Origin: Candidatus Tumulicola sp. | Lineage (GTDB): Bacteria; Vulcanimicrobiota; Vulcanimicrobiia; Vulcanimicrobiales; Vulcanimicrobiaceae | Direction: 5' to 3' | Length of the DNA stretch: 64,000 nt | Assembly: GCA_036490475.1 (NCBI GenBank) | Contig: DASXDT010000006.1 | Span: 372,001-436,000, forward strand | Part shown: piece after piece, positions 1 through 64,000 of the stretch | Position numbering within the stretch: the stretch's first letter is position 1 | How the letters are laid out: each line of letters opens with the position of its first letter | Position numbers and translations under genes: made by a program | Notes under the pieces: model-generated | What the model was told of the DNA's origin: nothing | Database searches by the model: none | Seen by the model: the letters and a program-made list of their open reading frames with translations, nothing else

Positions 1-26
1 CTGTTTTTATCGAGGAAAATACTCAC
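1..26 (-). CDS. sucD: Succinyl-CoA synthetase alpha subunit, N-terminus only
   Basis: Only the first eight codons lie inside the window. From a GTG at 26 they read MSIFLDKN, which matches the usual SucD opening (MSILVDKN-like). The GTG overlaps the sucC stop as GTGA, so the two subunits are translationally coupled, as is normal for this heterotetrameric TCA-cycle enzyme. The rest of the gene lies beyond the left edge. Confidence 0.8.
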
Positions 27-1186
27 GCCGCGGCCTCCACGGCGCGCTTAGCGCCTTCGTCCATCGTTTCGACCGGCGTCATCCCGGCCTCGGCCAAAAT
101 CCGCCGGCCTTCTTCTTCGTTATTACCGGTCAGGCGAATGACCAGCGGGATTTTACGCGAGCTGGTCGTCGCCATTGCGTCCACGATACCCCGCGCGACT
201 TCGTCGCCACGCGTGATTCCACCAAAGATGTTGATGAAGAACGACTTGGCGCCGGTGTTGTTGACGACCAGCTCGTAACATTTGCGCACGCGTTCGGCGT
301 TAGCGCCGCCGCCGACATCGAGAAAGTTCGCGACTTTGCCGCCGGCGAACGCGACCGCGTCCATCGTAGCCATCGCCAAACCCGCGCCGTTGGCCATCGT
401 ACCGACGGTTCCGTCGAAGCGTAGGAAGTTGCGGATTCCTAAGCCGGCGCTGCTCGCCAATCGCTCGTCCTCATCGAGCGGTAACGCCTCTTGCCACTTC
501 GCGAATTCGGGATGGCGAAACAGCGCATCGTCATCGAGTTCGACTTTAGCATCGGAGGCGACGACCTTACCGTCTTTGGTGAGCGCGAGCGGATTGATTT
601 CGACCAGTTTAGCGCCGTACTCAAAAAAAAGTTCGTACAGCGCTCCGACAATCGCCGGTAGTTGCTTACGATAACCTGGATCGAGCTGCGCGTCGAACGC
701 CAACTGCCGCCCGATGAAGGGTGAGTAGCCGATGGCCGTATCGATGTAGGCTTTCGCGATCGACTCGGGGTGATGCTCGGACACTTCCTCGATATCCATG
801 CCGCCGAAACGGCTGACCATGATCACGGGTCTTTTCTGAGCCCGGTCGATCGTAATCGCGCAGTAGGCTTCTTTTTCGATCGGAAGTTTCTCTTCGACCA
901 GCAACGATTTGATCGGTTCGCCGTTGGGATTCTGCCTGTTCGGTGGCATCGGCGTCGCCAAGATGTTTTGTGCGACGTGCCGGCCTTCGTCGGCGCCGGT
1001 TGCGAATTGAATTTTGCCGGCCTTCCCGCGACCGCCCATCAAGACTTGCGCTTTGACGACCCACTCGCCGGCCTGTTCTTTCAAAAAGTCCGCGACGTGC
1101 TGCGCGGTTGGGGCGTGGCTGTTGCGCGGAACGGGAATCCCGGCCCGGCGAAACAGCTCCTTGCCCTGATACTCCATGAGGTTCAT
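23..1186 (-). CDS. sucC: Succinyl-CoA synthetase (ADP-forming) beta subunit
   Basis: This is the nucleotide-binding subunit of succinyl-CoA ligase, which makes ATP or GTP from succinyl-CoA in the TCA cycle. The protein has 387 residues, the usual family length. It opens with MNLMEYQGKELF and has an ATP-grasp domain with the glycine-rich loop VLMGGRGKAGKI at about residues 48-59. A CoA-ligase domain follows, containing NGAGLAMATMD, FLDVGGGA and FINIFGGITRGDEVA. The ATG overlaps the stop of the upstream acyl-CoA dehydrogenase gene as ATGA, and sucD follows with a GTGA overlap. The coupling places sucCD at the end of a fatty- or amino-acid oxidation operon, suggesting the acetyl-CoA made there feeds directly into the TCA cycle. 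Confidence 0.97.
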   Translation of the reverse strand: MNLMEYQGKELFRRAGIPVPRNSHAPTAQHVADFLKEQAGEWVVKAQVLMGGRGKAGKIQFATGADEGRHVAQNILATPMPPNRQNPNGEPIKSLLVEEKLPIEKEAYCAITIDRAQKRPVIMVSRFGGMDIEEVSEHHPESIAKAYIDTAIGYSPFIGRQLAFDAQLDPGYRKQLPAIVGALYELFFEYGAKLVEINPLALTKDGKVVASDAKVELDDDALFRHPEFAKWQEALPLDEDERLASSAGLGIRNFLRFDGTVGTMANGAGLAMATMDAVAFAGGKVANFLDVGGGANAERVRKCYELVVNNTGAKSFFINIFGGITRGDEVARGIVDAMATTSSRKIPLVIRLTGNNEEEGRRILAEAGMTPVETMDEGAKRAVEAAA

Positions 1187-2340
1187 TCAAATTTTCCCAA
1201 TAGCGAACGAGCGATGATGATCTGTTGAATTTCGGACGTGCCTTCGTAGATCTCGGTGACCTTGGCATCGCGATAGTGCCGTTCGACAGCGAACTCGGTC
1301 GTGTAACCGTAACCGCCGTGAATTTGCAGCGCTTCCGCGGCATGCTTTCGCGCGGCGGTCGACGCAAACAGTTTGGCTTTTGACGCTTCAATCGTGAACG
1401 GACGGCCCGCGTCGGCCAGCGCGGCTGCGCGATACAGTAGAAGTCGCGCGGCGTCGAGATCCATCGCCATCTGCGCGATTTTGAACGATACGCCTTCGAA
1501 CGCACCGATCGGTTTGCCGAATGCAATTCGCTCCTTTGCGAACTGCACGGATTCGTCCAAACACGCTGCGAGAATGCCGACGGCTTGCGCGGTGATACCG
1601 ATCCGACCGGAGGTCAACGCCGTCATCGCACCACCGAAACCGTCGCCTTCGCTGCCGAGCAGCGCGTCGCCGGGAATCTTCGCGTCTTCGAACGCGAGAT
1701 CGCACGTGTTGCTCGTGCGAATTCCAAGCTTATCGGTAACGCGCTCGACGACGATGCCGGTGGTACCGCGCGGTATTAAGAACGCGCTGACGCCCTTAGG
1801 GCCGGGGCCGCCGGTGCGGAACATGCCCATTACGACGTCGCAGTAGCTGCCGTTGGTACACCATTGCTTGCGACCGTTCAACACGTATCCGTCATCTTGA
1901 CGGCGAGCGGTCGAGCGAAGCGAAGCCGCGTCCGAACCGGCATCGGATTCCGTCAGCGCAAATCCGGCAATCGTGTCGCCGGTCGCCAACTGCGGCAACC
2001 AACGTTCTTTTTGTGCGTCGCTACCGAGCCGCGAAATGGCGGCGCAAATCATGGAATGCACCGACACCGTAACGGCCGTGCCGGCGTCCACTCGAGCCAG
2101 CTCTTCGATCGCGAGTGCGTACGATACGTAATCGGCGCCGACCCCGCCATACGCTTCGGGAACGATGATGCCCATGATGCCGGCGTCGGTTAACTTTTTG
2201 TATAACTCGCGCGGAAACGTATGCTCGCGATCCCACTGCGCGATGTGCGGAGCGATTTCGCGTTGCGCGATCTCGGCTGCCAGCCCGCCGATAGCGCGTT
2301 GGTCGGCGGTCAGTTCGAACGCGATCGACGTCGAATCCAT
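1183..2340 (-). CDS. Short-chain acyl-CoA dehydrogenase
   Basis: An FAD-dependent acyl-CoA dehydrogenase of the short-chain/butyryl type (385 residues) that introduces the 2,3-double bond into acyl-CoA and passes electrons to an electron-transfer flavoprotein. Family signatures are FALTESDAGSDAAS, the middle beta domain with KQWCTNGSYCDVV, and the C-terminal helical bundle ending in EALQIHGGYGYT and VTEIYEGTSEIQQ. The Glu of YEGT is at the catalytic-base position of short-chain enzymes. The reading frame is open to 2415, but the ATG at 2340 is preferred. It begins the usual N-terminus ([14 protein letters not shown]) and overlaps the TAA of the hbd gene as TAATG. Position next to hbd and thiolase suggests a C4 substrate. 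Whether it works as a dehydrogenase or as a crotonyl-CoA reductase cannot be told from the sequence. Confidence 0.93.
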   Translation of the reverse strand: MDSTSIAFELTADQRAIGGLAAEIAQREIAPHIAQWDREHTFPRELYKKLTDAGIMGIIVPEAYGGVGADYVSYALAIEELARVDAGTAVTVSVHSMICAAISRLGSDAQKERWLPQLATGDTIAGFALTESDAGSDAASLRSTARRQDDGYVLNGRKQWCTNGSYCDVVMGMFRTGGPGPKGVSAFLIPRGTTGIVVERVTDKLGIRTSNTCDLAFEDAKIPGDALLGSEGDGFGGAMTALTSGRIGITAQAVGILAACLDESVQFAKERIAFGKPIGAFEGVSFKIAQMAMDLDAARLLLYRAAALADAGRPFTIEASKAKLFASTAARKHAAEALQIHGGYGYTTEFAVERHYRDAKVTEIYEGTSEIQQIIIARSLLGKFE

Positions 2341-3176
2341 TAATACGTGTAGAAGCCGCGGCCGCTCTTGCGTCCCAGCCAACCGGCGGCGACATATTGC
2401 CGCAGTAGCGGACACGGCCGGTATTTGCTATCGCCGAACCCGTCGTGCAGCACTTCCATAATCGCCAAACACGTGTCGAGCCCGATGAAATCGGCCAGCG
2501 TCAGCGGCCCCATCGGATGATTCATGCCAAGCTTCATAACGGTGTCGATGGCTTCGGGCGTCGCGACGCCTTCGTATACCGTGTAGATCGCTTCGTTGAT
2601 CATCGGCATCAACACGCGGTTCGAGACGAATCCCGGGAAGTCGCGCACTTCGACCGGCGTCTTGCCCATCTGTGCGGCTAGATCGCGCGTAAACTCGAAC
2701 GTCTCTTGCGACGTCGCGATGCCCCGGATAATTTCGACCAGCTGCATCACCGGCACCGGATTCATGAAGTGCATGCCGATCACGCGCTCCGGGCGCGCGG
2801 TAACTGCGGCTATTTCGGTGATCGAAATCGACGACGTATTACTCGCTAATCGCGCGTTTACCGAACACTGTGCGTCGAGCAGGCGAAAGAGTTCGAGCTT
2901 GATCTCCAAACGCTCGGTCGCCGCCTCGATCGCCAGATCGACGTCGAAGGCATCGATCGCCGGCGCGGGCGCGATTCGCCCCAGGACGGCGTTGCGGTCG
3001 GCTGCCGTTAGCCGGCCTTTCTCGACCGATCGATCGAGGTTCTTTTCGATGCCGGCCAATCCGCGTTCGATATATTCGGGGCTACGGTCGTTGAGCAACA
3101 CGTCGTGGCCGCTCGTCGCAGCGACCTGCGCGATGCCGGCGCCCATTTGGCCGGCACCGATAACCGCTATCTTCAT
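2340..3176 (-). CDS. hbd: 3-hydroxybutyryl-CoA dehydrogenase
   Basis: An NAD(P)-dependent oxidoreductase interconverting 3-hydroxybutyryl-CoA and acetoacetyl-CoA; 278 residues, standard for monofunctional Hbd/PaaH. The Rossmann motif GAGQMGAG is at residues 7-14. [15 protein letters not shown] carries the catalytic His and the conserved MNPVP turn. [15 protein letters not shown] and [12 protein letters not shown] mark the C-terminal dimerisation domain, which closes with [11 protein letters not shown]. The open frame extends upstream to 3515 through low-complexity Arg-rich antisense sequence. The ATG at 3176, six bases from the thiolase stop, gives the family N-terminus [12 protein letters not shown]. 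Thiolase, Hbd and acyl-CoA dehydrogenase in this order supply the C4 half of a beta-oxidation or butyryl-CoA pathway. No crotonase gene is present here. Confidence 0.95.
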
Positions 3177-3181
3177 TCCGC

Positions 3182-4525
3182 CTACTCGACTTTGATCAAC
3201 AAAGCGTCGCCTTGTCCACCGCCCGAACAAATCGACGCAATTCCGTATCCGCCGCCGCGTTTGCGCAACTGATTGATCAGGGTTCCGACGATGCGCGTTC
3301 CGGACGCGCCGATCGGATGGCCCATCGCGACCGCACCGCCGAAGCGGTTGATGTTGATCTCGTCCAGGCCGAGATGGCGAGCCGATGTGATTGCGACGGC
3401 CGAAAACGCCTCGTTGATTTCCCACACAGCGATGTCGTCGCGCGTGAGGCCGGCGCGATCGAGCATTTTCTGCGCGGCCATCGCGGGCGTGATGCAGATG
3501 TACGGCGAGTCCCACGCCACGTCGGCATGATCCAACACCGTAGCGAGCACTTCGCGTCCGTGCTGGGCTGCGTAACCCGCATCGGCCAGGATCATCGCTG
3601 CCGCGCCGTCGTTGACGCCCGGCGCGTTGGCTGCCGTAATCGTACCGCCCGGATCGAGCGGGCGCAGTTTTGCCATCGCTTCCGCGCTGGCATCCGTGCG
3701 TACCGATTCATCGCGGTCGACCGTCGTCGAGGCTTCATTGCCGGTGACGAACGGAGCGTATTTTTCGTAATCTAGCGTGAACTGTTCGGATGGTTGATGA
3801 TCCCACATACGATTCGAACCGCCTCCGACCGAGGCCGGGACGCGAACCTGGCCGCGACGCGGGAGCGCGTCGACCACAACTTTTCCGCGCGACTTGGTCG
3901 CGACGCGAACGGGAACGATTTCGGCATCGAAGTGACCCGCGGCGTGCGTTTCGGCCGCGCGTTGATGGCTTGCAAGCGCGAAACGATCTTGATCTTCGCG
4001 TGATAAACCGAGTTCGGTAGCGACTAGATTTCCTTGCGACGACATCGTCATCGGAAAATATTGATCCCACAGTCCGTCGTAGACCATCGCGTCGACCAGC
4101 TCGCCGTTACCGAAGCGGTATCCGAACCGTGCGCTGCGCAGCAGATACGGCGCGTTCGACATCGACTCCATGCCGCCGGCGGCGACGACCGTACGCGCTC
4201 CGGCGTTGATCGACCGCATCGCGTACGCGATCGCGACGAGACCCGACGCGCAAACTTTGTTGACCGTTTCGGCGGTTACGGTTTTCGCAAGGCCGGATTT
4301 AAAGATCACTTGGCGAGCCGGATTTTGTCCCGCACCGGCTTGCAGCACTTGACCGAAAATGGCGTGGTCGACGTCGCTCGGATCGATGCCCGCGCGCTCG
4401 ATGGCTGCCGCCAACGCGACCGCGCCGAGCGTCGTGGCCTCGAGCGGAGCGAGACCGCCGCCGAGCTTACCGAATGGCGTGCGAGCGGTCGAGAGGACGA
4501 CCGCTTTGGATGACGTGGAATTCAT
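3182..4525 (-). CDS. Acetyl-CoA acetyltransferase (thiolase) with an extra loop
   Basis: A type II thiolase that splits acetoacetyl-CoA into two acetyl-CoA or condenses them. The acyl-carrying Cys92 lies in NKVCASGL. The NEAF motif is at about 371, His403 in [12 protein letters not shown], and the general-acid/base Cys433 in SICSGGGQG, so all catalytic elements are intact. The protein is 447 residues, whereas the family is usually about 390-395. The excess is one in-frame block at about residues 219-271, between the EIVPV strand and the conserved LRPL segment, i.e. in the loop domain that shapes the CoA and acyl pocket. The insert is rich in Gly, Ser, Asp and aromatic residues. Directly upstream of hbd with a five-base gap. 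Confidence 0.94.
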
Positions 4526-4582
4526 AACCGAGTCGGCTTCGCCCGGCTCGAGGTCCGCCCCTCGCCCTTGGTTATGACGGCC

Positions 4583-5446
4583 TTAATGCGCGACCACGAC
4601 CGGACAGTTGTCGCATTCGAACTGTACCGTCACATGCCCGATACGAAAGTCCCGCTTCAGACATTCGTCGATTTCGCGCAATATCGTGGCCGCCTCGCTG
4701 ATTCGCCGGTCCTCGAGCAACACGTGTGCGGACAGGGCATACGACGAGCTGCCGATCGACCAAACGTGCAGATCGTGCAAGCCGCCGACGCCCGCTATCC
4801 GCCGTAGCCGCGCTTCCACTGCGTCCGGGTCGAGGCCCGGCGGAACGCTTTCGAGCAAGACGTCGACGGCCTCGCGCATCAATCGGAAGACACCGGCCAC
4901 GATCATCGCTGCGACGAGCAACGAAAGCGCGGGATCGATCCAGGCGCGATGCGTAAGCGCGATCGCGACGCCGCCGATGACGACGGCGATCGCACCGAGT
5001 GCGTCGCCCAGCACGTGAAATAGTGCGCCGCGCACGTTGACATCGTGTTCTCCGCGTTCGCGCAACGCCAGCGCCGCAACGGCGTTCAAGATCAAGCCGA
5101 CGGCCGCGACGATCGTCATGATCGTCGTTTGCGGCTGCACCGGCACAGAAAAACGACGGGCCGCTTCGAATGCGATAACGACGGTCGCGACCAGCAACAG
5201 CGTCCCGTTGACGAGGGCGCCGAGAATTTCGATGCGCCCGTATCCAAACGTGCGCCGCACGTCGGCCGGCCGCGCGGCCGCGATGGATGCGGCGAGCGCC
5301 AAAACCAATGCGAAAATATCGGTGCAGACGTGCACTGCATCGGTCGTCAACGCCAAGCTGTGCGAACGAATTCCGCCCCAAAACTCCAGCGCCGCCACCG
5401 CGATGGAGGCAGCCAGCGCGATCGTTAACCCGCGGCGTGCCGACAC
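4583..5446 (-). CDS. Cation diffusion facilitator (Zn/Co/Cd exporter), CzcD-like
   Basis: A cytoplasmic-membrane metal/proton antiporter of the CDF family, 287 residues from the proposed GTG. TM2 carries TDAVHVCTD and TM5 carries HVLGDALG, which together form the tetrahedral H/D metal site of Zn-type CDFs. FGYGRIEILGALVNG is the family loop after TM2. The C-terminal cytoplasmic domain has HDLHVWSIGS and SAHV, and ends with a CxxC pair (CDNC) near the terminus. The frame is open to 5662, but the upstream part is antisense-like and overlaps the methyltransferase gene. GTG at 5446 lies 14 bases after that gene's TAG with an AGGCGAGG stretch before it. The cluster gives no hint of the metal. Confidence 0.9.
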   Translation of the reverse strand: MSARRGLTIALAASIAVAALEFWGGIRSHSLALTTDAVHVCTDIFALVLALAASIAAARPADVRRTFGYGRIEILGALVNGTLLLVATVVIAFEAARRFSVPVQPQTTIMTIVAAVGLILNAVAALALRERGEHDVNVRGALFHVLGDALGAIAVVIGGVAIALTHRAWIDPALSLLVAAMIVAGVFRLMREAVDVLLESVPPGLDPDAVEARLRRIAGVGGLHDLHVWSIGSSSYALSAHVLLEDRRISEAATILREIDECLKRDFRIGHVTVQFECDNCPVVVAH

Positions 5447-5459
5447 GAAGAAGCCTCGC

Positions 5460-6053
5460 CTATTCTCTCGTTTTAAATGCGAGGACGGCCAACATTGCTG
5501 CGAAGGTGACGAACGTTCGCGTTTCCGCACTGCGGATAACCTCAGGCCGCCACGCGCCCCGGCCCTCATCCCACGGTGTCGTACGCGGAAGTAGCGGCGG
5601 TACGTTTTCGCGGTACCGGTTGAACTCGTGACCGAACTCGCCGAGCAGAAACTGCTCTTCATGCGGTACGATCGTCGCGTACACGCCGGCCATTACGCCG
5701 AGCGACGCGGCGATCGCTGCGATTCGCCGGCCCGGCCGAAGCCCACCGGTGAACGCGATCGCGAATCCGGCCGCAGTGATAAAATTGCCGACGTACAGCG
5801 GATTCCGTACGTAGGCGTACGGCCCGGCCGAAACGAGCTCGGGCGCTTCGACCTTGTCGCCACGGGTCGTGACACCCGAATAACCGACGGCCCAGCAGCG
5901 GAGCAGTTCGCCGGCGATGGCGAGCGGAATTCCGACGCGGGCGCTGGCGCGCGTCGGCTTACCGGTGAGTGCTAGGAGGACGGCCGGCAGCGCTAAGAGC
6001 GTGCCCCGATTTTTGAAAACGAACGCCTGCACGCTTTCGGGTGAATCTGCCAT
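5460..6053 (-). CDS. Isoprenylcysteine carboxyl methyltransferase-family membrane protein
   Basis: A small integral membrane protein of the ICMT/PEMT methyltransferase superfamily (197 residues). The diagnostic SAM-binding region is present: SAGPYAYVRNPLYVGNF, then the C-terminal pair EEQFLLGEFGHEFNRYR and a trailing PPLLP. About four hydrophobic segments surround these. Bacterial members methylate diverse lipids, isoprenoids or amines; the true substrate is not known, and protein isoprenylcysteine is unlikely in bacteria. It sits nine bases after the GDP-mannose reductase gene and 14 bases before the CDF exporter start. It therefore appears to be cotranscribed, possibly acting on an envelope lipid or glycan. 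Confidence 0.85.
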   Translation of the reverse strand: MADSPESVQAFVFKNRGTLLALPAVLLALTGKPTRASARVGIPLAIAGELLRCWAVGYSGVTTRGDKVEAPELVSAGPYAYVRNPLYVGNFITAAGFAIAFTGGLRPGRRIAAIAASLGVMAGVYATIVPHEEQFLLGEFGHEFNRYRENVPPLLPRTTPWDEGRGAWRPEVIRSAETRTFVTFAAMLAVLAFKTRE

Positions 6054-6062
6054 ATGCGGGCC

Positions 6063-7007
6063 TTACGAACTCTCGCCGGGTTTTCCCGGCACGGCCGAGC
6101 GGTAGATGTCACGCAGCGATTGCGACAGTGGAATCGCCGGATGCCAGCCGGTCGCCGCTTCGAGTTTCTGCGCGCTACCCACAAAAACCGGAACGTCGAG
6201 CGGGCGCATCCGTTCGGGATCCTCGCGCACTTCGACCGGAACCCCAGCGATGGCGATGAGCTCGCGCAAGACGTCGCGCACGGTTCGGCCGGCGCCGCTG
6301 CATACGTTGTAGATTTCACCGGACGTACCGTCGCGCGCTAACGCGACGTATGCCGCGACGACGTCGCGCACGTCCAGAAAGTCGCGCACGGCGTTGAGAT
6401 TACCAACCATGAGGACCGGCGAGGACGCGCCTCCGGCGATCGTCGCCAGTTGCCGCGCAAAGCTAGGAACCACGAATCGTTCGTTCTGTCCGGGCCCGAT
6501 GTGATTGAACGCGCGAGCAACGACGACGTCGAGGCCGAAGCAACGGCTTTCCGCCAACAAGACGGCTTCGGCGCCGGCCTTACTCGCGGCATACGGCGTC
6601 GCCGGCGCCGGCAGCGTCGATTCGCGCAACGGCATCTCGCCGGCCGAACGCGCCCCGTATACTTCGGCCGAACTCGTAAAGAGAATGCGCGGCATCGCGC
6701 GCCCGTCCGCATAGGCGCGCACTGCCGAAGCGAGATGCGCCGTGCCGACGACATTCGTTCGATACGTCGCGACCGGCGACGCGAACGATTCGGGAACGAA
6801 CGTCTGTGCCGCCAAATGAAAGACCAGATCGGGGCGCGCGATGTCGAGGGCCGCGGCAATCGCGGCCGGATCGTCGAGATCCAACGCGAACACGTCCGGC
6901 CCGTCGTGCGGACCACCGCACGCGAACACCGAAGCACCGCCGGCTTCCAATGCCGCGGTGAGGTAACGGCCGACAAAACCGGTCGCGCCGGTGACGAGCG
7001 TACGCAT
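6063..7007 (-). CDS. rmd: GDP-6-deoxy-D-mannose reductase (GDP-4-keto reductase)
   Basis: An extended short-chain dehydrogenase (314 residues) with GATGFVGRYL near the N-terminus, HLAAQTFVPES, the active-site Ser in FTSSAEVYG, and the YxxxK pair in YAASKAGAE. NHIGPGQ and VRDFLDVRDVV are typical of the Gmd partner reductases. Placed 12 bases after gmd, it most probably reduces GDP-4-dehydro-6-deoxy-D-mannose to GDP-D-rhamnose. A GDP-fucose-type or other epimerase role is possible but less likely, because no epimerising signature was seen. The product would feed the glycosyltransferase clusters further along the window. Confidence 0.87.
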   Translation of the reverse strand: MRTLVTGATGFVGRYLTAALEAGGASVFACGGPHDGPDVFALDLDDPAAIAAALDIARPDLVFHLAAQTFVPESFASPVATYRTNVVGTAHLASAVRAYADGRAMPRILFTSSAEVYGARSAGEMPLRESTLPAPATPYAASKAGAEAVLLAESRCFGLDVVVARAFNHIGPGQNERFVVPSFARQLATIAGGASSPVLMVGNLNAVRDFLDVRDVVAAYVALARDGTSGEIYNVCSGAGRTVRDVLRELIAIAGVPVEVREDPERMRPLDVPVFVGSAQKLEAATGWHPAIPLSQSLRDIYRSAVPGKPGESS

Positions 7008-7019
7008 CGCGAAGCGACG

Positions 7020-8015
<996 letters not shown>

Positions 8016-8774
8016 TTATGCGAATAACTGGCTGCCGGAGCGGCGAAGACGCTCGGCCAACGTAACTGCGATGAATGCTGCGACTTCGCTCGGCAGCGTA
8101 CCGCGACCGAATCCGGCGTCGTAGCCGAGCTCGGCTGCGAGCAACCCGGTAACGCGCGGACCGCCGCAAACCAACACGACACGGTCGCGTAGCCCTTCGG
8201 CCTCCAGCAGTTCGACCAACTCGGTGAAGTTTTTGACGTCGCTGCCTTTCTGGGTGACGATCTGCGACGCGAGGATCGCGTCGACGTCCTTCTCTTTGGT
8301 GAACCGGACCAGATCTTCTGCGGCGACTTGGCTACCCAGATTGAACGCCTCGAACCAATGATACCGCTCGAGGCCATAATCGCCCTTGTAGCCTTTCATG
8401 TTGAGAATGGCATCGATGCCGACGGTGTGCGCGTCGGTACCGATGCACGCGCCGGCCACGCGAATCTTGCGGCCGACGTTCTCGGCCACGAACGCGTCGA
8501 CTTCTTCCATCGACATAGCATGTGCGCGCGCCGGCGACGCTTTCACGTTGTCGACGTCGACGCTGTGCGGCGTGCTCGCATACAAGACGAAAAACGAAAA
8601 GCCCGTAGCGATCTTCCGGCCTTCAACGACTTGCACGTCGACCAGACCCATGTTTACAGCCAGTTGGCGCGCGGCTTCGTCGGCGGCTTCGTTCCACTCG
8701 ATCGGCAACGTAAACGACAGTTGCATCTTGCCGTCGTTCATCGTATCGCCGTATGGTTTCACGCCCTGCGTCAT
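8016..8774 (-). CDS. kamE: Lysine 5,6-aminomutase beta subunit (B12-binding)
   Basis: The cobalamin-carrying subunit of the adenosylcobalamin- and PLP-dependent aminomutase that moves the terminal amino group of beta-lysine or D-lysine to C5. It has 252 residues. The base-off/His-on motif DxHxxG is seen as D114-A-H116-TV-G119. Lys127 lies 11 residues after the ligand His, the same spacing as the PLP-binding Lys144 after His133 in the characterised clostridial enzyme. CGGPRVTGLLA and GFGRGTLPSEVAAF complete the Rossmann-like B12 domain. The ATG overlaps the kamD stop as ATGA, consistent with a 1:1 complex. Confidence 0.95.
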   Translation of the reverse strand: MTQGVKPYGDTMNDGKMQLSFTLPIEWNEAADEAARQLAVNMGLVDVQVVEGRKIATGFSFFVLYASTPHSVDVDNVKASPARAHAMSMEEVDAFVAENVGRKIRVAGACIGTDAHTVGIDAILNMKGYKGDYGLERYHWFEAFNLGSQVAAEDLVRFTKEKDVDAILASQIVTQKGSDVKNFTELVELLEAEGLRDRVVLVCGGPRVTGLLAAELGYDAGFGRGTLPSEVAAFIAVTLAERLRRSGSQLFA

Positions 8775-10327
8775 GCCGGCACCGTCAGTTCGGCCCGTAA
8801 TGCGTCTTCGAACGGGTTGAAATATCCGGGTGCGCGTGCGAACACGCCGTCGGCCCCGCGACCGCCGTCGGGCGAGCGTTTGACGTCGGCAAAAAACGCG
8901 CCCTCGATCGCCTCCATCAAACCGATCGACGCAACGCGCTCCAATAACACCTCACAACCGGCCAGAACCGACGCGGCGCGCTTTTCGATCGTGCCGCCCG
9001 GCTTGACGACGATCTCGTCGCCGAAATGGCGTGCGGTATTCATGACGTAACGCGCGTTATCGATCGACAGAGCCCGGTCGCCGAGAAACGGGGTGTGGAT
9101 CGCTTCGGTGAGCATTCCGCACAAGTGGATCGTTTGACCCGTCATGACCGACGTTAGGTTGAAAAGCGCGTCGATGAGATGGCCCTTGAAGACGTCGCCG
9201 GTCATGTGTTTTGTCGGCGGCATATATTTGAGCGGCGCGTCCGGAAAGACTTGTCGCGTCAGTTGCGCTTGCGCCACTTGAAAAAGAAATCCGTCCTCTA
9301 AGCCCGGATCGATTTCGTAGGCGTCGCCCAGCCCGATCTGCCGGTCGGGCATACCGGCACGATGCGCGAACTCCTCGTTAATAAATTGCGAAGCGAGGAC
9401 GGCCGGTGCCTGATCCACCGCGTCGGCGGTGGTGAGATAATTATCCTCGCCGGTGTTGATGATGATGCCGGAGTAGGCGTTCAGCGTGCGGCTGAAATGT
9501 TGGTCGACGAACGTGCGCTTCATGTTGATGTCGCGGAACAAGATGCCGTACATCGAGTCGTTCAGCAACATGTCGAGACGCTCGACGGCCGCCAGCGCCG
9601 CGATCTCGGGCATGCACAGGCCGCTCGCATAATTCGTGAGCATCACGTATCGCCCGGCGCGCTCCGACGCTTCATCGAGGGCCGCGCGCATGATGCGGAA
9701 ATTCTCTTGCGTTGCGTACGTGCCGCCGAATCCTTCGGTCGTCGCGCCGTACGGCACGAAGTCGAGCAGCGATTGTCCGGTCGAACGGATGACCGCGATG
9801 ATTTGCGCGCCGGCTTCGACCGCGGCGGCGGCCGCAGTACGATCTTCGTAGATATTGCCGCTAGCCACAATCACGTACAGGAGCGGCGGCGGCAGTTGCT
9901 TCAAGCGCTCGAGCCGTTCGCTGCGTTCGGCCCGCCGTTCGCGTAGGCGGCGCATACCCGCCTCGACGTGCGGAGCCAGCGCCGCTCGGGCCGCCTCATC
10001 CGGCGTGCCCCCGAATTGCGCGAGCCCCAGCTCACCGGCCGCGATCGCCGCGCCTGCCTGCGCCGGATTCAAGCCGGTTTCGGCCACCATTTTGCCGATC
10101 GCCAACGCGATGCCGCGGGCCAGCACCGGCGTGGCGAGGGACTCGACGACAACGTTCGGCACCGGAATCTCGTCGCGTCCGACGCCGTCCACCCCCAGCA
10201 GCCGCAGAACCGCACGCTCGACGGACACGGTTGAGTGTGCGGCGATAAAGGCTTCGACGGGCGCGACGATCGAGCCCGACAGTGCGCGGCAGCGGTCGAC
10301 GGAGGCCCGGTCGATGCAGAGTTCCAT
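8771..10327 (-). CDS. kamD: Lysine 5,6-aminomutase alpha subunit (TIM barrel)
   Basis: The large catalytic subunit of lysine 5,6-aminomutase (518 residues, normal for KamD). Recognisable blocks are VIVASGNIYEDRTAA, AVIRSTGQSLLDFVPYG, EGFGGTYATQENFRIMR, RDINMKRTFVDQHFSR, NTGEDNYLTTADA and KYMPPTKHMTGD. The last two lie in the substrate/PLP-facing barrel. kamE follows with an ATGA overlap. No lysine 2,3-aminomutase (kamA), kdd or kce is visible in this window. A promoter (TTGAGC, 17 bases, TAAGAT) ends nine bases before the ATG. Confidence 0.95.
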   Translation of the reverse strand: MELCIDRASVDRCRALSGSIVAPVEAFIAAHSTVSVERAVLRLLGVDGVGRDEIPVPNVVVESLATPVLARGIALAIGKMVAETGLNPAQAGAAIAAGELGLAQFGGTPDEAARAALAPHVEAGMRRLRERRAERSERLERLKQLPPPLLYVIVASGNIYEDRTAAAAAVEAGAQIIAVIRSTGQSLLDFVPYGATTEGFGGTYATQENFRIMRAALDEASERAGRYVMLTNYASGLCMPEIAALAAVERLDMLLNDSMYGILFRDINMKRTFVDQHFSRTLNAYSGIIINTGEDNYLTTADAVDQAPAVLASQFINEEFAHRAGMPDRQIGLGDAYEIDPGLEDGFLFQVAQAQLTRQVFPDAPLKYMPPTKHMTGDVFKGHLIDALFNLTSVMTGQTIHLCGMLTEAIHTPFLGDRALSIDNARYVMNTARHFGDEIVVKPGGTIEKRAASVLAGCEVLLERVASIGLMEAIEGAFFADVKRSPDGGRGADGVFARAPGYFNPFEDALRAELTVPA

Positions 10328-10336
10328 AGTAGCGCT

Positions 10337-10365
10337 ATCTTACGGGGTTCGGCCCGCGCGCTCAA
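10337..10365 (-). promoter_or_regulatory. Putative promoter of kamD (near-leaderless)
   Basis: Reading the minus strand: -35 TTGAGC at 10365-10360, a 17-base spacer, and -10 TAAGAT at 10342-10337. Nine bases then lead to the kamD ATG at 10327. The expected start site would leave a leader of only two or three bases. It would transcribe kamDE-gmd-rmd and possibly the genes downstream. Confidence 0.45.
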
Positions 10366-10387
10366 GCGAAAAAGCGGGCGGGCGCAG

Positions 10388-11692
10388 TTACGTTGCGGCT
10401 ACGGGAATGCGACGACGCCCGGTGGTCGCCTGGATGGCCAGCGTGGCCGCCACCGCCACGGCGGTAATCGCGTTGCCTGCGGCGATCACGTTGACGACCT
10501 GGGCGAGCGAGGCATGCATGGCGATGATGGCCAGGAGCGTTCCGACGACGCCGACCAGTAGCGGCGCGGCAAATGCGATCCGATGGGTCGCGATGCCATA
10601 CGACCCAAGCATGATACTCAATGCCAGGAACATCATCGCAGTGCTATAGGGCAACAACAACGGCACGGCTCCGTCGAACGCGTGGCCGACTAGCGCGTGG
10701 ATCAGGAGGATGCCGAAGAAATGCACCAAGATGAGGCCGACCACGCCGATGCCCAACAGGATGGCGACGCACATTGCCAGCGCGTAGCGCGTCCGCTCGC
10801 CCCGAACGTGACGTTCGGCGGCTTGAGGAAGCAACACGGTGGGCACGAAGCCAACGAAATACAACAGCACTTTGCCGCCCAGCGACGCCGCCGAGTACAC
10901 ACCGGCAGCATCCGCATCGAAATAATGCTTGATCAAAATGACGTCCGCGGAACCCATCAGCGCACCGCCGATCGTGATCGCCGCGGCTCCGATGCCGCTG
11001 ATGGCGATGCGCCGCCAATCGTAGCGGATCACGCAATGCTCGACCGTTCCGTAATTACGAAACAACCGTACGCCGATCGCAACCGCGCCGCCCAACGCAC
11101 CGCACAAAAAGGCGGCAATACCGCCGAACAGTGCCAGACCGAGCGCGGTAAACGACAGCACGCCGATCACCTTGGCGACGCCGTCGGCCACGCACGAGCG
11201 CGCGAAGCCGGTAAAATCTTGCGTTCCTTGCGCGACGGCCCGCAAAACGCCGCTGAGCAAGAGCGTCCCGCCGATGATCGCCACAAACGGTGCGGGCCAA
11301 ATCGGCGCGCGCAGAAAGACACCCGCCGGTTTCATGAGTACCAGCGACGCGATGATATAAAATACGCAGATGTACAAGCAGAATCGCACGACGTCGAGCA
11401 CGAGGCGGCGAATATGCCGTTCGTCGTGCAAAACTCGGAACTCAGCAGCAAAGCGGGCGACCACCGGAGCGGCCAGGGTGGCCGGAATCGCAAGGATCGT
11501 GCTGGTAGAAATCAGCGCGTACAGCACGCCGTAGTCGGCCACGCCGATCCGGCGGCTGGCGACCGCATGGAACACGAAGCCGCCCATATTGAGGATCATG
11601 GAGGCGGCAAACACCAAAACGCCCTGACGGACGATGATGCTGCCCTGCATGCGTGCGAGGCCCCGGTCGATCAACGCTGCTACGGTTGCCAT
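10388..11692 (-). CDS. Wzx-like polysaccharide flippase (MATE/MOP superfamily)
   Basis: A polytopic membrane protein of 434 residues with about 12-14 hydrophobic segments and the MOP-flippase layout. The N-terminal helix pair is followed by GVADYGVLYALISTSTI and by a central domain with ADVILIKHYFDADAAGVYS, a hallmark of Wzx/RfbX oligosaccharide flippases. It is expected to move undecaprenyl-linked sugar units across the inner membrane. It starts the minus-strand run containing the GDP-rhamnose genes, diverging from the ECF sigma gene over a 149-base gap in which no convincing promoter was seen. Confidence 0.86.
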   Translation of the reverse strand: MATVAALIDRGLARMQGSIIVRQGVLVFAASMILNMGGFVFHAVASRRIGVADYGVLYALISTSTILAIPATLAAPVVARFAAEFRVLHDERHIRRLVLDVVRFCLYICVFYIIASLVLMKPAGVFLRAPIWPAPFVAIIGGTLLLSGVLRAVAQGTQDFTGFARSCVADGVAKVIGVLSFTALGLALFGGIAAFLCGALGGAVAIGVRLFRNYGTVEHCVIRYDWRRIAISGIGAAAITIGGALMGSADVILIKHYFDADAAGVYSAASLGGKVLLYFVGFVPTVLLPQAAERHVRGERTRYALAMCVAILLGIGVVGLILVHFFGILLIHALVGHAFDGAVPLLLPYSTAMMFLALSIMLGSYGIATHRIAFAAPLLVGVVGTLLAIIAMHASLAQVVNVIAAGNAITAVAVAATLAIQATTGRRRIPVAAT

Positions 11693-11841
11693 TTATGTCT
11701 GCTCAGAACGCGAGGAACCGCAGCCGCAGCACCAATCACGAGCATGTCGCACCGGATTCTGGTTAGACGCTCGTCGCGTCGGCTTCCTGTCACCCGTAAC
11801 AAACGCCACCGCTCGCGGTACCACCCGGCGAGACACAAACC

Positions 11842-12450
11842 TTGACGGATGAAGCGGTGATCGCACGCGTACGCGAGGGAGAAAGGGAACTATTCGAGGT
11901 GCTGGTCGAGCGCTACAAACGAGGTATCGCCAATTTCATCGGCGCTGGTGTCCGCGACTCGGCCGAAGTGGCGGATTTGTCGCAAGAGACCTTTCTGCGA
12001 GCGTACGCGCATCTCGGAACGTTCAACCCAAAGCTCGGAAAATTTTCAACCTGGATCTACCAAATCGCGCGAAACGTGGTTCGGACGCATCTCGGAAAAT
12101 CGCTGCGGCGCCCCGCGGCGGCAGCCATGGGCGACGATCAAACGCTCGAAAATGCGCTAGCGGACGGTTCCGTCGAGGCCGACCCGGCCGGCGGCGTATT
12201 ACGCGCCGAAGCCGAGCGCGAACTTCGCGCGGCGCTGGCCGAGCTGCCGGAACGCACCCGTACGGTGCTCGCGCTGCGCTATTTCGATAACCTCGAATAC
12301 CATGCAATCGCCAGTACGCTCGGTCTATCGCTGGGCAACGTGAAAACGCTCATCCATCGCGGCAAGATCGCCCTGGCAAAAAAAATGCGCGAACACGCGC
12401 AGCGGCCGCCGTCGCCGCGAGGAGGGCTGCGTGGCCTGCTCCTCGTGTGA
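11842..12450 (+). CDS. ECF-family RNA polymerase sigma factor
   Basis: A sigma-70 family ECF factor of 202 residues. Region 2 includes LSQETFLRAYAHLGTF and FSTWIYQIARNVVR. Region 4 includes LPERTRTVLALRYFDN, followed by the helix-turn-helix ASTLGLSLGNVKTLIHRG. The start is TTG at 11842; no ATG or GTG in frame gives a complete region 2, and a GGCGAGA stretch lies nine bases upstream. The 3' end contains a strong GGAGGG ribosome site for the anti-sigma gene, which overlaps by 20 bases. The pair should act as an envelope- or stress-responsive switch; the target promoters are not evident. Confidence 0.93.
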   Translation: MTDEAVIARVREGERELFEVLVERYKRGIANFIGAGVRDSAEVADLSQETFLRAYAHLGTFNPKLGKFSTWIYQIARNVVRTHLGKSLRRPAAAAMGDDQTLENALADGSVEADPAGGVLRAEAERELRAALAELPERTRTVLALRYFDNLEYHAIASTLGLSLGNVKTLIHRGKIALAKKMREHAQRPPSPRGGLRGLLLV

Positions 12451-12973
12451 GTCCTTGCTCGACCGCTACGTCGATGGCGATCTCGATCGGCGCCAAGCCG
12501 CCTGGGTGGCGCGTCACCTTGACGGTTGCCCGTCCTGCGAGCGACTGCACCGCCGGCTGCGTACGGTCGATGCGCTGCTCGAGACGACCCGGCCGGCCGA
12601 GCTTGCACCCGACTTTACGTTTGATGTGATGGGTCGTATCCGCGAACTCCCCGCACCGGCCATTGTGGCCCGGCCGTGGTGGATACTCCTCGGGATCTAC
12701 CTCCTGGCAGGCTGGGCCGCCCTCGGTGTGGCGCTGCTCGAACTACGGACGGGAGCCGCGGCTAACGCCGGCAGCGCCTTGCACGCCATCAAAAACGCGC
12801 TGGGCGCGGTCGGCTCGGTCGCCCATTCGCTTTCGACGGTAACGCCGTTTGCGGTGTCCGCCGTCGTGTTAATGCTGACGATCGACGTGTTGCTTTTTGC
12901 GATCCTCGCCGTGTACTACCGCAAGTTGGTTCCGCGCCTCGCCGCGCACCTCGCCGCCGCGGGCATACGATGA
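12431..12973 (+). CDS. Zinc-type anti-sigma factor (ZAS), membrane-bound
   Basis: A 180-residue anti-sigma factor. The N-terminal ZAS domain has the Hx3CxxC zinc motif as H29-LDG-C33-PS-C36, with two more Cys at positions 3 and 6. Two membrane segments follow, at about residues 80-106 and 137-165. The GTG start overlaps the sigma gene by 20 bases and sits four bases after GGAGGG. This is the classic arrangement of an ECF sigma and its cognate inhibitor, which holds the sigma factor at the membrane until a signal releases it. The gene after it is coupled through an ATGA overlap, so that product may share the signal. Confidence 0.9.
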   Translation: MACSSCESLLDRYVDGDLDRRQAAWVARHLDGCPSCERLHRRLRTVDALLETTRPAELAPDFTFDVMGRIRELPAPAIVARPWWILLGIYLLAGWAALGVALLELRTGAAANAGSALHAIKNALGAVGSVAHSLSTVTPFAVSAVVLMLTIDVLLFAILAVYYRKLVPRLAAHLAAAGIR

Positions 12974-13824
12974 AGCCGCAAGTCATACCGATCGCCCTGC
13001 TCGCGCTGATCTTCGCGACGATGTTGACGGCATCGGCCCGGGCAGACGTTCCCGGCCTCTATCACGGCGGAGCGTACATCGGATCGATCGTCGTCGAGCC
13101 CGACCAGACGGTCAAAGGTGATCTGACGGTGTTCTTCGGCGACGTTACGGTCGAGGGTGTTGTGGACGGCAACGTCAACGTCATCGGCGGAAACGTGTAC
13201 GCACGTCCCGGAGCGATCGTCACCGGACAAGTCAATGCCATCGGGGGCGACGTCACCAGCGCGGTGGTGCCCTGGAGCGCTTCCCCCCAGCAGGCGCCGG
13301 GGTTGGCCGATCTACGCTTGATGTGGCACGTCGCGTCGGGCTTGTTGGTGGTGCTGTTCTTCCTCATCTTTCCGGTCCGCTCGCGCATCGCGTTAGATCG
13401 ACTCGAACGGCATCCGGGGCTCTCGTGTGCCGTCGGACTATTGGGCTGGGTCGCGGTTCTCCCCATCGCGCTTTTACTGATTTGTACGATCGTACTCATT
13501 CCGGTGGTGGCGCTCGAGGCGGTCGCCGTGGTCGGCGCGATTTTCCTCGGCAAGGCGGCGTTGGCGCTGTTGGTGGGTCGCCGCCTTTGCGAGCAAATCA
13601 AACCGAACGCGACGCCCGCGCCGCTGGTCGCGCTCGTCGCCGGCCTCGCCCTGATTACCGCAGCCGAACTGATTCCGGTCGTCGGCGGGCTGGTGACGGT
13701 CTTCGTATTGCTCATCGGCATGGGTGCTTCGATCCTGGCGTTTAGCGGGTACCCGTTACCCGAAACCGCCGGCGTGCGGGTTCCGAAACCGCCGCTTAGC
13801 GGACCGCCTATGCCCATCGGCTAA
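12970..13824 (+). CDS. Polymer-forming (bactofilin-like) membrane protein
   Basis: A 284-residue secreted/membrane protein. It has a signal peptide (residues 1-25, ending ASARA) and then a short beta-solenoid-like stretch (about 34-100) of repeated strands such as GDLTVFFGDVTVEG and GNVNVIGGNVYARPG, resembling polymer-forming cytoskeletal domains. The C-terminal half has about four to five transmembrane segments and a Pro-rich tail. The ATG overlaps the anti-sigma stop, so it belongs to the sigma operon. A role in sensing or scaffolding the envelope is plausible but unproven. Confidence 0.72.
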   Translation: MKPQVIPIALLALIFATMLTASARADVPGLYHGGAYIGSIVVEPDQTVKGDLTVFFGDVTVEGVVDGNVNVIGGNVYARPGAIVTGQVNAIGGDVTSAVVPWSASPQQAPGLADLRLMWHVASGLLVVLFFLIFPVRSRIALDRLERHPGLSCAVGLLGWVAVLPIALLLICTIVLIPVVALEAVAVVGAIFLGKAALALLVGRRLCEQIKPNATPAPLVALVAGLALITAAELIPVVGGLVTVFVLLIGMGASILAFSGYPLPETAGVRVPKPPLSGPPMPIG

Positions 13825-13833
13825 CATGGCGGC

Positions 13834-15042
13834 ATGACCACCGTTTCCCGGTCGGCGCGGTTCGCGGAGCGTACCTCGCATCTGCGGGCTTCCACCATCC
13901 GTGAGATGTTGAAAGTGACGCAGCAGCCCGACGTTATATCGTTCGGCGGCGGCCTTCCCGCGCCCGAATTATTCCCGACCGACGCCATTTCGCGCGCGGC
14001 GCGCCGCGTGATGGAAGTTCGCGGAGCGGCGGCCCTGCAATACAGCGTTACCGAAGGCATCCCCGAGATGCGAACGTGGGCGGCCGAACGGCTCACGCGA
14101 CGTTCCGGGCGCGTGTTTTCGGCCGAGGACGCGATCATCGTCAACGGATCGCAGCAAGGCCTCGATCTGGTCGGCAAGATTTTTCTCGATCCGGGCGATC
14201 ACGTCGTGTTGGAAAGTCCGTCGTACCTCGGTGCGATCCAAGCGTTCGACGCGTACCAGGCGCGCTATCTCACGATCGCGACCGACGACGACGGGGCGAT
14301 TCCGGAGTCGCTTGAGGAAGTACTCGAGCACGCCGATCCGTTTCCGAAATTTCTCTACCTCGTACCAAACTTTCAGAACCCAACCGGCCGCACGTTGTCG
14401 GCCGAGCGCCGCGAGCGTATCGTACGCATCTGCGAGCGATTCGATCTGCCTTTAGTTGAAGACGACCCGTACGGCGAACTGCGATTTGAAGGCGACGATC
14501 TGCAACCGTTGGTCGCGTACGAGAGCTCGGCACCGGTCCTCTACCTCGGAACCGGCAGCAAGGTGATGGCTCCCGGTATGCGGGTCGCATGGCTGGTGAT
14601 TCGCGACGACGACATCCGCGAGAAAATCGTCTTAGCCAAACAGGGCGCCGACCTGCACAGCGGCACCTTCGCACAGTACGTCTTTTACGAATATGTCAGC
14701 GACGACGTTGGGTTCGACCGTCACGTCGGAACCATCGCGAGTACCTATGGACGCCGTCGCGACGTCATGTCGCACGCGCTCGAAGGGCTCGGATTATCGC
14801 GCCTACACTTCACGCCCCCGAAGGGCGGAATGTTTCTGTGGGTGACGTTGCCTGGAATCGATACCAGCGAGTTGCTGGCGGTTTCTGCTCAACAGAAAGT
14901 CGTGTTCGTTCCAGGCGTTAGTTTTTATCCGGCCCGCGACGTTCTCGACGGCATGCGGCTGAATTTCTCGAACGCGTCGGAAGATATGATCCGCGCAGGC
15001 ATCGAACGACTCGGTCACGCAATCGCCACCTTCGCGCGTTAA
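13834..15042 (+). CDS. PLP-dependent aminotransferase, LysN/2-aminoadipate type
   Basis: A fold-type I aminotransferase of 402 residues, lacking the DNA-binding domain of MocR regulators. Motifs are DVISFGGGLPAPELFP, YLVPNFQNPTGRTLS, VEDDPYGEL, and the PLP lysine in YLGTGSKVMAPGMRVAW. The closest known group contains LysN (2-aminoadipate aminotransferase) and multi-substrate aromatic/branched-chain enzymes. Which amino acid it uses cannot be decided here. Given kamDE and kal in the same window, a role in lysine or adipate-type metabolism is worth considering, but there is no operon link. It begins nine bases after the polymer-forming protein. Confidence 0.88.
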   Translation: MTTVSRSARFAERTSHLRASTIREMLKVTQQPDVISFGGGLPAPELFPTDAISRAARRVMEVRGAAALQYSVTEGIPEMRTWAAERLTRRSGRVFSAEDAIIVNGSQQGLDLVGKIFLDPGDHVVLESPSYLGAIQAFDAYQARYLTIATDDDGAIPESLEEVLEHADPFPKFLYLVPNFQNPTGRTLSAERRERIVRICERFDLPLVEDDPYGELRFEGDDLQPLVAYESSAPVLYLGTGSKVMAPGMRVAWLVIRDDDIREKIVLAKQGADLHSGTFAQYVFYEYVSDDVGFDRHVGTIASTYGRRRDVMSHALEGLGLSRLHFTPPKGGMFLWVTLPGIDTSELLAVSAQQKVVFVPGVSFYPARDVLDGMRLNFSNASEDMIRAGIERLGHAIATFAR

Positions 15043-15059
15043 GGAAGAGAGGGTTATAA

Positions 15060-15521
15060 GTGGCACAACGTCTGATCGTAGGAATCTTCCCCGACAGCGA
15101 TGGAGCGGCGATCGAAAGCGCGCTGACCAGCGCACAGATCGATCCCGGCCAAGCGAGGGTCGTTCGCAGAGCGGGCCTCGCCGAGGACGACTCCGCACCC
15201 GACTTGCAGTTCATTGACGTCGTTCTCGAACAAGAGGTCAACAGCTACTCCGACGACATGACCAAAGGAATGGGCATCATGGGCGACGGCGGCGGCACTG
15301 GCGTCCCAATGGGACGCGACGCGTCGGCTTCATCGTTCGCGACGCGGCCGAACGGACCGGGATATTTCTCTAACTCCGGCATCCCCGACGATGAAGTCGA
15401 CAACTTCAACGACGCCGTGAGCGAAGGCCGGGCAGTGGTGCTGTACAGCGGCGCCGTCGACGCGGAAGCGACCGCGACAGCCTTGCGCGCCGCCGGACTG
15501 CGCAACGTTCGGGTCTACTAG
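15060..15521 (+). CDS. Conserved hypothetical small protein, possibly stress-related
   Basis: A 153-residue soluble acidic protein not recognised with confidence. An N-terminal ferredoxin-like stretch opens VGIFPDSDGAAIESAL. A glycine-rich central loop (residues about 65-100) follows. The C-terminal half-domain carries IPDDEVDNFNDAVSEGR and a strand VVLYSGAV. This two-half layout with a Gly-rich linker resembles general-stress proteins of the YflT/GsiB-adjacent type, but that is only a shape resemblance. The GTG at 15060 is preceded by a strong GGAAGAGAGGG purine tract. It follows the aminotransferase by 17 bases and converges with the GT2 gene. Confidence 0.6.
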   Translation: MAQRLIVGIFPDSDGAAIESALTSAQIDPGQARVVRRAGLAEDDSAPDLQFIDVVLEQEVNSYSDDMTKGMGIMGDGGGTGVPMGRDASASSFATRPNGPGYFSNSGIPDDEVDNFNDAVSEGRAVVLYSGAVDAEATATALRAAGLRNVRVY

Positions 15522-15524
15522 CCC

Positions 15525-16484
15525 TTAGGAAATCGACGGCGCGGGAGCGCCGTTTTTGTCGAGCAACGGCGGCGGCGGCGGCGGCAGGGTCATCGTTAGG
15601 CCGGCAATCGCACCGCGCACGAACGCGGCCGATGTCTTCAGGTGCTGCTTACTCTGCACGGCACAAATCAGCACGTATGCGAGCACCGTTGCCGGATAGA
15701 ACAACGCAAAGAACACCGCCTTCGAAAGCCCCTTCGCGTGACGGCGCGCCAAGAGTGCGCGCGACCGCGCATGGTAGTACGCCCGCATCGGGTCGTCGAT
15801 TGAAAAATCACCCGAGCCGATCGGCGAGCGATACTTGGGCACGGGCGTTCGATGGAACTCGCGAGCGTCGCGCGCGACGTAGTTTTTGAACCCCGCTTCC
15901 GAAGCACGAAACGACCAATCGGCTTCTTCGTGATGAAACGGAAAGGTCGCGACGTCTTGTCCGCCGATCGTCTGCAGCACGCTGCGACGAACCATGTAAC
16001 AGTTTGGCGCGCACGTCGTTTCGACAACCTTTTCCTTCGGAATCTCCGTCAAGAAATTCGTCAGCCCGGTCGTGATGTTCAAGTCGCAACCCGCGTACCA
16101 TATGCGATCGGGGGCGTCGTAAAAGTACATGACCGGCGCCACGAGTGCAGCGTCCGGGTGCGACAGCATCGCATCGTACAGCTCTCGTACGCAGGCGCGA
16201 TCGACCACGTTGTCGTCGGCACTGGCAAACACGAACTCTCCGGTCGCGGCAGCGATGCCTTGATTGACGGCCATCGAAGCCATCAAGTTCTCGCGGTTTG
16301 CAATCACGCGCACTTGCGGAAAGTCGCGCGCCAGCATCTCGACGGTACCGTCGCTGGACGCGTTATCGACGACGATGAGCTCTTCGGGAACCTTGTCGCC
16401 GGCTAGCACCGACTGCAACAAGGCCTTGACTTGATCTCTGCGATTATACGAGACCATCGTAAACGTCGTTTTGTGCTCCATCAT
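15525..16484 (-). CDS. Family 2 glycosyltransferase
   Basis: A GT-A fold glycosyltransferase of 319 residues. TMVSYNRRDQVKALLQSVL, then LIVVDNASSDGTVEML, and the metal-binding region FASADDN near residue 90 identify the family. HHEEADWSFRASEAGF is the acceptor-side ED-type motif of rhamnosyl/galactosyl-like transferases. A membrane segment lies near residues 255-275, and the C-terminus carries a run of seven prolines. The ATG overlaps the stop of the giant membrane protein upstream (ATGA). It probably adds a sugar to an envelope glycan, using an NDP-sugar such as the GDP-rhamnose made by gmd/rmd. Confidence 0.9.
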   Translation of the reverse strand: MMEHKTTFTMVSYNRRDQVKALLQSVLAGDKVPEELIVVDNASSDGTVEMLARDFPQVRVIANRENLMASMAVNQGIAAATGEFVFASADDNVVDRACVRELYDAMLSHPDAALVAPVMYFYDAPDRIWYAGCDLNITTGLTNFLTEIPKEKVVETTCAPNCYMVRRSVLQTIGGQDVATFPFHHEEADWSFRASEAGFKNYVARDAREFHRTPVPKYRSPIGSGDFSIDDPMRAYYHARSRALLARRHAKGLSKAVFFALFYPATVLAYVLICAVQSKQHLKTSAAFVRGAIAGLTMTLPPPPPPLLDKNGAPAPSIS

Positions 16485-19400
16485 CCTCTGGCCGGGCCTT
16501 CAACAGCGGACCCCTCGATTCTGGCTTTCCGCCGACGCCGCGGGATAGTTGTTGCCAGAATCCCGCCGAACGCACAGATGACGAAGGCCATCGACAGCGC
16601 GATTCCTGCATCCAGCGTCCGTTGCGGACCGAAGGTCAACACGACGTCGCCGCCGCCGGGTCGAAGTTTCCAGCCGTTGGCATAGCCATTGACCATGAGA
16701 TGTTCGAGCGAGATCCCGCCTTGCGTCGCCTTCCAACGGTCGTCAAACGAATCGGTCCATACGAGAAAACGACCTTCGGTTCGGATTCGCATCTCGCCGG
16801 GGCGATCGTCCGTTATTTCCGCACCGGCCATTACGCGCCGTGCCGGAGGCTGCAGCCGGGCGGCAGCGAGCACGAGCGATTCGACGCCCTGAACCCCCGG
16901 TTCGCGCGCGAAGCTTCCGCAGAACCGTAACGCGAGCACGTGCGTGCCTGCTCGCAGCGGCGCTTGCGCCAAGCGAACGACCCGCTGCGATTCATTGCTG
17001 CGAATGCGCGACCCAACGCACGATGCGGCGCGTCCATCGAGCGTCAACTGCAACGACAGCGATCGCCCCACGTCCTGCACCAGTGCCGACACGTCGTAGA
17101 TGCCGGCGTGTTGCAAACGCACGGTGGCGAACACGGCGCTCGGCGCGGCAGGAACGAACAGCACGCGCGGACGGTCGTGTCCATAGTAAACTTGATCGAA
17201 GCGATTACCCGACGTTCGAAAATATGCCGGGGACGTGCTGGGTCCTCGCGCGTACGTCCAATGCATCCCGCCGAAATACGAGTCGACCGCCTGACCGTTG
17301 ACGTTGGTCGACGAAAACCGGACCGAAGTGGCATCGCCCCACGCGGGATTGCCGAGCTTTTTGAAACTCTTGAAGTCGAGTAGTGCGTCGAGCGGCGTAA
17401 AGCCGACGTCGACGTTCGCTTGAAAAGCGTTCCGTTCGTCCGGTGCGAAGACTTGCACGTGCACGAACCGCGGTAAGCTCGAGGAGATTCGCAAGCCAAA
17501 GCCGGTCGCGCCCTTCGGCGCGCGCTGAAACGCGAAGGTTTCGTTTTCGCCGGCGCCCGACGCGAGGGTTCCCGAATAACCGGCGACCGGGCTGCCCTCG
17601 AGATGGAGATTGCTTTGGATCAATCGTAACGGCAGCGAAGACGGCCAGGAAACGAACGTTGCGGCAGGCAGGATCGTTTCGGACCACGTTTGCGAATCGG
17701 ACGACGCGATCACGGCGGGTTTCGCGCACGAAGCCGTCGCCCCGGCGAGTGCGAGAATCTCATAGACGCCGGCTCGTTGCGGAGCGTACAGCAGGCAATC
17801 CGGCGCATACGCCTGCGCCACCGGAGCGTCGACTTTCCACAGCGACCGGTCGTCGAACGACGTTTGCAGCGTCGCAACCCGATTGCGTTGCATCGCCGCT
17901 TCTAAATACGGCTTACGGTTTTGTCCGTACAGTCGCATGCCGGCATAGGGCACGCCGATCGAGTGCACGACCAGGTTCTTGACCGCGGCCATTTTCAACA
18001 GCATGCGTTGTTGGGCCGGCGTTCCGCCGTCGGGAATGAGTTCGTCGAGCGCCTGCAGCAGCTCTTGCGTGGGTTCGTACGGCGTCCACTTGACGCCAAA
18101 GCCCATCGTCATGCTCGGCAAAAAACGAGTTTGCGGTTCGTCCGACGCCTCGAAATAGTAATCGAAAACTCCGGGATGATAATAATAGCCGGGCGAGACG
18201 GGCACATACATCGTGCGGAATTCCCGATTAGCCGGTTCCTGTGCCATTGCAACGGTTGCAGATTCGCCTTCGCTTTCCTTAAACGGCCCGATCAATCCGA
18301 AGAAATTGCTGTGTAGAAAGAACCCCTGGCCATAACATACGACGATGACTGCGCCGATCGCGACCCATACGGCCGGAACGCGCCAGGCGAAGCTGCGTGC
18401 CGCCAAATATACCAAGATCGGAACGACCAACGTGCCGACGAACATCAAATGCTGCGGCGTCCGCAGAAACAAACTATACGGAAGCAGGGCTTTGAATGCG
18501 AGAATGATGAACGGCCCGACCACCGGATTTCCGCCCAACGGCACCAACGCCGTCAACACAAAAAGCACTGCCAGAACGATTCCGATGGCCGAGGGCCTGC
18601 GCACCAGTGCCGTCACGACCAGCGCTAACAATACGCCGTATGCGATAAAAAAAAGCGGCGCCGCCTGTGCGATCGCATGTTGATAGAACTCGCCCGGGAA
18701 CGCGAGCATGGTGAGCGTCAGTAAGGGATTTGAAAACTGCGCGAACACCGCCAGCGCGTCGGTGATCGGCGACACGTCCGCGATCGACTGAACGGGATGA
18801 CCCCCAGCCGCAACCGGCACCAACCAGTACGAACAGAGCGCGACGGTCGCAGCGGTAAGCGCGATCAAGCGCACGACGGCGCGGACGGAGTGAGCGGACA
18901 CGAAACAGACGATCCACGCGACGGTCATGGCAAAAGCGAAGACTTGCACGGAGGCGAGCGAGGCGGTGAACGTCAGCGCCGCGCCCAACGCATAGGCGAT
19001 CCAGTGCCGTCCGTCCGCGCGCACGCAGCGCAGCGAAAGTGCGATCGCGAGCGGGCTTAACGCGGCGGAGATTAGCGCGCTTTGATCGCCCGAAATTATC
19101 TGGTTATAGGCATACGGAGCCAGAGCGTAGAGCAAACCCCCAAACGTCGCGGCGATTCCGTCGCGAGCATTGTCTTCGTCGCGCGTTAACGTCAACAAGA
19201 GAAACCGCATGCTGAGCGCGGAGACGAAAACGTTGAGCAATACCAGCGCTTTGCTGACGAACTCGCCGCCTAATCCCAAGAACCCGGGTATGCCGAAGAG
19301 CAGGCCCGTAAAAATGGTCGCGTAGCGAAACGTTACGTACGAACCGAAATCGTAGTCTTGCCACGCGCTGGCTTGCCCGTATGCAAGCCGTCGTAGTTCG

Positions 19401-19552
19401 GCCGGATCGGACGGTACGATCCAATCCCAATGATGGCCTAACGTTCCTCGCGTAAATAGCACGCCTGCTAGGGCGACGACCGAAACCACAGCGTAGAGGA
19501 CGATTGCGACGTTCCAACGCGACGCACGGATCAACCAGGCCGGGAACACCAT
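16481..19552 (-). CDS. Giant GT-C-like membrane protein with C-terminal lectin-like region
   Basis: A 1023-residue protein. Residues about 12-430 hold some 11-13 transmembrane helices; LRRLAYGQASAWQDYDFG lies in the first periplasmic loop, where GT-C enzymes keep their acidic catalytic residues. A soluble region of about 540 residues rich in beta-strand follows, then NGYANGWKLRPGGG and a last membrane helix with a basic tail. The layout resembles AftD-like arabinofuranosyltransferases or YfhO-type proteins, which use polyprenyl-phosphate sugars outside the membrane. Two relatives occur in this window (24508-26901 and 26817-29438). The family assignment is by architecture, not by a clear catalytic motif. 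Confidence 0.75.
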   Translation of the reverse strand: MVFPAWLIRASRWNVAIVLYAVVSVVALAGVLFTRGTLGHHWDWIVPSDPAELRRLAYGQASAWQDYDFGSYVTFRYATIFTGLLFGIPGFLGLGGEFVSKALVLLNVFVSALSMRFLLLTLTRDEDNARDGIAATFGGLLYALAPYAYNQIISGDQSALISAALSPLAIALSLRCVRADGRHWIAYALGAALTFTASLASVQVFAFAMTVAWIVCFVSAHSVRAVVRLIALTAATVALCSYWLVPVAAGGHPVQSIADVSPITDALAVFAQFSNPLLTLTMLAFPGEFYQHAIAQAAPLFFIAYGVLLALVVTALVRRPSAIGIVLAVLFVLTALVPLGGNPVVGPFIILAFKALLPYSLFLRTPQHLMFVGTLVVPILVYLAARSFAWRVPAVWVAIGAVIVVCYGQGFFLHSNFFGLIGPFKESEGESATVAMAQEPANREFRTMYVPVSPGYYYHPGVFDYYFEASDEPQTRFLPSMTMGFGVKWTPYEPTQELLQALDELIPDGGTPAQQRMLLKMAAVKNLVVHSIGVPYAGMRLYGQNRKPYLEAAMQRNRVATLQTSFDDRSLWKVDAPVAQAYAPDCLLYAPQRAGVYEILALAGATASCAKPAVIASSDSQTWSETILPAATFVSWPSSLPLRLIQSNLHLEGSPVAGYSGTLASGAGENETFAFQRAPKGATGFGLRISSSLPRFVHVQVFAPDERNAFQANVDVGFTPLDALLDFKSFKKLGNPAWGDATSVRFSSTNVNGQAVDSYFGGMHWTYARGPSTSPAYFRTSGNRFDQVYYGHDRPRVLFVPAAPSAVFATVRLQHAGIYDVSALVQDVGRSLSLQLTLDGRAASCVGSRIRSNESQRVVRLAQAPLRAGTHVLALRFCGSFAREPGVQGVESLVLAAARLQPPARRVMAGAEITDDRPGEMRIRTEGRFLVWTDSFDDRWKATQGGISLEHLMVNGYANGWKLRPGGGDVVLTFGPQRTLDAGIALSMAFVICAFGGILATTIPRRRRKARIEGSAVEGPARG

Positions 19553-19608
19553 CGCCGGGGTTGGCGGCTTCGAAAGGCATCCCTGCCCCTATACGTAACG
19601 CGTACGCC

Positions 19609-20148
19609 GTGATCGTATTGTGTCGCCACGGAGCGACCGACGGCAACGCAGGGGGCGCGTTCCTGTCGGCCAGCGATCCACCGCTTAACACGGTTGGCTT
19701 AAAGCAAGCGGCAGAAGCTGCGCGTGCCCTGCACGACGTCGCATTCGATCTCGCGTTGACGAGTCCGAAACGGCGTTGCCGTCAGACCTGTGCGATCGTC
19801 GTGCCTACGATCGACGCGCGCATCGACGACAGATTGATCGAAGTAGATTTTGGTGAGTGGGAAGGGCGCACATCGCAGTGGCTGGAGGAGCATGCAGCCG
19901 AAGCACTGCGCCGGCGGCGCGAGCGTCCCGCCGACTTTCGGCCGCCCGGCGGCGAGAGTTTTATGGATGCCGCAATCCGCTTGCAACCGCTCGCCGAAAC
20001 GTTGGACCGAAACGACGCGGTGCGCACGTTGATCGTGGCGCACCGCGGAACGTTAGGAGTGTTGGAACGGTTGTTGCGAGGACTGCCGATCGACTCGACC
20101 GCGGTCGTTCCACTCGAACCTGGCGAGTTTCGTACGCTCGAACGCTAA
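19609..20148 (+). CDS. Histidine phosphatase (phosphoglycerate mutase-like)
   Basis: A histidine-phosphatase-superfamily enzyme of about 179 residues. The phosphate-accepting motif VLCRHGATDGN lies at the N-terminus, then DLALTSPKRRCRQT, VDFGEWEGR, GGESF and the second catalytic His in VAHRGTLGVLE. This set fits GpmB/CobC-type enzymes; the true substrate is unknown. The frame is open from 19504, but that overlaps the divergent giant membrane protein start. The GTG at 19609 gives the compact family N-terminus. No good ribosome site was found for either start. The stop is one base from that of the convergent ATP-grasp gene. Confidence 0.85.
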   Translation: MIVLCRHGATDGNAGGAFLSASDPPLNTVGLKQAAEAARALHDVAFDLALTSPKRRCRQTCAIVVPTIDARIDDRLIEVDFGEWEGRTSQWLEEHAAEALRRRRERPADFRPPGGESFMDAAIRLQPLAETLDRNDAVRTLIVAHRGTLGVLERLLRGLPIDSTAVVPLEPGEFRTLER

Positions 20149-20149
20149 G

Positions 20150-21139
20150 TTAGCGTTCCATCGTCGTGCCGAGCCGGCGCGCGCCGTCGGCTTCTTCGAA
20201 GGTTTCGCTCCAGTAACGAACCATCGTCACGCCGGCCCGGTGCCGGCCGCGCATGTCGGCGACCGGGTTGCCGGCAACCATATCGAGTAACATCGTCGCG
20301 AAGTTGACGCCCGACGCCGTCGTCAACGCCAACGTTCCCGAGAATCGTGGGTTCATTTCGACGATCGGAAAACTGCCGTCGGCACGCAGCATGCCTTGCA
20401 CGTTGGCCGGCCCGGTAATTCCGGTTTTCGCAACCACGTCGGCGGCGATCGCTTCGATCGCGTCGTGACGATACGTGCGCCCTTTTACCGACACGCCGGC
20501 TTTGATCGCGATGCGCTCGCGCGGCACCGCGGCGACGACGCGACCCGGAGCTGCCGCAAAACAATCGACGGTGAATTCGGCGCCCTCAACTTCGTCCTGT
20601 ACGATCAAGTCGTCGCGCCCGAGCGCCGCTTCGTGCAGCGAGTCGAGACCGAGAATGCGCTGCGTTCCCACCGAGCCCGAACCGCGCCGAGGTTTGAGAT
20701 AAACCGGAAATCGTTCGGGCGTTACGGCCGGCTCGTACGCGACGGTATGCGGTCCTTCGATGCCCGCACGGTCGAGAAACTGCGCGAAGGCCAACTTATC
20801 GCCGGCATTAAGGACGACGTCGCGAGGCGGCACCGTAACGTGGCAACCGAGCTCGGCGAACTCGTCGCGCCGGGCGTCGATCGGCAGAAACTCGCGTTCG
20901 ACGATGATCGGGACGAACAAGTCGATCTTGAGCCGTCGGACGACGTCCAAGCATGCCGTCACGAACTCCGGATCGTCGGCGCGCGGCACGCGTACGAATT
21001 CGTCGACGAAAAACTTCGTTGCGTTCAAGTCGTCGAGATCGACGATCGCGACGAACGACGCCCGGCCATCCTCGCGCAGCGCTTTGATCAGCGACTGCGC
21101 CGTAACCGTCCCACCAGCCGAGATGAGGATTCGCATCAA
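20150..21139 (-). CDS. ATP-grasp ligase (carbamoyl-phosphate synthase-like)
   Basis: An ATP-grasp enzyme of 329 residues related to CarB/PylC-type ligases. An N-terminal pre-ATP-grasp Rossmann fold opens MMRILISAGGTVTAQSLIKA. The ATP lid follows, with FPVYLKPRRGSGSVG and LIVQDEVEGAEFTVD. The metal site is PIVEMNPRFSGTL, where the Glu and Asn bind Mg. Members join a carboxylate to an amine or amide. The gene is coupled (ATGA) to a sugar-nucleotide epimerase in a polysaccharide region, so an amino-acyl or amide modification of a sugar is a reasonable guess. No substrate can be assigned. Confidence 0.82.
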   Translation of the reverse strand: MMRILISAGGTVTAQSLIKALREDGRASFVAIVDLDDLNATKFFVDEFVRVPRADDPEFVTACLDVVRRLKIDLFVPIIVEREFLPIDARRDEFAELGCHVTVPPRDVVLNAGDKLAFAQFLDRAGIEGPHTVAYEPAVTPERFPVYLKPRRGSGSVGTQRILGLDSLHEAALGRDDLIVQDEVEGAEFTVDCFAAAPGRVVAAVPRERIAIKAGVSVKGRTYRHDAIEAIAADVVAKTGITGPANVQGMLRADGSFPIVEMNPRFSGTLALTTASGVNFATMLLDMVAGNPVADMRGRHRAGVTMVRYWSETFEEADGARRLGTTMER

Positions 21140-22152
21140 TAGTGCATTTCGGACCAGCGGTGGGGGTTACTCTGTAACCATTCCCATTCGCGGGCGAGAC
21201 CGTCGCGCAACCTCGTGGACGGGCGCAAACCGAATGTGCGTTCGGTTTTGGCGGGGGACAGATGCATGATGCCGAGTTCCGACGGCAAGCGCATGCGGCC
21301 ATCGACTAATTCGGATCGCTCGCCGGGAGCGACTTCTTCGCGAATCGGTCGAGCCTCGATTCCGGTGACGTCGCAGACCGCTTCCGCCAAGTCCACGATC
21401 GACGTCGCTACACCGGTGCCGACGTTGAACGAATCGGCGCCGGTACGATCGGTCTCGATGCACGCTCGATGAACCGCGACCGCGTCCTTTACGTACACGA
21501 AATCGCGCAACTGATCGCCCGCGCCGAACACGACCGGCGGTTTTCCCGAAAGCGCGCGCTTCAAGAAGATGGTTAGTACGCGGCCGTACCACTCGCGCGG
21601 ACCGTAGACGATTCCGTAGCGTAGCGAAAAAACCGGAAAGCCGTAGTCGTTCGAAAAGACCTGCGCGTATTTTTCGGCTGCAAGTTTGCTCGCACCGTAC
21701 GACCAGTTCGGATTGTGCGGATGCGCATCTTCATCCACCGGCGGCGCTTCGGCTTGTCCGTATATGCACGCCGACGATGCGTTCACGACGCGCTCGACGC
21801 CAGCCAGGCGAGCCGCCTCGAGCACGTTGATGGTTCCGATGAGGTTGGTATTGAGATCGCCGATCGGATCCTCGAGACATTTGGTAATCTCGAGCTGCGC
21901 GGCCTGATGCGAAACGATATCTTTACCGCGCGCCGCTTTGATAATCGCGTCGCGGTCGACCACATCGCCCTCGACGACTTCAACCTCGCCGGCAACAGCT
22001 TTGAGATTGTCTTCCAATCCGCTCGAGAAATTATCGAACACGGTTACGCGATATCCGGCCTTCACGAGGTCCTCGACGATATGCGAGCCGACGAACCCGG
22101 CTCCGCCCGTGATCAACACCGATTTTGGGGATCCCACGATCTTCTCCGTCAT
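21136..22152 (-). CDS. NAD-dependent sugar-nucleotide epimerase/dehydratase
   Basis: An extended SDR of 338 residues. VLITGGAGFVGSHIVEDL opens the Rossmann fold. SHQAAQLEITKCLEDP, the active-site NASSACIYG, SYGASKLAAEKYAQVF with the YxxxK pair and LRYGIVYGPRE are all typical of UDP-glucose/UDP-glucuronate 4-epimerase relatives. DQLRDFVYVKD is the usual sugar-binding loop. Epimerisation of a UDP-sugar is likely, though some members are dehydratases. It diverges from the DegT aminotransferase gene over a 205-base gap and overlaps the ATP-grasp gene by four bases, forming a two-gene unit. Confidence 0.86.
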   Translation of the reverse strand: MTEKIVGSPKSVLITGGAGFVGSHIVEDLVKAGYRVTVFDNFSSGLEDNLKAVAGEVEVVEGDVVDRDAIIKAARGKDIVSHQAAQLEITKCLEDPIGDLNTNLIGTINVLEAARLAGVERVVNASSACIYGQAEAPPVDEDAHPHNPNWSYGASKLAAEKYAQVFSNDYGFPVFSLRYGIVYGPREWYGRVLTIFLKRALSGKPPVVFGAGDQLRDFVYVKDAVAVHRACIETDRTGADSFNVGTGVATSIVDLAEAVCDVTGIEARPIREEVAPGERSELVDGRMRLPSELGIMHLSPAKTERTFGLRPSTRLRDGLAREWEWLQSNPHRWSEMHY

Positions 22153-22357
22153 AAAAAGCGGCGCACGCTACGCCGGGTCATGGTACGCGCTTTTATTGAA
22201 CTTCGGGCGCGCAAAGTCATGCGTTGGCGAATGGATAGCGGCGCAACGCCCCGAAGGGGACGCGCGAACCTCCGTCCTCGGAATCTTCCCTGCGACAGAG
22301 GTCGCCCCAGCGGCTTCGCCCGCTTCACACTACCATATCGGGAGTCCCTGCACCGCT

Positions 22358-23479
22358 ATGAACGTCCCATTCGTCGATCTCAAAGCGCAGTATGCGTCGA
22401 TTAAGCCTGAAGTCGGTCCCGCGATGAACGAAGTCCTCGAGGCTTGCAGCTTCATCATGGGTCCGCAAGTGACCAGTTTTGAAGACGAGTTTGCCCGCTA
22501 TAACGGGACCCGTTACTGCGTCGGCGTCGAGTCCGGAACCGCCGCACTCAAGCTCGCGCTCGAGGCGATCGATGTCGGACCGGGCGACGAAGTCATCCTT
22601 CCCGCCAATACATACATCGCATCCGCGATTGCAGTATCGGCCGTCGGCGCCACGCCGGTGTTCGTCGACCACGACGACTATTATCTTATCGACGCGACCG
22701 CCATCGAAGCCGCGATCACTCCGCGCACCAAGGCGATCATACCGGTGCACTTATACGGTCAGATGGTTCCGATGCAACCTATTATCGACATCGCGAAACG
22801 CCACGGCTTGCGCGTCGTCGAAGATGCGGCCCAATCGCACGGCGCCCGCTGGCAGGGACATCGCGCCGGCAGCGTCGGCGACGTCGGTTGCTTTAGTTTT
22901 TACCCCGGAAAAAATCTCGGTTGTTACGGCGACGGCGGCGCGATCGTCACCAACGATGAAGCCATCGCAGAACGCGTGCGGCTGCTGCGCGACTTCGGTC
23001 AAAAGCGCAAGTACGAGCACGAGATCAAAGGCGACAACTGCCGCCTCGATTCGATTCAAGCTGCGGTGCTCAGCGTGAAGCTGCGTCACATCGATGCGTG
23101 GAACGCACGCCGGCTCGAAAATGCGAAAGAGTACGATCGCCTGCTCGGCGCCGCCGGCTTCGACGTTCCGAAACGGCTCACCGATGAAGGGCATGTCTAC
23201 CACCTGTACGTCGTAGAGGTCGACGACCGCGCCGCCGTCATGCAACGTCTCGGGGAGCGGGGCGTGCAAAGCGGCATCCACTATCCGATTCCGATTCATT
23301 TGCAAAAAGCGTATGCCGACCTCGACGTGCCGCGCGGATCGTTTCCACGAACCGAGCGAAACGCCGATCGCATCCTGTCCTTACCGATGTTCGCGGAAAT
23401 GACGAAGGAACAAATCGCGTTCGTCGTTGAGTCGCTCGCAGCGGTCGCGCGCCCGGCTGCTCCGGCCGTACACGCGTAA
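22358..23479 (+). CDS. DegT/DnrJ/EryC1/StrS sugar aminotransferase
   Basis: A PLP-dependent aminotransferase of 373 residues acting on keto-sugar nucleotides. VPFVDLKAQYASIKPEV is the standard opening. GVESGTAALKLAL binds the PLP phosphate, VVEDAAQSHGA holds the ring-stacking Asp, and the Schiff-base Lys lies in FSFYPGKNLGCYGDGGA. The open frame reaches back to 21938, but the ATG at 22358 gives the family start and has GGGAG 13 bases upstream. Together with the Gfo/Idh/MocA dehydrogenase 11 bases downstream it resembles the WbpB/WbpE pair that makes a 3-amino sugar, so a UDP- or dTDP-3-amino sugar is the likely product. Confidence 0.93.
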   Translation: MNVPFVDLKAQYASIKPEVGPAMNEVLEACSFIMGPQVTSFEDEFARYNGTRYCVGVESGTAALKLALEAIDVGPGDEVILPANTYIASAIAVSAVGATPVFVDHDDYYLIDATAIEAAITPRTKAIIPVHLYGQMVPMQPIIDIAKRHGLRVVEDAAQSHGARWQGHRAGSVGDVGCFSFYPGKNLGCYGDGGAIVTNDEAIAERVRLLRDFGQKRKYEHEIKGDNCRLDSIQAAVLSVKLRHIDAWNARRLENAKEYDRLLGAAGFDVPKRLTDEGHVYHLYVVEVDDRAAVMQRLGERGVQSGIHYPIPIHLQKAYADLDVPRGSFPRTERNADRILSLPMFAEMTKEQIAFVVESLAAVARPAAPAVHA

Positions 23480-23490
23480 AGGCTCGCTGC

Positions 23491-24534
23491 ATGCAATCCC
23501 CGCTCAACGTCGCAGTAGCCGGTCTCGGTTACTGGGGACCGAACTTAGTCCGTAACTTCGCGGCCTCGACCAAGTGGAACGTGGGCTGGATCGCCGATGT
23601 CGACGAACGCCGTCTGACGCCGATGGCCCGCCTGTATCCGAAGACGCGCACGACCATGCGTTTTGAAGACGTGCTCGAAGATCCGTCGGTCGATCTGGTC
23701 GCGATCGCCACGCCGCCGGCGTTGCATCACAAAATGGCGCTACAAGCCATCGCTGCAGGCAAGCACGTATTGGTCGAAAAGCCGATGGCCGAAACCTCGG
23801 CGCACGCGCGCGAAATGCTCGACGCAGCCGAAGCCGCCGGCGTTCACCTGTTCACCGATCATACGTTTCTGTATGCCGGTGCCGTCGAAGCGATGCGCTC
23901 GAAGTTTCTCGACGGCGAGTTGGGCGACATCTACTATGCCGAATCGTCGCGCGTCAATCTCGGCTTGTTCCAACAGTCGAACGTGATTTGGGATCTTGCG
24001 CCGCACGATCTCTCGATTCTTAATCACGTTTTCGGCGAACAACCCGAAGCCGTCGCATGTCATGCGATGGCATACATTCATCCGCCGGTTTGGGACGTCG
24101 CGTTTATATCGCTACGGTACGGCAGCGGCCGGATGGCGCAAGTGCATCTCAGCTGGCTGTCGCCGGTCAAAGTGCGCCGGATGATGCTCTCGGCCAGCAC
24201 TCGCATGGTCGTGTGGGACGACGTCGATCCGTCCGAAAAACTACGTATTTACGACAAAGGCGTCGAGCGCCATCCCACGAGCGAAACGCTGCCGGCGCAG
24301 ATGGTCAGCTATCGTTCGGGCGACGTGCGCATCCCGATCATCGACAATCGCGAGCCGCTCGCCAAACTCGCCGACGACGTGTATGCCGCGATTCTCGACG
24401 GCGCACAGATCCGCGTTGGCGGCACCGTGGGTTACGACGTCGTGCGCTGTATCGAAGCGGCATGCGTTTCGCTCGAACGCGACGGTGCTTGGGTCTCGCT
24501 CGCTTCATTACCAGACCCAAAGGTCGTCGCGTAG
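23491..24534 (+). CDS. Gfo/Idh/MocA-family NAD(P)-dependent sugar dehydrogenase
   Basis: An oxidoreductase of 347 residues with VAVAGLGYWGPNLVRNF (dinucleotide site), LVAIATPPALHHKMAL, the EKPMAET motif carrying the catalytic Lys, and a C-terminal alpha/beta substrate domain including IWDLAPHDLSILNHV with the conserved DxxxH pair. WlbA/WbpB-type members oxidise C3 of a nucleotide sugar before transamination by a DegT enzyme, which is encoded just upstream. AAAGG precedes the ATG by eight bases. The 3' end overlaps the convergent membrane-protein gene by 27 bases. Confidence 0.92.
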   Translation: MQSPLNVAVAGLGYWGPNLVRNFAASTKWNVGWIADVDERRLTPMARLYPKTRTTMRFEDVLEDPSVDLVAIATPPALHHKMALQAIAAGKHVLVEKPMAETSAHAREMLDAAEAAGVHLFTDHTFLYAGAVEAMRSKFLDGELGDIYYAESSRVNLGLFQQSNVIWDLAPHDLSILNHVFGEQPEAVACHAMAYIHPPVWDVAFISLRYGSGRMAQVHLSWLSPVKVRRMMLSASTRMVVWDDVDPSEKLRIYDKGVERHPTSETLPAQMVSYRSGDVRIPIIDNREPLAKLADDVYAAILDGAQIRVGGTVGYDVVRCIEAACVSLERDGAWVSLASLPDPKVVA

Positions 24535-26901
24535 CGCCGCGTCGGCGCGCCGCGCTCGTACGAACGCCCATCCGAAGATAACCGCGGCCGCTAACAAACC
24601 GGCCGCTTGCGCTAATCCCGGCAAATACAGACGCGAACGACCGGCCTCGCCGGCCGGCCAGGCCATCATCCATCCGTCCGCCAGCGACGGTGCAATGAGG
24701 CGCCCCCCGTCGATCACGCGCCAACCGGCGTCGTAGCCGCTTGCAAGTGCGAGAACGCTCGTTCCGCGCAACTGCGGTTGCGCATCGCACGACGTAACGC
24801 TCAACGCGGCCACTCCGCCCGACAACGGGACGACGGTTCGGTTGCCCGCCGAAACGGCGTACCGTTTCCAACTCCCGTCGATCGCCACGCCGCCGGGTCC
24901 GAGCGCGCCGCCCGCCGTTGCGGCAGCCATCACGCAACGCGCCCTAGCCGGCACGTCGAACGGCAAGCGTTGATTTCCGAGCGTCCACACGAACGGATAC
25001 ATACTGTCGGGCATCCACGCGAGGTAGCGCCATCCAAGCATTCCACCCACCCAGTTACCACGCGGATCGGCCGTCAGCGGCGAAGGCGTGACGTCCAGGG
25101 ACTGCTGCCCGAAGCCGGATACCCCGACCTCTCCCGGCGCCAGTTCCGAAAAACGCATCGCTCCCGAACGTACGCGGGCCAGATACTCGGCCGCCGCCGG
25201 CTTGCGCACGGCATAGACCGTTGAAAGCGAGGTTTGTGCGAGCATCTGCAGATGCGGATCGCGCGCCAGCGACGCCCCCAGTTGTGCGTCGCTGGCGCCG
25301 GCGAACGCCATCGGAAAACCGGTTCCGAAGTTCTGCCGGCGATCGGACCGTACGTACGTGCGGAAAACGACGTAGCGAACGTCCATGCGCGCGAGTGCCG
25401 TCCAATCCGGACGTCCGGAGCGCCAGGCCGCAAGCGCGTACGCGAGTTCCGGGTTTTGATAATCGTCGCTGATCGAGGGGTTATCGCGGGGCCCATACGT
25501 CGAAAAATCGCGTCCTTGATTGGCAGCGTTGAGCAGTCCGAGCGGTTCTTCGGCCGGCAGCAAGAGAACGCGTCCCGGCCCGTGCGCGCTCGCGACGCGC
25601 ATATCGCCCACTGCATCGGCCACGAACGAACGAGGTACGATGATCTCGCGTAGCGCCTGCCCGGCCATCAACGGAGCCGCGATCCATACGGCCGCGGCGA
25701 GTGCCGGAACTCCCCACCACGCCGGCCGAAGTTCTACCGAAAGTCCGATCGCCAAGGCCATACCCGCAGCCGTCAATGCTGCAAAGTAGTGCAGGTCGCG
25801 GAAGGCCGTAAACGCAGCCGAGCGTTCGAACGCGACCGCGAGCACGCCGGCTAGTGGTCCGTACAAACCCGCGGTGAACGCAAAGCCCAACACGCACAGC
25901 AGCAGCGGGTAGACGCCCGTGCGTTTGGCGGCGACGATCGCGCCGAATAACCCGGCCGCAAGCAGCACGTAGAGCACGATTTCGGCGCCTGGCAGCGCGT
26001 GCGACTCGTAGTAATGCGTAAAATATCCGAGCATCACCCCGGCATCGCCCACCGGCGAGCTGTTATTTAGCTCCCAGCTCAACAACGCGCGCTGGCTGAG
26101 ATACACGGAAGGCACCGCGCTTATCACAAGCGGCAACAACGACTGCAGTTGCACCACGATCGACAATCCGATCGCAATCGCTAGCCGAACCGTCCAACCG
26201 CGGGCACGGTCGACGAACGGGATTGCCGCGGCCACCGCGAGCCAACCGATGACATAGAACTGCACTTGACTCGCGGCGATCCCGACGATGATGCCGAGTA
26301 CGACGCAGCGCATCGCGCCGCGTCGCGTTAGCACGCGCTGACCGAGTGCGATAACGAACGGGAGCATGGCGTAGCCGGCCAAGTACGCGAGATGTCCGGC
26401 GGCTTCACGCGTGAACGCAACTGGGCCAAACGCATAGAGCACCGCCGCCGACAATCGCGCCGGCCACGAGCGTACCCCGAACGCCGCCAGCATCGCGATA
26501 CATCCGCCCGCCGCCGCACCCAACGTCAGCGCTAGCCACAACGCGATACCGAGCGACGGTCCGAGTACGATCGCGCATCCCGCTTGAAGAATTACGAGGT
26601 ACGTTTGCCAACCCAAAGTGTTGGGTCCGCCCAGGCCGCGACCGTCCCACAGCCCGGCGAACGTCGACAACCACTGCACCGCGAGCGTGCGCGACAGCGG
26701 CCAGGTCCAATCTTGCTGGAATGCGGGAATACTTCCCGAGACGAGAACCGGCCATACCGAACAGATGCACAACGCAGCGACGATCGCTGCGATCGCCCAT
26801 CCGGTGCGACGCGTGGTTACGAGACCTCGACCGTTTCCGGAGCGGCGCTCAATCGCCGGTTGATGGCGCGAAAGGCAACCACGGCGGTTAACAGCATACA
26901 T
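24508..26901 (-). CDS. Large GT-C-like membrane protein (second of the set)
   Basis: About 797 residues from the ATG at 26901. Roughly 12-13 transmembrane helices occupy the N-terminal 430 residues. A soluble beta-rich domain of about 330 residues follows, then APSLADGWMMAWPAG and a final helix with a short charged tail. The order of elements is the same as in the 873-residue protein encoded just upstream and the 1023-residue protein at 16481-19552, so these are probably paralogues. The start is uncertain. No ATG, GTG or TTG occurs near the previous stop at 26817. ATG 26901 overlaps that gene by 85 bases, while TTG 26772 would cut into the first helix. The frame is open to 26991. Confidence 0.72.
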   Translation of the reverse strand: MYAVNRRGCLSRHQPAIERRSGNGRGLVTTRRTGWAIAAIVAALCICSVWPVLVSGSIPAFQQDWTWPLSRTLAVQWLSTFAGLWDGRGLGGPNTLGWQTYLVILQAGCAIVLGPSLGIALWLALTLGAAAGGCIAMLAAFGVRSWPARLSAAVLYAFGPVAFTREAAGHLAYLAGYAMLPFVIALGQRVLTRRGAMRCVVLGIIVGIAASQVQFYVIGWLAVAAAIPFVDRARGWTVRLAIAIGLSIVVQLQSLLPLVISAVPSVYLSQRALLSWELNNSSPVGDAGVMLGYFTHYYESHALPGAEIVLYVLLAAGLFGAIVAAKRTGVYPLLLCVLGFAFTAGLYGPLAGVLAVAFERSAAFTAFRDLHYFAALTAAGMALAIGLSVELRPAWWGVPALAAAVWIAAPLMAGQALREIIVPRSFVADAVGDMRVASAHGPGRVLLLPAEEPLGLLNAANQGRDFSTYGPRDNPSISDDYQNPELAYALAAWRSGRPDWTALARMDVRYVVFRTYVRSDRRQNFGTGFPMAFAGASDAQLGASLARDPHLQMLAQTSLSTVYAVRKPAAAEYLARVRSGAMRFSELAPGEVGVSGFGQQSLDVTPSPLTADPRGNWVGGMLGWRYLAWMPDSMYPFVWTLGNQRLPFDVPARARCVMAAATAGGALGPGGVAIDGSWKRYAVSAGNRTVVPLSGGVAALSVTSCDAQPQLRGTSVLALASGYDAGWRVIDGGRLIAPSLADGWMMAWPAGEAGRSRLYLPGLAQAAGLLAAAVIFGWAFVRARRADAALRDDLWVW

Positions 26902-29438
26902 GCCAGCGAAATCAACAAGCCTACACCGTACGGCACGATCAGGACGTTCACGGCATACATCGTAGCGCGTCCGGACGCTCGCACGATCCATCCGTTCGCG
27001 AAACCGTCAGCTTGAAAGTGCTCGCTCACGCGTACGGGTCCGCGGGACCATAACGCCCACACCGGCGCGAACGACTGCCGGAAAATCACGCCGCACGTGC
27101 CGCGCAGATCGCCGCTCACAGCATACACCATCGGATTGACTTCCCACGACCGCACTCCCGAACGATCGCAGGTCGATGGCGGCGATTGCAACGGTGGGCT
27201 GCGCGAGAGCCAACGGAGCCGTACGCCATTCAACGTCACGTGCTCGTGTGTCAGCACGATTGCGATCAGCGTCATCTGGCGCGCCCACGGCGGGACTTCC
27301 GCGATGGTGTGATCCGCAGCGACGAAATGCGTCTGACGTCCGTCGCTAAAGGCCATCGATCGAACGACCGTGCCTCCGCGCGCGTCGACCGAGAATTGCA
27401 CCGCACCAAAGCGCTTTGGATTGGGCAACGTCAACGACACGCAGGCCAGCGTGTCGACCGTCGTAACCGGCAAGCTTTGCGACTTCGACAGGTGCGCCAG
27501 CCGGCTGGAATGGCCGCGGCAGCTTCCGATGCGCTGAAAAGCACTCGCCGGCAAATACGTCGTTTGGACCGGCGCGGGCGGCGCGGGCGCGAACGTTCCG
27601 GGAACGGCTCGTGCGGCGGCGGATGCGTCGTCCGACATCGGCCGGTACGGTAATCCAGTTTGCGCGATCTGCCACCACAGAAAATCGTCGAAGGTTGCGA
27701 CGGCAACGGGCGCATCGAACACCCCGATCTCCGCTACCGGCGGAATCGTCGTCGCCGCAACGAGCCGAACGCCGTCGTCGCGGCGCTCGTCGACCGACGT
27801 TACGAAACCCTCGGCGGTTAAACGGCGCAACGTATCGAGCGAACCGTCGACTTCGACGTTTGGCCATTGTAGTTGCGGGCCGAGTGAGTCTGCGGCCACG
27901 GCGATCGTTCCGATTCCGAGTAGCGGCGCGAGCGCGCGAACCGTACGCGTCTGTCCGAGTTCCATTGCTTCGGCCAGCCGGCTCTGCAACCGGTCGGTAC
28001 CACTCGAAACCCACTCTTGCATCGTCGGTCCGATCGCGTCCGATGGCGAGTTGAGCGATGTAAATCCGTTGATCACGTACGGCGACCAGCGATACGTAAC
28101 ATCGCGATCGGCGGGCATCCACAAGGTGTTGCCCAGCACCGGACGGCGGGAGAACTCGGCGTACTGTCGCGGCTGTGCGCTTTGCGGCAAGCCGGCCATC
28201 GGATTTCCGATCGGCAGAAACGCGACTGCGCCGCCGAGGGCGATGAGCCAGACGACCGCCGCGGCGGACGGTGCGACGCGCGCGCCCAGGCGCAAGCCCG
28301 AGGCCAGCATCACGAACGCGCCGATGATGTACAACGGCGAATAGTAGTCCGGCTCGACGAACGATCGCAACCCCGGAACCGCCGTGCGGAACCATTCATA
28401 CCCCGCAGGCCAAAGCGCGATGCCGTCTACCAGCCAAAACCCCAGCAGCGCCAGTGCCAACCCGCAATACATCTTCGAGCGCAGCGACGGGCGGCGTGCC
28501 AGCAAGACCAACCCGAGCAGCAGCAGCGGGAGCAGCGTGCAAGCGATCTTGACGACCGCCGCCTGCCGGTCGAACGTCGAGTAAAAGAAACTCGACAGCC
28601 GGGCGGTATTCCACAAACCGACGCGCGTCGCGTAAAACACGAACGAATCTAAGGTGAAACGTTGATTGACCAGCGCGATATCGCCGCCCGAATTCAGGAG
28701 CCAATCGGCGATCATCGTAAACACGTAGAAGGCGCAGGCGGCGACGACCGCGCCGGACAAGGCCGCCAAACTCACGACCGCCGGCCAGCCGCGTAGCACG
28801 ATCGCTCGAACGCCGATGCCCGCGCAGGTCACGACGGCGATATACGTGATCTGCGGTGCCGGAATCAGCAGCAAAACCGACAGAGCGAAATACAGCGCGC
28901 GGTCCAATCTCGGGCGTTGCAAAAAGCGCAGATATAAGTATAGCGACAACGGCAACGCTTGATACGAGAGAAAGATCAGCGACTGCGCGACGCGATCGTA
29001 CGACCACAAATTGAACGTGTAGAAGATCGACAGCGGAACGGCATAGCGGCCCGCGCCCAACCGGCGGGCGAGCAAAAATGCGCCGACGATTCCCAGCGCT
29101 CCCTCGGCCGAGAACCATAACCACTGGCTGAGCTGCAGATTGTGAAATGTCGCGATCAAGACATCGATCGCGACGTGGTAGACCAGTCGCGGGACGCCGA
29201 CGAACGTATTGTCCGCTCCGCCTGAAGCCGCACCGCTCCACGGAAGAATATAATCGATCCAAAACGGGTTGAGCGGAAAGTTCGTATCGGCGTATTCGTA
29301 CAAACCGCGCGCGTTCAGGAGTGGAAAAAAAATTGCCGCCGGCAGCAACGCCAGCAGCCAGGGGCGTCGGTATAGGGCGTTCCAAACCGGACCGCCCAAC
29401 GCGTACATGCGATGCATTGGCCGCCGAACGGCCTTCAC
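26817..29438 (-). CDS. Large GT-C-like membrane protein (third of the set)
   Basis: An 873-residue polytopic protein. About 12 membrane helices occur up to residue 420. The first long periplasmic loop is FPLNPFWIDYILPWSG, with a YADTNF acidic pair close to the first helix. A soluble domain of about 400 residues, with several Cys, ends in FQADGFANGWIVRASG, which is followed by the last helix and a basic tail. It is translationally coupled to the GT4 gene upstream (ATGA) and overlaps the next large membrane-protein gene. A polyprenyl-sugar-dependent transferase or a glycan-export partner is suggested by architecture and neighbours; no conserved catalytic motif could be confirmed by eye. Confidence 0.74.
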   Translation of the reverse strand: MKAVRRPMHRMYALGGPVWNALYRRPWLLALLPAAIFFPLLNARGLYEYADTNFPLNPFWIDYILPWSGAASGGADNTFVGVPRLVYHVAIDVLIATFHNLQLSQWLWFSAEGALGIVGAFLLARRLGAGRYAVPLSIFYTFNLWSYDRVAQSLIFLSYQALPLSLYLYLRFLQRPRLDRALYFALSVLLLIPAPQITYIAVVTCAGIGVRAIVLRGWPAVVSLAALSGAVVAACAFYVFTMIADWLLNSGGDIALVNQRFTLDSFVFYATRVGLWNTARLSSFFYSTFDRQAAVVKIACTLLPLLLLGLVLLARRPSLRSKMYCGLALALLGFWLVDGIALWPAGYEWFRTAVPGLRSFVEPDYYSPLYIIGAFVMLASGLRLGARVAPSAAAVVWLIALGGAVAFLPIGNPMAGLPQSAQPRQYAEFSRRPVLGNTLWMPADRDVTYRWSPYVINGFTSLNSPSDAIGPTMQEWVSSGTDRLQSRLAEAMELGQTRTVRALAPLLGIGTIAVAADSLGPQLQWPNVEVDGSLDTLRRLTAEGFVTSVDERRDDGVRLVAATTIPPVAEIGVFDAPVAVATFDDFLWWQIAQTGLPYRPMSDDASAAARAVPGTFAPAPPAPVQTTYLPASAFQRIGSCRGHSSRLAHLSKSQSLPVTTVDTLACVSLTLPNPKRFGAVQFSVDARGGTVVRSMAFSDGRQTHFVAADHTIAEVPPWARQMTLIAIVLTHEHVTLNGVRLRWLSRSPPLQSPPSTCDRSGVRSWEVNPMVYAVSGDLRGTCGVIFRQSFAPVWALWSRGPVRVSEHFQADGFANGWIVRASGRATMYAVNVLIVPYGVGLLISLACMLLTAVVAFRAINRRLSAAPETVEVS

Positions 29439-30697
29439 CGGCGCTCCGTGCTCGTCGTCGTCGTCGCGGGAGGCGGAGGCACGTATGCGGCCTCATTGCA
29501 AGGCCGCCCGGTGCGAACGTCGTGAATCATTCTCGCGATGACCGCACGGTCGTGCATGCGCGCGATATCTTCGACCCTGTCTGAGATGGCCTGCGCGTTC
29601 CGCTCGAAATAATCGACCAGCGCGGCCGCGCAGCTGCGTGCGTCCGGAGCGAAGAGTTGGCACGGCAGCGCTCCCTCGAAGCGCAAATAGGTCGAAACCA
29701 ACACCGGCTTGCGGGCCGCAAACGCAGCATGCAGCGGCGAACTCGCACCGTATGCCACCGTGTACGGTAACACGATTACGTCGGCGGCGCTCATGAACTC
29801 GGCTAACTGCGGCTCGGGCACGTATCGATCGTGCCACACCGCACCCGAAGCGCTGGCGCGTTCGCGAAGCCGTCGGTAGAACGCTTCGTAGCGCGCCTCG
29901 CCACGTAGACGCGGATGTTGCCCCGCGATGATGTGCAGCGTTATATCGGGAATCGTGCGCCGCGCGATGTCGAGCGCATCGAGGAGTACGTCGAGGCCCT
30001 TGTAGTACGACGCGTATCCAAAGAAGAGCGCGACTTTATCGTCGCCGATGCCGAGGCGGCGACGCGCTTCGCGCATGTCCGGACGCGCCGTTTCGTGCAT
30101 TAACGGGAGCGGACATACGAACAATTTCGACGGCCGGACGAGATATTCGCGTTCGAGCACGGTCGCCAGTTCCACGTCGAGCACGATCAAACGATCGGAC
30201 GCCCAATTCAACAGCCCGTAGATCGTTTTAAATCCTAGTCGGCCGATCCTCGAGTACGGCAGAACGAAGCCGTTCTCGCGCAACATCTCGCGCGTGACCA
30301 TCGACAACGGCACGACCGAATGGACCGTCGTGACGATGCGCGTCCCCCGCGCTCGCACGGCGGCCAGGACGAATGGTAAGAGCAGCGATGCGACGACGCC
30401 GCCGAACAGATATGGTTCCCACTCGACGTGCAGCACGTCGAACCGGTGCCGCATGGCTTCGGCAAGAATTTGAAGCGGCGACGTGTGGCCGAACCGCCAA
30501 CAACGACGGACCGTAACGTTCGGAGCGTATTGTTCTTCCGCTCCCAGGCGTCCATCGTCGATGGTGTCGGCTAAGATTACAAACGTGTCGCCGCGGTCGC
30601 CCAGCAACGGGTCCAATATCGTCTGAACGTAGGCGGCGACGCCGCTCTTGCCGACGCTGTGGTCCTCCGGAAAAGTCGTGACGATACCGACGTTCAT
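29435..30697 (-). CDS. Family 4-type glycosyltransferase (GT-B fold)
   Basis: A 420-residue GT-B glycosyltransferase. The N-terminal acceptor domain starts MNVGIVTTFPEDHSVGKSG and includes VLHVEWEPYLFGG and RIVTTVHSVVPLS. The C-terminal donor domain has ALFFGYASYYKGLDVLLDA, and YGASSPLHAAFAARKPVLVS replaces the more common EGFG(x)PxxE loop. The frame is open to 31024. The ATG at 30697 overlaps the TGA of the upstream GT2 (ATGA) and gives the natural start. The Pro/Thr-rich C-terminus is probably disordered. Part of the nine-gene polysaccharide operon. Confidence 0.88.
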   Translation of the reverse strand: MNVGIVTTFPEDHSVGKSGVAAYVQTILDPLLGDRGDTFVILADTIDDGRLGAEEQYAPNVTVRRCWRFGHTSPLQILAEAMRHRFDVLHVEWEPYLFGGVVASLLLPFVLAAVRARGTRIVTTVHSVVPLSMVTREMLRENGFVLPYSRIGRLGFKTIYGLLNWASDRLIVLDVELATVLEREYLVRPSKLFVCPLPLMHETARPDMREARRRLGIGDDKVALFFGYASYYKGLDVLLDALDIARRTIPDITLHIIAGQHPRLRGEARYEAFYRRLRERASASGAVWHDRYVPEPQLAEFMSAADVIVLPYTVAYGASSPLHAAFAARKPVLVSTYLRFEGALPCQLFAPDARSCAAALVDYFERNAQAISDRVEDIARMHDRAVIARMIHDVRTGRPCNEAAYVPPPPATTTTSTERR

Positions 30698-31599
30698 CGC
30701 AACACCTTGGTACTCGACGCGACCGGCCATCCACCGCGTTCGATCGGTTTGCCGCGGCGCATCACTTTGGCGCCAAGCAACGCGCCGAAGGCCAGCGCTC
30801 CCAGTGGATCGCGAACCGCTTGCTCGAGCGCCGTGCGAAACGCATCGGTCGCGCGCAAATCGTAATAGCGAGTCAAATCGCTCTGCGGCCAGCGTTGCGC
30901 CAATAGCTCGCGTCCTTGCGCGTAGCGGTCGGTCTGCTTCAAATAATCCGTCGGCGTCTGCGGTGCGCGAAAGCGTACGACCGCGTCGGAACGCAACGCG
31001 TACGAAAACCCTTCGTGCAAACAAACGAGCATGAAGTGCGCGTCTTCGGTGTGTAGCGGCACGTTGGAACGCAAAATGGCCTCGACCATCCTTCGGCTCA
31101 TGCCGAGCAATCGTCCGTTGGTGCAGAGCGCCGGATATCGATCCAGCAACTGGTCGCGCAGCCGTGCGTGTCGCAAGGCACTAAATACGGCGCCGCGTTC
31201 CCAAAACGTGCGGTTAAGCTGCAGCGGCAAGGCGTTGGCTAGCACCAGATCGGAGCGGCTTATTTCATCCAGCACGGCTTCGATCGACGCCACGCTCGTT
31301 TCGACATCGCAGTCGATGGTAAGGACGGCTCCGATGCCGTCGTCGAGCGTCCGCATCGCCGCTACGATGCCGGCCACTTTGCCGCGACGTTCGGCAGCTC
31401 GCATCACGCGAACGTTCGGTTGCGTTTGCAAATCGAACAACACCCCGCGGCTGGCGGGGTCGTCGGAGGCATCGTCGATCAACACGACATCGAGCGCGCC
31501 GGCGCTCGAGAGCGTCGACACGAGGGTGCGCGCGTTTTCCCCTTCGTTATAACACGGAACGAGAACGACGCAGCCGGTGGGGCGGGACACGTCCGTCAT
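30694..31599 (-). CDS. Family 2 glycosyltransferase
   Basis: A GT-A glycosyltransferase of 301 residues. CVVLVPCYNEGENARTLV and VVLIDDASDDPASRG are the nucleotide-binding elements, LTIDCDVE the DxD-type metal site, and HTEDAHFMLVCLHEGF the acceptor-side acidic motif. DRYAQGRELLAQRWPQSD resembles the QxxRW region of processive enzymes but is not exact. The upstream frame is open to 31662. ATG 31599 overlaps the previous stop (ATGA) and starts MTDVSRPTG. A C-terminal hydrophobic stretch may associate it with the membrane. Confidence 0.87.
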   Translation of the reverse strand: MTDVSRPTGCVVLVPCYNEGENARTLVSTLSSAGALDVVLIDDASDDPASRGVLFDLQTQPNVRVMRAAERRGKVAGIVAAMRTLDDGIGAVLTIDCDVETSVASIEAVLDEISRSDLVLANALPLQLNRTFWERGAVFSALRHARLRDQLLDRYPALCTNGRLLGMSRRMVEAILRSNVPLHTEDAHFMLVCLHEGFSYALRSDAVVRFRAPQTPTDYLKQTDRYAQGRELLAQRWPQSDLTRYYDLRATDAFRTALEQAVRDPLGALAFGALLGAKVMRRGKPIERGGWPVASSTKVLR

Positions 31600-33413
31600 G
31601 GTACGGAGCCTTTTACTCGACGCAGCTCCGCACTGTTCCTGGCCTGCCGGAACCGCTCCCAAAATGGCTGACGGGCCGCGTCACGCGCGGCCCCCGCGAT
31701 GTCGAAGCGGTAGAGCAGCACCGGGGTGCCCGCGATCAAGCTGCAGGGACGTTCCTCGATCCGCTCGACGAATCGAAACGGCCGCAACGGCCCCGAGACG
31801 TCGAACTCGCGCGTAACCCGAACGTCGCGCTGCGCGACGGTACGAACATCGATGTTTTCGAACCGTTGTGCGAGCCGCTCGGGACCGACCGAACGACCGC
31901 GCAGAACGATCGTTTCCGGCGAGTACAAAGTGTATCCCAAAGCTGCCGTTGCATACGGTGCGGCGTAGTCGTTTCCGGCGTACACGATGATGTCTCCGGC
32001 ATCGTACGTCAGCTCGCAGCCGTCACCTAATCGCCGGACGGCCGGATCGATCGCGAACGTATTCAGCAGTCGCATTTCGCCCTCGAACCCGAGCGCTTTC
32101 GAACCGTTGAGGAACGCCGCCATCACGATGGCTACCGCAAACGCAGTGCCGAGGTACGCGGAAATGCCGGCTGCGGCTACCAGCGCTGCCACGCGCGCGG
32201 CCGAGCGCGACCCAACCGGCAACAGGAGCGGCCGGTAAGCGGCTACGACGAGCGCCAGAGCCAAAACAGCTGCCGCAACCAACAGCCCGGCATTGGGAAC
32301 GACGCAACGCAGCGCTCCGGGCACGACGCCCGTACCGAAGTTGAGCAGCAGGTATTCTTCACTGCCCTCTTGGCAGAATTGCATTGCTACCGCCGTTGCC
32401 GAGAGCAGCGCGCCGATGACGCTAACGACGCCGTCGCCGGCGACCGCACAATACAACACGAGTGGGCCGGCGATCCACAAATAGAATGGCGGATGCGCGC
32501 CAGGGTCGAGCATGACGAGGGCGACGGCCGAGACCATCGCGGCCCGCGCGATGTCGGCGCGTTGCGGGCGGTGTCGGAGCTCGGCCAACGCCAAGGCGAC
32601 CGGAACGATCACCACCGCTAGATCTTCGAGCGCAGGACGCAAGAAGGGCGCCATGGCGTTCAACAACGCCCACGGCGAAGCACTGTCGACGCGATGGCTT
32701 TCGGAGCCGAAACTATTGTTGGCAAACGCTCCGGCGAACGCAGCGGTGCGCCCGGCGACGACCGGAACGACCGTACAGGCGGCCACGACTGCAAAATACG
32801 CCGCCGAAGCCAGCGCGCGTTTGGGCGAGCCATTGCGATACGCGACGACCAGCAACAACGGCACGAAGGCGGCCGGATACAGTTTCGCGCCGGTTCCGAC
32901 TCCCAGCGCGACGGCGGCCCATTCGAAACGCCCCGAAAGTGTCAGGGCTATTCCGGCCACTGCGAAAACGCCCGCGAGCGCGTCGCTTTGGCCGTGTGCG
33001 ACCGTCACGAAGAAAACGGCCGGGTCGAGCAAATAGCGCAACGCCCAAAGAGTTCCGCCACGCTCCCCGGCGTATCGCCGGATGATCAGCGCCGTGCCCG
33101 CGTCCGCGATCAACATCGGCAGTTTGAGCAACGCGAGCCGTACCGGCACTACCGCCCACAACTGTGGGAATGCCGCAACCGGCAACTGCGATAGCAGAAC
33201 GGTCGCCAAAGCGACGCCGCCGTACGGCCACAAAATCGCGGGTTGCACGTGTGCAAAGAACACCCGGTCGGCGTGCGTTAGAAATGCGGCGACGTCGTAC
33301 GGATGCGCGATCCACGGCAACAACGCCGCGTCGAATGCCAGCACCAGCGCGATCGGCCACCATCCGCAACGATCCAGGGCGGCCTCGGCGCGATTACGAG
33401 CGCCAGTATCCAC
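31596..33413 (-). CDS. GT-C-type polytopic glycosyltransferase-like membrane protein
   Basis: A 605-residue protein with about 11-12 membrane helices over residues 20-470 and a soluble C-terminal domain of about 130 residues. WIAHPYDVAAFLTHAD in the first periplasmic loop contains an Asp in the position where polyprenyl-phosphate mannosyltransferases keep their catalytic acid. VTVAHGQSDALAGVFAV and GVGTGAKLYPAAFVPLLL are typical of DUF2029/PIG-M-like GT-C proteins. It is distinct from the three larger proteins, having no ANGW-type terminus. It overlaps the lipoprotein gene by 20 bases and the GT2 gene by four. Confidence 0.8.
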   Translation of the reverse strand: MDTGARNRAEAALDRCGWWPIALVLAFDAALLPWIAHPYDVAAFLTHADRVFFAHVQPAILWPYGGVALATVLLSQLPVAAFPQLWAVVPVRLALLKLPMLIADAGTALIIRRYAGERGGTLWALRYLLDPAVFFVTVAHGQSDALAGVFAVAGIALTLSGRFEWAAVALGVGTGAKLYPAAFVPLLLVVAYRNGSPKRALASAAYFAVVAACTVVPVVAGRTAAFAGAFANNSFGSESHRVDSASPWALLNAMAPFLRPALEDLAVVIVPVALALAELRHRPQRADIARAAMVSAVALVMLDPGAHPPFYLWIAGPLVLYCAVAGDGVVSVIGALLSATAVAMQFCQEGSEEYLLLNFGTGVVPGALRCVVPNAGLLVAAAVLALALVVAAYRPLLLPVGSRSAARVAALVAAAGISAYLGTAFAVAIVMAAFLNGSKALGFEGEMRLLNTFAIDPAVRRLGDGCELTYDAGDIIVYAGNDYAAPYATAALGYTLYSPETIVLRGRSVGPERLAQRFENIDVRTVAQRDVRVTREFDVSGPLRPFRFVERIEERPCSLIAGTPVLLYRFDIAGAARDAARQPFWERFRQARNSAELRRVKGSVP

Positions 33414-34068
33414 GAACGAACGTTTTCTGCTGGGGTTGGCCTCCAGGCCGCCAAAAACAACGGTCGCACGTTAACGCACCGCTGGAGCGGGCGCGAACGA
33501 ACGAGGCCCATGTGAGGTTGCAGTCGTGCCAAACCGCTCGCGAAAGCCGGCTACCCGCAAAATTCACGGACCGCAGGTTCATCGACTGACCGACGAATGG
33601 CGACCTGTCGCGCAAATCCATCTCCGATAGATCGACGGGCTGGATCAGGTAGGTAGCACGCAACGCCAGCATCGACCAGGCCAAATGCGCCGTTCGAGAC
33701 GCGGCGCGTACGGAGCCGTCGCGCTGCGCACGCAGATTGTTGAGACGCAGCGTAGCCAACGAGTCCCCCCACGCGTAGGTGGCCAAATCGACCGCCGCGG
33801 CGGCAACGATACGCGGCTCGACGTCCTTGTTGGCGATCGCGCCTACGACCGCGTCGAGGCTGCGCGTATCCAATCCACCGAGACGCATATGACGATGTAG
33901 CGCTTCCCAAGAAACGACCGATGGATTGCGTTCGAACGCGACGGCGAACGGAGCGAGCGGCGGTTGCGGTACCGAAAGATCGACGCGTTGTATGTATCGC
34001 GCGCAGCCGGCCGTCAGTGCCACCGACCACACCAGCGCGATCGAAACGGCGGCGCGGCCGCCCGTCAA
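33394..34068 (-). CDS. Lipoprotein with pentapeptide-like repeats
   Basis: A 224-residue lipoprotein. A signal peptide ends in the lipobox LTAGC (Cys about residue 24 from the TTG). A helical region follows (about 30-150). Residues about 160-215 hold degenerate five-residue steps, such as LRSVNFAGSRLSRAV and CNLTWASFVRA, of the A(D/N)Lxx solenoid kind. The frame is open to 34227, but the upstream part is basic and lacks a signal peptide. TTG at 34068 overlaps the previous TGA as TTGA, places the lipobox correctly and has GGGTG just before it. Function unknown; possibly a periplasmic adaptor for the polysaccharide machinery. Confidence 0.68.
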   Translation of the reverse strand: MTGGRAAVSIALVWSVALTAGCARYIQRVDLSVPQPPLAPFAVAFERNPSVVSWEALHRHMRLGGLDTRSLDAVVGAIANKDVEPRIVAAAAVDLATYAWGDSLATLRLNNLRAQRDGSVRAASRTAHLAWSMLALRATYLIQPVDLSEMDLRDRSPFVGQSMNLRSVNFAGSRLSRAVWHDCNLTWASFVRARSSGALTCDRCFWRPGGQPQQKTFVRGYWRS

Positions 34069-36038
34069 CGCACCCAGCGGGTGTCGACCAGGCTCGAGAC
34101 TTCGGCGGCAGCGGGCGAATTGGAACGGAAGTACGTCCAATTCCCGTCGAGATCGACCGAGCGGACGTCGATGCCGACGATCGCGCGCATGATCTCGAGG
34201 AACATATCGCGCGCCGTTTTGTCCCACGAGAACAGTTCCGCACGCCGCAACGCACCGCGTTGCAGCCGCGCCCGTAACGCATCGTCCTGTAGTACCGAAA
34301 CGATCGCGTCGGATACGTCTCCTCCGATCGGAACGATCAAGCCGCTCTCACCGTGGACGATCGCTTCACGTAATCCCGGAACGTCGTAGGCAATGGCCGG
34401 CGTCCCGCACGCATTTCCCTCGATGGGGGATATGCCCCATCCCTCGATTTCGGACAACGTCGCGGTTACCCACGCGCGTTGCAAGAGTTCGCGCTTGCGA
34501 TCGTCGTCGACGAAGCCTTCGAACCGCACCGCGTCCTCGAGGCCGAGACGTTTGGCTAGCGCTTCGAGCGAAGGCCGCGCATCGCCGGTTCCCGCGATCT
34601 CGAGAACGGCGCCGGGAACGCGTTCGCGCACCCTGGCGAACGTTTCGATCAACAGATCGACGCGTTTGTGCGCTTTGAGGCGACCGAGATAGAGCACCGT
34701 CGGCGTCGCCGCTTTTTCGCCCGGCACCAGCCGCTTATCGACGCCGCAATGCACGAGCCCGGTGGTACCGGTGCCGACACCCGAACTCCGCATCTCGCGC
34801 AACGTATCGTCTGAAATCGTGACGAAGTGAACGCCACGGTACAGCAACGGTACCAACCGGGCCGACCACGCGAACAACGCGGCCATCCACTTGGGCAGAT
34901 ACTTGTTAAACGCATCGCGATGCACGTGATACACGATACAAATCTTCGGTTTCAGAGAAAACAGCGGCGAGAAGAACGGAATGCCGTTCGAGGAATCGAT
35001 CACGACGTCGAAACGATCGCGAAACTCACGCAGATACACGAACGGAACGTGGAAATAGACGGTGTATGCGTTCCCGACGCGACGGATGGGAATTCCATCG
35101 ATCAGGTCGCGGGACGCGCCACCCGGGAAGCCGCCGCTCAACCACTCGACGTGATTGCCCCACTGCTGCCAGCGGCGCGCTTGCTCGAACAGATACGTTT
35201 CGGCGCCGCCCGCCCACGGATGCTTGGGATCTCGCCAGTTGATGACCAGGATGCGAAGATGGTCGCGCGTTCGTACCGGTTTCGTCGGGAAAAGTCGATC
35301 GTAAACCGGCAACACGACCGACAAGAACGAATGTTTTAGACGTAACCGAACGACCGCTAAAAACATTTTTAGCGAGGTCGACACGAGCTTCACTTTCGAT
35401 CCGGGTACGTCGATCCAATAGGTCGGTTCTTCGCGAACGCGCAGGCTGAGGCGCTTCATCGCGAACAATAAGTCGACGTCGAAGGCGAAATTGGCGGTCT
35501 CGACGTCGCGCATGACGTTTCGCAGTGCATCGCGCCGGAAGACTTTTGCCCCGCACTGCGTGTCGTTATACTTCAAGCCGAACAGCGTCGCGACCAGGAG
35601 GTTAAACGACCGACTGGCCAGCCGTCGCAACCACGGCTGTTTGATCTCAACCACGGCGTGCGGAATCCAGCGCGAACCGATGATGCCGTCGTTGGGGCCG
35701 AGGGCTTCGCAGAGCCTGCGCATTTCGCCGGCCGGCGTCGAGCCGTCGGCATCTACGTAGCCGACGACCTGCGAACGCGCCATCAGGAAACCCGCCCGCA
35801 CCGCGCCGCCTTTACCGAGCGCGTCGGGAATATCTATCACGTTTACGTGGTCGTGTCCGGCAGCGACCGCCTCGACGACCGCATGCGTGTTGTCCGTGCA
35901 GCCGTTCAAGACGACGATGATCTCGGAGTCCGCGAACTCGCCGACGTAGGACGCTAGCGTCACGCCGATGCGCTCTTGTTCGTTGTGAGCCGGGATGATG
36001 ATCGAGAAGCGTGGGTGCGGGGCGCGCCTCGTCGTCAT
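34065..36038 (-). CDS. Two-domain glycosyltransferase: GT2 fused to GT4
   Basis: A single 657-residue protein with two complete transferase modules. Residues 1-245 are a GT-A domain of the dolichyl-phosphate sugar synthase type: FSIIIPAHNEQERIGVTL, GYVDADGSTPAGEM and QCGAKVFRRDALRNV. Residues about 265-657 are a GT-B family 4 enzyme with PWAGGAETYLFEQARRW, VLYLGRLKAHKRVDLLIE, SEIEGWGISPIEGNACGTP and PGLREAIVHGESG. The uncommon fusion would couple making a polyprenyl-phosphate sugar (or adding one sugar) to the next transfer step. Both ends overlap neighbours (ATGA with murJ, TTGA with the lipoprotein). Confidence 0.9.
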   Translation of the reverse strand: MTTRRAPHPRFSIIIPAHNEQERIGVTLASYVGEFADSEIIVVLNGCTDNTHAVVEAVAAGHDHVNVIDIPDALGKGGAVRAGFLMARSQVVGYVDADGSTPAGEMRRLCEALGPNDGIIGSRWIPHAVVEIKQPWLRRLASRSFNLLVATLFGLKYNDTQCGAKVFRRDALRNVMRDVETANFAFDVDLLFAMKRLSLRVREEPTYWIDVPGSKVKLVSTSLKMFLAVVRLRLKHSFLSVVLPVYDRLFPTKPVRTRDHLRILVINWRDPKHPWAGGAETYLFEQARRWQQWGNHVEWLSGGFPGGASRDLIDGIPIRRVGNAYTVYFHVPFVYLREFRDRFDVVIDSSNGIPFFSPLFSLKPKICIVYHVHRDAFNKYLPKWMAALFAWSARLVPLLYRGVHFVTISDDTLREMRSSGVGTGTTGLVHCGVDKRLVPGEKAATPTVLYLGRLKAHKRVDLLIETFARVRERVPGAVLEIAGTGDARPSLEALAKRLGLEDAVRFEGFVDDDRKRELLQRAWVTATLSEIEGWGISPIEGNACGTPAIAYDVPGLREAIVHGESGLIVPIGGDVSDAIVSVLQDDALRARLQRGALRRAELFSWDKTARDMFLEIMRAIVGIDVRSVDLDGNWTYFRSNSPAAAEVSSLVDTRWVR

Positions 36039-37660
36039 GCGATGGGCGCCTCCCGGTTATCCGGCGGGCTTACGAGATTGCGCTCGAACTTCGCGACGAT
36101 CGTGCGTCGCGCCAGTTCGAGTTCTTCGACACCGAGCATGCGCGCGACCGCAATGAAGACCGTGCCGCCGATCGCGATTTGACCGAACAGGAACCAGGCG
36201 CGCGATGCGAGCGTCGCTTCGGGCGTAACGCCGAGCCGGTTGATCCAGCTGAGCGCTAAAAACATGGCGAGCGAACTGAGCGCGATCTTGGCCATGGAGC
36301 CGACCAGCGAACCCCAATCGATGCCGGAGACCAAGCGCGCCGTCAACATCAGCAGCAACACCGCTTGCATCGTTTGGCTGATCGAATTTGCCAGCAGCAA
36401 TCCCCGCGCGCCTAAGGTCGGTAGCCATATCATGGATAGCAACACGTTGACGATCACGGCACCCACCGAAATCGTTACCGGCCAAGCCGTCTCCTTGCAA
36501 GCAAAACAGCAACGCGTCAACACGACGTTAGCGGCTAAAGCGACCAACCCGGCCGCCGCGTACGGCAGCAGCCCGGCGGTAAGATCGGTAGCGCCCGCCT
36601 GGAACGTACCGCGTTCGAACAGCGCTTGCACCATCGGCTTGGCGAGAACGATCAAGGCGCAAACGGCGGGGATGGTGATGAAGTTGACCAGACGCAAACC
36701 GGTTACGAGGCTGCGGGCGACGCCGCGGCGATTGTCGCGCGCGAACTGCACCGCGAGCAGCGGAAAAATAACGGTAGCGATCGCCGCGGCGAAAATCTGT
36801 TGAGGAAAGTTCACTAATTTGACGGCGTAGTTCATGCCGGCGATGTAGCCTGGAGCCAGCGTCGACGCAAAAAACCGGTCGAAGAACAGCGCCAGTTGCC
36901 CGGCCGCCGAGCCGACGACGATCGGGCCCAGCAGCGTCCAAATCTTGCCCAGGCCCGGATGGTGCAGATCGATCGTAAAGCGGTATTTCCCGATCGATAA
37001 AAACGACGGCAGCTGCACCAAAAACTGTGCCGTCAAGCCGAGCGTCGTTCCGACCACGAGTGCATAGATGCCGAGCGAGTGATTGAAGAACAGCACGCAT
37101 GCGATCGTCACGGCGTTGACCGCGGCGCCGACCATGGCGGTGGCGCGGAACCGGTGGTACGCATTGAGCATCGCCGAAAGTACGCCGCTCAAACTGACCG
37201 CGACGATCGTGGGCATGAGCCAGCGGGTCATCCGAATCGCGACGCCCATCTGCGGCGCCGGAAATCCGTGCGCGATGATCGGAACGTACCAGCGAGCGGT
37301 AAAGAATCCGACGATCGCGCACACGGTGAGCACGATCGCTAGAATGTTGAGCACCGTGCTGCCTAAACGCCAGGCTTCTTCGTCTTTTCGGTGCGTTATG
37401 TACTCGGAGAAGGTTGGAACCAGAGCGCTGATGAGCGCGCCGTTAAACACTCCGAACAGAATCGTCGGTATCGTGGCGGCGGCGAGAAACGTATCCATTT
37501 CCCAACGCGTGCCGTAATATTTGGCGCTGACGACTTCGCGCATGAATCCAAAGATCGTCGACAGCAGCGTCGCGCCCATGACGAAGAGCGTCGAAGCCGC
37601 AAGCGAAAATCGCCGCCTTCGCTTGCGCGGCTCGGGAACGAGCCGCAGGTGCTGCTTAAT
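36035..37660 (-). CDS. murJ: MurJ/MVF-family lipid-linked oligosaccharide flippase
   Basis: A polytopic flippase of the MurJ family with about 14 helices. FGFMREVVSAKYYGT, DTFLAAATIPTILFGVF and SALVPTFSEY are the hallmark N-terminal sequences. From the only conventional start (ATG 37579) it is 514 residues but lacks the first half of helix 1. In frame upstream there is no ATG, GTG or TTG before a stop. An ATT at 37660 overlaps the previous stop as ATTAA and has a good AAAGGA at 37674-37669, eight bases away. It adds a basic lead (KRRRRFSLAASTLFV) typical of MurJ. I therefore propose AUU initiation (541 residues). It may flip lipid II or a polysaccharide precursor. Confidence 0.85.
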   Translation of the reverse strand: MKQHLRLVPEPRKRRRRFSLAASTLFVMGATLLSTIFGFMREVVSAKYYGTRWEMDTFLAAATIPTILFGVFNGALISALVPTFSEYITHRKDEEAWRLGSTVLNILAIVLTVCAIVGFFTARWYVPIIAHGFPAPQMGVAIRMTRWLMPTIVAVSLSGVLSAMLNAYHRFRATAMVGAAVNAVTIACVLFFNHSLGIYALVVGTTLGLTAQFLVQLPSFLSIGKYRFTIDLHHPGLGKIWTLLGPIVVGSAAGQLALFFDRFFASTLAPGYIAGMNYAVKLVNFPQQIFAAAIATVIFPLLAVQFARDNRRGVARSLVTGLRLVNFITIPAVCALIVLAKPMVQALFERGTFQAGATDLTAGLLPYAAAGLVALAANVVLTRCCFACKETAWPVTISVGAVIVNVLLSMIWLPTLGARGLLLANSISQTMQAVLLLMLTARLVSGIDWGSLVGSMAKIALSSLAMFLALSWINRLGVTPEATLASRAWFLFGQIAIGGTVFIAVARMLGVEELELARRTIVAKFERNLVSPPDNREAPIA

Positions 37661-38336
37661 GCGCGCCGTCCTTTCGCAGTACGGCAGGTACCGTCTGCGC
37701 GACGAGAATCAAGTCGCCGAGCGGCGACCACGTGTCGACGTACGTGCCGTCGAGATGCATCCACTCTTCGAACGAAACACTGCTGCGGCCGTTAATCTGC
37801 CAGAGACACGTGATGCCTTGCGGAACCGTCAGACGGCGCATCGCGAAGCCGTCGTAATGCTCGACTTCACTCGGAAGCGCCGGACGAGGGCCGACCAACG
37901 ACATATCGCCGAGCACGACGTTCAGCAGGTTGGGCAGCTCGTCGATGCTGGTGCGCCGCAAGAAGCTGCCGAGCGCATGCAAGCGCGGGTCCTTGCGAAT
38001 TTTAAAGACGGGGCCATCGGCTTCGTTGAGATGCATGAGGTCGTCGCGCATCTGATGCGCTCCGTTGACCATGGTCCGCAACTTGAACATCTTGAAGCGC
38101 CGCCCGTTCATCCCCACGCGTTCTTGTGCGAAAAACGGAAAACCGCCGGTGACGCAGACGATGCCGGCGGCGGCAATCGTCACGATCGGAAGCACGATGA
38201 ACAAGAGCAGCGTGCCGAGCGTGAGATCCACCCAGCGTTTCCAGACCCACCAGGAATCGGGTACGGTGCGCTCCCTAGGCGGGGCGATAGCGGCTTGCAC
38301 CCTGCTAGCGAACCAATTGTCCGGCGCTGGTCGCAC
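37656..38336 (-). CDS. Undecaprenyl-phosphate sugar-phosphate transferase
   Basis: A bacterial sugar transferase (226 residues, short monotopic PglC/EpsL-like form). A membrane helix at about residues 33-60 is followed by FAQERVGMNGRRFKMFKLRTM, DPRLHALGSFLRRTSIDELP with the catalytic D-E pair, and GDMSLVGPRPALPSEVEHY. It loads the first sugar-1-phosphate onto undecaprenyl phosphate and starts polysaccharide repeat-unit assembly at the inner membrane. It is the first gene of the nine-gene minus-strand operon and starts at GTG 38336. Confidence 0.93.
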   Translation of the reverse strand: MRPAPDNWFASRVQAAIAPPRERTVPDSWWVWKRWVDLTLGTLLLFIVLPIVTIAAAGIVCVTGGFPFFAQERVGMNGRRFKMFKLRTMVNGAHQMRDDLMHLNEADGPVFKIRKDPRLHALGSFLRRTSIDELPNLLNVVLGDMSLVGPRPALPSEVEHYDGFAMRRLTVPQGITCLWQINGRSSVSFEEWMHLDGTYVDTWSPLGDLILVAQTVPAVLRKDGAH

Positions 38337-38461
38337 CGTCGTTGTGGAAACTCGCTCCGCAGATTCTTACTGCACGCACCTCGATACCCAGCCCTCGGTC
38401 GCCCAACCACCAATGCAGCGGAACGGACGCATTTTCGCGTTTTCGGCACTGGCGACAAAGA

Positions 38462-38489
38462 CCCCGGTCCGGCGTGGCGCCGGCCGGGG
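38462..38489. other. Strong hairpin in divergent intergenic region
   Basis: CCCCGG, a bulged T, CCGGCG, a TGG loop, then CGCCGG and CCGGGG: a 12-bp GC stem with one bulge. On the minus strand it is followed by TCTTTG; on the plus strand by CAAAAA. It therefore lacks a good U-tract in either direction and is a poor fit to an intrinsic terminator. Confidence 0.6.
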
Positions 38490-38549
38490 CAAAAAGGGCC
38501 GGCCTCTCCGCTTGGTTGCTCGTCAAAACGCGCTCGAAAAGTGAAATAC

Positions 38550-38586
38550 GCGCACGTCCCGCGTTTCGGCTTATGCGGGAACGCGC
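38550..38586. other. Second inverted repeat upstream of the OstA-like gene
   Basis: GCGC / GCGC outer arms (38550-38553 and 38583-38586) enclose TCCCGC / GCGGGA (38557-38562 and 38575-38580) with a 12-base loop. It lies about 85 bases upstream of the GTG at 38672, where it could form in the leader RNA or be a protein-binding site. Confidence 0.4.
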
Positions 38587-38671
38587 CTTCCCCGCCGGGC
38601 GAGGCCGGCGATAGGATACTCAGGCTGCCGCTCCAAACCGTTGCCCATTCACTACCCGTCAGAGGATCTTC

Positions 38672-40597
38672 GTGCGACGTATCTCGCTCTGCTTGGCCCT
38701 TGCTCTGATGACGTTCGCGTTTGCCGCGGGCGTTGCTCGCGCCAACACGATGATGCAGTTATCGGCTTCGCACATTGCGTTTTACAACGATCAGTTCGAG
38801 CTCGAAGCAGACGGCAACGTCAGGGTGACGACCAACGACGGCTTTACGGTTACCGGCGATGCGTTCTCGATGGACCTAAAACTGAACCGCTTTTTGGTCG
38901 CGGGACACGTGACGCTGCAGTACGGCAACCAGCGCGTTTCGGGCGCCGCTATCTCCGACTTTCTCGATTTCAACCGCATCTATTTCGTGCCCGTCACGTC
39001 GGAACCGGATCGCTGGACCTTCCTCAACGGCGATCTAACGCACCCCGTTAAGGGACGCATCATGCCGGGCGACGTTTTCGCGTTTCCGACATTGCCGAAA
39101 ACGCCGAGCATCGTCGCGGCGAGCGCGACGGTCGGCACGCGCAGTTTCATCCACTTCTCGGGCGCGACCGGCTACTTTGCCGGCGTAGGAGTTCCGCTCG
39201 GTTCGTACGTCATCAACTTTTCGCCCAATCAATATTTCGCGCAAAACTCGCTGACCGGCGCGAATTTCGACGCCACCTTCAACGTCGCCGGCAACAACAA
39301 TTCGCTTTCGGCCGTTCACGTTCGATACGATACGTTCAACCACGCGTATCTCGCGTTCGAACAGCATTTCGTCGGCAGCCACGACTACGCGATCTTCTCG
39401 GCCAATCCGCTGACGAAAACGCAGCGTTACTTTAATTTCATCGGCTACGAAAAGCTCGGCAGCCGCTTCCAGGTTCAGACGTTCTCGCAATTATATATCG
39501 ATCAGGGGATTTTCTTTCAAGCGCTGCCGTCGTCCGAAACGCAGACGACGTACGTCAACATGACGTACGCTTTTCCGCATTCGTATCTGTCCTTGGCGAC
39601 AAACTTTACGAACTACAACACCCTGGGTCCCGGATCGTTTACGAATCCCGCGCCCGTCTGCACGATACCGAATCCTACAAAAGATAATCCCTCACCCAAA
39701 CCGGTGTGCGTCATCAATCCGGCCGGAAACCTTTCGCATCCGACCCAGGCACAACTCACCTGGACGAGTTTCCAAAATCAAATCTTTAAGAGACTGCCGT
39801 TATTCGAGCAGACGTATTTCAGCTACGGATTCAATCACGACTCGGTCGGACAGCAGTACGCCTTGCCGATCAACATCCACGGGCTGCAGGCATTCGGAGG
39901 CCAGTGCGTTTTCTCCAAGGCCGACGGGCCGGTTCCGTGCCCGACGACCTACACGACCATCTACAATCAGATCGTAGGTTTTAATTTCTTTCTAACGTCG
40001 GTCAAAATCGGCGGGGACAACCCGTCCAAAGACTATTTTTTCAACGCGACGTTTAACAAGCAACGGCAGTACAACTCGCTGCCGCATCACATCGACAGCA
40101 CGACTACCACGGGCAGTTTGAGCCGGCAATTCTCGCGCCAGGTCAACTCGTATGTCAGTTTCCAGGTGCAGAATACCGGCGACTACTATTTGCAAGGCGG
40201 TTATCAGCCGTGTACCTTCATCCAGCCCAACCCGCCGCAGCCGCCGGTGCCGTGTCCGTCGTCGTTGCAATCGTTCACGGGCGTTTCGACGTTGCGTACC
40301 TGGACGTTGGGAATTAACTACGATCCCAATCCGGACTTCAACGCGTCGCTCATCGCTCGACGTCACGCCGACTTCCCGATTCCGGAGCCCAACGTGTTTC
40401 CGCTGCCGTCGGTCAACGTGTTAGGGCAGCCGCTGTACAACGACTACCTCGGCCAGCCGCCCTACGATGTAACCGGCGACGTGCGCTTTCATTTGCTTCC
40501 GCACATGCTGGTCGACATTCAGCGCACGTACTATTTCAACTTTGGAAATATCCGTTGGAGCCCGGCCTTTATCGTACAGGTGCTACCGCAACAATGA
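38672..40597 (+). CDS. OstA/LptD-like outer-membrane protein
   Basis: A 641-residue exported protein. A signal peptide (1-24) ends in VARA. An N-terminal OstA/LptA-like beta-jellyroll (about 27-110) contains HIAFYNDQFELEADGNV, VTGDAFSMDLKLNRFLVAG and VSGAAISDFL. The rest is a long beta-strand-rich region with many Tyr/Phe/Asn and alternating hydrophobicity, as in a large outer-membrane barrel, ending VQVLPQQ. It resembles LptD but has only a few scattered Cys. AGAGGA lies five bases before the GTG. Its position opposite the polysaccharide operon suggests export or surface assembly of a lipopolysaccharide-like glycan. The next gene overlaps by four bases (ATGA). Confidence 0.72.
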   Translation: MRRISLCLALALMTFAFAAGVARANTMMQLSASHIAFYNDQFELEADGNVRVTTNDGFTVTGDAFSMDLKLNRFLVAGHVTLQYGNQRVSGAAISDFLDFNRIYFVPVTSEPDRWTFLNGDLTHPVKGRIMPGDVFAFPTLPKTPSIVAASATVGTRSFIHFSGATGYFAGVGVPLGSYVINFSPNQYFAQNSLTGANFDATFNVAGNNNSLSAVHVRYDTFNHAYLAFEQHFVGSHDYAIFSANPLTKTQRYFNFIGYEKLGSRFQVQTFSQLYIDQGIFFQALPSSETQTTYVNMTYAFPHSYLSLATNFTNYNTLGPGSFTNPAPVCTIPNPTKDNPSPKPVCVINPAGNLSHPTQAQLTWTSFQNQIFKRLPLFEQTYFSYGFNHDSVGQQYALPINIHGLQAFGGQCVFSKADGPVPCPTTYTTIYNQIVGFNFFLTSVKIGGDNPSKDYFFNATFNKQRQYNSLPHHIDSTTTTGSLSRQFSRQVNSYVSFQVQNTGDYYLQGGYQPCTFIQPNPPQPPVPCPSSLQSFTGVSTLRTWTLGINYDPNPDFNASLIARRHADFPIPEPNVFPLPSVNVLGQPLYNDYLGQPPYDVTGDVRFHLLPHMLVDIQRTYYFNFGNIRWSPAFIVQVLPQQ

Positions 40598-41433
40598 TCC
40601 GCCGCATGACGGCCGCCTTCGCGGTCATACTCGCTGTCGCGTTGCTCGCGGCTGCCCCGCAATCGATCGCGGTGACCGGGCAGTTGCTGGCATATCAGGA
40701 CGGCTTCGTATTCTTTACGACCGGCGACGGTTTCCGTGCCGCACCCGGCTTGGCGATTCGTAGCATGAACGGCGGACCGACGACGCTGGTCCCGGCGCCC
40801 CGCGTCTGGGCGCGAGCCCATTTCGATCCGAGCGGGACGATTACCGAGCTGGATCTGTCACGCGATCCGCTTCCACAAGAAGGAAGTTTCGGCGACGTCG
40901 CTCGTTTTGCGGTAGCCCTATCCTCACCGGTGCCGAATCCGGATCTGCTGCCGTCAACCCCCGCTCCCGGACAGCCGCTAGTGGCGGTCCAGCACTTCTC
41001 GGGAAAACCGGTTCTGGTAACGTTCATCGTGCAAGTACCGCCCAATACGGCCTTCAACGCATCGGTCTACATCACGACCGACGCCAGCGGCTGGAATCCG
41101 CAGGCCATTCCGATGGATCGTTCCGATGCGTTGCATTATCAGATCACGCGGCGCTTGAACTCGGGCACCATCTTCCGGTATCTCTACGATCGCGGGTCGT
41201 TCCAATCGCAAGAAGCCGCCGAGAACGGCATGCAACGGACGCCGCGTCAGATCGTTGTGACCGACGCCGACGTGCGCGTTATTCGCGACACGGTGTACGC
41301 ATGGACCGACGCTCTCAACGGTACGTTCAACCAGCAACCCAGCGCGCTCCCGACGCCGTACAACCCGGCGCCGTTCCCGAATCTTCCGCACGGCCTGCCA
41401 ACGCCCGGCGTGCCGGGTCGACCGCCGGGCTAG
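40594..41433 (+). CDS. Secreted protein with a CBM20-like carbohydrate-binding domain
   Basis: A 279-residue secreted protein. The signal peptide covers residues 1-21. The middle part (25-130) is beta-rich and Pro-rich. Residues about 137-238 look like a starch-binding (CBM20/E-set) domain: VTFIVQVPPNTAFNASVYI, then SGWNPQ and FRYLYDRGSFQSQEAAENG, which matches the family pattern of a GW(N)P turn followed by YKYTRGSWETVE-like sequence. The C-terminus is Pro-rich. The ATG overlaps the stop of the OstA-like gene, so the two products probably work together at the cell surface, the smaller one perhaps gripping the polysaccharide being exported. The open frame starts at 40555, inside the upstream gene. 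Confidence 0.7.
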   Translation: MIRRMTAAFAVILAVALLAAAPQSIAVTGQLLAYQDGFVFFTTGDGFRAAPGLAIRSMNGGPTTLVPAPRVWARAHFDPSGTITELDLSRDPLPQEGSFGDVARFAVALSSPVPNPDLLPSTPAPGQPLVAVQHFSGKPVLVTFIVQVPPNTAFNASVYITTDASGWNPQAIPMDRSDALHYQITRRLNSGTIFRYLYDRGSFQSQEAAENGMQRTPRQIVVTDADVRVIRDTVYAWTDALNGTFNQQPSALPTPYNPAPFPNLPHGLPTPGVPGRPPG

Positions 41434-41445
41434 ACTCGCGACGGT

Positions 41446-42039
41446 TTAGCGAACCGTAATCGGAATCGTCGTTTCGGTCGACACGCCGCGGGTGTTGCGA
41501 GCGATCACGTGCATTTGGAACGTTCCGCGCACGAAGAACGGCAGATTCCCGATCGGATAGGTCAACGCGAAGCGTCCGATTCCGGTTTTCGCCATGCCCA
41601 TTCCGAAGGTCGCGATACGAACCTCGACGCTCGCTACATTAGACGTCGTAGAAACGCTCCCGGTCACCGTGTCACCCGAATGGACGGTCGTTTCGCTAAT
41701 CGAAACCGCAAGAATTTTTGGCGGGGCATCGGGCTGTACCATCGGCACCGCGACGTGCTTGGGTGAAGCGGTCGCAACGGGAACGCTGGTTTCGACCGGC
41801 GTCGGCGTCGCCGTTGGAGTCGCGGTCGGAGCTTGCGTAGGCGAAGGCGTCGCGGAGGGGGTCGAAACGGGTCGCGTTGGCGTCTGCTGAGGCGACGAGA
41901 ACGGAGCCCCCGATGGGGATGGCACGGCATCCGGAGTGCTCGATGGCGGCGCCGTGCCGGTCGACGCCGTATACCGGCTGCACGCAGCTGGAACCAACAC
42001 CATCGCGGCGAGCAGCATCGCGCTCCGAAGTCGCATCAC
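41446..42039 (-). CDS. Ser/Thr/Pro-rich lipoprotein with C-terminal beta domain
   Basis: A 197-residue lipoprotein. The signal peptide ends in LVPAAC (lipobox, Cys about residue 20). Residues about 22-95 are a low-complexity Pro/Thr/Ser linker, likely spanning periplasm or wall. The C-terminal 95 residues have an Ig-like strand pattern (ISETTVHSGDTVTGSVST, VEVRIATFGMG, FQMHVIARNTRGVST). The start could be GTG 42039 or ATG 42036, which adjoin. It converges on the CBM20-like gene and diverges from the GT2 gene. Function unknown. Confidence 0.72.
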   Translation of the reverse strand: MMRLRSAMLLAAMVLVPAACSRYTASTGTAPPSSTPDAVPSPSGAPFSSPQQTPTRPVSTPSATPSPTQAPTATPTATPTPVETSVPVATASPKHVAVPMVQPDAPPKILAVSISETTVHSGDTVTGSVSTTSNVASVEVRIATFGMGMAKTGIGRFALTYPIGNLPFFVRGTFQMHVIARNTRGVSTETTIPITVR

Positions 42040-42120
42040 AGGCCTGCGGTTTCTCGGCGCGTTGAACGGTTCCGCCCGTGGCGAGGCCGCCGCGCTCGCC
42101 CGTCGAAGCGCTCGCGAACA

Positions 42121-43083
42121 ATGCGAGCTGCGAACGCCGATCGTCCGACGTTGAGCGTCGTCGTTCCGATGTATAACGAAGCGGGCAACGTATCGACGCT
42201 GCTCGAGCGCATCGTCGAGAACGTCGACGGCATCGAGGGCGAGCCGACTTACGAGATCCTGGTGGTCGACGACGGAAGCACCGACGGCACGGCCGACGCG
42301 GTTCGCGAAGAGTTACGGCGACGCCCCAACCTGGCACTGGTTCGGCTGTCGCGTAATTTCGGGCATCAGTTGGCTGCAACCGCCGGCATCGAGCTAGCTG
42401 CCGGGGACGCGATCGTCCTGATGGACGGCGACCTGCAAGACCCGCCGGAATTGATCGCGCAGTTCTTCGCGCGCTGGCGCGAAGGTTACGATGTGGTCTA
42501 CGCCGTGCGGCGTACGCGCAAAGGTGAGAGCCCGTTCAAACTCTTCACCGCCGGGTTGTTTTACCGAACGATCAAGCGCCTGACCAAGGTGTCGATCCCA
42601 GTCGACACCGGCGATTTTCGTTTGATGAGCCGGCGCGTCGTCGAAGCGCTCCGCCGTCTGCCCGAACGCCACCGGTTTTTGCGCGGCATGGTCAGCTGGG
42701 TCGGCTACCGGCAGACCGGCGTCGAATACGACCGGGACGAACGCTCGTGGGGAGCGACCAAGTATCCCATCCCGACAATGCTACGATTTGCAATCGACGG
42801 AATTACCTCGTTCTCGGACATTCCGTTACGCTTCGCTTCGTATTTCGGGTTTTCGGTTAGCGCCATCGCATTCGTCTACGCGCTCGTCGTGGTCGTCGCC
42901 AAACTGCTGCGCATCTATCCGCCGGGCTACACGCCGGGCTGGGCGTCAACAATCGTCGCGGTGGTTTTCTTGGGCGGCGTCCAGTTGATTAGCCTTGGAA
43001 TCCTCGGCGAATATTTAGGACGCATCTACGACGAAGTCAAGGGCCGCCCGCTCTATTTAATCGACGACATCGAACGCTCTTGA
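42121..43083 (+). CDS. Polyprenyl-phosphate sugar synthase (GtrB/ArnC/DPM1-type GT2)
   Basis: A GT2 of 320 residues with two C-terminal membrane helices. LSVVVPMYNEAGNVSTLLE, ILVVDDGSTDGTAD, LSRNFGHQLAATAG, LMDGDLQDPPELI and the acceptor loop DTGDFRLMSRRVVEAL are all present. These define enzymes that transfer a sugar from an NDP-sugar to undecaprenyl phosphate, giving the donor used by GT-C proteins outside the membrane. The frame is open to 41833; ATG 42121 gives the correct N-terminus. Its TGA overlaps a TTG that starts the ligase-like gene. Confidence 0.94.
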   Translation: MRAANADRPTLSVVVPMYNEAGNVSTLLERIVENVDGIEGEPTYEILVVDDGSTDGTADAVREELRRRPNLALVRLSRNFGHQLAATAGIELAAGDAIVLMDGDLQDPPELIAQFFARWREGYDVVYAVRRTRKGESPFKLFTAGLFYRTIKRLTKVSIPVDTGDFRLMSRRVVEALRRLPERHRFLRGMVSWVGYRQTGVEYDRDERSWGATKYPIPTMLRFAIDGITSFSDIPLRFASYFGFSVSAIAFVYALVVVVAKLLRIYPPGYTPGWASTIVAVVFLGGVQLISLGILGEYLGRIYDEVKGRPLYLIDDIERS

Positions 43084-44366
43084 CGTATCACCCGGTCGTC
43101 GATCGATTTGCGATTCCGGTCGTGCTCGATCCCGCGTCCGCGCTGTTTTTTGCCGTAGCCTTTATCGTAGCCGCGTTCGTAACCACGCGGCGCGCTTCGT
43201 TCGGCGTAGCGGCGCTGGTGGCGACGATGCCGTTTGCCTTCGCGCGCGACGCAGCCGGCACGACGCTAACGCTGCCGAAAATCGTGCTGCTCGGCGTCTT
43301 GACCGGTTTGACGACCTACGGCTTCCCATCGCTGCGCGCTCCGGCCCGTGCGATCGCGATTGCGATCGGCGCGTATTTGGCGGTCGTCGCCCTATCCGCG
43401 CTCGGCGCGCAACATCCGTCCGCGTCCTTGCGCGAAACCTTGAAGGTCGCTCAATATGCGTTGACGTTTCTAGCCGCCTATTGGTGCTGCCGCGTCGACG
43501 GCGACGACCGTCCGTTGATTTGGACGATTGCATTGACGGCGGTCGCGGTATCGCTGACCGCGCTGGCCCAAGAAGCGATCGGAGCGCCATCGGGACTGTT
43601 CGTCGGCAAAATCGTAGTGCCGCGCATCGCCGGCGTGCTGGAAGGTCCCAATCAACTGGCGGGCTATTTGCAGGTCGCCGTTGCAGCGCTGGGGGCCTGG
43701 ACGGTCGTTCGACGTTCGGCCGTCACCGACGTGGCGCTCGCCTTCGCCGCATGCGCGGGTGTCTTGACGTTATCCCGGGCGGGATTGTTTGGTTTAGCCG
43801 TCGTCGTCGTGGTGGTCGCAGTAACAAGAGGACGCAACGCCTGGGGCGCACTGTGGCCGGCGTACGCGGGTGCGTTCGCGGGGGGAGCCATCGTTTGCGC
43901 GTGGGCGTTGTACGCGCACACCGCCAACGTGCTGCGCGTCTCGTTCGAAGAAAGCGCGTATGCCGGCGGCGTCGGCGACCGGCATGCGTTGTGGCAAGCC
44001 GCATGGCGAATGTGGCGTTCGCATCCGTGGCTCGGCGTCGGCGCTGGAAACTACGAACTCGAACTTGCCGCGTACGGCGCACCCGGCATACGCACGCACG
44101 CCAATAGTTGGTTTCTGCAATCGTTAGCGGAGGGCGGAATCGTGCTCTTCACTGCAACGATCGCGTTGCTCGCGACGATTCTCTGGTCGTTCGGACGCCG
44201 CTTGCGCGCGAGTTCTCCGTGGATCGTCGCGGCATTCGCAGCCAGCGTGGCCCTCACGCTCCATCAAATCGCCGATTATCTCGTTTTTTATCCGAAGGTT
44301 GGCGGCGCGTGGTGGCTGTTGCTGGGAGTCGCTGCGGCTTCCGCGCTTCGCACCGCGCAACCGTGA
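43080..44366 (+). CDS. O-antigen ligase/polymerase-like membrane protein
   Basis: A 428-residue polytopic protein of the Wzy/WaaL (PF04932) class with about 10-12 helices. The periplasmic loop contains the characteristic SRAGLFGLAV start of the domain, then WRSHPWLGVGAGNYELEL and THANSWFLQSLAEGGIVLF, with the conserved His between. Such proteins ligate or polymerise undecaprenyl-linked glycans. The start is TTG 43080 in a TTGA overlap with the GT2 stop, and the stop overlaps the next GTG (GTGA). Confidence 0.87.
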   Translation: MTYHPVVDRFAIPVVLDPASALFFAVAFIVAAFVTTRRASFGVAALVATMPFAFARDAAGTTLTLPKIVLLGVLTGLTTYGFPSLRAPARAIAIAIGAYLAVVALSALGAQHPSASLRETLKVAQYALTFLAAYWCCRVDGDDRPLIWTIALTAVAVSLTALAQEAIGAPSGLFVGKIVVPRIAGVLEGPNQLAGYLQVAVAALGAWTVVRRSAVTDVALAFAACAGVLTLSRAGLFGLAVVVVVVAVTRGRNAWGALWPAYAGAFAGGAIVCAWALYAHTANVLRVSFEESAYAGGVGDRHALWQAAWRMWRSHPWLGVGAGNYELELAAYGAPGIRTHANSWFLQSLAEGGIVLFTATIALLATILWSFGRRLRASSPWIVAAFAASVALTLHQIADYLVFYPKVGGAWWLLLGVAAASALRTAQP

Positions 44367-45733
44367 TCCGCACGCGCGCTGCCGTCGCGATGGTGGCATG
44401 CGTTACGCTCGCAGCGATCGCGATGCGCGTCCTGCTGCCGCACGCTCCGCTCGGCGTGCGTGTTCAATTATCTCAGCCGCTTGTTGTTTTGACCGACGCC
44501 GGAATTTTCGGCGCGGTGCAATTGAGCATACTCGCGATCGGACTCATCGTCGCGACCGCAGCCTACCTCATGTTCATGCGCGAACTATCGAAGCGCCAAG
44601 CGCTCGATTCGCGCGCCGTTCGCCTGGCCGCACTAGCGGCGATCGGTGTGCTGACCGCCTGCTGGCTGGTTCCGGTAACATTTTCCAGCGATGTTTATGC
44701 CTATGCGGCGTACGGCGAAGCGGCGCTGCGGGGAGCGGATCCCTTCGCCCGGATCGTATCGAGCGGGACCGGTCAGATGACCGCGGCGTTGCGCATGCAA
44801 TGGGGCGCTGCCGTTCCCGCCTGCGTGTACGGTTGGGGCTTCATCGCGACGGCGGCATTCGTTATGTGGCTGACGGTGCCGATGGGTCTTCTCGCCCAAC
44901 TCGACGGCTTGCGTCTGACATCGTCAGCGGCAGTCTTGGCCTGTGGGGCGCTAGCATACGCTGCGTTTCCGGGCGACCGCACGACCCGATTGCGCTCGGC
45001 CGTTCTGATCGGCTGCAACCCGGTTACGTTGTGGTGCGCCGCCGAGGGGCACAACGACGCATGGGCGGCCGCGGTCGGCTTGGCCGGATGCGCGCTGGCA
45101 CGAAGCCGGCCGCGGCTCGGCGCTTTTGTGGCCGGAGCCGCCGGGGCATTCAAGCTTCCGGCGATGGCCGCGGGCGCATTCGTAAGGTTCCGGAGACCGG
45201 ACGTGTGGATGTCTGCGGTAGCCGGTATTGCCGTGAGTGCCGCAGCTATGTGGCCGGTCGCAGCACACTGGGCGAGCGGTTCGAACCTGCACGGCGGCTA
45301 CGCTCCGCAGGCATCGCTCCAGGGCTTAACCTTCGTTCTCCTCGCGCCCGTGGCTGGATATGCAACGGCTCGAATGGCTGCAATCGTGCTGGCATCGTGC
45401 GCTGCGATCGCGTTGGGTACGGTCGGCGGCGCGCACCTGCGCCGCAGCCAGCGCGACGGCTGGGTGTTGCTGGCCTTGGCAGCTTGGTTGCTCATACCGA
45501 ATCCGTATCCGTGGTACGGACTGTGGCTCACGCTGGCAGCAGCCTTGGCGCCGGCCAGCCGGGCAGCGACGGTCGTCGTATGGACGATCGCGGGATCGCT
45601 CGTACGCTACGCGCCGGATGCCGCCGGAATGCCGCCGTTTTGGGTATCCGCGATGTTGAGCGCGATCGCGATTATCCCGTATGCGTTGCTGATTCGGGCT
45701 CGGTGGTCTGCTATAATCAACGGCCCGACATGA
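44363..45733 (+). CDS. GT-C-type polyprenyl-phosphate mannosyltransferase-like protein
   Basis: A 456-residue membrane protein with about 11-12 helices. VTFSSDVYAYAAYGEAALRG followed by GADPF in the first periplasmic loop matches MptA/MptB-like alpha-mannosyltransferases and DUF2029 proteins, the Asp of SSDVY being the likely base. CNPVTLWCAAEGHNDAWAAA and AFKLPAMAAGAF are further family marks. The frame is open from 44108; the GTG at 44363 overlaps the ligase stop. Its own TGA overlaps the ATG of mfd. Likely uses the lipid-linked sugar made by the GT2 two genes upstream. Confidence 0.83.
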   Translation: MIRTRAAVAMVACVTLAAIAMRVLLPHAPLGVRVQLSQPLVVLTDAGIFGAVQLSILAIGLIVATAAYLMFMRELSKRQALDSRAVRLAALAAIGVLTACWLVPVTFSSDVYAYAAYGEAALRGADPFARIVSSGTGQMTAALRMQWGAAVPACVYGWGFIATAAFVMWLTVPMGLLAQLDGLRLTSSAAVLACGALAYAAFPGDRTTRLRSAVLIGCNPVTLWCAAEGHNDAWAAAVGLAGCALARSRPRLGAFVAGAAGAFKLPAMAAGAFVRFRRPDVWMSAVAGIAVSAAAMWPVAAHWASGSNLHGGYAPQASLQGLTFVLLAPVAGYATARMAAIVLASCAAIALGTVGGAHLRRSQRDGWVLLALAAWLLIPNPYPWYGLWLTLAAALAPASRAATVVVWTIAGSLVRYAPDAAGMPPFWVSAMLSAIAIIPYALLIRARWSAIINGPT

Positions 45734-48700
45734 GCACCGTTCTCGATCCAACACATTCGTACTCGTCCGCACGCGATCCAATCGTCGATGCGTTGATCGC
45801 CGCTCCGCCGGTCGACGCGTTGATCGAGCGGTTGACGCGCCTGCGCGCGTTGAGCGGGCCGAAACCGGGCGCGTACGCGTTGCACGAAACGGCGGCCGCC
45901 GCCCGCCCGGCGTTGTTGGCGGCGATACACCGGCGGCTCGGCGGAACGCTGCTGGCGGTCGTTCCTACGGTCGACGTTGCGGAACGCGCCTTCGCCGATC
46001 TTTCGTATTATCTCGGCCAAAACGAGCCCGATACGATTGCGTTAGTGCGTTCGCGCGACGAAGCGGTGGGAGCGATCGAGAGCCCGTCGGAGCGCAGCGC
46101 GCGAATGACGCTGCTGGCCGACTTACAACGTGGCGTCCCGCGCATCGTATTGGCGCCGATCGGAGCGGTCCGCCAATACATGATGCCGGCGGCGCTCTTC
46201 GCCGAGTTGCGTTTCGAAACACGCATCGGCGACGAACCCGGTTGGGAAGCGTTTCAACAACGCCTCTACCGCCTCGGCTACACGCGCGTCGACGTCGTCA
46301 GCGCCGCAGGCGAATATGCCGTGCGCGGCGGGATCGTCGATGTGTTCGCTGCCAGCGAGCCGTTGGCGACGCGCATCGAGTTTTTCGGCGACACCGTCGA
46401 CAGCATCCGCCAGTTCGATCTCGGGTCGCAGCGCACGCAATCGTCGATCGACCGGGTCGACATCGTGCCGTGGAATCAAATTCCGCGCGACGACGAGTAT
46501 CGTTCGCGCATCCTCGAACGCTTCGACGGACCGCCTGCAACGCGCCGTGAGTTCGAAACCGCGATGCAAGCCAACGCCGATGTGCCCGAAGCGTGGTTGT
46601 CGCTCGCATTCGAACGTCCGGAAACGCTGTTCGACTATCTTCCGACCGGCAGCGTTGTCGCGTTCGACGAACCCGCCTCGATCGCGGCAATCGCGGACGC
46701 GCTCGACCGCGAGCGCACGCGCGAGCAGCACGTGCTATTGGCCGACGTTGAGTCGGGCGAGCTTCCGGTGGACGAATCGCGCGTCGGCGAAGCCTTGTTG
46801 GCCGAAATCGCTGCTACGCACCCATCGCTCGACGATCTTGCGCGAGCTGCAGCCGACAAGGCTACCCTGATCGTACCGGGTGCGATCGAAAATGCCGGGG
46901 TAACGCAGTGGCTACCGCCGGTCATCGAGCGATTTGCGCTCGAGTGCCGGCCTGCCGAACATTTCAACCGACAGATCGAGCTCTTTTCCCGCAGCGTGCG
47001 CGAAGCGGTCGAGGACCACGAGCGCGTTGCGATCGTTACGTCGGCCGTCGGCCGAACCAACGATTTGCTGCGCGCCGCCGGAGTGCCCGAGGGCGGAGCA
47101 ACGGTCGTCGCGGGAAGCATCGAAGCCGGCTTTAGCGTTCCGTCGTTGCAGTTGCGCGTGCTGGGCGATCGCGAAATTTTCGGAGCGCCGCCCAAGCGCG
47201 TCAAAATGCGGGCCATTAAAGAGGGCGTACCCGTCACCCTCGGCGATCTCAAAGTCGGGGACTTCGTCGTCCACGCAGTACACGGCATCGGCCAGTACCT
47301 CGGGTTACGCGCAGAGACCGTGCTCGGCGCTACGCAGGATTACCTCGACCTGCGTTACGCCGGCAGCGATCGTATGCTCGTACCGGTGACGCAGATGCAT
47401 CAAGTCACCAAATATACTGCGGCCGAGGGCCAGCTGCCGCGGCTTTCAAAAATGGGCGGCGCCGATTGGGCGCGGACCAAGACGCGCGTTTCCGAATCGT
47501 TAGCGAAAATTGCCGATGGATTGGTCGAACTGTACGCCGAGCGCGAACTTTCCAGCGGCTACCGCTTTGCCGTCGACACGACATGGCAAGTCGAAATGGA
47601 AGAAGCGTTTCCGTACGAGTTGACCGTCGATCAACGCTCGGCCATCGAGGCGACCAAACGCGACATGGAAGCCGCCAAACCGATGGACCGGTTGATTTGC
47701 GGCGACGTGGGCTACGGTAAAACAGAAGTCGCGATGCGCGCTGCGTTCAAGGCGGTCGCCGACAAGAAGCAAGTGGCGGTGTTGGTGCCGACGACATTAC
47801 TCGCGGACCAGCATTACCGTACGTTCGGCGCACGTTTCGGCGGATTTCCATTGCGCATCGAAGAGTTATCGCGCTTCAAGACGCGTGCCGAACAGCGCGT
47901 TACCATCCGCGATCTGGCACTCGGCAAGGTCGACATCGTGATCGGAACGCACCGGCTCTTGCAGAAGGACGTCGTCTTCGCCGATCTCGGATTGATCGTC
48001 GTCGACGAAGAGCAGCGCTTCGGCGTAATGCACAAGGAACGTTTGAAGGAGTATCGCGCCGGCGTCGACGTGCTGACGCTCTCGGCAACGCCGATTCCGC
48101 GGACGCTGCATATGGCGCTCCTCGCGGTTCGCGATCTTTCGCTGATTCAAACGCCTCCCAAGAACCGTATGTCGATCAAGACGCTGGTGGTGCCGGCCGG
48201 CGATGCGGTGGTTTCGCACGCGATCAATGCCGAGCTCGACCGCGGCGGCCAGATCTATTACCTACACAACCGGATCGAATCGATCTATGCGCTGAAGGCC
48301 GCGCTCCAGAAGCTCGTGCCACGCGCGCGCATCGGCATCGGACACGGACAGATGCGCGAATCCGAGCTCGAACCGGTGATGCAGGCGTTTATCGACGGTC
48401 AACTCGACGTGCTGCTGGCCACGACGATCATCGAAAATGGGATCGACATTCCCAACGTCAACACGATGGTCGTCAACGATGCCGATCGCTTCGGCCTCGC
48501 GCAACTGTACCAGTTGCGCGGGCGCGTCGGCCGTTCGAACCATCAAGCCTACTGCTATTTGCTGTATCAGGGGCACAAGTCGTTGGGCGACGATGCCAAG
48601 GCGCGACTCGAAGCGATTCGAGAGTTCACGCATCTGGGTTCGGGCTTGCAGATCGCGATGCGCGACCTCGAGATTCGCGGAGCCGGCAATTTGCTGGGCG

Positions 48701-49251
48701 CGGCGCAATCCGGATTCATCGCGTCGGTGGGCTTCGAAACGTACTGCGAAATGCTGGCAGAAGCGATCGCCGCTCGTCGCGGCGCGGGGTCCGGCATCGA
48801 ACAACGCCGTGAGGCCGTGATCGACGTAAAGATCAGCGCTTTTATTCCGAGCGATTACATTCCGCAAGTCTCGCAAAAGATCGGCGTCTACCAGCAACTC
48901 GCCAAAGCCCGCAGCGAAGCCGACGTCGACGAGATCGCGGCCGGCGTGCGCGACCGATTCGGCCCGTTCCCCAAGCCGCTCGAACATTTGGTCGAACTAA
49001 CGAAGTTGCGCGCCGTCGCGCTCGCCAAGCACGTTACGCGCGTTGTGATCGATGAAGAACGATTGACGTTGGGTGTTGGTTCGGGCTTCAGTCTGGCGCC
49101 CGAAGCGATCTCGAAATTTCAATCGCTCACGAAGAATCGATTCCGAATCGGCGAGGGCAAAATGACGGTCGATTTGCCGTCGGCCGGCGGAAGCAGGCGG
49201 GCGGAGGGCGCGTGGATGCCACTGCTCCGCAGCCTCTTAGAAGCGATGTAG
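45730..49251 (+). CDS. mfd: Transcription-repair coupling factor
   Basis: The ATP-dependent translocase that removes RNA polymerase stalled at lesions and recruits UvrA; 1173 residues, close to the usual 1150. The N-terminal UvrB-homology part has GGIVDVFAASE. The RNA-polymerase-interacting domain has GDFVVHAVHGIGQYLGL. The helicase core has Walker A GDVGYGKTEVAMRAAFKA, the DEEQRFG box, LSATPIPRTLHMAL, ATTIIENGIDIPNVNT and RGRVGRSNHQAYCYLLY. A TRCF C-terminal domain follows. The frame is open back to 44299; ATG 45730 overlaps the GT-C stop. Translational coupling to a glycan operon is unusual for mfd. Confidence 0.97.
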   Translation: MSTVLDPTHSYSSARDPIVDALIAAPPVDALIERLTRLRALSGPKPGAYALHETAAAARPALLAAIHRRLGGTLLAVVPTVDVAERAFADLSYYLGQNEPDTIALVRSRDEAVGAIESPSERSARMTLLADLQRGVPRIVLAPIGAVRQYMMPAALFAELRFETRIGDEPGWEAFQQRLYRLGYTRVDVVSAAGEYAVRGGIVDVFAASEPLATRIEFFGDTVDSIRQFDLGSQRTQSSIDRVDIVPWNQIPRDDEYRSRILERFDGPPATRREFETAMQANADVPEAWLSLAFERPETLFDYLPTGSVVAFDEPASIAAIADALDRERTREQHVLLADVESGELPVDESRVGEALLAEIAATHPSLDDLARAAADKATLIVPGAIENAGVTQWLPPVIERFALECRPAEHFNRQIELFSRSVREAVEDHERVAIVTSAVGRTNDLLRAAGVPEGGATVVAGSIEAGFSVPSLQLRVLGDREIFGAPPKRVKMRAIKEGVPVTLGDLKVGDFVVHAVHGIGQYLGLRAETVLGATQDYLDLRYAGSDRMLVPVTQMHQVTKYTAAEGQLPRLSKMGGADWARTKTRVSESLAKIADGLVELYAERELSSGYRFAVDTTWQVEMEEAFPYELTVDQRSAIEATKRDMEAAKPMDRLICGDVGYGKTEVAMRAAFKAVADKKQVAVLVPTTLLADQHYRTFGARFGGFPLRIEELSRFKTRAEQRVTIRDLALGKVDIVIGTHRLLQKDVVFADLGLIVVDEEQRFGVMHKERLKEYRAGVDVLTLSATPIPRTLHMALLAVRDLSLIQTPPKNRMSIKTLVVPAGDAVVSHAINAELDRGGQIYYLHNRIESIYALKAALQKLVPRARIGIGHGQMRESELEPVMQAFIDGQLDVLLATTIIENGIDIPNVNTMVVNDADRFGLAQLYQLRGRVGRSNHQAYCYLLYQGHKSLGDDAKARLEAIREFTHLGSGLQIAMRDLEIRGAGNLLGAAQSGFIASVGFETYCEMLAEAIAARRGAGSGIEQRREAVIDVKISAFIPSDYIPQVSQKIGVYQQLAKARSEADVDEIAAGVRDRFGPFPKPLEHLVELTKLRAVALAKHVTRVVIDEERLTLGVGSGFSLAPEAISKFQSLTKNRFRIGEGKMTVDLPSAGGSRRAEGAWMPLLRSLLEAM

Positions 49252-49378
49252 TCTCATGAAATCCACAGATTAGGCGCTCCGAAAGGACCTGGGATATTCC
49301 GCTCGAACCGGTCGGTCTTAACGTGGGGCGCTCTGCCCCGCGCTTACTACGCACTGACTTTTCCCTGTGGAGCCGACC

Positions 49379-50323
49379 ATGTCGAAAGCCCAACGCCTTA
49401 TCGCGGGCATCGCGTCCTTAGTCCTCGCAGCCGGTTTGACGGCTTGCGCGACCGGTGGAGCGGTGGCCACGGTGAACGGCGAAAATATTAGCACTGCCGC
49501 ATTTCAGGACAAACTCGAAGCGAGCCCAGGCGCGCGCAACACCCTGCAGCAGATGGTGCAGGAAACCCTGATCATGCAGTACGCCAAGAGCAACAATATT
49601 AACGTCACCGATCAAGACGTTTCCGTCCGCGAAGACGAGCTGAAAGCCAACTTCCCGAACGGGTCGTGGAGTGAGATGCTGAAGGCCCGCGGTTTGAGCG
49701 AGGCCGACGTCCAGCAGGCGTTGCGCGAACAAATCATCCTCGATAAGGCGCTGGCCAAACAAGTAACCATCACGCCGGCCCAAATCAAGACGTACTTCGA
49801 TAAGAATCACGCTGCGTACGACAAGCCCGAATCGGTGCAAGCGCGCCACATCCTGGTCGCCAACCTCGAAACGGCTCAAAAAGTCGAAGCAGCCCTGAAG
49901 TCGGGTCAAGACTTTGCAGCGGTAGCCAAGCAATACTCGGTCGATCCCGGCAGCAAAGACAAGGGTGGCGAACTCGGCACGTTCAAGCGCGGACAAATGG
50001 TTCCGGCGTTCGACAAAGTCGCGTTCTCGGCGCCGATCAACCAGATCAGCCCGCCGGTGAAATCGCAGTTCGGCTATCACATCATTCAGGTCGAAGCCCG
50101 CACGCCCGCGCAGACCGCTACGCTCGCCAGCGCGACGCCGCGCATCGAAGAAGCGTTGCGTCAGCAGCAGGAAGCACCGCTGATTCAGCCATTCCTGCAG
50201 AACCTTCAGCAGAAGGCGCAGATCAAGGTCAACGATCCGCGCTTCGCCGATCTGTTCCCGCCGCCCATGCCGATGCCGGGCGGAACCGGAGCGGCGCCGG
50301 CAGCGTCGCCGTCCGGAATGTAA
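49379..50323 (+). CDS. Peptidyl-prolyl isomerase/foldase lipoprotein (PrsA/SurA-like)
   Basis: A 314-residue lipoprotein chaperone. The signal peptide ends in the lipobox GLTAC. A SurA_N-like helical region follows (about 30-140). A parvulin rotamase domain (about 145-240) has VQARHILVANLETAQKV, YSVDPGSKDKGGELGTF and QFGYHIIQVEAR. The Pro/Met/Gly-rich tail is probably flexible. It should assist folding of exported proteins in the periplasm. ATG 49379 has GGAG seven bases upstream and is preferred over GTG 49367. The 127-base gap after mfd holds a small GC hairpin (49322-49342) but no convincing promoter. An intrinsic terminator follows the gene. Confidence 0.92.
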   Translation: MSKAQRLIAGIASLVLAAGLTACATGGAVATVNGENISTAAFQDKLEASPGARNTLQQMVQETLIMQYAKSNNINVTDQDVSVREDELKANFPNGSWSEMLKARGLSEADVQQALREQIILDKALAKQVTITPAQIKTYFDKNHAAYDKPESVQARHILVANLETAQKVEAALKSGQDFAAVAKQYSVDPGSKDKGGELGTFKRGQMVPAFDKVAFSAPINQISPPVKSQFGYHIIQVEARTPAQTATLASATPRIEEALRQQQEAPLIQPFLQNLQQKAQIKVNDPRFADLFPPPMPMPGGTGAAPAASPSGM

Positions 50324-50345
50324 CCAACCCGACGTCGCATGTTCG

Positions 50346-50377
50346 AAAGGCCCCGGCAAATCGCCGGGGCCTTTTTT
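50346..50377 (+). terminator. Rho-independent terminator after the foldase gene
   Basis: A perfect 9-bp stem GGCCCCGGC / GCCGGGGCC (50349-50357 and 50363-50371), extended by AAA/TTT, with an AAATC loop and a run of six T directly after. It lies 23 bases past the foldase stop and just ahead of mazG. Confidence 0.92.
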
Positions 50378-50402
50378 ATGCTGCCACGAAGCGCACGCAC
50401 GT

Positions 50403-51587
50403 ATGGTGCTGTCGATCGTCGGCCTCGGTCCCGGAGAGTCGCAGTTTCTGAGCGTTGGCGCACTCGAAGCGCTGCGCGCGGCCGCGTGCGCGGCGGTAAT
50501 CGGTGCGCCCGCCGACCTGCGCGCTTATCTTCGCTCCAACGGTGTAGACCTCGACGGTGATTTGATCCTCGATGAAGCCGGTCTGGCGTCGGGCGCAAGC
50601 GCGGCCGTCGCGCAGTTCGCTCATCGCATTTCGGGACTCGACGGCGTTGCGTTGGGCGTACTCGGCCATCCGCTGACCGATTTTGCCGGCCTGCCGGAAC
50701 TGGTGCGCGAGCTGGAAGCTCGCGGAGATTCCGTCGCGATCGTGTCGGGCATGCCGCGCGCAACGCTCTCCGCCTCGATGTCGATCCCGCTCGTGCCGCT
50801 GCCCGCACCGTCCGCGCATTACAGTTGGGACGATCTGGTCGAAGTGATGGCGCGTCTGCGAGCCGGATGCCCGTGGGATCGCGAGCAAACCCACCGCAGT
50901 TTGGTACCGTACTTGATCGAAGAAACGTACGAAGTCGTCGAAGCGATCGAAAACGAAGACAATGAGGGCCTGTGCGAAGAGTTGGGCGATTTGCTGTTGC
51001 AGATCGTTTTCCACGCACAGCTCGGTGCCGAAACCGCGACGTTTACCGTTGCCGACGTCATCGACGCGTTGGCCAACAAAATGGTACGCCGCCACCCGCA
51101 CGTATTCGGCGACGCCGAAATTCGTGACGTCGACGCACAGTGGGTCAACTGGGAGAAGCTGAAAGCGCTCGAGGCTACCGGTAAGAAGCGCCGTAGCCGC
51201 TTGGACGGCATTCCGCGTGCGCTCGGCGCGCTGCAACGCGGACAACGCATGCAAGAGAAAGCGTCGCGCGTCGGGTTCGATTGGAAAAGCGTCGACGGCG
51301 TGCTCGACAAGCTCGACGAAGAACGGCGCGAACTTGCCGTCGCTCGCGAAGAGGCGAACCCCGACGGCGTCCGCGAAGAGTTGGGCGACGTGCTGTTTAC
51401 GCTCGTCAATCTCGCGCGCTCGCTCGGCGTGGACGCCGAAGCCGCCATGCGCGAGGCAAACGAAAAGTTCTATCGTCGCTTCCGCTTCATGGAAGAGGAT
51501 GCCGCACGCAAAGGCCGGCCGCTGGCCGAGATGTCGATCGAGGAGCTCGAAGAGTTATGGCAGCAAGCCAAGACGCAAGCAGCATAA
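50403..51587 (+). CDS. mazG: MazG nucleotide pyrophosphohydrolase with shortened N-terminal methylase-like domain
   Basis: A 394-residue protein. Residues about 145-394 are a standard double MazG unit: [34 protein letters not shown] and [18 protein letters not shown] with the metal-binding ExxED pattern, then [20 protein letters not shown] and the second [15 protein letters not shown]. It hydrolyses NTPs to NMP and PPi, clearing abnormal nucleotides. Residues 1-140 begin [17 protein letters not shown], as in tetrapyrrole-methylase domains of YabN-type proteins. Here that domain is about 80 residues short and lacks the SAM-binding segments, so it is probably non-catalytic. ATG 50403 lies after the terminator. 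Confidence 0.9.
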
Positions 51588-51958
51588 TCCGTTTGCGCAT
51601 GAGTGCGCACGACGCACACTACGGTGGGAATTTGGTCGACGGCGCCCGTATGCTGTCGTTGTTCGGCGACGTCGCAACGGAATTGTTAATCCGCATGGAC
51701 GGCGATGAAGGCCTGTTCGTCGCCTACGATCGGGTGGAGTTCCTCGCGCCGGTGTTCGCCGGGGACTACGTGGAAGCCGAAGGCCGGATCGTTTCGGTCG
51801 GCCGCACGTCGCGCACGATGGAGTTTGAAGCCCGCAAAGTGATCGCCGCTCGCCCCGATATCGACGATAGCGCGGCCGACGTCCTAAATCCACCGGTCGT
51901 CGTGTGCCGGGCTTCGGGGACGTGCGTCACGCCGGCCGCCAAGAAGCGCATTCCGTAA
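51557..51958 (+). CDS. kal: 3-aminobutyryl-CoA ammonia-lyase
   Basis: A 133-residue hotdog-fold protein. [20 protein letters not shown], then [50 protein letters not shown] and [14 protein letters not shown] match the Kal family as I remember it. That enzyme eliminates ammonia from 3-aminobutyryl-CoA to give crotonyl-CoA in lysine fermentation. A generic hotdog thioesterase is the alternative. ATG 51557 overlaps the mazG end by 31 bases and has GAAGAG just upstream; ATG 51599 is possible but would remove the conserved first strand. kamD and kamE, earlier steps of the same pathway, lie at 8016-10327. Its coupling to mazG is unexplained. Confidence 0.8.
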
Positions 51959-51962
51959 AACC

Positions 51963-53348
51963 TTAAACCAGACGCTCGTGGGTACGGCGTTTCCAGACGA
52001 ACTCGTAGTAGCTGAACTGCAATACCAGACCGCTGCAGAACGCGATCGGATAGCCCATCCAGACGCCGGGCAATCCGAAGTGGCGCATTAAGAGATAGGC
52101 GGCCGGCACTTCGATGCACCAGATCGAAACAACGCTGATCGTCGTGGGCCATAACACCGCTCCGCTGCCGCGCATGACGCCGCTGAGAACTGCGTTGTTG
52201 CCGAATATTACGTAGCTCCATAGCGTGATCGTCAGCAAACCGTGGGCGATCGCTAGCGTCCGTTCGCTAACGATAAACCATCCGAGAATATCCCAAGCGA
52301 ACACATAGCATAGAGCGACCAGCACGATGCCCATGATGTAGTTCAAGCCGACCGCATTGCGGACGACCGATCCGAGCTTATCCTCGCGGCGCGCGCCGAT
52401 GCACTGCGCGGCGAAGATCGACGCGGTGATACCGATCGAGATGGCTGGAAACTGCACGTAGCTGACGACTTGGTTGACGGCACCATACGCAGCCGTGGCA
52501 TCCGAACCGAAACGGTTGACGAACCCCAGCAAGGCGATTTCGGCCAACGAAACCATCATGATTTGGAAGCCGGTAGGAACGCCGATTCGTATGACCGTTC
52601 GTAGAATCGTCCAGTCGACCAGCATATCCGACAGCGTTTCGCGATCGAATTTTAGCGGATGATTCTGGCGATGCAACGTCCACAGAAGCCACGCAAACGC
52701 GCCGCCGTTGGCGAACAATCCCGCCACCGCGGCCGAGACGACCCCCAACTTAGGAAAGCCGAACCAGCCCAGGATAAACAACGGCGTGATGACGACGATC
52801 AGCAGCGTCGAAACGATCAATGCATAGAGCGGCGTTGTGGTGTCACCGGTGCCGCGTAGAAACGTCGTGTACGCGATATACGTGAAGATGACCGGCATCG
52901 TAAGAAATACGACCTTCGCGTACGCATCCGATTGCGCCAAAATATTGGCCGGCGTTGCGAGCAGCCCCAAGATCCAGGGCGAGACGAGGAAACCGATGAC
53001 GGCGACCGCGATGCCCATGTATAAGGCGGCGCCGAGCACGGTGCCCGCAATTTTTTTGACCTTGGTATGGTTGCCGGCCCCGAACGCCTGGCCAATCAAA
53101 ACGCTGCCGCCGCTCGCGATTCCAATGAAAAACGAGATGAGCAAAAACAGTAGCGGGAAGACCGCCGACATCGCGCCCAGCGAAGCCGTTCCGAGCAGCC
53201 GCCCGATCCAAACGCTGGCAACGGTCTGCGATGCCGCTTGCAGCACGTTGCTAAGCATCAGCGGCACCAAAAAGACGAGCATCGTACGCCACATGGGCCG
53301 CTGCTCGTCGAAGATGTTGACCCCGCGACGAGCGGCGGCCTGAGCCAT
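51963..53348 (-). CDS. MATE-family multidrug efflux transporter
   Basis: A 461-residue, 12-helix antiporter of the MATE (NorM/DinF) family. MLVFLVPLMLSNVLQAASQ, then ASGGSVLIGQAFGAGNH, TTFLRGTGDTTTPLYALI and the mirrored second half (GVPTGFQIMMVSLAEIALL, FAAQCIGARREDKLGSVVR) are characteristic. It expels cationic or drug-like compounds using a Na+ or H+ gradient. It follows the PadR gene by five bases, the standard arrangement of a ligand-sensing repressor and its pump. The stop is four bases from that of the convergent kal gene. Confidence 0.94.
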   Translation of the reverse strand: MAQAAARRGVNIFDEQRPMWRTMLVFLVPLMLSNVLQAASQTVASVWIGRLLGTASLGAMSAVFPLLFLLISFFIGIASGGSVLIGQAFGAGNHTKVKKIAGTVLGAALYMGIAVAVIGFLVSPWILGLLATPANILAQSDAYAKVVFLTMPVIFTYIAYTTFLRGTGDTTTPLYALIVSTLLIVVITPLFILGWFGFPKLGVVSAAVAGLFANGGAFAWLLWTLHRQNHPLKFDRETLSDMLVDWTILRTVIRIGVPTGFQIMMVSLAEIALLGFVNRFGSDATAAYGAVNQVVSYVQFPAISIGITASIFAAQCIGARREDKLGSVVRNAVGLNYIMGIVLVALCYVFAWDILGWFIVSERTLAIAHGLLTITLWSYVIFGNNAVLSGVMRGSGAVLWPTTISVVSIWCIEVPAAYLLMRHFGLPGVWMGYPIAFCSGLVLQFSYYEFVWKRRTHERLV

Positions 53349-53353
53349 GGCGG

Positions 53354-53872
53354 TTACTCCTGGGCGAGCAGCGTGTAGATCTCTTTACGCGCCCGGTCGA
53401 GCAGTTCGCGGACGTGCTCTACCGTCTCCGGCTTGGAGTCGCGGCCGATTTGCGCGACCGCTTGCATTAAGCGACCGGCGGCACTGCGTAACTCGTTGCC
53501 TTCGCCCATCTCGGGCGCATCGTCATCGGCATCTCCGAAGAAGCCGTGACGCATCGGACCATGCTCGCTGAGATGCTTACGCCCCTCCTCGGTGATCTCG
53601 TATATGCGCCGGTCGCCCTCGTCGCGTCCGGCAATCAGACCCTCTTCCTCAAGGGTGGTCAGAATCGGGTAGATCGACCCGCCGCCGCCGCCCCAGCCTC
53701 TACGACGAAAGTCTTGAATCAAGTCGTAGCCGTGGCCCGGATCGTCGGCCAGCCGCTTTAAAATGACGAATTTTAGAATCCCGCGCTTGAATCGACGGCC
53801 CATATGCCGCAAGTGTCCGCCGAAGTCTTCGCCGAATCCGCCTCGGTGGTGATGATGAATATGTTCTCTCAT
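53354..53872 (-). CDS. PadR-family transcriptional repressor with His-rich N-terminus
   Basis: A winged-helix regulator of 172 residues. The DNA-binding domain (about 28-105) has KRGILKFVILKRLADDPGHG, YDLIQDF, GSIYPILTTLEEEGLI and RRIYEITEEGRKHL. The C-terminal helices (about 130-170) form the dimerisation arm. The first 25 residues are unusual: EHIHHHHRGGFGEDFGGHLRH-type His/Gly-rich sequence that could bind metal. It probably represses itself and the MATE pump until a drug binds. An inverted repeat covers its promoter, and the mRNA should be leaderless. Confidence 0.92.
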   Translation of the reverse strand: MREHIHHHHRGGFGEDFGGHLRHMGRRFKRGILKFVILKRLADDPGHGYDLIQDFRRRGWGGGGGSIYPILTTLEEEGLIAGRDEGDRRIYEITEEGRKHLSEHGPMRHGFFGDADDDAPEMGEGNELRSAAGRLMQAVAQIGRDSKPETVEHVRELLDRARKEIYTLLAQE

Positions 53873-53878
53873 GTCGAT

Positions 53879-53907
53879 ACAGTATTTGATATATCGATAT
53901 CTGTCAA
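53879..53907 (-). promoter_or_regulatory. padR promoter with overlapping operator
   Basis: Minus strand: consensus -35 TTGACA at 53907-53902, a 17-base spacer, and -10 TACTGT at 53884-53879, which ends six bases before the ATG at 53872. An imperfect inverted repeat with arms ACAGTAT and ATATCTGT (53879-53904) and the palindrome ATATCGATAT (53891-53900) cover both boxes, as expected for an autoregulated PadR gene. Confidence 0.65.
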
Positions 53908-53961
53908 CATCTGTCGGGGCGAGAAGCGGGACGCAGGGCCGCCGGCGGTGTAGCCACGCGA

Positions 53962-54237
53962 GTGCGGCTCGATAAATTTATGAAGGTTTCGCGGCTTTCG
54001 CGCCGGCGCAGCGAGGCACACGAAGCGCTCGAACACGGCCGCATTACCAAAGATGGCAAACCGCTAAAACCAGGCTATCAAGTAAAACAGGGCGACATCA
54101 TCGATATCCATTACGCGACGCGATTCGTAACCGTCATCATACGAGACGTTCCGTTACGCGTCACGCCATCGGTCAAGCCGGCCGATTTGTACGATGTCGT
54201 TTCCACTCGCCGGGACGACCCGGCCGACTGGGCGTGA
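53962..54237 (+). CDS. rqcP: S4-domain RNA-binding protein RqcP (YabO/HslR-like)
   Basis: A 91-residue S4-domain protein. It opens MRLDKFMKVSRLSRRRSEAH, with the S4 fold through KPGYQVKQGDIIDIHYATR; a short basic-acidic tail follows. RqcP binds stalled 50S subunits and helps RqcH add C-terminal Ala tails in ribosome-associated quality control; HslR has a similar heat-shock role. The start is GTG at 53962, and no clear ribosome site was seen. Its TGA overlaps the GTG of whiA. Confidence 0.9.
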   Translation: MRLDKFMKVSRLSRRRSEAHEALEHGRITKDGKPLKPGYQVKQGDIIDIHYATRFVTVIIRDVPLRVTPSVKPADLYDVVSTRRDDPADWA

Positions 54238-55094
54238 CCGGCAGCGACGTCAAGGACTCGCTGGCGCGCGAGATTCCGGAGTGCGCCGGCTGCCGCAATG
54301 CGTTGGGCGATGCACTCATTCTGTACGGCGCTCGCGACGGACGATTCGTGGCACACCGCCCGGCGGTGGCACGGCTTTTCTGGTCGCTGCTGGGCGCCGA
54401 CCGAAAACAGCATCCGATTCGACGGCTGCCGCCTTCTAGACTCGGCCTGTCCGGGTTCGAGATCGCGGTACCGGATAGCCGGTCGACGGCGCCGCCGGTA
54501 CCGTCGCGCCGCTGCGAGCGTTCGGCTGAGATTCGCGGTGCATTTTTGGCCTGTGGCACGTTGACGGCCGCCGGCCGCGGCTATCATCTGGAGTTCGTCC
54601 CGCAGGACGGGCGTGCCGTACGCCTGGCGCGGCTGCTGCAGCCGTTCGGCGTGCCCAAGCGCGGGCATCGCAACCGGCGCGAAACGTTGTATTACAAAGA
54701 CTTCGAGGCCATCGCCGGCGTACTCGCCGCAATGGGCGCCCACGCCGCGGTTCTCGCGCTCGAGGACCTGCGCGCGCTGCGCGAGACCAAGAATCGCGTG
54801 CACCGATTGGTCAACTCCGAAGCCGCCAATCTGCAACGAACCGCCGCGGCAGCGGCCACGCAGAGCGAGTCGGCCCGCATTCTCGCGCAGGCGATCGGTC
54901 TCGAAACGCTGCCCTCCGCCCTTCGAGAAATTGCCGAGCTTCGACTCGAGCATCCGGACGAATCGTTGGCGGAACTCGGGCGCCGCTGCCGGCCGCCGGT
55001 CGGCAAACCCACCGCCAGCGGACGTCTGGCATCGTTGCGCCGGATGGCCGAGCGGGTACGAACCGGGCAGGGGCCCGTCAAGCAGGCCCGGTAA
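54234..55094 (+). CDS. whiA: WhiA-like DNA-binding protein
   Basis: A 286-residue WhiA homologue. The N-terminal LAGLIDADG-like fold includes CERSAEIRGAFLACGTL and KRGHRNRRETLYYKDFEAI. LRETKNRVHRLVNSEAANL links to the C-terminal helix-turn-helix, where LRLEHPDESLAELGRRC and PPVGKPTASGRLASLRRM are the recognisable signature. WhiA controls sporulation genes in actinomycetes and affects division and central metabolism in Firmicutes. Here it sits 32 bases before gapA. GTG start in a GTGA overlap with rqcP. Several family positions are Arg-shifted, so it is a divergent member. Confidence 0.88.
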   Translation: MTGSDVKDSLAREIPECAGCRNALGDALILYGARDGRFVAHRPAVARLFWSLLGADRKQHPIRRLPPSRLGLSGFEIAVPDSRSTAPPVPSRRCERSAEIRGAFLACGTLTAAGRGYHLEFVPQDGRAVRLARLLQPFGVPKRGHRNRRETLYYKDFEAIAGVLAAMGAHAAVLALEDLRALRETKNRVHRLVNSEAANLQRTAAAAATQSESARILAQAIGLETLPSALREIAELRLEHPDESLAELGRRCRPPVGKPTASGRLASLRRMAERVRTGQGPVKQAR

Positions 55095-55126
55095 ATCGAC
55101 GCGTTCTCACTTCACGGAGCATTGCA

Positions 55127-56140
55127 TTGCGTATCGGAATTAACGGCTTCGGCCGCATCGGCCGGAACTTCGCCAAGGCGCTGATCGAGCATCACCCCGA
55201 CATCGAAATTGCGGCAGTCAACGACCTCACCAGTGCCGCCGAGTGCGCGCACCTCTTCAAGTACGACAGCAACTACGGGACGTATCCGGGAGACGTTTCG
55301 TCATCTGGCGATTCCATCAAGATCGACGATCGAACGATCGCGGTGACCGCCGAGCGCGATCCAGCCAAGCTGCCGTGGGGTAAACTGGGCGTCGATGTGG
55401 TGATCGAGTCGACCGGACTGTTCACCGACGCCGCCAAAGCGCGCGCGCACATCGACGGCGGCGGCGCCAAAAAAGTGCTGATCTCTGCACCGGCCAAGGG
55501 CGAAGATCTCACGGTGGTGCTGGGCGTCAACGATGGCCAGTACGATCCGCAAAAGCACAACGTCATTTCGAACGCGTCGTGCACGACCAACTGCTTGGCG
55601 ACGGCCGTCAAGCCGATCGTGGATCATCTCGGATGGGTGAAAGGTTTTATGACGACCATTCACTCGTATACGAACGATCAGAACATTCTCGACGCTCCGC
55701 ATAAAGATTGGCGTCGCGCGCGCAACGCCGCGACCAACATCATCCCGACGTCGACCGGCGCGGCCAAAGCGCTCTATCTAACGATTCCCGAAGTGCAAGG
55801 AACGTTCGACGGATTCGCGTTACGCGTACCGACGCCGACCGTTTCGATGATCTATCTCGTCGTTCAAACGAAAAAAGAAACGACCCGGGAAGAGCTCAAC
55901 GGCATCTTGCGCGATGCAGCCAACGGCCCGATGTCGCGCTACGTCAGGTTCACCGAAGAGGAGTTGGTGTCGTCCGATTTCAAACGCGATCCGCACAGTT
56001 CCATCATCGATGGTAAGCTCACCAACGTAATGGGCGACTTGATTCAAGTCGCGGCATGGTACGACAACGAGTGGGGCTACTCGTGCCGTCTCGCCGATCT
56101 CACCGACATCGTTCTCAAAACGCTTCCAGCGCCGAAATAG
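55127..56140 (+). CDS. gapA: Glyceraldehyde-3-phosphate dehydrogenase
   Basis: A 337-residue NAD-dependent GAPDH. GINGFGRIGRNFAKALIE is the Rossmann opening, and Asp33 in AVNDLT indicates NAD preference. The nucleophile Cys152 lies in SNASCTTNCLA, the base His in TTIHSYTNDQ, and AAWYDNEWGYSCR ends the catalytic domain. The start is TTG at 55127, which gives the family N-terminus and has GGAG seven bases upstream. First of four glycolytic genes in the order gap-pgk-tpi-gpmI. Confidence 0.97.
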   Translation: MRIGINGFGRIGRNFAKALIEHHPDIEIAAVNDLTSAAECAHLFKYDSNYGTYPGDVSSSGDSIKIDDRTIAVTAERDPAKLPWGKLGVDVVIESTGLFTDAAKARAHIDGGGAKKVLISAPAKGEDLTVVLGVNDGQYDPQKHNVISNASCTTNCLATAVKPIVDHLGWVKGFMTTIHSYTNDQNILDAPHKDWRRARNAATNIIPTSTGAAKALYLTIPEVQGTFDGFALRVPTPTVSMIYLVVQTKKETTREELNGILRDAANGPMSRYVRFTEEELVSSDFKRDPHSSIIDGKLTNVMGDLIQVAAWYDNEWGYSCRLADLTDIVLKTLPAPK

Positions 56141-56146
56141 CAGCGC

Positions 56147-57328
56147 ATGGCGCTGCGCTTCATGAACGAGCTGGACGTCCGCGGCAAGCGCGTTCTGCTT
56201 CGGGAAGATCTGAATGTGCCGATGGACGGCGCGCGAGTGGCCGATTACACTCGGATCGACGCGGCGCTGCCGACGCTGCGCGCGTTGCACGACCGGGGTG
56301 CGCGAACGATCGTTCTCTCGCATCTCGGCCGGCCCGACGGCACGCCCGACCCGAAATACTCGTTGTGGCCGGTCGCGCAGGCGTTGTCCGAACGATTAGG
56401 GTTGCCGGTGGCATTTGCGGACGATTGCGTCGGACCGCAGGCGCAGGTGGCGGTCGCCGCACTGCACGACGGCGATCTGCTGTTGCTCGAAAACGTGCGC
56501 TTTCACGCCGGAGAGGAGCGCAACGATCCGTCCTTCGTCGCGCAACTCGCGGCATTGGGCGACGTCTACATCAACGACGCGTTCGGCACGGCGCATCGCG
56601 CGCATGCTTCGACCGAAGGGTTGGCGCACGCGCTCCCGCACGCCGCCGGACTGTTGATGCAAAGCGAACTGGACGCACTGCGCAAGCTCACGGATCGTCC
56701 TGCCAAACCGTTCGTCTGCGCGATTGGCGGCTCGAAAGTAGCCGATAAAATTGGTGTGTTCACCCACTTGATCGAATTGGTCGACGCGTTTTGCATCGGT
56801 GGCGGAATGGCCAACACGTTCTTAGCGGCCGAAGGAGTGCCGGTCGGCAAGTCGTTGCGCGACGCCGATCTGGAACCGGCGCTCGCCATCCTATCGCTCG
56901 CTCGGCGAAGCGGCGTCGCCTTGCATCTGCCCATCGACGCCGTCACCGGCAGCGGAGTCGACGATCCGTCGCCCCGAACCGTTTCGACCGCGGCAGTCGC
57001 CGCCAACGACATGATCCTCGACATCGGTCCGGCAAGTGCGAAGGCGTACGCAAACGTGATCGAACGCGCCAAAACCATCGTGTTTAACGGGCCGATGGGC
57101 GTGTACGAAAAGCCGGCGTTTCGCGCCGGCACGCAGGTGGTGGGTGAAGCCATCGCGCGCGCGACGCGGCGCGGCGCACTCAGCGTCGTCGGCGGCGGCG
57201 ACGCAGCGGCAGCCGCCCATATGCTGGGCTTCGCGGATGACGTTTCGCACGTATCCACCGGCGGTGGCGCGACGCTAGAATACTTGGAAGGCCGCGTGCT
57301 GCCGGGCGTCGCGGCATTGGAAAGCTGA
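56147..57328 (+). CDS. pgk: Phosphoglycerate kinase
   Basis: A 393-residue monomeric kinase that makes ATP and 3-phosphoglycerate. LLREDLNVPMDGARVAD, LSHLGRPDG and LLENVRFHAGEER form the 3PG side. FVCAIGGSKVADKIGV, CIGGGMANTFLAAEGV, GPMGVYEKPAF and STGGGATLEYLEGR form the ATP side. Gly replaces Ala in the usual GGAMA motif, which should be tolerated. ATG 56147 is used; ATG 56162 is an alternative. Six bases after gapA. Confidence 0.97.
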   Translation: MALRFMNELDVRGKRVLLREDLNVPMDGARVADYTRIDAALPTLRALHDRGARTIVLSHLGRPDGTPDPKYSLWPVAQALSERLGLPVAFADDCVGPQAQVAVAALHDGDLLLLENVRFHAGEERNDPSFVAQLAALGDVYINDAFGTAHRAHASTEGLAHALPHAAGLLMQSELDALRKLTDRPAKPFVCAIGGSKVADKIGVFTHLIELVDAFCIGGGMANTFLAAEGVPVGKSLRDADLEPALAILSLARRSGVALHLPIDAVTGSGVDDPSPRTVSTAAVAANDMILDIGPASAKAYANVIERAKTIVFNGPMGVYEKPAFRAGTQVVGEAIARATRRGALSVVGGGDAAAAAHMLGFADDVSHVSTGGGATLEYLEGRVLPGVAALES

Positions 57329-57333
57329 CGCGC

Positions 57334-58071
57334 GTGCCGCGTACGATCGTCGCCGGCAACTGGAAAATGCATAAAACAGCCGCCGATACGATGGCCTATC
57401 TCGACGTATTGTTGGCCGAACTCGAACAAACGCCGCCGCACGTCGACGTCATGCTCGCTCCCCCTTTCACGGCGCTTGCCGCCGCCTCGGCCCGGCTCGC
57501 GGGCTCGCGCGTACTGCTCGGCGCCCAAACGATGCATTGGGAGTTGGAAGGCCCGTACACCGGCGAAATTAGCGCACCGATGCTCGAAGAGTTCGGCGTA
57601 ACGTGGGTGATCCTCGGGCACTCCGAACGGCGCGCGGCATGCGGTGAAACCGATCGAACGGTCAATTTGCGATTGCACGCCGCGCTCGCGCAGCAACTGC
57701 TGCCGGTCGTCGCGGTCGGAGAAACGGCTGCCGAACGTGCCGCAGGCGCGGCAGACGAACGCGTCGTTCACCAAACGCGCGCCGCGCTCGCCGGAATCCC
57801 CAACGAATCGCTACAACGCATCGCGCTGGCGTACGAGCCGGTATGGGCTATCGGCACCGGCAACAACTGCGATCCAGACGAAGCCGATCGGATGATGCAC
57901 CTGATTCGCAACGCGGTTCCCGGCTTAGAAGAAACGCCGATTCTCTACGGCGGCAGCATGAAGGCCGCCAACGTCGCCGATTACACCGCCAAACCGAACA
58001 TCAACGGCGGCTTGATCGGCGGAGCGTCGCTCGACCCCCGCGGCTTCGCAGATTTAATTCGCCGAGCGTGA
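57334..58071 (+). CDS. tpiA: Triosephosphate isomerase
   Basis: A 245-residue TIM barrel. The active-site residues are present: Asn and Lys in AGNWKMHK, the electrophilic His in LGHSERR, and the base Glu in AYEPVWAIGTG. ILYGGSMKAANVADY and GGLIGGASLDP bind phosphate. The loop before the second half reads PVVAVGET where PILCVGE is usual. GTG start at 57334, five bases after pgk. Its TGA overlaps the GTG of gpmI. Confidence 0.96.
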   Translation: MPRTIVAGNWKMHKTAADTMAYLDVLLAELEQTPPHVDVMLAPPFTALAAASARLAGSRVLLGAQTMHWELEGPYTGEISAPMLEEFGVTWVILGHSERRAACGETDRTVNLRLHAALAQQLLPVVAVGETAAERAAGAADERVVHQTRAALAGIPNESLQRIALAYEPVWAIGTGNNCDPDEADRMMHLIRNAVPGLEETPILYGGSMKAANVADYTAKPNINGGLIGGASLDPRGFADLIRRA

Positions 58072-59615
58072 CAGCGAATCGCCCCCTGGTCCTCGCCATT
58101 CTCGACGGCTGGGGTTGCGCGGACGCCGGTCGCGGCAACGCGATCGACGCAGCCTCAACGCCGCATTGGGACGCACTCCTAGCGCGCTATCCTCACACCA
58201 CGCTGGAAGCTTCCGGCGTCGACGTGGGCTTGCCCGCGGGAATCATGGGCAATAGCGAAGTCGGCCATTTGAATTTAGGCAGCGGCCGCGTCGTTCCGCA
58301 AGGGTTGGTCGTCATCGACGAGGACGTCGCGTCCGGCGCGCTGGGCCGCAATCCGGTATTGACTGAGGCGATCGAGCACGTACGCCGTACCGGCGGAACG
58401 CTACACTTGATGGGGTTGCTATCGGACGGTTGCGTGCACAGCTCGCTCGGGCATCTGTTCGCGCTCATCGACGCGGCGGTGGACGCCGGCGTGCGGGTCG
58501 CGATCGACGCATTTCTGGACGGCCGCGATACGCCGCCGCGTTCCGCGCAAACCTACGTCGCGCGGCTCGAAGAACAACTCGCCGGCAGAGGCCGGCAAGG
58601 CGCAATCGCGAGCGTGTCCGGACGTTTCTATGCGATGGATCGCGACAAGCGATGGGACCGCACGCGAATGGCATACGATATGCTCGTCCACGGCAATGCG
58701 GCCCACCATGCCGCCACCGCCGCAGAGGCGGTCGATGCCGCGTACGCGCGCGGCGAAGACGACGAGTTCGTCGTGCCGTGCATCGTCGGCGCGGCACGTC
58801 CGGTACGCGATGGCGATTCGTGCGTCTTCTTCAACTTTCGCCCGGATCGTGCCCGTCAGTTGACGAGCGCGATCGATGCCGGAACTCCGGCCTACCGGCA
58901 CGGCGAGTTCGAAGCGTTCGTACCCAAAGAATTTCGCGATTTGTACTTTACCACGATGACGAAGTACGAGGAGCATTACAAAAACCCGGTGTTGTTCGGC
59001 CCGCGCCCGCAGTACGACACGTTCGGCGACGTACTTGCTTCACACGGGCTTCGCCAGCTGCGCCTAGCCGAGACCGAAAAGTACGCGCACGTTACCTATT
59101 TTTTCAACGGCGGCCGCGAAGGCGAATTGACCGGTGAAACGCGTAGGCTGGTGCCGTCGGACCGTTCGGTTGCGACCTACGACCTCGCCCCGGAAATGCG
59201 AGCGAATGAAATTACGACCGAAGCGATCGCTGCGATCGAGAGCGGAACCTACGATGCGATCGTGATGAACTATGCGAACGCCGACATGGTCGGGCATACC
59301 GGTAAATGGCAGCCGACGGTGCGCGCGGTCGAAATCCTCGACGATTGCATCGATCGTTTAGCACGCGCGGTATTGGCGGCCGGAGGAACGCTCGTGATTA
59401 CGGCCGATCACGGCAACGCCGAAGAGAAGATCGACGCAGACGGAAATCCGTTGACCGCGCACACCACCAACCGCGTTCCGCTCGTCATCGTAGGCAACGA
59501 ATCGAACTTCGCACTTGCATCCGGCGGACGCTTAGCCGACGTCGCGCCGACGCTGTTGCATCTGATGGGCGTCGACGTTCCCGAAGCCATGACGGGTCGC
59601 GACCTTCGCGCATAA
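58068..59615 (+). CDS. gpmI: Cofactor-independent phosphoglycerate mutase
   Basis: A 515-residue Mn-dependent enzyme interconverting 3- and 2-phosphoglycerate. VLAILDGWGCADAGRGNA opens the phosphatase domain; the phosphoserine nucleophile is Ser63 in GIMGNSEVGHLNLGSGRV. DGRDTPPRSA, GRFYAMDRDKRWDRT and FNFRPDRARQLT belong to the transferase domain. NYANADMVGHTG and VITADHGNAEEK supply the remaining metal ligands. GTG 58068 is chosen because of the GTGA overlap with tpiA and the correct N-terminus; the frame is open to 57843. Confidence 0.96.
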   Translation: MTANRPLVLAILDGWGCADAGRGNAIDAASTPHWDALLARYPHTTLEASGVDVGLPAGIMGNSEVGHLNLGSGRVVPQGLVVIDEDVASGALGRNPVLTEAIEHVRRTGGTLHLMGLLSDGCVHSSLGHLFALIDAAVDAGVRVAIDAFLDGRDTPPRSAQTYVARLEEQLAGRGRQGAIASVSGRFYAMDRDKRWDRTRMAYDMLVHGNAAHHAATAAEAVDAAYARGEDDEFVVPCIVGAARPVRDGDSCVFFNFRPDRARQLTSAIDAGTPAYRHGEFEAFVPKEFRDLYFTTMTKYEEHYKNPVLFGPRPQYDTFGDVLASHGLRQLRLAETEKYAHVTYFFNGGREGELTGETRRLVPSDRSVATYDLAPEMRANEITTEAIAAIESGTYDAIVMNYANADMVGHTGKWQPTVRAVEILDDCIDRLARAVLAAGGTLVITADHGNAEEKIDADGNPLTAHTTNRVPLVIVGNESNFALASGGRLADVAPTLLHLMGVDVPEAMTGRDLRA

Positions 59616-59757
59616 CGATGACTACGGTCGTCGCGCGCTTGGCGAACAAAGCGCCAACGTTTGTATTTCTCAGCGAAATCACTGCAGATGTCCAGACCGT
59701 TATCAGTAATATGTGATTAAACATAAGGAGCGCACCGAAACAGGGAGGCTGCTCCGA

Positions 59758-59877
59758 ATGGACGAGCGTTTAGTAACCGAAGATCGCGGCGTAGCGATAC
59801 TCGCAAGAGCGATGGTCTGGTTCACCCTCATTGGATCCGCAACAGTAGCCGTCGCATTCGCGGCGCACCTCCGCTGA
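59758..59877 (+). CDS. Small single-helix membrane protein, 39 aa
   Basis: A short frame that begins MDERLVTEDRGVAILARAMV and ends AFAAHLR. After about 12 charged residues comes one hydrophobic helix (VAILARAMVWFTLIGSATVA region, about residues 12-35). A near-perfect ribosome site GGGAGG (59743-59748) lies nine bases before the ATG, and AT-rich sequence just upstream (59700-59730) could hold a promoter. It follows gpmI by 142 bases. No family was recognised. The strong ribosome site and the membrane helix support a real small protein. Confidence 0.5.
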   Translation: MDERLVTEDRGVAILARAMVWFTLIGSATVAVAFAAHLR

Positions 59878-59969
59878 CGTACCGCCCCGTCATGACGGCG
59901 AAGCCACCTGGACGTTCGGAACGTTCCCCACCACGACTACGCGTGTGTCTCGGAATCATCCGACAACGA

Positions 59970-60278
59970 TCAAACGTCGATCGCATAACTACCGCTCGCA
60001 TCGACGCGCAGGCGCCGCCCTCCGACGGCGATCGAACGAACGCGATGGTCCCAGAACGACAAGACCCGAAAGACCGCCGGACGCAAACGCGCGACCACAC
60101 TGCGAGCCCGGCGCGACAATGCGACGGCGTCGCGCACCCAGGCGGGATGCTCCCGCGGAAGATCGGTAACGTCTCGTTCTTCCGCAATCGCCGCGACGAC
60201 CGGCTCGGGCGCCGCAACGGCAACGGCCGGCAGATGCGGAGCGCGTTCTTCAGGATCGACTCGACGCAACGAGTACAC
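59970..60278 (-). CDS. Small unknown protein overlapping the FliA-type sigma gene
   Basis: A frame of 102 residues from GTG 60278 (or 99 from TTG 60269) running past the sigma stop. Residues such as LRRVDPEERAPHLPAV, then an Ala/Val/Glu-rich stretch and WVRDAVALSRRARSVVARL, are followed by VFRVLSFWDHRVRSI and a terminal beta hairpin (VGGRRLRVDASGSYAIDV). Codon third positions look as GC-rich as in neighbouring genes. It overlaps the sigma gene by 29 bases on the same strand, which fits the coupling habit of this genome. No family was recognised and no good ribosome site was seen. Confidence 0.4.
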   Translation of the reverse strand: MYSLRRVDPEERAPHLPAVAVAAPEPVVAAIAEERDVTDLPREHPAWVRDAVALSRRARSVVARLRPAVFRVLSFWDHRVRSIAVGGRRLRVDASGSYAIDV

Positions 60279-60939
60279 CGGCTTGCAGTTTCGCGAGCGC
60301 CGCCAAGTGAAGCTGCGAAACGCGTTGAGGTGAGATCGCCATCCGCACGCCGATCTTCCGCAGCGAGACCCCTTCGACGTAGTGCTGCAACACGACGTCG
60401 CGCTGACGGGAAGGTAACGCACGGACGAGCGCGTTCAGGGATGCGCGCTCGGTACGCCGCTCACTAATCCCGGCCGGATCTCCGCTCCAATCGCCGGCGA
60501 GCGATTCGCCGATCGGCAGCGGGGCATCCAGCGACAGCGGCTGGCCTACATAGGCCGCCGTTATCGCACGCAAGTACCCCGGCTTGCGCGCTTCCATCTC
60601 GCGCGCACTGGGCAACTCGCCGTTCGTCATCGCCAGCGCATACCGCACGTTTTCGCCTTCGCGAACCGTCCGTCTGGCGCGCTCGGAGACGGGATCCATC
60701 CGCCGGATGCCGTTGAGCATCGCGCCGGCGATCAAGCGCCGAGCATATTGCACTGCGGTCGGTCCGCGAGCCGGATCGTACGAGTCTACCGCGCGAATTA
60801 ATCCGATGCTGCCGTCGCCGACCAAATCTTCGAGGTCGAAACCCGGAACCAAGCGCTTCACACGGCGAGCGATCCGTTTGACGAGCGGGAACATTTGCCG
60901 GACGCGTTCTTCACGATCTGTCGCATCGAGGACGGTCAC
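60250..60939 (-). CDS. FliA/sigma-28-type RNA polymerase sigma factor
   Basis: A 229-residue sigma-70 family factor of the FliA/SigB size class. Region 2: FPLVKRIARRVKRLVPGFD, LEDLVGDGSIGLIRAVDSYD and PTAVQYARRLIAGAMLNGIR. Region 4: VRALPSRQRDVVLQHYVEGV, then the helix-turn-helix SLRKIGVRMAISPQRVSQLH. Position after flagellar rod genes suggests control of late flagellar genes. The open frame reaches 61140, but GTG 60939 is right: it overlaps the TGA of the 57-aa gene (GTGA) and begins just before region 2. Confidence 0.88.
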   Translation of the reverse strand: MTVLDATDREERVRQMFPLVKRIARRVKRLVPGFDLEDLVGDGSIGLIRAVDSYDPARGPTAVQYARRLIAGAMLNGIRRMDPVSERARRTVREGENVRYALAMTNGELPSAREMEARKPGYLRAITAAYVGQPLSLDAPLPIGESLAGDWSGDPAGISERRTERASLNALVRALPSRQRDVVLQHYVEGVSLRKIGVRMAISPQRVSQLHLAALAKLQAGVLVASSRS

Positions 60940-61109
60940 GGTGCGGCTCCGAGCGCGCCGTCGACGAGTTGCGCGAAACGATCGTCGCGTTGAGCGACCG
61001 ATTGCGCGAGCAGGGTCGCGCCATATCCGCCGAGCGGGTCCGACGGTCCGAACGCCGTCTGCAGCACCGGCGTCAGCAGCGCCGCTTCGAGTACGATGCC
61101 GATGGTCAT
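60936..61109 (-). CDS. 57-aa protein, possible minimal FlgJ-type rod-binding protein
   Basis: Starts MTIGIVLEAALLTPVLQTAF, continues GPSDPLGGYGATLLAQSVAQ and ends RDDRFAQLVDGALGAAP. The pattern of a hydrophobic helix, a Gly-rich turn with GxG, then an amphipathic ALLAQ-type helix and a final short helix resembles the C-terminal half of the rod-binding domain of FlgJ. That domain is usually about 100 residues. Gene order (after flgF, flgG) fits. Its stop overlaps the sigma start by four bases. A TAGAAT -10-like box ends six bases before the ATG. The function is a guess from shape and context. Confidence 0.5.
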   Translation of the reverse strand: MTIGIVLEAALLTPVLQTAFGPSDPLGGYGATLLAQSVAQRDDRFAQLVDGALGAAP

Positions 61110-61154
61110 GCCGCGATTCTAGCGCGCGTTTATCGCCCAAATGTTGCCCGCGCG

Positions 61155-61640
61155 TCAGTGATTATCGCGCAAGTCGATGCGCCAGTCGTTACAGCGCATC
61201 CAATGCCCCTTCGGATATTCGACCCTATGCTCGCCTACATTCGTAAACCCGGCATTGCAGCACACCGCGTTGGAAGCGGCGTTGTCGACGTTCGGAAACG
61301 CGTGGAGGAACCGGCGCTTTGCTTCTTTGCGAGCGAGCGAGACGATTTCCAATGCGGCTTTCGTTGCGAGTCCCCGCCCGGCGTACTGCGGAAGCGTCAT
61401 CCATCCGGTTTCGTAGACGTCTTCGCCGAGCCACGAGCGCTCCCAAAAACCCACCGACCCGACAACGGCGTCACCTTCCCAAACGGTGAACATGTCGCGG
61501 CCGCTTACGAATCTCGCGTGGCGCCGCTCGATCTGCTCTGCCGATTCTATGCCACCCAGATGGAGCATCATTGCGGGGTTTCCGAGGGTCGCATGCAGCA
61601 CCCAACAATCGTCGGTCGTCCATGGCCTCAGCGCGATCAT
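61155..61640 (-). CDS. GNAT-family N-acetyltransferase
   Basis: A 161-residue acetyltransferase of the RimJ/RimL type. MIALRPWTTDDCWVLHAT opens the fold. FTVWEGDAVVGSVGFWE gives strands 2-4, and GWMTLPQYAGRGLATKAALE contains the acetyl-CoA pyrophosphate loop (Q/RxxGxG/A). The segment HAFPNVDNAASNAVCCNAGF is the alpha4 Asn-rich motif of this subgroup. The substrate is unknown; N-terminal or small-amine acetylation is typical. It is inserted between flgG and the sigma cluster on the same strand. Confidence 0.87.
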   Translation of the reverse strand: MIALRPWTTDDCWVLHATLGNPAMMLHLGGIESAEQIERRHARFVSGRDMFTVWEGDAVVGSVGFWERSWLGEDVYETGWMTLPQYAGRGLATKAALEIVSLARKEAKRRFLHAFPNVDNAASNAVCCNAGFTNVGEHRVEYPKGHWMRCNDWRIDLRDNH

Positions 61641-61669
61641 GACGCCCGAGTTCTCGATGTTGGTTTTAG

Positions 61670-62398
61670 CTACCCGCGCTGCAAGTTGTTGGCGATGCGT
61701 AGCATTTCATCTGCGGCTTGGACGCCTTTTGCGTTCGCCTCGTAAGCACGTTGCGCCGACAGAATCTGCATCATCGCCTCGACAATCGAAACGTTCGAGC
61801 GCTCCAGGGTGGCGAACCGCACTTTCGGACCGTTCTCCGTTCCTAGTTCGACGAAGCGCGCGGGCCCCGATTCGGGGGTCGCCGCGAACAGCGAACCGCC
61901 GGCGCCGCGAAGCCGCTCCGGCGCAGCAAATTCGGCAACGCGTATCCGTCCGATATCCTGCGTTCCATGCGCCATCGTAGCGGTCACGCGACCGTTTCCC
62001 GCAACGCTCATCGACAATGCGCCGGCCGGGACACGCACGCCGTCGAGGCGCATGTCGAGCGCGTTTCGCAACGTGCCGTCGGACGCGCGCGCGAACTGGC
62101 CATCGCGCGTATACCAACGTTTGCCACGATCGTCGGCGACCGTGAAAAACCCCGGGCCGTCGATCGCAACGTCGAACGGCCCGTTCGATTTCTCCAGCTT
62201 TCCCTGCGACAGCACGACCTGCGGCCCGAGTGCGATCGTACCGCTCCCATCTTCGCCGGGCGCGGTCAACTCAGCAAATCGCTGCACTTGGCCTTTGAAC
62301 CCGGCGACGTCGCTGTTTGCTAAGTTATCTGTGATCGTGTCGAGATTTTGTTGTTGTGCGGCCATGCCCGTTGCGGCCGCGGATAATGCGCGATCCAT
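61670..62398 (-). CDS. flgG: Flagellar distal rod protein FlgG
   Basis: A 242-residue rod protein, slightly shorter than the common 260. MDRALSAAATGMAAQQQNLD and TDNLANSDVAGFKGQ are the N-terminal D0 helix and the NLANxxTxGFK-type signature. The middle domain has FDVAIDGPGFFTVADDRG and YTRDGQFARASDGTLRN. The C-terminal helix EAMMQILSAQRAYEANAKG, then ADEMLRIANNL, is the FlgG/FlgE pattern. It forms the distal rod that crosses the peptidoglycan. Nine bases after the FlgF-type gene. Confidence 0.93.
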   Translation of the reverse strand: MDRALSAAATGMAAQQQNLDTITDNLANSDVAGFKGQVQRFAELTAPGEDGSGTIALGPQVVLSQGKLEKSNGPFDVAIDGPGFFTVADDRGKRWYTRDGQFARASDGTLRNALDMRLDGVRVPAGALSMSVAGNGRVTATMAHGTQDIGRIRVAEFAAPERLRGAGGSLFAATPESGPARFVELGTENGPKVRFATLERSNVSIVEAMMQILSAQRAYEANAKGVQAADEMLRIANNLQRG

Positions 62399-62407
62399 CT
62401 CGGGCCT

Positions 62408-63013
62408 CTATCGAACGCGCGCGACGTCGGATGCGTTTTTTTGACGGAGCGAGTCGATCGCGCCGACCACTTTCTGTGCGCTTTCGAATGAGCGCGATGC
62501 GTCGACGATTCCCACCATTTCGGCGATCGGATCGACGGACGACTCTTCGAGGAAGCCGGCCCGCACCGTCGAGTCGTGCGGCAGTGGCAGCGTTCGATGC
62601 GTATCGGTGTCGCCCGCCAGCACGCGCCCGCGTTCGTCGATCGTGGCGCCTTGCGGCACGATCAACGGTTCGGCGTCACTCAGCAGCGTTCGCCCGCGCG
62701 CATCGACCAGCGTTCCCCGAAGCGTGCGCTCGAAGGACCCCGAGCGCGTTTCAACGACTCGCCCGGCGGCATCGCGTACGGAAAAATGTCCGGGGCCGAC
62801 GATTGCCAGGTCGTAGTCGCGGCCGGTACGCCGGATGCCGCCGCGTTGACTCGAGCGCTCGGCGTCGACGCGCGCGCCGTTCGACGTCAACACACCGCGC
62901 GCCGTGAGCTTTCGAAAGCCGTCGCTCGATACATTCGCGAGATTGCGTGTGGCGATATCGAGGCGCGTACGCGCCGCCAGCATCGCGCTTCCGGCCCAAT
63001 CCAAAGCATCCAT
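62408..63013 (-). CDS. flgF: Flagellar proximal rod protein, FlgF type
   Basis: A 201-residue basal-body rod protein. SAMLAARTRLDIATRNLANV, followed by SSDGFRK, is the D0 helix and signature. YDLAIVGPGHFSVRDAAG and VETRSGSFERTLRG form the middle domain. EMVGIVDASRSFESAQKVVG and IDSLRQKN form the C-terminal helix. It is about 50 residues shorter than enteric FlgF, mostly in the middle domain. The assignment as FlgF rather than a second FlgG rests on size and on its position before flgG. Confidence 0.82.
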   Translation of the reverse strand: MDALDWAGSAMLAARTRLDIATRNLANVSSDGFRKLTARGVLTSNGARVDAERSSQRGGIRRTGRDYDLAIVGPGHFSVRDAAGRVVETRSGSFERTLRGTLVDARGRTLLSDAEPLIVPQGATIDERGRVLAGDTDTHRTLPLPHDSTVRAGFLEESSVDPIAEMVGIVDASRSFESAQKVVGAIDSLRQKNASDVARVR

Positions 63014-63068
63014 ACCGCCTACGATAGCGGCGGTGTATGAACGCCGTGTGTCCGATTTGTCGCCGGCG

Positions 63069-64000
63069 TTATCCGGCGGTCCAGATCACCACGTTTCCGG
63101 CCAGCACGAGACCGCCGCCGAAACCCATCAGCAACAGCTTATCGCCCGGACGCACGCGTCCGTCGCGCACCGCAGGCGTTAATGCCAACGGGATGCTGGC
63201 GCCGGACGTGTTGCCGTATTCTTCGATGCTGAGCAGCGTGCGTTCGATGGGAAACGGCAGCCGATGGGCGAGTGCTTCGATCATGCGCGCGTTGGCGCTG
63301 TGGGGCACGAACCAATCGATGTCGTGCAACGTCAGACCCGCGCGATCCAATACCGCCTGGATCGCCGCCGGAATGTTCTCCATCACCCAGCGATAGATCG
63401 ATGCGCCTTCCTGACGCACCAGCCGCGACGAATCGATCTTGCCGTTTACTTCTTGCCGTACCGCGGTGCGATATAAAAATGCGCCGGCAGTTCCGTCGGA
63501 GCCGGCATACATACCGGAGATCGCCGGCTTCTCCGAGCGCTCGACCAGCGCCGCCCCGCCACCGTCGCCGAACAGCACGCAGGTCGCGCGGTCGGTGTAA
63601 TCGATCGTGCGCGTTAACGCGTCGCCGACACAGACGAGTACGCGCTCCGCTTGTCCGGAGGCGACCAAGCCCGCCGCTAAGTTCAAACCGTAGGTGAACC
63701 CCGCGCAGGCCGTGCTGATGTCTACCGCACCAACCGTCAGCGGCATCTTGTAGTGCGCCTGTACGAGTGCGGAAATACTCGGGAATGCATAATCGGCGGT
63801 CGACGAGCCGGCGATGATGAAGTCGACGTCGCGGATCGTGTATTGCGGATTATGCGCGAACAGATCGTCGATCGCTCCGAAGGTGACGGTGCTGGCGTAC
63901 TCGCCTTCGCCGACGCGATGGCGACGCCGGATGCCGGTGCGCCGGACGATCCACTCGTCGCTGGTGTCGACCATGCCCTCAAGATCCGCGTTTGTGAGCA
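63069..64000 (-). CDS. fabH: 3-oxoacyl-ACP synthase III, 5' end outside window
   Basis: The condensing enzyme that starts fatty-acid synthesis from acetyl- or acyl-CoA and malonyl-ACP. The Cys-His-Asn triad is visible: Cys in DISTACAGFTYGL, His in WFVPHSANARMIEAL and Asn in EEYGNTSGASIPLAL. DTSDEWIVRRTGIRRRH is the family N-terminal motif. An ATG occurs at 63974, but the frame continues upstream to the edge as LTNADLEGMVDTSDEW, exactly as in complete FabH proteins. The true start therefore lies beyond 64000. Confidence 0.94.
   Translation of the reverse strand, partial: LTNADLEGMVDTSDEWIVRRTGIRRRHRVGEGEYASTVTFGAIDDLFAHNPQYTIRDVDFIIAGSSTADYAFPSISALVQAHYKMPLTVGAVDISTACAGFTYGLNLAAGLVASGQAERVLVCVGDALTRTIDYTDRATCVLFGDGGGAALVERSEKPAISGMYAGSDGTAGAFLYRTAVRQEVNGKIDSSRLVRQEGASIYRWVMENIPAAIQAVLDRAGLTLHDIDWFVPHSANARMIEALAHRLPFPIERTLLSIEEYGNTSGASIPLALTPAVRDGRVRPGDKLLLMGFGGGLVLAGNVVIWTAG

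What the first reader, a model, noticed from the sequence alone, without database searches (positions are those of the whole stretch)
8016..10327. Lysine-type amine catabolism split across the window: kamDE at 8-10 kb and kal at 51.6 kb
KamD and KamE are complete, with the B12 motif (Asp114, His116, Gly119) and the PLP lysine at the expected spacing. A short hotdog protein at 51557-51958 looks like 3-aminobutyryl-CoA ammonia-lyase. Hbd, thiolase and an acyl-CoA dehydrogenase lie downstream of kamDE on the same strand, followed by sucCD. In the known lysine fermentation pathway these fill the amine-migration, deamination and C4-CoA steps. Missing here are kamA, kdd, kce and a crotonase. Coupling to sucCD rather than to butyrate kinase suggests complete oxidation by a respiring organism, which differs from the classical clostridial fermentation.
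Basis: partly seen in the sequence, partly recalled or inferred. Interest (0 to 1): 0.7.

Follow-up and report, generated by a model that had tools for sequence, protein, structure and literature searches.

The report
Dispersed lysine breakdown pathway in Eremiobacterota
A lysine-breakdown pathway known from oxygen-avoiding fermenters is encoded, complete but scattered over four places in the genome and with an unusual first enzyme, in a family of soil bacteria (Eremiobacterota) whose one cultured member grows only with oxygen.

Summary
KamD, KamE and the 133-aa hotdog protein all pass curated model cut-offs for lysine 5,6-aminomutase and 3-aminobutyryl-CoA ammonia-lyase (Kal). The genes reported missing are elsewhere in the same genome: lrp-kdd-kamA at contig C6 803 kb, kamB-kamC-kce-oppBC at C5 764 kb, and also crotonases, a 3-oxoacid CoA-transferase and four haem-copper oxidase subunits. 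The host is Candidatus Eremiobacterota (WPS-2, Vulcanimicrobiota), in the family of Vulcanimicrobium alpinum. In other phyla these genes usually form one cluster. Here the four-way split is family-wide; a sister family keeps lrp-kdd-kamA-kamB-kamC-kce-oppBC together. KamA belongs to a separate branch without the C-terminal zinc motif but with the lysine pocket and PLP lysine. It also persists as lrp-kamA where kdd, kamDE, kal and kce are all absent, so it probably has a second role. Best reading: oxidative lysine catabolism to acetyl-CoA in aerobes. Against it: V. alpinum did not grow on lysine alone, although it grew on no single substrate tested. Gene content is shown; flux and KamA activity are inferred. 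New variant of a known pathway.

The parts
8016..8774 (-). KamE, beta subunit of lysine (beta-lysine) 5,6-aminomutase; B12 motif D114/H116/G119, PLP lysine K127
   Evidence: NF052385 349.9 bits, cut-off 280; OAM_dimer and B12-binding domains; alignment to 1XRS_B
8771..10327 (-). KamD, alpha subunit of lysine 5,6-aminomutase
   Evidence: NF052384 777.2 bits, cut-off 600; PF09043 771 bits; 8T0V/9Q1A/1XRS alpha chains at E about 1e-184
51557..51958 (+). Kal, 3-aminobutyryl-CoA ammonia-lyase (hotdog fold); start overlaps the end of mazG
   Evidence: NF052388 197.8 bits, cut-off 160; best PDB relative beta-alanyl-CoA:ammonia lyase; alignment; mazG-kal overlap or abutment in most relatives
50403..51587 (+). 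MazG/YabN-type protein, conserved upstream neighbour of kal (genomic context, not a pathway enzyme)
   Evidence: NF007113/TIGR00444 above cut-off; same order prsA-mazG-kal in the sister family
3182..4525 (-). Thiolase (acetyl-CoA C-acetyl/acyltransferase), candidate for acetoacetyl-CoA cleavage
   Evidence: TIGR01930 397.6 bits, cut-off 240.6
2340..3176 (-). Hbd, 3-hydroxybutyryl-CoA dehydrogenase (start taken from the domain hit; the open frame runs to 3515)
   Evidence: NF004474 444.7 bits, cut-off 408, residues 114-391 of the open frame
1183..2322 (-). Acyl-CoA dehydrogenase of unassigned chain length (start approximate; open frame runs to 2415)
   Evidence: All three acyl-CoA dehydrogenase Pfam domains; no equivalog cut-off reached
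23..1186 (-). SucC, succinyl-CoA ligase beta subunit; sucD follows just outside the window
   Evidence: NF001913 433.2 bits, cut-off 370; sucD-like gene in L360

Best explanation
kamDE and kal are two of four scattered loci of a complete lysine pathway of the clostridial type, in a family of aerobic Eremiobacterota. Lysine or lysine-bearing peptides enter (OppABC genes flank two of the loci). KamA (radical SAM, PLP) makes beta-lysine. KamDE (B12, PLP), kept active by KamB/KamC, makes 3,5-diaminohexanoate. Kdd oxidises it to 5-amino-3-oxohexanoate. Kce, with acetyl-CoA, gives 3-aminobutyryl-CoA and acetoacetate. Kal releases ammonia to give crotonyl-CoA. Here, instead of butyrate being excreted, crotonase, Hbd and thiolase take crotonyl-CoA to acetyl-CoA, and a SCOT-type CoA-transferase plus thiolase does the same for acetoacetate, feeding the TCA cycle and respiration. 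Shown: the genes, their family assignments, the conserved gene order, and the joint absence of the core loci. Inferred: enzyme activities, flux direction, use of the SCOT/crotonase end instead of butyrate, and lysine as the substrate of this KamA branch.
For: Family assignments. Solved relatives for every signature enzyme except KamB/KamC. KamA keeps the CxxxCxxC cluster, R134, D293, D330 and the PLP lysine K337 of 2A5H; its predicted fold is closest to 2A5H (E 5e-31); it is the only KamA-like gene found in the genome. kdd and kamA are adjacent wherever both were recovered. In f1+f2 the core genes co-occur despite being unlinked: of 60 genomes at least 90% complete, 52 have kamD, kdd, kal and kce and 3 have none (0.002 expected if independent; permutation p 5e-5); all f3 genomes lack all four. 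In 65 of 101 kdd loci from other phyla, at least two further pathway genes lie in the same stretch of at most 8 kb. The sister family keeps one cluster. SCOT, crotonase and COX1 are in the genome. Obligately aerobic cultured family member (PMC9758169).
Against: V. alpinum WC8-2, identified as G104 by its exact chromosome length of 3,508,363 bp, carries the loci but did not grow on L-lysine alone (PMC9758169); it used none of the single substrates tested, only yeast extract. KamA fails the lysine 2,3-aminomutase equivalog (TIGR03820 240 of 525 bits) and passes only the KamA superfamily model; it persists in genomes without the pathway. KamB, KamC and Kce score slightly to clearly below their equivalog cut-offs. 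Crotonase, Hbd, thiolase and SCOT are generic and not linked to the kam loci. Butyrate-forming genes were not searched for. The permutation test ignores shared ancestry, so its p-value is a guide only. No expression or enzyme data.
Confidence: 0.75

Rival explanations
1. The same complete pathway runs as a true fermentation, or as an electron sink, under low oxygen: crotonyl-CoA is reduced by the acyl-CoA dehydrogenase and butyrate or a storage polymer is formed.
For: An acyl-CoA dehydrogenase lies in the kamDE neighbourhood and is conserved there. A SCOT-type transferase could also accept butyryl-CoA. The pathway elsewhere is fermentative (PMC3149608).
Against: V. alpinum showed no growth under fermentative or anaerobic conditions (PMC9758169). 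The genome has four COX1-type oxidase subunits. Crotonase, Hbd and thiolase are present, so no butyrate step is needed.
Confidence: 0.12
2. KamA of this branch does not serve the pathway as lysine 2,3-aminomutase (other substrate or other duty), and the rest of the pathway consumes beta-lysine or D-lysine taken up from outside.
For: KamA is on a separate, fully supported branch from KamA of clustered pathways, misses the TIGR03820 cut-off, and is kept as lrp-kamA in f3 genomes and in G038, which lack the pathway. Its nearest plasmid relatives lie near polyketide, aminotransferase or tRNA-ligase-like genes.
Against: kdd and kamA are adjacent in every f1/f2 locus in which both were recovered. 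The lysine-binding aspartates, the carboxylate arginine and the PLP lysine are conserved. No second KamA was found in the genome.
Confidence: 0.1
3. The scattered genes are relics, or kamDE and kal were recruited singly to other tasks (for example near the nucleotide-sugar genes) and form no pathway.
For: kamDE sits between polysaccharide and GDP-sugar genes, and kal overlaps mazG.
Against: Full-length frames with curated-cut-off scores; joint presence or absence of the unlinked loci across 103 genomes; conservation across two families.
Confidence: 0.03

Closest known systems
Lysine fermentation pathway (KamA-KamDE-Kdd-Kce-Kal) of Clostridium, Fusobacterium and Bacteroidota (described in PMC3149608)
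   Same: All signature enzymes are present with family-level matches, including the MutS-like reactivase KamC and KamB.
   Different: Four loci instead of one cluster; KamA from another branch of the family; end steps consistent with oxidation; the cultured relative is an obligate aerobe.
Cloacimonadota variant with 3-aminobutyryl-CoA aminotransferase Kat in place of Kal (PMC3149608)
   Same: A variant of the same route; the PLoS ONE paper also reports low gene clustering in that genome.
   Different: Eremiobacterota have a genuine Kal; the altered step is KamA instead.
Lysine 2,3-aminomutase of Clostridium subterminale (2A5H)
   Same: Closest fold and sequence among solved structures; catalytic and lysine-binding residues conserved.
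   Different: The eremiobacterial enzyme is 32-38% identical to pathway KamA of other phyla, has no C-terminal CxCxxC zinc motif and has a threonine in place of the cysteine after GVND. Some other pathway KamAs, such as those of Cloacimonadota and Thermosipho, also lack the motif.
AblA/AblB beta-lysine acetylation (osmolyte synthesis)
   Same: Also begins with a KamA-family enzyme.
   Different: Neighbours here are kdd, lrp and an oligopeptide-binding protein; no acetyltransferase was noted beside kamA.

Membership tests
Lysine 5,6-aminomutase (KamDE) | alpha and beta subunits above the curated equivalog cut-offs | tested here: met
   777.2 of 600 and 349.9 of 280 bits
Lysine 5,6-aminomutase (KamDE) | DxHxxG cobalamin motif and PLP lysine in the beta subunit | tested here: met
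   D114, H116, G119 and K127 align with D131, H133, G136 and K144 of 1XRS_B
3-aminobutyryl-CoA ammonia-lyase (Kal) | Equivalog score above cut-off and better than generic thioesterases | tested here: met
   197.8 of 160 bits; 4HBT 39.6; best PDB relative is an ammonia lyase
L-erythro-3,5-diaminohexanoate dehydrogenase (Kdd) | Equivalog score above cut-off | tested here: met
   240.7 of 200 bits; 7DL3 at 1.7e-89
[quoted passage not shown]
   381.9 of 382 bits; much better than the other acetoacetate-cleavage families; closest solved structure is the Kce 2Y7D
Lysine 2,3-aminomutase (AblA/KamA equivalog TIGR03820) | Equivalog score above cut-off | tested here: not met
   240.1 of 525.4 bits; only the KamA superfamily TIGR00238 is passed, 227.9 of 199.2
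Lysine 2,3-aminomutase (function) | CxxxCxxC, carboxylate arginine, the two lysine-binding aspartates, PLP lysine in PGGGGK | tested here: met
Lysine 2,3-aminomutase (function) | Conversion of lysine to beta-lysine | not testable with these tools
   Needs an enzyme assay
KamB/KamC reactivase | Equivalog scores above cut-off | tested here: inconclusive
   KamC 288.7 of 300 in this genome and above 300 in 55 of 117 class genomes; KamB 156.9 of 210
Lysine fermentation pathway | All signature enzymes in one genome | tested here: met
Lysine fermentation pathway | Genes clustered | tested here: not met
   Four loci on two contigs
Lysine fermentation pathway | Butyrate-forming end (butyryl-CoA:acetoacetate CoA-transferase or butyrate kinase) | not tested
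   A SCOT-type transferase of unknown specificity was found; butyrate kinase was not searched for

The most novel reading that the evidence does not exclude
Eremiobacteria run an oxidative, aerobic version of the lysine fermentation route in which the canonical KamA is replaced by a zinc-motif-free KamA branch that predates, or outlives, the rest of the pathway in the class, is controlled by its own Lrp-type regulator, and has a second, unknown use of beta-lysine.
Probability: 0.45. Interest if true: 0.6.

Novelty: new variant of a known kind. Interest (0 to 1): 0.5.

Why it matters
The route through B12-dependent and radical-SAM aminomutases is regarded as a hallmark of anaerobic amino-acid fermenters. 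Finding it conserved through most genomes of two families whose cultured member is an obligate aerobe would assign a carbon and nitrogen source to an abundant, nearly uncultured soil phylum. It shows that an operon can be taken apart while its parts still come and go together. It also singles out a KamA branch, possibly suited to oxygen, that a cultured type strain could be used to test.

Tried and rejected
(1) I first thought the KamA PLP lysine was displaced, having placed it in the SKG motif from memory. The 2A5H alignment numbering shows that K337 is the lysine of PGGGGK, which is conserved, so this was dropped. (2) A cobalamin riboswitch at the kam loci: no Rfam hit in the window, L035 or L037 except a tRNA. 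(3) A fused Kal-Kce enzyme (NF052389) in the genome: not found; Kal is separate, and the 402-aa BKACE paralogue scores only 75 bits to that model. (4) V. alpinum first seemed to lack KamC, because there is none directly beside kce. KamC is about 10 kb away at 875 kb and scores 328.7 bits. (6) The viral contig collection was not used; it has no bearing here.

Full report
WHAT IS IN THE WINDOW. KamE (8016-8774, minus) and KamD (8771-10327, minus) pass the curated lysine 5,6-aminomutase cut-offs with room (349.9 of 280 and 777.2 of 600 bits). The hotdog protein at 51557-51958 is a 3-aminobutyryl-CoA ammonia-lyase by model (197.8 bits, cut-off 160; Pfam 4HBT only 39.6), by nearest solved relative (beta-alanyl-CoA:ammonia lyase 97.8 bits; best thioesterase-type hit 27.5) and by direct alignment with Kal proteins from clustered pathways (58-78% identity). 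Thiolase, Hbd, acyl-CoA dehydrogenase and sucC follow kamDE on the same strand, but four unrelated genes intervene, and sucD lies just outside the window.

THE MISSING GENES ARE IN THE GENOME. The window is C6:372001-436000 of a 3.32-Mb, 96% complete genome. BKACE and LAM_C searches led to two further loci. At C6 about 802.7-805.6 kb stands an Lrp/AsnC-family regulator gene, then kdd (240.7 of 200 bits) and kamA (TIGR00238 227.9 of 199.2; TIGR03820 240 of 525), with a divergent oligopeptide-binding protein gene. At C5 about 762-767.5 kb stand kamB (156.9 of 210), kamC (288.7 of 300), kce (381.9 of 382) and oppB-oppC. Six crotonase-fold hits, an adjacent CoA-transferase pair over the 3-oxoacid CoA-transferase cut-offs, a second hbd beside a crotonase on C4, and four COX1-type subunits complete an oxidative end.

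WHICH ORGANISM. A degenerate Kdd motif scan of GTDB genomes returned records titled Candidatus Eremiobacterota / WPS-2. Four contigs match same-class genome handles by exact length: PLJL01000004.1 = G105:C4 (2,370,584), PMUE01000367 = G020:C239, JAFAXS010000045 = G029:C131, JANWKW010000079 = G072:C79. G104 is a single contig of 3,508,363 bases, exactly the chromosome length reported for Vulcanimicrobium alpinum WC8-2 (PMC9758169), and it is in the same family as the window genome. That strain is an obligate aerobe with no anaerobic or fermentative growth. It did not use L-lysine as sole carbon source, but it used no single compound tested, only yeast extract. Its kam loci are all present. Below, f1 is this family, f2 a sister family in the same order, and f3 another order of the same class; the group codes are those of the genome search tool.

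THE DISPERSAL IS REAL AND OLD. Among 101 kdd loci from other phyla, 65 carry at least two further pathway genes besides kamA within the stretch of at most 8 kb that was fetched (many are cut by contig ends), typically in the order kal-kce-kdd-kamA-kamB-kamC-kamD-kamE. None of the 12 eremiobacterial loci does. The kamDE neighbourhood (kamD-kamE-gmd-epimerase-methyltransferase-CDF-thiolase-acyl-CoA dehydrogenase-sucC) is conserved across most genera examined. kal overlaps or abuts mazG in most loci. kamD and kal lie 18-117 kb apart (median 42.5 kb) in the 27 genomes that I tabulated with both on one contig. In the sister family f2, three genomes show a single cluster with lrp, kdd, kamA, a response regulator, kamB, kamC, kce and oppB-oppC, while kal (with mazG) and kamDE are separate (the gene caller did not mark every gene in every copy). 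In f1, which contains the window, that cluster is cut into oppA/lrp-kdd-kamA and RR-mntP-kamB-kamC-kce-oppBC. The two halves thus look like pieces of one ancestral cluster.

THE UNLINKED LOCI ARE INHERITED TOGETHER. Of 60 f1+f2 genomes at least 90% complete, 52 have kamD, kdd, kal and kce, 3 have none, and 5 lack one or two. Joint absence is expected in 0.002 genomes if the losses were independent (permutation p 5e-5, not corrected for shared ancestry). All 14 f3 genomes lack all four. This is the best evidence that the scattered genes act as one pathway.

THE KamA BRANCH. Eremiobacterial KamA is 32-38% identical to pathway KamA of other phyla and falls on the opposite side of a fully supported branch from them (quick tree; several long branches, so deep order is uncertain). 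Catalytic and lysine-binding residues are kept (R134, D293, D330 and K337 of 2A5H), but the C-terminal CxCxxC and the cysteine after GVND are gone. The predicted model (of the 86% identical homologue in L182; pLDDT 78.7, pTM 0.82) is closest to 2A5H. The gene is also present at 67-73% identity in f3 genomes, as an lrp-kamA pair without kdd. It is likewise present in f1 genomes that lack the pathway; in G038 the order oppA-lrp-kamA remains and only kdd is missing. KamA therefore probably has a second duty. Plasmid relatives (45-50%) in rhizobia and one Klebsiella plasmid lie among biosynthetic-looking genes. No other KamA-like gene was found in the window genome. The Kdd proteins of the group form one clade (SH-aLRT 99).

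HOW IT MOST LIKELY WORKS. Established pathway knowledge (PMC3149608): lysine to beta-lysine (KamA), to 3,5-diaminohexanoate (KamDE), to 3-keto-5-aminohexanoate (Kdd), to 3-aminobutyryl-CoA plus acetoacetate (Kce, using acetyl-CoA), to crotonyl-CoA plus ammonia (Kal). With crotonase, Hbd and thiolase on one side and SCOT plus thiolase on the other, one lysine would give a net three acetyl-CoA (inference from stoichiometry). Shown here: genes, families, order, co-inheritance. Inferred: activities, substrate of KamA, direction, the oxidative end.

NOVELTY. The held library (open-licence PMC papers only) gave no paper pairing Eremiobacterota or WPS-2 with this pathway; the searches on Eremiobacterota plus lysine, WPS-2 plus aminomutase, and the kam gene names gave only the V. 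alpinum growth test as relevant to this phylum. I class it as a new variant of a known pathway: a new lifestyle context, a new gene layout and a different KamA branch, but the same chemistry.

Noticed in passing
L338-L344 (f3 genomes) and L347 (G038): lrp-kamA is a conserved pair in genomes without the other signature genes of the lysine pathway, with a conserved membrane-anchored protein of about 180 aa nearby in several; the use of KamA there is unknown.
   Followed up: partly
L337 (Klebsiella pneumoniae plasmid pC240_3), L350 (Streptomyces sp. SAT1 plasmid): A KamA-family gene lies beside, or a few genes from, a 'class I tRNA ligase family' gene in both; in Klebsiella also an MFS transporter and a PLP aminotransferase. 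Looks like a biosynthetic cassette that makes or loads a beta-amino acid.
   Followed up: no
L335, L336, L349 (Rhizobium and Sinorhizobium plasmids): KamA homologues of the zinc-motif-free branch (48-50% identical to the eremiobacterial one), in L335 near a type I polyketide synthase and aminotransferases.
   Followed up: no
L121, L127, L131, L142, L174, L179, L198, L204, L232: Lokiarchaeota contigs carry kdd, in several cases with kamA, kce and kamDE; their Kdd sequences form one clade beside Clostridium and Brevinema.
   Followed up: partly
L143: A gammaproteobacterial MAG (OFTM226) has a compact kdd-kamA-kamD-kamE-kal-kce cluster in which the search found no kamB or kamC; a possible second non-clostridial context.
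   Followed up: no
window 3182-4525: The thiolase is 447 aa, with an insert of about 45 residues (around residues 219-263) relative to acetyl-CoA acetyltransferase models; full-length matches in relatives suggest that the insert is conserved.
   Followed up: no
L036:8931-10139 (C4): A second, divergent 402-aa BKACE protein (188 bits to PF05853) that fits none of the named cleavage-enzyme families.
   Followed up: no
window 50403-51958: kal overlaps or directly follows the end of mazG in nearly all relatives, including the sister family; why a housekeeping nucleotide-pyrophosphatase gene should be coupled to a lysine-pathway lyase is unexplained.
   Followed up: partly
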